Source: JAZDEY01 sp043808325 [NCBI: Candidatus Eiseniibacteriota bacterium] (GTDB lineage Bacteria > Arandabacterota > Arandabacteria > Arandabacterales). From it: a stretch of 11,712 nucleotides of DNA. The stretch covers positions 1 to 11,712 of the forward strand of contig JAZDEY010000012.1 in NCBI GenBank assembly GCA_043808325.1, in the 5' to 3' direction. Below, piece by piece: positions 1 to 11,712 of this stretch (the stretch's first letter is position 1; each line of letters begins with the position of its first letter). Position numbers and translations under genes: made by a program. The notes beneath the pieces were generated by a model. It was not told where the DNA came from and ran no database searches. It saw only the letters and a program-made list of their open reading frames with translations.

Positions 1-51
1 GCCGTTGAGTTTCATCTCATAGAGCTTTGTCATGGTCGGTTCATTCAGCAT
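1..51 (-). CDS. istB: IS21-family helper ATPase IstB, N-terminal 17 codons (runs off window)
   Basis: The minus strand from 51 reads MLNEPTMTKLYEMKLNG and continues beyond the window edge. This matches the usual opening of IS21-family IstB proteins, the AAA+ ATPases that help the IstA transposase choose and capture target DNA. The ATG at 49-51 overlaps the end of the upstream IstA frame by 7 nt (stop at 45-47), the tight coupling typical of istA-istB pairs. No ATPase motif lies inside the window, so the assignment rests on the N-terminal pattern and on its place after IstA. Confidence 0.7.
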   Translation of the reverse strand, partial: MLNEPTMTKLYEMKLNG

Positions 52-788
52 CTGTGTGTGCCTTTCTGTGATTTCAGGATTCCTTGAGTCCTTTGGAGCA
101 AGAACGACTCTTTAGGATCGCCAAGGTGCGACGATCTCGGCTCGGGCCATATCTTGCTATCCCCCTCTTGTGGGCCTCTCGCCGGCTCGGCCGGTGCGTA
201 GTAGTCCCGGCCGCGCAGGTTCTCATGCAGTATCCTGGGCCCTGGGGCGGTCTCATCGCTTGACGGCAACGGCTGGCGTTCGGCGCCGGTGGCCAGGATA
301 GACTTGATGCTGCCGTAGGTGCATGCATCCAGCAGCACAGCACGGCGGCAGGCCGCCTCGAGTCGCTCCCTGCCGTAGTGGCGGCCCAGCCTCATGATGC
401 CCAGGCAGGCACGATAGCCCTGCTCCGGATGCGGCTTGCTTTCGAGCAGCGTCGCCACGACCTCGCCGCACTCCCGTCCCACCTCCTTACTTGACCAGCG
501 CACCAGCCGGCTAGGTGTCCAGTCCAGGTGTTGTTGGTGAGACTTGGGTCTATGCGCCGGATCAGTCGTATGGCCGCCGCGCTTGTGGCTGCGTTGATGC
601 ACCGCCACGCGCTTGCCGCGGTAGAAGATCTCCACGGTCCGCACCCCCAGGCGAACTTCCACGGCCTGGTTGGCCAAATGATAGGGCACGCTGTAGCAGT
701 GCCAGTCGACCTGGACGTGGTAATCGATGTTGGCCTTGGCTTCTCGCCACACACCCAACTCATAGCGGCCAGCCGGCAAGGGTAGGAG
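45..788 (-). pseudogene. istA: IS21-family transposase IstA, C-terminal remnant
   Basis: The minus-strand frame holds only the C-terminal third of an IstA transposase. It begins at PLPAGRYELGVW, followed by the beta-rich Mu-transposase C-terminal segment (NIDYHVQVDWHCYSVPYHL, then VEIFYRGKRVAVH) and the helical tail up to LHENLRGRDYY. The HTH and the whole DDE catalytic core are missing. Upstream the frame meets a stop at 792-794, inside the neighbouring IS21 element, whose tip is at 789, so the gene was cut by that insertion or by a later deletion. A TTG at 777-779 is the first possible start but is really an internal leucine codon. IstA proteins commonly end near the HENxRGxxYY motif; here about 50 further residues follow, which is odd. 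It belongs to a different IS21 lineage from the two other IstA genes in this window. Confidence 0.85.
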
Positions 789-794
789 TGATCA

Positions 795-835
795 GCGACA
801 ATTAGAACTCCCACCTGGCGACAATTAGAATTCCG
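795..835 (+). repeat. Left-end direct repeats of IS21 element 1
   Basis: Two copies of an 18-nt unit lie 23 nt apart: GCGACAATTAGAACTCCC at 795-812 and GCGACAATTAGAATTCCG at 818-835. They share the first 13 bases and differ at two positions. IS21-family ends characteristically hold several short repeats that act as transposase binding sites, which is the likely role here. The repeats lie between the element tip (789) and the istA ribosome-binding site (877-883). Confidence 0.8.
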
Positions 836-888
836 GGGAGTAGTGGACCTGGTAGACTGTCCAAGCCGTTGATTTCAAGGAGGCTCGG

Positions 889-2364
889 ATGGTTACCGAC
901 AGACAGGTGAGGAGGCTTATGACGCTGATCCAGAAGGAGACGACGCTTTCGACCGCGGCGGCGAAGGCGGGTATGGACGAGAAGACGGCCCGTAAGTATC
1001 GGCGGTTGGGTCGGCTACCGAGCGAGCTCGGGAGGGGGCGCACGTACCGAACGCGGGAAGATCCGTTCGCCATTGTGTGGGAGGCGGTTCGAGAGAAGCT
1101 GGAGATCCATCCCGGCCTGGAGGCGAAGACGCTTTTTGAGGATCTCAAGGGCCGTTACCCGGATCGGTTTGGGGAGGGGCAACTTCGCACGCTGCAGCGG
1201 CGGATCAAACAGTGGCGGGCCCTGGAGGGTCCGGCGAAAGAGGTGTTCTTCGCGCAAAGACACCGGCCAGGAGAGCTTTGCCAGAGCGATTTCACTTCGA
1301 TGAACCCCTTGGAGGTGACGATCAACCGGCGGCTGTTCGATCATCTTTTCTACCACTTTACACTCTCCTACTCGAACTGGGAGACGGGGCGGATATGTGT
1401 TTCGGAGAGCTTCGAGAGCGTGAGCGAGGGTCTGCAGGCCGCGCTTTGGGAGTTGGGGGGCGTTCCCCGGGCTCACCGCACGGACCGGATGAGCACGGCG
1501 ATCAAGAAGACGGAGGACCCTGACGAGTTTACGGATCGGTACCGGGCGCTGCTTCGGCACTACGGACTCGAAGGGACCAAGACCAATCCGTCGAGCCCGC
1601 ACGAGAACGGAGACGTCGAGGAACGGCACCACCGGTTCAAGAAGGCGGTGGATCAGGCGCTCATGCTTCGGGGGAGCCGGGATTTTGAGAACCGAGAGGC
1701 GTATGCGGCGTTCTTGCGAGGCGTGCAGGGATCACTCAATGGAGCGCGCCGGGATCGGTTCGAGGACGAGCTTCCACTTTTGCATCGGTTGCCGGCGACG
1801 CCACTGGAGGGGTGCAAACGCCTGCGTGTTCGCGTGCGGCCATCGAGCACGATCAGCGTGGATCGCAATGTGTACTCGGTGGAGAGCCGGTTGATCGGGG
1901 AGACGGTCGATGTTCGGCTCCACGCGGAGAGAGTGGAAGTCTCTTACGGGCAGCGCCGGATCCATGAGATGGCGCGTCTGAGAGGTCGGGGCAAACACCG
2001 GGTGAACTACCGTCACATCATCGACTGGCTTCTTCGAAAACCGGGGGCCTTTGAACACTACGTCTATCGCGAAGAACTCTTCCCGACGAGCCGGTTCCGC
2101 ATGGCCTACGACTCGCTTCGGTACCATCAGCCCAAGACGGCGGTTCGGGAGTACCTCGTGATCCTCTACTTGGCCGCGCGGGAGAGTGAGACGGCGGTGG
2201 AGGAGGCGCTTCGCTCCGAGATCGCCGCGGGTGAGCCGATCCGGGCAGAGACGATTGAACGAATTGTCCGGTCCCGACGGGCGGCGGAGGAACCAGTGGA
2301 GGTCGTGATCGATGCCGTGAACCTGGGTCTTTACGATGAGCTTCTTGAAGGGGTGATGGAGTGA
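889..2364 (+). CDS. istA: IS21-family transposase IstA (element 1)
   Basis: This 491-aa DDE transposase cuts and joins the ends of the IS element. A helix-turn-helix lies at about residues 18-42 (TLSTAAAKAGMDEKTARKYR) for binding the terminal repeats. The rve/integrase core runs from about 125 to 260, with likely catalytic residues D134 (CQSDF), D199 (HRTDR) and E244 (HENGDVEERHH). A beta-rich Mu-type C-terminal segment follows, with SVDRNVYSVESRLIGETVDVRL around 320-345. Length and domain order fit full-length IstA. The ATG at 889 is well supported: AAGGAGG at 877-883 sits 5 nt upstream. Its stop overlaps the istB start by one base (TGATG), so the two are translationally coupled. I see no frameshift, so it may be functional. 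It is only distantly similar to the other two IstA proteins in the window. Confidence 0.93.
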   Translation: MVTDRQVRRLMTLIQKETTLSTAAAKAGMDEKTARKYRRLGRLPSELGRGRTYRTREDPFAIVWEAVREKLEIHPGLEAKTLFEDLKGRYPDRFGEGQLRTLQRRIKQWRALEGPAKEVFFAQRHRPGELCQSDFTSMNPLEVTINRRLFDHLFYHFTLSYSNWETGRICVSESFESVSEGLQAALWELGGVPRAHRTDRMSTAIKKTEDPDEFTDRYRALLRHYGLEGTKTNPSSPHENGDVEERHHRFKKAVDQALMLRGSRDFENREAYAAFLRGVQGSLNGARRDRFEDELPLLHRLPATPLEGCKRLRVRVRPSSTISVDRNVYSVESRLIGETVDVRLHAERVEVSYGQRRIHEMARLRGRGKHRVNYRHIIDWLLRKPGAFEHYVYREELFPTSRFRMAYDSLRYHQPKTAVREYLVILYLAARESETAVEEALRSEIAAGEPIRAETIERIVRSRRAAEEPVEVVIDAVNLGLYDELLEGVME

Positions 2365-3149
2365 TGACAACAACGTTGAAAAGCACGCTCCTCGAGGTGC
2401 TCAAAGAACTTCATCTGCCGACGGTGCGCACGTGCTACGAAGAAGAAGCCAATCGCTCTCGACGCGAGGCGCTCAGTTATGAGCAGTATCTTTTCGAGGT
2501 GATGAGTGCGGAACAAGAGGCGCGCCGCGAAAACCGAATTGCCCGACTCTTGCGAGAGTCTCGGCTGCCGCTCGAGAAAAACCTGGAGAGCTTCGAGATG
2601 AAGCGCATGCCGGGGGCGCTCTCGGCCCAGGTGCGTACCCTCCTTGACGGCTCGTTCCTCGACCGTAGAGAAAACGTGCTCGCCTTCGGTAACCCCGGAA
2701 GCGGCAAGACTCACCTTCTTTGCGCGATCGGCCAGGAGCTCATTCACCAGAGGCGCCGGATCTACTTCTGCCCCTGCAGCCTTTTGGTTCAGGATCTCCT
2801 CATCGCCAAACGGGACCTCAAACTCTCCCGACTCTTGAAGCACCTCTCCCGATACGACGCCCTCCTCATCGACGATATCGGCTACGTGCAACAAGGACGC
2901 GAGGAAATGGAGGTGCTATTTACGCTTTTGGCTGAACGCTACGAGCGCGGCAGTGTCATGATTACGAGCAACCTCCCCTTTTCGAAGTGGGAGGCGATCT
3001 TCAAGGATCCCATGACCACGGCGGCGGCCATCGATCGGCTCGTTCATCACAGCGTGATCCTCGAACTCAACGTCCAAAGTTACCGGTTGGGCGAATCCCA
3101 GAAGAAGAAGCTGGCTCGCTCCAAACCGTCCAAAGAGGGGGTATCATGA
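2364..3149 (+). CDS. istB: IS21-family helper ATPase IstB (element 1)
   Basis: This is a DnaC/DnaA-like AAA+ ATPase that partners IstA in target selection. Counting from the GTG at 2361, Walker A is GNPGSGKT (110-117), Walker B is LLIDDIGY (168-175), a sensor-like ITSNLPFSKW segment is at 201-210, and DRLVHH (225-230) holds the likely arginine finger region. The N-terminal helical part (about 1-100) is the IstA-interaction and oligomerisation region in this family. I prefer the ATG at 2364, which overlaps the istA stop (TGATG); the in-frame GTG at 2361 is the alternative. The length (about 261 aa) is normal. The C-terminal tail is lysine-rich. All motifs look intact. Confidence 0.94.
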   Translation: MTTTLKSTLLEVLKELHLPTVRTCYEEEANRSRREALSYEQYLFEVMSAEQEARRENRIARLLRESRLPLEKNLESFEMKRMPGALSAQVRTLLDGSFLDRRENVLAFGNPGSGKTHLLCAIGQELIHQRRRIYFCPCSLLVQDLLIAKRDLKLSRLLKHLSRYDALLIDDIGYVQQGREEMEVLFTLLAERYERGSVMITSNLPFSKWEAIFKDPMTTAAAIDRLVHHSVILELNVQSYRLGESQKKKLARSKPSKEGVS

Positions 3150-3152
3150 ATC

Positions 3153-3185
3153 GAGGCGCCCCGAGATCGCGTCTCCTGGCGCCTC
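3153..3185 (+). terminator. Strong stem-loop after istB (terminator-like, no U-tract)
   Basis: GAGGCGCC (3153-3160) pairs perfectly with GGCGCCTC (3178-3185). Inside it, GAGA (3163-3166) pairs with TCTC (3172-3175) around TCGCG, so a 12-bp hairpin with one 2x2 internal bulge forms 4 nt after the istB stop. No T-run follows on the plus strand, so classical intrinsic termination is unproven; it could instead stabilise mRNA 3' ends or block read-through. It also makes the ATG at 3187, right at its foot, a poor start. Confidence 0.5.
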
Positions 3186-3186
3186 T

Positions 3187-4194
3187 ATGGAAACCGTTCT
3201 TCCGCCCCAGAAGAGACTGAGGGCAGTTGAACACCTAAATCGAAGAAACGGGAGTTCTAATCGTCGTCGGCAGGAAAAAGTAGTTGTCGTTGAACATACG
3301 CCCAAGAGTTCCAATGCTATGCCAGTTCGACTAAAGGGTTTCCTCACATGGCGACCACAACACTACAACCTATCAATGAAAAACTTGAATACAGGCTTAA
3401 TTCTCTCTGTCAAGGGCATACCCTATTGCACGCTGAGCTTGGAAGAGTATGGCGCAGCGACTATCCGCACTGCCCAACCTGGTGAGAAGAGTACGTGCTT
3501 GATCGTCGAATGCGACTCAATCCAGGACGAGATGAACATTTCGAGGAGTGCCCTTGTCGACTCGCCGGAGGCGGTCGAGCTCAAGAGGCTCGTGACGGAC
3601 CTGATTCAGAGAGTGGAGTCATCCGCACCATATCGTGCCTTCCGCCTCCTCCCGGAGCAGGAGAAGGCAGAGAAGCAAGGCGGAATCCTCGCTGAGGAGA
3701 AGAGGAAGATTGAGCTGCCTGAGCAGAACTGGGTCGTTCTGGAACGGGGCGGCGAGAGTCCGATGATCTTGCTCCGCGAACCCCAGAACGAAACGGAGGT
3801 CAATGCCCTCATCTGGAAACTGGAGGCGCTGGGAGCCCTTCCGTTCGAGACCTTCACAACACTGGCCTATATTGGTGCGGCGAAAGGCCCTGATCTCCTT
3901 GTGAATTTCCAGGAAGACAAGACGAGTGAGCCGTTCCGTGCCACGGTTATTGAGGTCGAGAACAACTTCTACAACTACAAGACCCACGGTCATACACCTT
4001 CTCAGTATCCAAAGGTGATCTGCTGGGACCTTCCTGCCAGTGGTAGGAAGGCGAAGATTAACAAGACTCAGAAGGCCTACAAGTTCGCGCTTACCTCCGA
4101 TGATTATCAGGTCCACATCTATGCCATCAGACACATGGATGGGATCAGGGTACTATCGCGGGAGGAGCTGAAGAAGAGAGGTATCAACATCTGA
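3187..4194 (+). CDS. 5'-truncated GHKL/Hsp90-like ATPase with C-terminal PD-(D/E)XK-like nuclease domain
   Basis: The open frame gives 335 aa, but roughly the first 28 codons lie in the right end of IS21 element 1, so native sequence begins near EKVVVVEHTP (3274). Residues about 35-150 resemble the transducer part that follows the ATP-binding domain in GHKL/Hsp90-like proteins: a strand-rich run, then DEMNISRSALVDSPEAVEL (114-132), recalling the conserved 'N-x-SRS' region. The ATPase domain itself (N, G1, G2 boxes) is absent. Residues about 196-283 look like a compact nuclease: an acidic helix (NETEVNALIWKLEALG), GPDLLV (234-239), VIEVENN (254-260), HGH (267-269) and KVICWDL (276-282). That is a GxD...ExE/K...H order as in PD-(D/E)XK folds, with Glu where Lys is usual. 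ATG 3319 is a more plausible restart than 3187, which has no ribosome-binding site. The gene is probably dead. Family assignment is from motif pattern only. Confidence 0.6.
   Translation: METVLPPQKRLRAVEHLNRRNGSSNRRRQEKVVVVEHTPKSSNAMPVRLKGFLTWRPQHYNLSMKNLNTGLILSVKGIPYCTLSLEEYGAATIRTAQPGEKSTCLIVECDSIQDEMNISRSALVDSPEAVELKRLVTDLIQRVESSAPYRAFRLLPEQEKAEKQGGILAEEKRKIELPEQNWVVLERGGESPMILLREPQNETEVNALIWKLEALGALPFETFTTLAYIGAAKGPDLLVNFQEDKTSEPFRATVIEVENNFYNYKTHGHTPSQYPKVICWDLPASGRKAKINKTQKAYKFALTSDDYQVHIYAIRHMDGIRVLSREELKKRGINI
3250..3265 (-). repeat. Right-end inverted copy of the IS21 element 1 terminal repeat
   Basis: GGGAGTTCTAATCGTC at 3250-3265 is the reverse complement of the left unit (795-812) with one mismatch over this stretch. 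A weaker second copy (CTAAATCG, about 3228-3240) lies inward. This marks the right end of the element and places the first codons of the downstream open frame inside IS DNA. Confidence 0.75.
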
Positions 4195-4212
4195 TACTCG
4201 CAGATGAGTCAT

Positions 4213-4227
4213 GGGTCTTTCAGACCC
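4213..4227. terminator. Small hairpin between convergent genes
   Basis: GGGTCT TTC AGACCC is a perfect 6-bp stem with a 3-nt loop, 18 nt after the stop of the truncated ATPase gene and in the 121-bp gap between it and the convergent GIY-YIG gene. A GC-rich dyad (GGCCGGACGGCC, 4229-4240) follows. There is no T-run on either side, so a termination role is only suggested by position. Confidence 0.25.
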
Positions 4228-4315
4228 CGGCCGGACGGCCTTGATGCTTCGCCCAGCCCCACGGGATTTCTCCTGCGAAAGCGAGGTCACCGCGCAAGTG
4301 CGGCCCTGGCCTTCC

Positions 4316-5044
4316 TTAGCGCCTCCTGACGCGAGCCAGCGCGTGCAACTTGCCAGCATCGTCCTTGTACTTCCAGAAATGCCAGCCGTTCTTGCTGGTG
4401 TTCGTTATGGCCTTGGCGGCGCTAGTGGGATTGAGGTAAGAGCTATCGCCCATTGTAATCCTCCCGCTAGTATGAACAAAGGCCTTGTATTCCTTTCCCT
4501 TGTACTTGGCGTAGAGCGTCTTCCCGGTTGGGAACAACCCCTTGAGCGGACGGCTTGCGCGCCTGCCTCTTAGGATCTTCCGCCCCCCCCGCCTCGCCAT
4601 TCCGTGTATTCCAGTCCCGCGCGTCCCGGTCGAGCTCGGCAGGCCGAACAGCGTCTTGAATTCCTCTCTAGCTCCAGCGGCTACCTCCCTTTTCAACAAG
4701 GGAAGGAGATTCTTTGATCCTCCAAGCTTGCCTCTGACCCTATTCGCGGAGGGGGCTGCTATTCTGATAAGGAGCGATTCGACTTCGCGGATGTGATCCT
4801 CCTTGCGAATCATGTAGAGGCTAAAGCGATCCCATTTGTCTCTGTGGCGATCCTTCATATGATTGTGGATACGGCTCTTCAGATTGGTCGCCAGCCCGAC
4901 ATAGTACAGGGTGTTCCCGTGATACAGAGCATAGACCCCATGGCGGCTGCCGATAAGATCGGTTATCTGATTCCTATAGTGATCAAAGACACTGCTGTCG
5001 ATCTTCTCGAGATACCCACGAACAATCGCTCTTGCTTTCGCCAT
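4316..5044 (-). CDS. GIY-YIG nuclease with C-terminal RAMA domain
   Basis: This 242-aa protein joins a nuclease to a putative modified-DNA reader. The GIY-YIG domain spans about 34-115: GVYAL (36-40), YYVGLATNLKSRIHNH (47-62), R58, the metal-binding Glu in REVESLLIR (E88) and N101 in SANRVRGKLGG. A low-complexity basic linker (about 136-166) leads to a RAMA-type domain (168-242): LFPTGKTLYAKYKGKEYKAF, then SSYLNPTSAAKAITNTSKNG and WHFWKY. RAMA domains are named for their association with restriction enzymes and adenine methylases and are predicted to sense modified DNA. I chose the ATG at 5042-5044 because GGAGG lies 6 nt upstream; an in-frame start 33 nt earlier (5077) lacks this. It is co-oriented with the SIR2 gene, 230 nt downstream of its stop, so they may share a transcript. 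All key nuclease residues seem present. Likely role: cutting foreign or modified DNA. Confidence 0.82.
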   Translation of the reverse strand: MAKARAIVRGYLEKIDSSVFDHYRNQITDLIGSRHGVYALYHGNTLYYVGLATNLKSRIHNHMKDRHRDKWDRFSLYMIRKEDHIREVESLLIRIAAPSANRVRGKLGGSKNLLPLLKREVAAGAREEFKTLFGLPSSTGTRGTGIHGMARRGGRKILRGRRASRPLKGLFPTGKTLYAKYKGKEYKAFVHTSGRITMGDSSYLNPTSAAKAITNTSKNGWHFWKYKDDAGKLHALARVRRR

Positions 5045-5274
5045 CGCATTCCTCCGGCGGCTTTGGAAAATACTCACTGCGGCGTGCTTGATCCAGCGCA
5101 GAGAAGAATGCCACTCGCGGGAAGTACAGCAGGTAGCAGTGAGCCCTCACTCATAGGCCGTTTCTTGATCTGAACCGAACGTGTACGGGACCTCGTGCAG
5201 ATAACCTCGAGTGAAGTGCGTTTGCGACTGACGACCAAGTCGTCCACACATTGTCGTCGAACGATCCTCCCATA
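5045..5274 (-). other. Intergenic gap between the SIR2 and GIY-YIG genes
   Basis: The 230-nt gap holds the GIY-YIG ribosome-binding site (GGAGG, 5051-5055 on the minus strand) and a perfect 6-bp hairpin, GACGAC CAA GTCGTC (5230-5244), about 30 nt past the SIR2 stop, without a T-run. The best promoter-like pair on the minus strand (TGGATC, 17 nt, TATTTT) is weak. I see no small gene here. Confidence 0.35.
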
Positions 5275-7980
5275 TCACCTTCTCTTCTTTCCTCTGCTCT
5301 GAGCCCTCCGGCGCCTCTGTTGTGCCTTCCGGCGCTTCTCGAGCTGTTTGGATCTAAGCCTCACTAGTTCCGCTTGCTCCTTCTCGGAAAGCCTTCTGGA
5401 GGTTTCGGCTTGCTTAGCCCTTTCCTCGGCGACTTTTCTCTTTTCCGTTTCTTGAGAGGCCACATAAAAGGCGAATTGCATTGAATAAAACGGCTTCTGC
5501 TCATCCGGCACACGCTCGAAGTCTTCCCTAAAGTGCGCGAATCGCTCAGGCCCCAGCGCCTGGATGTATTTATCCCTCTCCTCATCGATCCGCATCCTAG
5601 CCTGACGGACCATCCGCGAGGCGTACTTTGATATCGTAGCCTTGTCAATTATGTCGAATCCAGCGTAGTAGAAACTTTGGATCATGCATTCGTACAGCAG
5701 GTCAGGGCCCACCGCGCTGCTAGAGAAAAGGGATAGAAAGCGGTACAGCGCCTCCGGATACCACGATATTTTGGCCTTGTCGCCCTTGAGCTTGTTCAGG
5801 ATTCCACTCTGCGAAAGGAACGCTGCATTCCTGTTTCTGCAAATCAAGACGACCTCTGCCTCAGCGATGCACTGCGATTCGCCCCGCCAAGTTCCGTACC
5901 TGTTCCGCAGTTCTTGGATCTCGTTTGTGATCGCATCCCGCTCGGCCCACAGGTCGCGGCGCTCATCCGCGTACGTTCTGAAGTCAACTATGTCGATCTT
6001 CAAAGATTGAATCTTGGCCCTGATTGAATCGCTGAGGTTCTGCCTGTAATCCGCACTCAGGCACTGCTTCATGTATTGGTCAAGAGAGGGTGCTCCCTGG
6101 CCCAGAGACCACTTTGTGAATCCGTCGAGAAAGAGATTCTGCTTAAAGCCCGGGCCGGACATGGCAGCTTGGAGCAACAGCGGGCTGTCCATGGGAGCCT
6201 CACGGAAGTTCGCCACGGCCCACCACGCATGGTCACGGACCTCTTCGAAAAGCCGCTCGGTAGTCACGCACTGGAATCCAAGAACTTTCATCCGGGCCAG
6301 TAGGTCTGCCGCATAGCCATGGTTCTGACAGTCAATTGCCAGGATGGGCAAGAGAACACTCGAATCAAATACCCAGGCCTGATCTTGGGCTAACTTAAGT
6401 CTCTCAGTTGAACAGCGCGGCTCTAGGCCCAACGCATGATACGCGAAGTATCCCTGAGACAGCGCAGCCAGATAGTGTTTCATCTCTTCATTTGGTCTCA
6501 GGATGATCTCAAGCATGAGGTCGCCAAACGCTGGCCGAGGGTCTCCGTCGCCTAAATCCGCCGAGCCAGCATTGATTATCTCGAGAATATCCGTCGCGTC
6601 GGACACGTCAACCGGATCAGTCATGAGAATCGATCTGGCGATTTCCATGCCACGCTTCCGGAATGCGCGGACGAGGCCATCCCTCAGGGCATCAATTATC
6701 GACTTGCGCTGCCGATCGTCCAGGCTTGGGTATTGCTGTCTGAGAAACAGATGGCAGGAGTTCTGGAATTTCTCTAATACCAGCTCACGTTCGGCCCTGA
6801 TCTGAGCTATGGCCATCATACCCTTTTGCTCAAAGACGACGATGTGACCATTCTCTGCGAAACTTATGTAGCCGGGCGAATAGAGTGAGTCAAGCGCCTT
6901 ACCGAGAGCAGTCGGGTCTACTCCTGTGGCCGCGAAGATCTTTCCGTTGAGCATTTCCTGCAATGTACTCACGGTCATCCGTGCTCCCGGCTCCATCTCA
7001 GATAGCATACCGAGGATCACAGAGGCATATGTCCTTTCGATGCAGGCATCCGAGGTCCCATCTAGCCGTAGCTGTGTGAAGATGTGCACTGATGCCGCGG
7101 CCTCAGCCACAGACTCATCTATGGGCTCCAGGCCTATACTCGAAGAGTTTCTCTTTGCGATGAACGGATCATAGCGTCTCATTAGTCTCGAGAGTTCCTG
7201 GTGAGCTCCATCTCCGTTGGAATATGGTATGATCCGAATGTTGAGGTGTTGGTAGTACTCAGTAATATCCTTGGCAGGAAAGTCAGCAGCAAACATGAAA
7301 ATCGGATGGTCAGGGGCGGCTATTCCCCTGGCTCGCTCGAGCTGATCGCGCAGGTCTGGGTCCGACGCGCTATATCCTATCAATACCAAGTCGACCATCT
7401 TCAGTACCGCAAGCAACGTGTCACGCCAGTACTGTCTTGCCTGACCGCTCTTGAAATCCTCGTACTGCTCTTCGGTTAAGACGATGTCCTCGGGACCCGT
7501 GGTGTCGCCGTGAATCTTGACGATGAGGTCGCGGCTTGTTGAATGAACTACCTTCATATCATCAAGTGAGTTTCTGCGCACGGTGGCGGGCACACCTTGA
7601 GCCTCCAGGTATGACCTTAAGAAATCATCGAAGTTCGTTGTCAGATAGCAGGAAAAGGGCCACGACGAGATGTACTCGTAGATGCGGCCTTGCCGAGGGC
7701 GTACCTTCAGGAGCTCATCAATGACCCGCATCAGCCCTTCTTTCCCACAGGCCTTCTGCGCATAACTGAATACCCGGGGGTAATTCCCTTTATCCAGAGC
7801 AGCCTGGCACTTCATTATTGCTGCGTCATCGTACCTAATCCTTGAAAGCTCCTCGATGACATGTTGTGCCATCTGCCTCCACGATGGCAGCCCGAGCTCC
7901 CGTGACGGACCGGACCCGACCAGTGCGAAGCACCGCCCCGAGCTCACGGCACGGACCAGATCCCTATCGATCACTGACAC
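5275..7980 (-). CDS. SIR2-domain protein with winged-helix-like, PIN-like and basic coiled-coil regions
   Basis: This is a large (about 901 aa) probable defence effector; numbering is from the GTG at 7980. The SIR2 domain spans about 6-272: GSGPS (22-26), LTTNFDD (113-119, N116), KIHGD (155-159, H157) and GYSASDPD (202-209). These are the NAD-binding and catalytic motifs of the SIR2-like NADases seen in systems such as Thoeris ThsA and DSR. Residues about 312-392 look like a winged helix, and about 402-452 is helical. Residues about 535-725 resemble a PIN nuclease: WVFDSSVLLPIL (D539), TTERLFEEVRDH (E579/E580), AEAEVVLICR (E707/E709), then FLSQS, where a further acidic residue is often found but is missing. 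The tail (about 842-901) is a Lys/Arg/Glu-rich coiled coil ending in a run of arginines. The frame opens at a TTG (8034), but that lies in the promoter -10 region. GTG 7980, with GGGGG about 10 nt upstream, is preferred; GTG 7974 is possible. Confidence 0.85.
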   Translation of the reverse strand: MSVIDRDLVRAVSSGRCFALVGSGPSRELGLPSWRQMAQHVIEELSRIRYDDAAIMKCQAALDKGNYPRVFSYAQKACGKEGLMRVIDELLKVRPRQGRIYEYISSWPFSCYLTTNFDDFLRSYLEAQGVPATVRRNSLDDMKVVHSTSRDLIVKIHGDTTGPEDIVLTEEQYEDFKSGQARQYWRDTLLAVLKMVDLVLIGYSASDPDLRDQLERARGIAAPDHPIFMFAADFPAKDITEYYQHLNIRIIPYSNGDGAHQELSRLMRRYDPFIAKRNSSSIGLEPIDESVAEAAASVHIFTQLRLDGTSDACIERTYASVILGMLSEMEPGARMTVSTLQEMLNGKIFAATGVDPTALGKALDSLYSPGYISFAENGHIVVFEQKGMMAIAQIRAERELVLEKFQNSCHLFLRQQYPSLDDRQRKSIIDALRDGLVRAFRKRGMEIARSILMTDPVDVSDATDILEIINAGSADLGDGDPRPAFGDLMLEIILRPNEEMKHYLAALSQGYFAYHALGLEPRCSTERLKLAQDQAWVFDSSVLLPILAIDCQNHGYAADLLARMKVLGFQCVTTERLFEEVRDHAWWAVANFREAPMDSPLLLQAAMSGPGFKQNLFLDGFTKWSLGQGAPSLDQYMKQCLSADYRQNLSDSIRAKIQSLKIDIVDFRTYADERRDLWAERDAITNEIQELRNRYGTWRGESQCIAEAEVVLICRNRNAAFLSQSGILNKLKGDKAKISWYPEALYRFLSLFSSSAVGPDLLYECMIQSFYYAGFDIIDKATISKYASRMVRQARMRIDEERDKYIQALGPERFAHFREDFERVPDEQKPFYSMQFAFYVASQETEKRKVAEERAKQAETSRRLSEKEQAELVRLRSKQLEKRRKAQQRRRRAQSRGKKRR

Positions 7981-8033
7981 TGGTGAGATGCCCCCATGGT
8001 TATCCGTCGATGCTTCCACCGAAACACCACACA

Positions 8034-8061
8034 ATCATACGGAGGCGCACAAACATGTCAA
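8034..8061 (-). promoter_or_regulatory. Sigma70-like promoter for the SIR2 gene
   Basis: On the minus strand TTGACA (8056-8061, a perfect -35) is followed after 16 nt by TATGAT (8034-8039, 5 of 6 to the -10 consensus). Transcription would start near 8027, giving a leader of about 47 nt before GTG 7980. The -10 overlaps the upstream TTG at 8034, so that codon would not be in the mRNA and cannot be the start. No operator dyad overlaps the promoter, which suggests constitutive expression. Confidence 0.7.
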
Positions 8062-8304
8062 TTGCCAAATTTCGCCTTGCCTGGCGCAACTGCGGGAAGG
8101 GACCTCGTGAGCGACGCGCATCGATCCAGCAGGCCCCGCGCAATCATCTTCGGGAACCGCCCGAGTGTTGAGGTAACCTGACGAATCCGAGTGAGATCTC
8201 CCACTTCGGGCAAAGTGGGCAATCTTCCTACCTGATAGGTCCACAAATCGAGGCACAGAACTACGAATAGAGAGAGGATTTGCCTAGTTGTGAGGAAATA
8301 GGAA
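8062..8304. other. Intergenic stretch with several dyads
   Basis: This stretch separates the SIR2 promoter from the recombinase fragment. It holds the 7-bp palindrome GGTAACC (8172-8178), the hairpin CCCACTT-N6-AAGTGGG (8200-8219), and a small ACCT-GAT-AGGT dyad (about 8230-8240). These could be binding sites upstream of the recombinase gene, but no known site is recognised. A short plus-strand frame at 8055-8171 (38 codons) has GGAGG 9 nt upstream but nothing recognisable, and is not called. Confidence 0.35.
8200..8219. repeat. Inverted repeat CCCACTT-N6-AAGTGGG
   Basis: A perfect 7-bp inverted repeat with a 6-nt loop (CGGGCA) lies midway between the SIR2 promoter and the recombinase fragment. 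No T-run follows on either strand. It may be an operator, a recombinase arm site or a weak terminator; the sequence does not decide. Confidence 0.45.
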
Positions 8305-8400
8305 ATGCTGGTGAAGAGACAACTGAAGAGTCCTGCGTTCTGCCTGAGCCCGGAGGAGATCAAGAAGATCATCTATACGGCCGACAAGTTCGGGGATTGA
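8305..8400 (+). pseudogene. Possible tyrosine recombinase/integrase, N-terminal fragment cut by IS3
   Basis: The frame has a ribosome-binding-like AGGA a few bases upstream and reads 31 aa, ending at a TGA formed where IS3-family DNA appears to begin. The segment FCLSPEEIKKIIYTADKFGD resembles the start of the catalytic region of XerC/phage-type integrases, where 'Ls.eEi.kii.aa..f.Dr' is common. The rest of the gene would lie beyond the right window edge, on the far side of the IS3 element. An integrase beside a defence cluster is common in mobile islands. The fragment is very short, so the family call is tentative. Confidence 0.35.
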
Positions 8401-8657
8401 TGCGCCATAAAGGGAGCTTCCCCCCATTGGTTGGACAGTTTCTGGGGTAGAATAAGCTAATGTTTGGTCGCTCGTCCACCTCCTTGTTCTGACTCCTTGG
8501 CGCCCCCCGAGTGTCGGACACACCACCCGAATTCTGACCCTCGGCACCTTGTTTGAGCCTCCTGCGACCACCGTCGACAGAAACGGCTCTCCAGGTTCGC
8601 CCAGGAACAACGATCTCGACCCAACCCACGTCCCAGATATACCCCCCTCGAAGACCT

Positions 8658-8874
8658 CTACGCGCCCAAGTATACCGCCTCCGGCGTCCGCTTGTCCAAC
8701 GATTGGTGCCGGCGCTGCGTGTTGTAGAAACGGAAGTAACGCGCCAGTCCCGCCCTTGCCACGATCCTGTCGGTGTAGTCCCGCAAGTAGACCTCCTCGT
8801 ACTTCACCGTCCGCCACAGCCGCTCCACGAAAATGTTGTCCATCACCCGGCCACGACCGTCCATGCTCACCCGC
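8658..8874 (-). pseudogene. IS3-family transposase OrfB, 3' part
   Basis: These codons encode the end of the OrfB rve domain: VSMDGRGRVMDNIFVERLWR, then KYEEVYLRDY and NTQRRHQSLDKRTPEAVY. The catalytic Glu of the DDE triad lies in the NIFVERLW motif. The 5' side is cut at 8875 by IS21 element 2; the reading frame joins perfectly to 11234-11712 once that element and one 5-bp duplication are removed. Without the upstream half it cannot be active. The stop is TAG (8658-8660). Confidence 0.9.
8870..8874. repeat. Target-site duplication of IS21 element 2, left copy (CCCGC)
   Basis: CCCGC directly abuts the left tip TGTCAATG of the element and is repeated at 11234-11238 directly after the right tip CATTGACA. 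Five bp is within the usual IS21-family range (4-8 bp). Removing one copy plus the element restores the IS3 OrfB frame. Confidence 0.92.
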
Positions 8875-8928
8875 TGTCAATGCCGAAGTAATATTACCCA
8901 GAAGTGCCGAAGTAAAAGTATACCACCC
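8875..8928 (+). repeat. Left terminal repeat of IS21 element 2
   Basis: The end holds two identical 11-nt direct repeats, TGCCGAAGTAA, at 8881-8891 and 8905-8915, then AAAAGTATACCACCC (8914-8928), which is perfectly inverted at 11180-11194. Multiple short repeats at the tips are the IS21-family pattern of transposase binding sites. Confidence 0.88.
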
Positions 8929-8947
8929 ATACTAGGACATCCGGTGA

Positions 8948-9805
8948 TCAGCCGAGCGAGGATCTTGCCTCCTTCGGTGGTCTTCCCCGGGGTCGGTCTA
9001 CCTTCTTGTCCTTGCCGGCGACTGCTGCCTTGAGGTTCTCGGGCATCAGGGCGGCATGTTCTCTGAGTCGATAGCTGTTGCCGTCGATCTGGATGACCAC
9101 AGCGTGATGGAGCAGCCGGTCCAGGAGCGCGGCGGCGATCACGCGATCGCCGAAGATGTCTCCCCACTCGGCAAAGCCCCGGTTGCTTGTAAGGATTATG
9201 GCTCCCTTCTCGTAGCGGGCGTTGACAAGTTGGAAGAACAGGTGTGCACCACCCCGCTCCAGCGGCAGATAGCCCACCTCATCGATAATGAGAAGGGCCG
9301 TGCGTGTGAGGAAGCGTATGCGTTCGGGCAGCGTTCCCTCTCGTTCGGCCTTCAAGAGTGAGGCGATGATCTCAGCCAGGGTGGCCAGATAGACGCTCTT
9401 GCCGGCCTTGATGGCCTCGACTCCCAGCGCGATTGCCAGATGGCTCTTACCCGTTCCTGGCGGTCCCAGTAAGTGGACCACCTCCTTGCGTTCGACGAAT
9501 CCCAACTGGGCCAGGGTCAGTATCTGGTTGCGATCGACCGACGGTTGGAATGAGAAGTCATACTGCTGGAGCGTCTTCACCTGGGTGAGTCGAGAGGTCA
9601 TCAAGGCCACCTTGACCCGTCGGTTCTCTCTCATCGTGAGTTCTTCACTCAAGAGGAGATCGATCGCTTCAAGTGGGGAGATCTCTCCCTGCTCGAGCCC
9701 CTTGACCGTAGTGTCGAGCATCTCCAGGGCCCTCGCCATCTTAAGCCCCACCAGGTTAAAGCGGACACGTTCCAAGGTGCTGGCAGATCCCGTCTGAGCG
9801 CTCAT
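8948..9805 (-). CDS. istB: IS21-family helper ATPase IstB (element 2)
   Basis: This 285-aa AAA+ ATPase works with IstA in IS21 transposition. Walker A is GPPGTGKS (114-121), Walker B is ALLIIDEVGYLP (170-181), TSNRGFAEWGDIF (206-218) is the sensor segment, and DRLLHH (229-234) follows. The N-terminal helical region (about 10-105) is the family's oligomerisation and IstA-contact part. The tail is basic with an AT-hook-like PRGRPP (about residues 273-278). The ATG at 9803-9805 overlaps the istA stop as ATGA, with a GGGGGAGG ribosome-binding site just upstream. It appears intact and is clearly of a different subgroup from the IstB at 2364-3149. Confidence 0.96.
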   Translation of the reverse strand: MSAQTGSASTLERVRFNLVGLKMARALEMLDTTVKGLEQGEISPLEAIDLLLSEELTMRENRRVKVALMTSRLTQVKTLQQYDFSFQPSVDRNQILTLAQLGFVERKEVVHLLGPPGTGKSHLAIALGVEAIKAGKSVYLATLAEIIASLLKAEREGTLPERIRFLTRTALLIIDEVGYLPLERGGAHLFFQLVNARYEKGAIILTSNRGFAEWGDIFGDRVIAAALLDRLLHHAVVIQIDGNSYRLREHAALMPENLKAAVAGKDKKVDRPRGRPPKEARSSLG

Positions 9806-11073
9806 CGCCTCCCCCTTCCACTCTGGGCAAGGACGCCGGCGATAGCCTCATAGACCTCCAACGACCGGCAGCTGACCTGCTCACCAGGCAAGCCCAATGG
9901 CTCGGCAGGGTCCCGCTGGCGGCGTGTCCTGGCATTGCCGGGCGGTGGCCAGAGCCGATGCCCGGAGGCCACCCGACGTTGGCCGCTACCTTCCAGTACG
10001 GGATGCACGGCGACGAGCGTGCCCGCATCGAGGATGGAGACCTCCCTGGCGGTGACCTGGACCTCAACTACTCTGCGCCGCGTGGTATCGGGGACGCTAT
10101 AGAGATTACCATCCACCGAGACCATGCCGTCGCGGCTGATCCGCCGCTCCATCTTGAGCACCGAGGCGAAGGCAAGGGCTGGAAGCGGCAAGAGCACCGG
10201 CTGCTCCTCGGCAAATGCCTCATCCACCAGGCGCTTCGTCGTCCCGTGGAGCCGCCGATTGGCCACACCGGCGAGCCACTCGCCGAGTTGCCCATTCAAG
10301 TCGTCCATATCTCGGAAGGCCCGGCCCATGAAGAAGTCCTGCCGCACATACCGATAGGGCCTCTCGATCTTGCCCTTGGTCTTCGCTCGCCTCTTGGCGC
10401 ACGCCCGGGGAATGAAGCCGTAGTGCTGCGAGAGCGCCAGCAGAGTCTTGTTGTAGATGATCCCGCGCTCCCGGCCCTCTCCCGTCACGGCCGTCTTCAT
10501 CTGGTTGTAGAGGATCTCCCGGGGCACGCCGCCGATGGCCTCGAAAGCCGCCATGTGGCAACGCACCACCGTAGCCAGGTCCTGCCGCCACACAAATCGG
10601 CAGAACAGGTGGCGGCTCGAAGCCAGGATCAGGCTAAAGAGCCACACGTGCCGCTCCTGGTCGGGAGCATCAGGGAAGTAGATCCTGAAGAGCGCAAAGT
10701 CCACCTGCGCCTGCTTGCCCGCAGGTGTCTCAAAGCGATGCTCCCAACCCGTCTCCTTCGGCGGACGAATCTCCCAAATGAAGTCCTTCACCATCGTGTA
10801 TCCACCCGTATAGCCCAACTGGACGATCTCACGCAACAGCCTGATCGCACTGAGCTCCGGGTAATCCCCTAGACGTCCCTCGATATAGCCCTTGAAACCA
10901 TCCAAGACACTGCCCCGAGGCTGGCGCGGGCCGTAGACCGGTCCCTCCAAGCCACGGCGAAGATACTTCCGCACTGTCTTACGACTCAGGCCCATCTGCC
11001 GGGCGATCGCCCGCATCGACAGGCCCTCTCTGTGAAGCTCGTGTATCATGAATATCTCCCCATGCTTGAGCAC
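9802..11073 (-). CDS. istA: IS21-family transposase IstA (element 2), probable catalytic Asp-to-Asn change
   Basis: This transposase is about 423 aa when started at GTG 11073, preceded by AGGGGG at about 6 nt. The open frame extends to a TTG at 11175, but family members usually begin near the VLKHGEIFMIHEL sequence. Numbering from 11073: HTH at about 10-38 (GLSMRAIARQMGLSRKTVRK), rve core at about 115-260, with D125 (AQVDF) and E237 (GKIERPYRYVRQ), then the beta-rich C-terminal domain (VSVDGNLYSVPDTTRRRVV). The second catalytic aspartate, in the family's usual ILYDNMKTAV-type motif, reads ILYNQMKTAV here (N190, codon AAC at 10504-10506), a one-base change from GAC. If read correctly, the protein is inactive even though the element's ends and duplication are intact. 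It overlaps istB by 4 nt. Confidence 0.94.
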   Translation of the reverse strand: MLKHGEIFMIHELHREGLSMRAIARQMGLSRKTVRKYLRRGLEGPVYGPRQPRGSVLDGFKGYIEGRLGDYPELSAIRLLREIVQLGYTGGYTMVKDFIWEIRPPKETGWEHRFETPAGKQAQVDFALFRIYFPDAPDQERHVWLFSLILASSRHLFCRFVWRQDLATVVRCHMAAFEAIGGVPREILYNQMKTAVTGEGRERGIIYNKTLLALSQHYGFIPRACAKRRAKTKGKIERPYRYVRQDFFMGRAFRDMDDLNGQLGEWLAGVANRRLHGTTKRLVDEAFAEEQPVLLPLPALAFASVLKMERRISRDGMVSVDGNLYSVPDTTRRRVVEVQVTAREVSILDAGTLVAVHPVLEGSGQRRVASGHRLWPPPGNARTRRQRDPAEPLGLPGEQVSCRSLEVYEAIAGVLAQSGRGRR

Positions 11074-11179
11074 GCGATACCCCCTGACGTTGGCCAAAAC
11101 GGCCAACACAGGGTCCCAGTAACTCGCACTCCGTGACAACCTCTTTCTACCCCGCCCCTTGGGTCCCCCTACCAACCCA

Positions 11180-11233
11180 GGGTGGTATACTTTTCAGTCG
11201 CCACTTATGGGGAGTTTTACACCGCCATTGACA
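11180..11233 (-). repeat. Right terminal repeat of IS21 element 2
   Basis: Read inward on the minus strand it begins TGTCAATGGCGGTGTAAAAC and ends AAAAGTATACCACCC (11180-11194 on the plus strand), matching the left end at 43 of 54 positions. It lies upstream of istA, so it probably also carries the istA promoter. Confidence 0.88.
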
Positions 11234-11238
11234 CCCGC
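11234..11238. repeat. Target-site duplication of IS21 element 2, right copy (CCCGC)
   Basis: This matches CCCGC at 8870-8874 exactly and abuts the CATTGACA tip of the element. Confidence 0.92.
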
Positions 11239-11712
11239 ACACCCCTCGCCTCCAGACGACCCGTGAACTCCTCGGCTGTAAACTGTGCCCCCTGGTCGGT
11301 GTTGAAGATCACCGGCCTGGCCTCGCCCAAGGCCCGCTCCAATGCCGCCACACAGAAGGTGCTCTCCAGGGAGTTCGACAACTCCCACGCCAGAACATAC
11401 CGACTGAACCAGTCCATCACCGCCACCAAGTACTGGAACCCACGACGCATCGGGATGTAAGTGATGTCGGCGCACCACACTTCGTCCGGAGCCCTTATAG
11501 CAAGCCCCCGCAGCAGATACGGATACACCCGGTGCTCCGGATGTGGACGGCTCGTGTGAGGACCCGGTACCACTGCCTGAAGCCCCATCACCTGCATCAG
11601 ACGCGCTACTCGCTTCTCGTTCACCGGCCAACCCAGGTCCCGCAGCCAATCGGTCATGCGTGGAGAGCCATAGAAGGGCCGCCTCAAGTACAATTCGTCG
11701 ATCCGGCGCATC
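11234..11712 (-). pseudogene. IS3-family transposase OrfB, 5' part (runs off window, cut by IS21)
   Basis: This half carries the HTH_21-like region (MRRIDELYLRRPFYGSPRMT), the linker (VNEKRVARLMQVMGLQAV) and most of the rve integrase core, with the first two catalytic aspartates in WCADITYIP and NTDQGAQFT. The third residue, Glu, is in the 3' part at 8658-8874. With the IS21 element removed there are 35 residues between the second Asp and the Glu, the IS3-family D(35)E spacing. As it stands the frame runs 5 codons into the IS21 end and stops at 11217-11219. The ATG at 11709-11711 is internal; the true start and OrfA lie beyond the window. Confidence 0.9.

Follow-up and report, generated by a model that had tools for sequence, protein, structure and literature searches.

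A predicted SIR2-winged helix-PIN protein as a candidate member of a modular antiviral family

Thoeris ThsA carries a C-terminal SLOG domain and has ThsB as its partner. KomC of Kongming is a SIR2 protein of 264 residues, and DSR1 is a large single protein with SIR2 at its N-terminus. PIN domains also take part in phage defence other than toxin-antitoxin pairs: the main text of PMC13092281, from which the words 'SIR2' and 'sirtuin' are absent, describes DS-3, in which the PIN is split between its two ends, and the two-protein system DS-5, both of which need PIN residues; the protein analysed here resembles them in being PIN-bearing and in its proposed role in phage defence. The nearest published plan is that of the TPR-GreA/B-PIN system, presented in the relevant part of PMC8195603 as a set of swappable N-terminal effectors (SIR2 and REase included) carried by a fast-evolving core. 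We found no description of a fusion of SIR2, winged helix and PIN (SIR2-wH-PIN) in the literature searched, which comprised passages and sections of published main texts.

The SIR2-wH-PIN gene lies in a window of 11,712 nucleotides (the whole stretch of DNA that was analysed). On the minus strand a reading frame runs without a stop from 8034 to 5275, and its longest ORF (919 amino acids) opens with TTG at 8034; since relatives start at about residue 19 of this ORF, the GTG at 7980 is the likely start and the gene would occupy positions 5275..7980 (minus strand) and code for a 901 amino acid protein. The first-pass annotation had placed a single protein at 5275-8061. The protein is indeed intact, but it is encoded on the minus strand (there are 26 stops on the plus strand of this interval) and 8061 lies past an in-frame stop; the residue numbers given at that time are consistent with a start at 7980 and are used below unless the ORF of 919 amino acids is specified.

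Judged from its sequence, the N-terminal region is a SIR2 domain akin to those of ThsA and KomC (7156..7974, minus strand; approximately residues 3-275) with predicted NADase activity. The SIR2 motifs quoted in the first-pass annotation were found again, and in agreement with them Pfam SIR2_2 (PF13289) matched residues 111-251 over the cutoff (E = 6.7e-23). The asparagine of the TTNFD motif (N116, codon 7633..7635, minus strand) is present in 8/8 SIR2-type rows covering the site, and the histidine of HGD (H157, codon 7510..7512, minus strand) in all nine that cover it. The nearest solved SIR2 chains include KomC and ThsA, whose SIR2 domains are among the closest by sequence and share the catalytic Asn and His. 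The likeness ends there: the SLOG part of ThsA was unmatched, the PADLOC match to ThsA being limited to residues 24-237 of the 919 amino acid ORF, and the C-terminal 600 residues match neither of the two. Similarly, the PADLOC Dsr1 model matches the SIR2 part (1.5e-9) but stops at residue 292 of the same ORF.

Downstream of the SIR2 domain, the fold was modelled from a ten-row alignment, with middling quality (mean pLDDT 67.8, pTM 0.51); a single-sequence AlphaFold2 model of the whole ORF was discarded (mean pLDDT 40.3). The model contains elements of a winged helix (6832..7050, minus strand; approximately residues 311-383), which VIA-align aligned with rows such as Rv0047c, RosR and PadR (Z 8.2-9.4). 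Together with a weak Pfam HTH_45 match in two of six core rows (best E 0.0043), this agrees with the winged-helix-like part proposed in the earlier annotation. It is followed by a modelled helical connector (6385..6828, minus strand; approximately residues 385-532), two stretches of which have a pLDDT below 50. The C-terminal helices and coiled coil, deduced from the model and from composition (5278..5706, minus strand), end in a basic tail with 19 K/R and 4 D/E in the last 40 residues, as expected from the basic coiled coil suggested previously.

Between the connector and the tail lies a PIN-like domain (5731..6384, minus strand; approximately residues 533-750), interrupted by a helical insert (about residues 600-659). 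No name was given to the C-terminus by Pfam, PADLOC, NCBIfam or PHROGs. The first-pass annotation had read a PIN from the spacing of acidic residues and had put forward an HMM comparison and a fold search as checks. The former was negative, as neither the query nor six core rows had a direct match to the Pfam PIN models at E 10; relative L115 gave PIN_3 at 0.067 and PIN_12 at 0.28, both under the cutoff. The latter was divided. With VIA-align, which re-examines Foldseek rows only and so does not exclude folds outside those rows, the PIN part was aligned to the VapBC entry 5x3t with Z 11.1 and an rmsd of 2.7 over 132 of 137 residues, and 28 of the 50 matches listed aligned model residues 243-476; Foldseek alone gave nothing at E <=0.001 (best 0.13). 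A search of solved structures with the core profile had its best candidates at 0.13 and 0.23, which were rejected.

Profiles of the family retrieved short PIN proteins from whole genomes, and Pfam PIN was confirmed for those (L119, L123-L127 and L131 are such short proteins and were excluded from the family). The PIN controls (n = 7) were mostly non-random, six having been chosen through a match to an earlier family profile, A10; these six all outscored the best shuffle, and the only control taken without that choice, a VapC-like gene of L037 (Pfam PIN 9.9e-16), was unmatched at E 10. The PIN-like segment quoted in the first-pass annotation does occur in the protein; because it is conserved in relatives, is modelled as a PIN fold and yields profiles that retrieve PIN proteins, the PIN-like reading goes beyond chance.

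Conservation of the acidic residues was analysed in 15 rows (11 of the SIR2 type and 4 of the Mrr type described below). The first PIN acid (D539, codon 6364..6366, minus strand) is Asp in 12/15 and is replaced by G, G and C in L118, L122 and L128, respectively; the second (E580, codon 6241..6243, minus strand) is Glu in all 15; the third (E707, codon 5860..5862, minus strand) is Glu in 11 and Asp in 4. All three positions are thus acidic in each of the 11 SIR2-type rows. Of the acids singled out in the earlier annotation, D539, E580 and E707 stand, and E579 of the pair E579/E580 is not conserved. Neither the modelled fold nor the conservation of the acids turned out as that annotation had said would refute it. 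Most SIR2-type rows have Ser, a non-acidic residue, at the fourth PIN position (S725). In the model D539 follows strand 1, E580 sits on the helix that comes next to strand 2 and E707 on the one that precedes the last strand; judged by this order of elements, the three residues may share one metal site. The domain resembles VapC-type PIN ribonucleases in fold and in its three conserved acids, and departs from them in being embedded in a 901 amino acid protein, in its helical insert and in its fourth position.

Scanning of genomes gave full-length relatives (29-41% identity) in Stygiobacter, a deltaproteobacterial symbiont, Treponema and Phycisphaerae, as well as partial ones; an earlier genome scan with exact peptides had given none. 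In four relatives (L115, L118, L122 and L128) the core is joined to an Mrr-like N-terminus instead of SIR2. The Mrr reading is based on one Pfam match (Mrr_cat in L115, 3.7e-5) and on shared motifs; Pfam gave no Mrr match for L118, L122 or L128, and a PDB profile search was empty. L122 does not have the usual Lys after QxS, was missed by the SIR2-only profile (E 3.4) and is linked to the family only through L118 and L128. A tree left a single or repeated origin of the Mrr type unsettled (71/48 support, long branches). Neither the Mrr-like N-terminus nor the loss of the first PIN Asp had been foreseen in the first-pass annotation.

Outside cellular genomes, the C-terminus had no match in phage records; viral contigs gave no relative with the whole query, the C-terminus, or profiles A5 and A6, and with A1 and A2 their matches were confined to the SIR2 part. 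The sole plasmid match to the C-terminus (H41, Burkholderia, E 0.01) overlies, by eye, a gene for an ABC-transporter substrate-binding protein in L001 and was attributed to chance. Another candidate, L111 (E 4.4e-4), has two internal stops and was likewise rejected as chance.

The occurrence of either SIR2 or an Mrr-like N-terminus on one core indicates, as far as sequence and model allow, that SIR2-wH-PIN proteins belong to a modular effector-wH-PIN family. We give an even chance to the reading that this is a one-protein abortive-infection antiviral effector, in which a conserved core (winged helix, connector, PIN and tail) bears at its N-terminus an exchangeable killing domain, in this protein a SIR2 NADase. 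With its winged helix, its PIN and its basic tail the core would bind nucleic acid, and it would keep the protein silent until its release by an infection cue or by the failure of a neighbouring restriction system; the released SIR2 would drain NAD+, the PIN would cut RNA (tRNA or mRNA) and the infected cell would halt ahead of phage maturation. Both the SIR2 and the PIN sites are predicted to be active ('two warheads'). More tentatively, a single polypeptide may carry two different toxic enzymes, one a SIR2 NADase and the other a PIN ribonuclease, both fired by one shared core, which elsewhere would drive a nuclease of the Mrr type alongside an inactive PIN, warheads being swapped and the second one retired when unneeded. 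If true, this would be a modular antiviral family coupling NAD+ depletion and RNA cleavage in one chain, with the first effector swapped; the residues named above would allow the SIR2 activity to be separated from that of the PIN.

The loss of the first PIN Asp in three Mrr-type relatives implies that PIN catalysis is dispensable for some uses of the core, and that the PIN may partly be a sensor or RNA-binding module. This loss, and the retention of the core with two unrelated N-termini, are also what would be anticipated if the N-terminal domain, as a replaceable warhead, alone killed and the wH-PIN core were a sensor or docking part whose PIN fold bound RNA, tRNA or DNA with little or no cleavage. 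We nevertheless consider this alternative less likely: the first and second acids are kept, with Glu or Asp as the third, in 11/11 SIR2-type rows and in L115, and mere binding does not readily account for the retention of the triad.

Many family genes are found within or next to restriction or BREX operons. In L029 the order is PglXI, family gene, BrxHI, PglZ and BrxA (BREX type 3); the L036 contig carries BrxC, PglXI and the family gene, and another contig of the same genome (L140) carries the rest of this gene, the N-terminal part of PglZ, and BrxA. An HmaA-like helicase and HNH precede the family gene in L032, the rest of which is found on another contig (L132) with an HmaB-like methylase. 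In L135 the gene is flanked by type I restriction and methylase genes, in L030 it directly follows PtuB (Septu), in L133 it follows a SNF2-type helicase and in L033 it lies ahead of a PDC-M30A protein. No recognised restriction or BREX operon was seen by eye at three SIR2-type loci (L028, L034 and L130) or at the four Mrr-type loci; the PADLOC scan covered a few of the neighbours at these seven loci. Such neighbourhoods, together with the winged helix, would suit an accessory regulator of restriction systems (e.g. of BREX or restriction gene expression) that is not a killing effector; we judge this improbable in view of the two conserved catalytic sites of toxic type and of the three SIR2-type loci without such neighbours. 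Under the abortive-infection reading, if true, SIR2 genes in operons of the BREX type 3, Hma-like and type I restriction kinds would be explained as possible backup killers upon restriction failure.

As in the TPR-GreA/B-C-PIN system (PMC8195603, PF20698), a constant PIN-bearing C-terminal region is here combined with a variable N-terminal effector, whereas features of the present family are the winged helix, the helical connector and the basic tail. Pfam gave no TPR or GreA/B-C match at E 10 with the query and six core rows, a weak test given the fast-evolving published core and the moderately modelled connector, and PF20698 (PIN-TPR-GreABC) was not listed for the same sequences. At E 0.001, PF20698 was found in 0/12 genomes carrying the SIR2-wH-PIN family; it was found in 0/57 genomes in the phylum of G005, and a control of 14 genomes gave one match, under the cutoff. 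That the family is a divergent member of this system, whose logic it shares, is very improbable given these searches, weak as they are for such a core, and the winged helix and long helices of the model.

The neighbours of the gene in the window are IS21 genes, one unknown gene and a gene for a protein with GIY-YIG and RAMA domains; a BREX operon is absent. As regards a partner like the ThsB of Thoeris, Pfam gave no TIR match among the eight window proteins scanned. On a casual look, no VapB-like neighbour was noticed in the window. The GIY-YIG/RAMA gene (4316..5077, minus strand) is the downstream neighbour and is a candidate association only; its product matches Pfam RAMA (5.2e-11) and GIY-YIG (6.6e-5), and also the PADLOC candidate PDC-S14 (1.1e-18).

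The gene for the SIR2–winged helix–PIN protein occupies the minus strand in a frame that opens with a TTG at 8034 and closes with the stop at 5275 (a 919-aa ORF); the limit of 8061 set by the first-pass annotation lies beyond an in-frame stop. Because relatives begin at about residue 19 of this longest ORF when aligned with it, the GTG at 7980 was taken as the start. The resulting protein of 901 amino acids, with which the earlier residue numbers agree, is used for numbering throughout except where the 919-aa ORF is named. Pfam SIR2_2 matched it with E = 6.7e-23, and the best PADLOC models, ThsA (5.6e-20) and LmuA (2.1e-17), covered the N-terminal third alone. The closest solved chain was 7uxt_B, which carries the label USG protein (8.2e-13); KomC (5.8e-12) and ThsA (2.7e-10) came next. 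Two SIR2 positions are invariant among the SIR2-type rows covering them: N116 (Asn in 8 of 8) and H157 (His in 9 of 9).

No relatives were found by exact-peptide scans. A genome scan seeded with the SIR2-domain alignment A4 yielded 389 relatives among 545 candidate stretches; the best 80 of the 389 were retained, and the top ten loci (L028–L037) belong to the same family as the query. Their organism titles are Stygiobacter, Olavius-associated proteobacterium Delta 1, Myxococcota, Nitrospirae, Phycisphaerae (two), Treponema, Planctomycetota, Proteobacteria and Nitrospira. The gene is complete in L028, L029, L033 and L034, almost complete and frameshifted in L031, and cut by contig ends or breaks in L030, L032, L035, L036 and L037; the absent parts for L032, L036 and L037 were found elsewhere in the respective genomes, on separate contigs. 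Profiles of the core (winged helix to basic tail) added the SIR2-type members L113 (SIR2_2, 7e-21), L117 and L130 (SIR2_2, 7.4e-15).

The same core is also found behind a different N-terminal domain. The core profile A6 matched locus L115 at 3.7e-15, whose N-terminus is Mrr-like (Mrr_cat, 3.7e-5), and wider profiles reached L118, L122 and L128, whose N-termini share E, DxGxD and QxS with L115 (L122 being without the usual Lys after QxS) and have no Pfam Mrr match. To avoid circularity, a SIR2-only profile was used on the Mrr-type cores; it gave 1.3e-16 for L115, 8.7e-14 for L128, 1.7e-13 for L118 and 3.4 for L122. In profile–profile comparison, the three L118-type cores matched A6 with a probability of 97.0 across 454 columns; in global mode the probability was 98.3 across 529. 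The four Mrr types fell on one side of a tree; support for this placement was weak (71/48). The family is therefore modular; it is nameless in the libraries searched and adds a further variant to the effector-plus-PIN conflict proteins. It is also rare: in six phylum samples (297, 294, 296, 282, 198 and 148 genomes), members beyond the seed genomes were present in 9 of 1515 genomes, a total that includes seven seed genomes and a figure that is rough because the profile differed between samples (A6, A7 or A10). Three of the new genomes carry the SIR2 type (G457, G857 and G1448), four the Mrr type (G316, G780, G1251 and G1508) and two C-terminal pieces only (G151 and G427).

The PIN domain, proposed at first pass from residue pattern, was supported by a structural model and by family profiles that match Pfam PIN proteins; direct HMM comparison went against it, since Pfam listed a PIN model at E = 10 for neither the query nor the six core rows. 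The C-terminal 615 residues (local number = residue minus 286) were modelled from ten rows (the query, L028, L029, L033, L034, two L031 pieces and core pieces of L030, L032 and L035), with a mean pLDDT of 67.8 and a pTM of 0.51; ten-residue pLDDT means were 61–85 in the winged helix and mostly 76–89 in the PIN domain, with dips to 50–68 in places. Foldseek alone gave a best E of 0.13 and no match at 0.001 or better. When VIA-align was run on the rows supplied by Foldseek, it matched the VapBC chain 5x3t_B (Z 11.1, rmsd 2.7, 132 aligned of 137). Among the 50 rows listed, 28 fell on model residues 243–476, 16 of them titled VapBC, VapC or PIN, and the remaining 22 on the winged-helix side. Whole-genome searches with family profiles returned, in addition to members, seven short proteins, L119 (E = 1.4e-4), L123–L127 (9.8e-7 to 8.8e-4) and L131 (4.9e-4), all of which are Pfam PIN proteins. 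In a 322-sequence set, A6, which holds SIR2-type cores only, matched six of seven PIN controls at 3.9e-5 to 0.098 (best of 300 shuffled members, 0.18); six of the seven had been preselected by an earlier family profile, and the exception, a VapC-like gene of L037, gave no match. The relative L115 has sub-threshold PIN_3 (0.067) and PIN_12 (0.28) matches, both at the expected position.

Column counts were made over 15 aligned members (11 SIR2-type and 4 Mrr-type). Among the acids first put forward for the PIN site, D539 (D in 12 of 15), E580 (E in all 15) and E707 (E in 11, D in 4) were retained, whereas E579 varies. Residue 709 is E in 10 of the 15; S725 stands where PIN proteins usually have their fourth site residue, and most members have Ser there. 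The model places D539 after the first strand; E580 belongs to the helix that follows the second, and E707 to the helix preceding the last. This succession is the PIN order, and the three may form one metal site. In L118, L122 and L128 the first Asp is replaced (G, G and C, respectively) and the second and third acids stay, as in a natural active-site loss. This loss is our best argument that the PIN domain may have a non-catalytic role as well.

The protein is most likely an autoinhibited abortive-infection effector, a reading that fits a large, single-gene product with two toxic-type catalytic domains and, for several genomes, without a recognisable partner. From the computed domains and conserved sites we infer activity, trigger and autoinhibition: the core would sense nucleic acid via its winged helix, PIN domain and basic tail, the SIR2 domain would drain NAD+ and the PIN domain would cut RNA. 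The first-pass view of two warheads in one chain is plausible as a prediction. The TPR-GreA/B-C-PIN system follows the same logic: according to PMC8195603, SIR2 and REase are among its N-terminal effectors. It is also named in PMC9503650. Its TPR and GreA/B-C parts were undetected in the query and six core rows, and PF20698 had no match in the 12 genomes carrying the present family, both being weak tests for a fast-evolving core. A 2026 BREX survey counts PIN endoRNases among the less common BREX accessories (PMC12839542), and its main text contains neither 'SIR2' nor 'sirtuin'; DS-3 and DS-5 are presented in PMC13092281 as protective PIN systems, not toxin–antitoxin pairs. No description of a SIR2–winged helix–PIN protein was found in the main texts of the published papers searched.

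Several members lie among defence genes. L029 is a BREX type 3 locus, with the end of PglXI (4.6e-200), the SIR2–PIN gene, BrxHI (E = 0), PglZ (E = 0) and BrxA (1.3e-105); L036 has BrxC (E = 0), an AlbA-like gene by eye, PglXI (E = 0) and the start of the SIR2–PIN gene, the rest of which lies on another contig of that genome with an N-terminal part of PglZ (4.9e-115) and BrxA (2.6e-97). In both, the PglXI gene ends within a few bases of the SIR2–PIN start (L029, 1271–1276; L036, 7996–8001), and this abutment suggests one operon, perhaps translationally coupled. L032 carries an HmaA-like helicase (2e-187), an HNH protein (6.1e-9) and the start of the gene, the rest being on another contig with an HmaB-like methylase (6.4e-131). 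In L135 the gene, in two frames, stands between a type I restriction enzyme (1.8e-142) and a REP-type transposase (by eye), followed by a type I methylase (3.4e-174); the split, at 8347–8355, is a frameshift or an assembly error. In L030 the gene comes after an AAA ATPase and PtuB (4.6e-67), in that order; a SNF2-type helicase (HmaA, 1.9e-94) is immediately upstream in L133 and a PDC-M30A protein (2.3e-106) is downstream in L033. By eye, no restriction or BREX operon was recognised at L028, L034, L130 or the Mrr-type loci L134, L136, L137 and L138; near these, a PADLOC scan that covered a few of the neighbours gave nothing beyond a kinase-type protein at L134 and part of a reverse transcriptase at L138. 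A GIY-YIG protein lies ~2 kb from the Mrr-type gene of L136.

In the window, a protein that joins a GIY-YIG nuclease to a RAMA domain and matches PADLOC candidate PDC-S14 is encoded 197 bases downstream of the SIR2–PIN gene on the same strand (4316–5077, minus); it may be an independent restriction enzyme for modified DNA, or else a partner of the SIR2–PIN protein. For a 335-aa protein at 3187–4194 (plus), searches of Pfam, NCBIfam, PADLOC, PHROGs and plasmid records gave no match; by eye, a D...ExE pattern in its C-terminal half resembles a PD-(D/E)XK nuclease. Part of a transposase, matched by HTH_21 and rve, extends to the window end (11217–11711, minus). Two different IS21-type istA/istB pairs (889–3149, plus; 8948–11175, minus), on both sides of the genes, and a transposase-like piece recognised by eye (45–779, minus) give the stretch the look of a small island bounded by insertion sequences.
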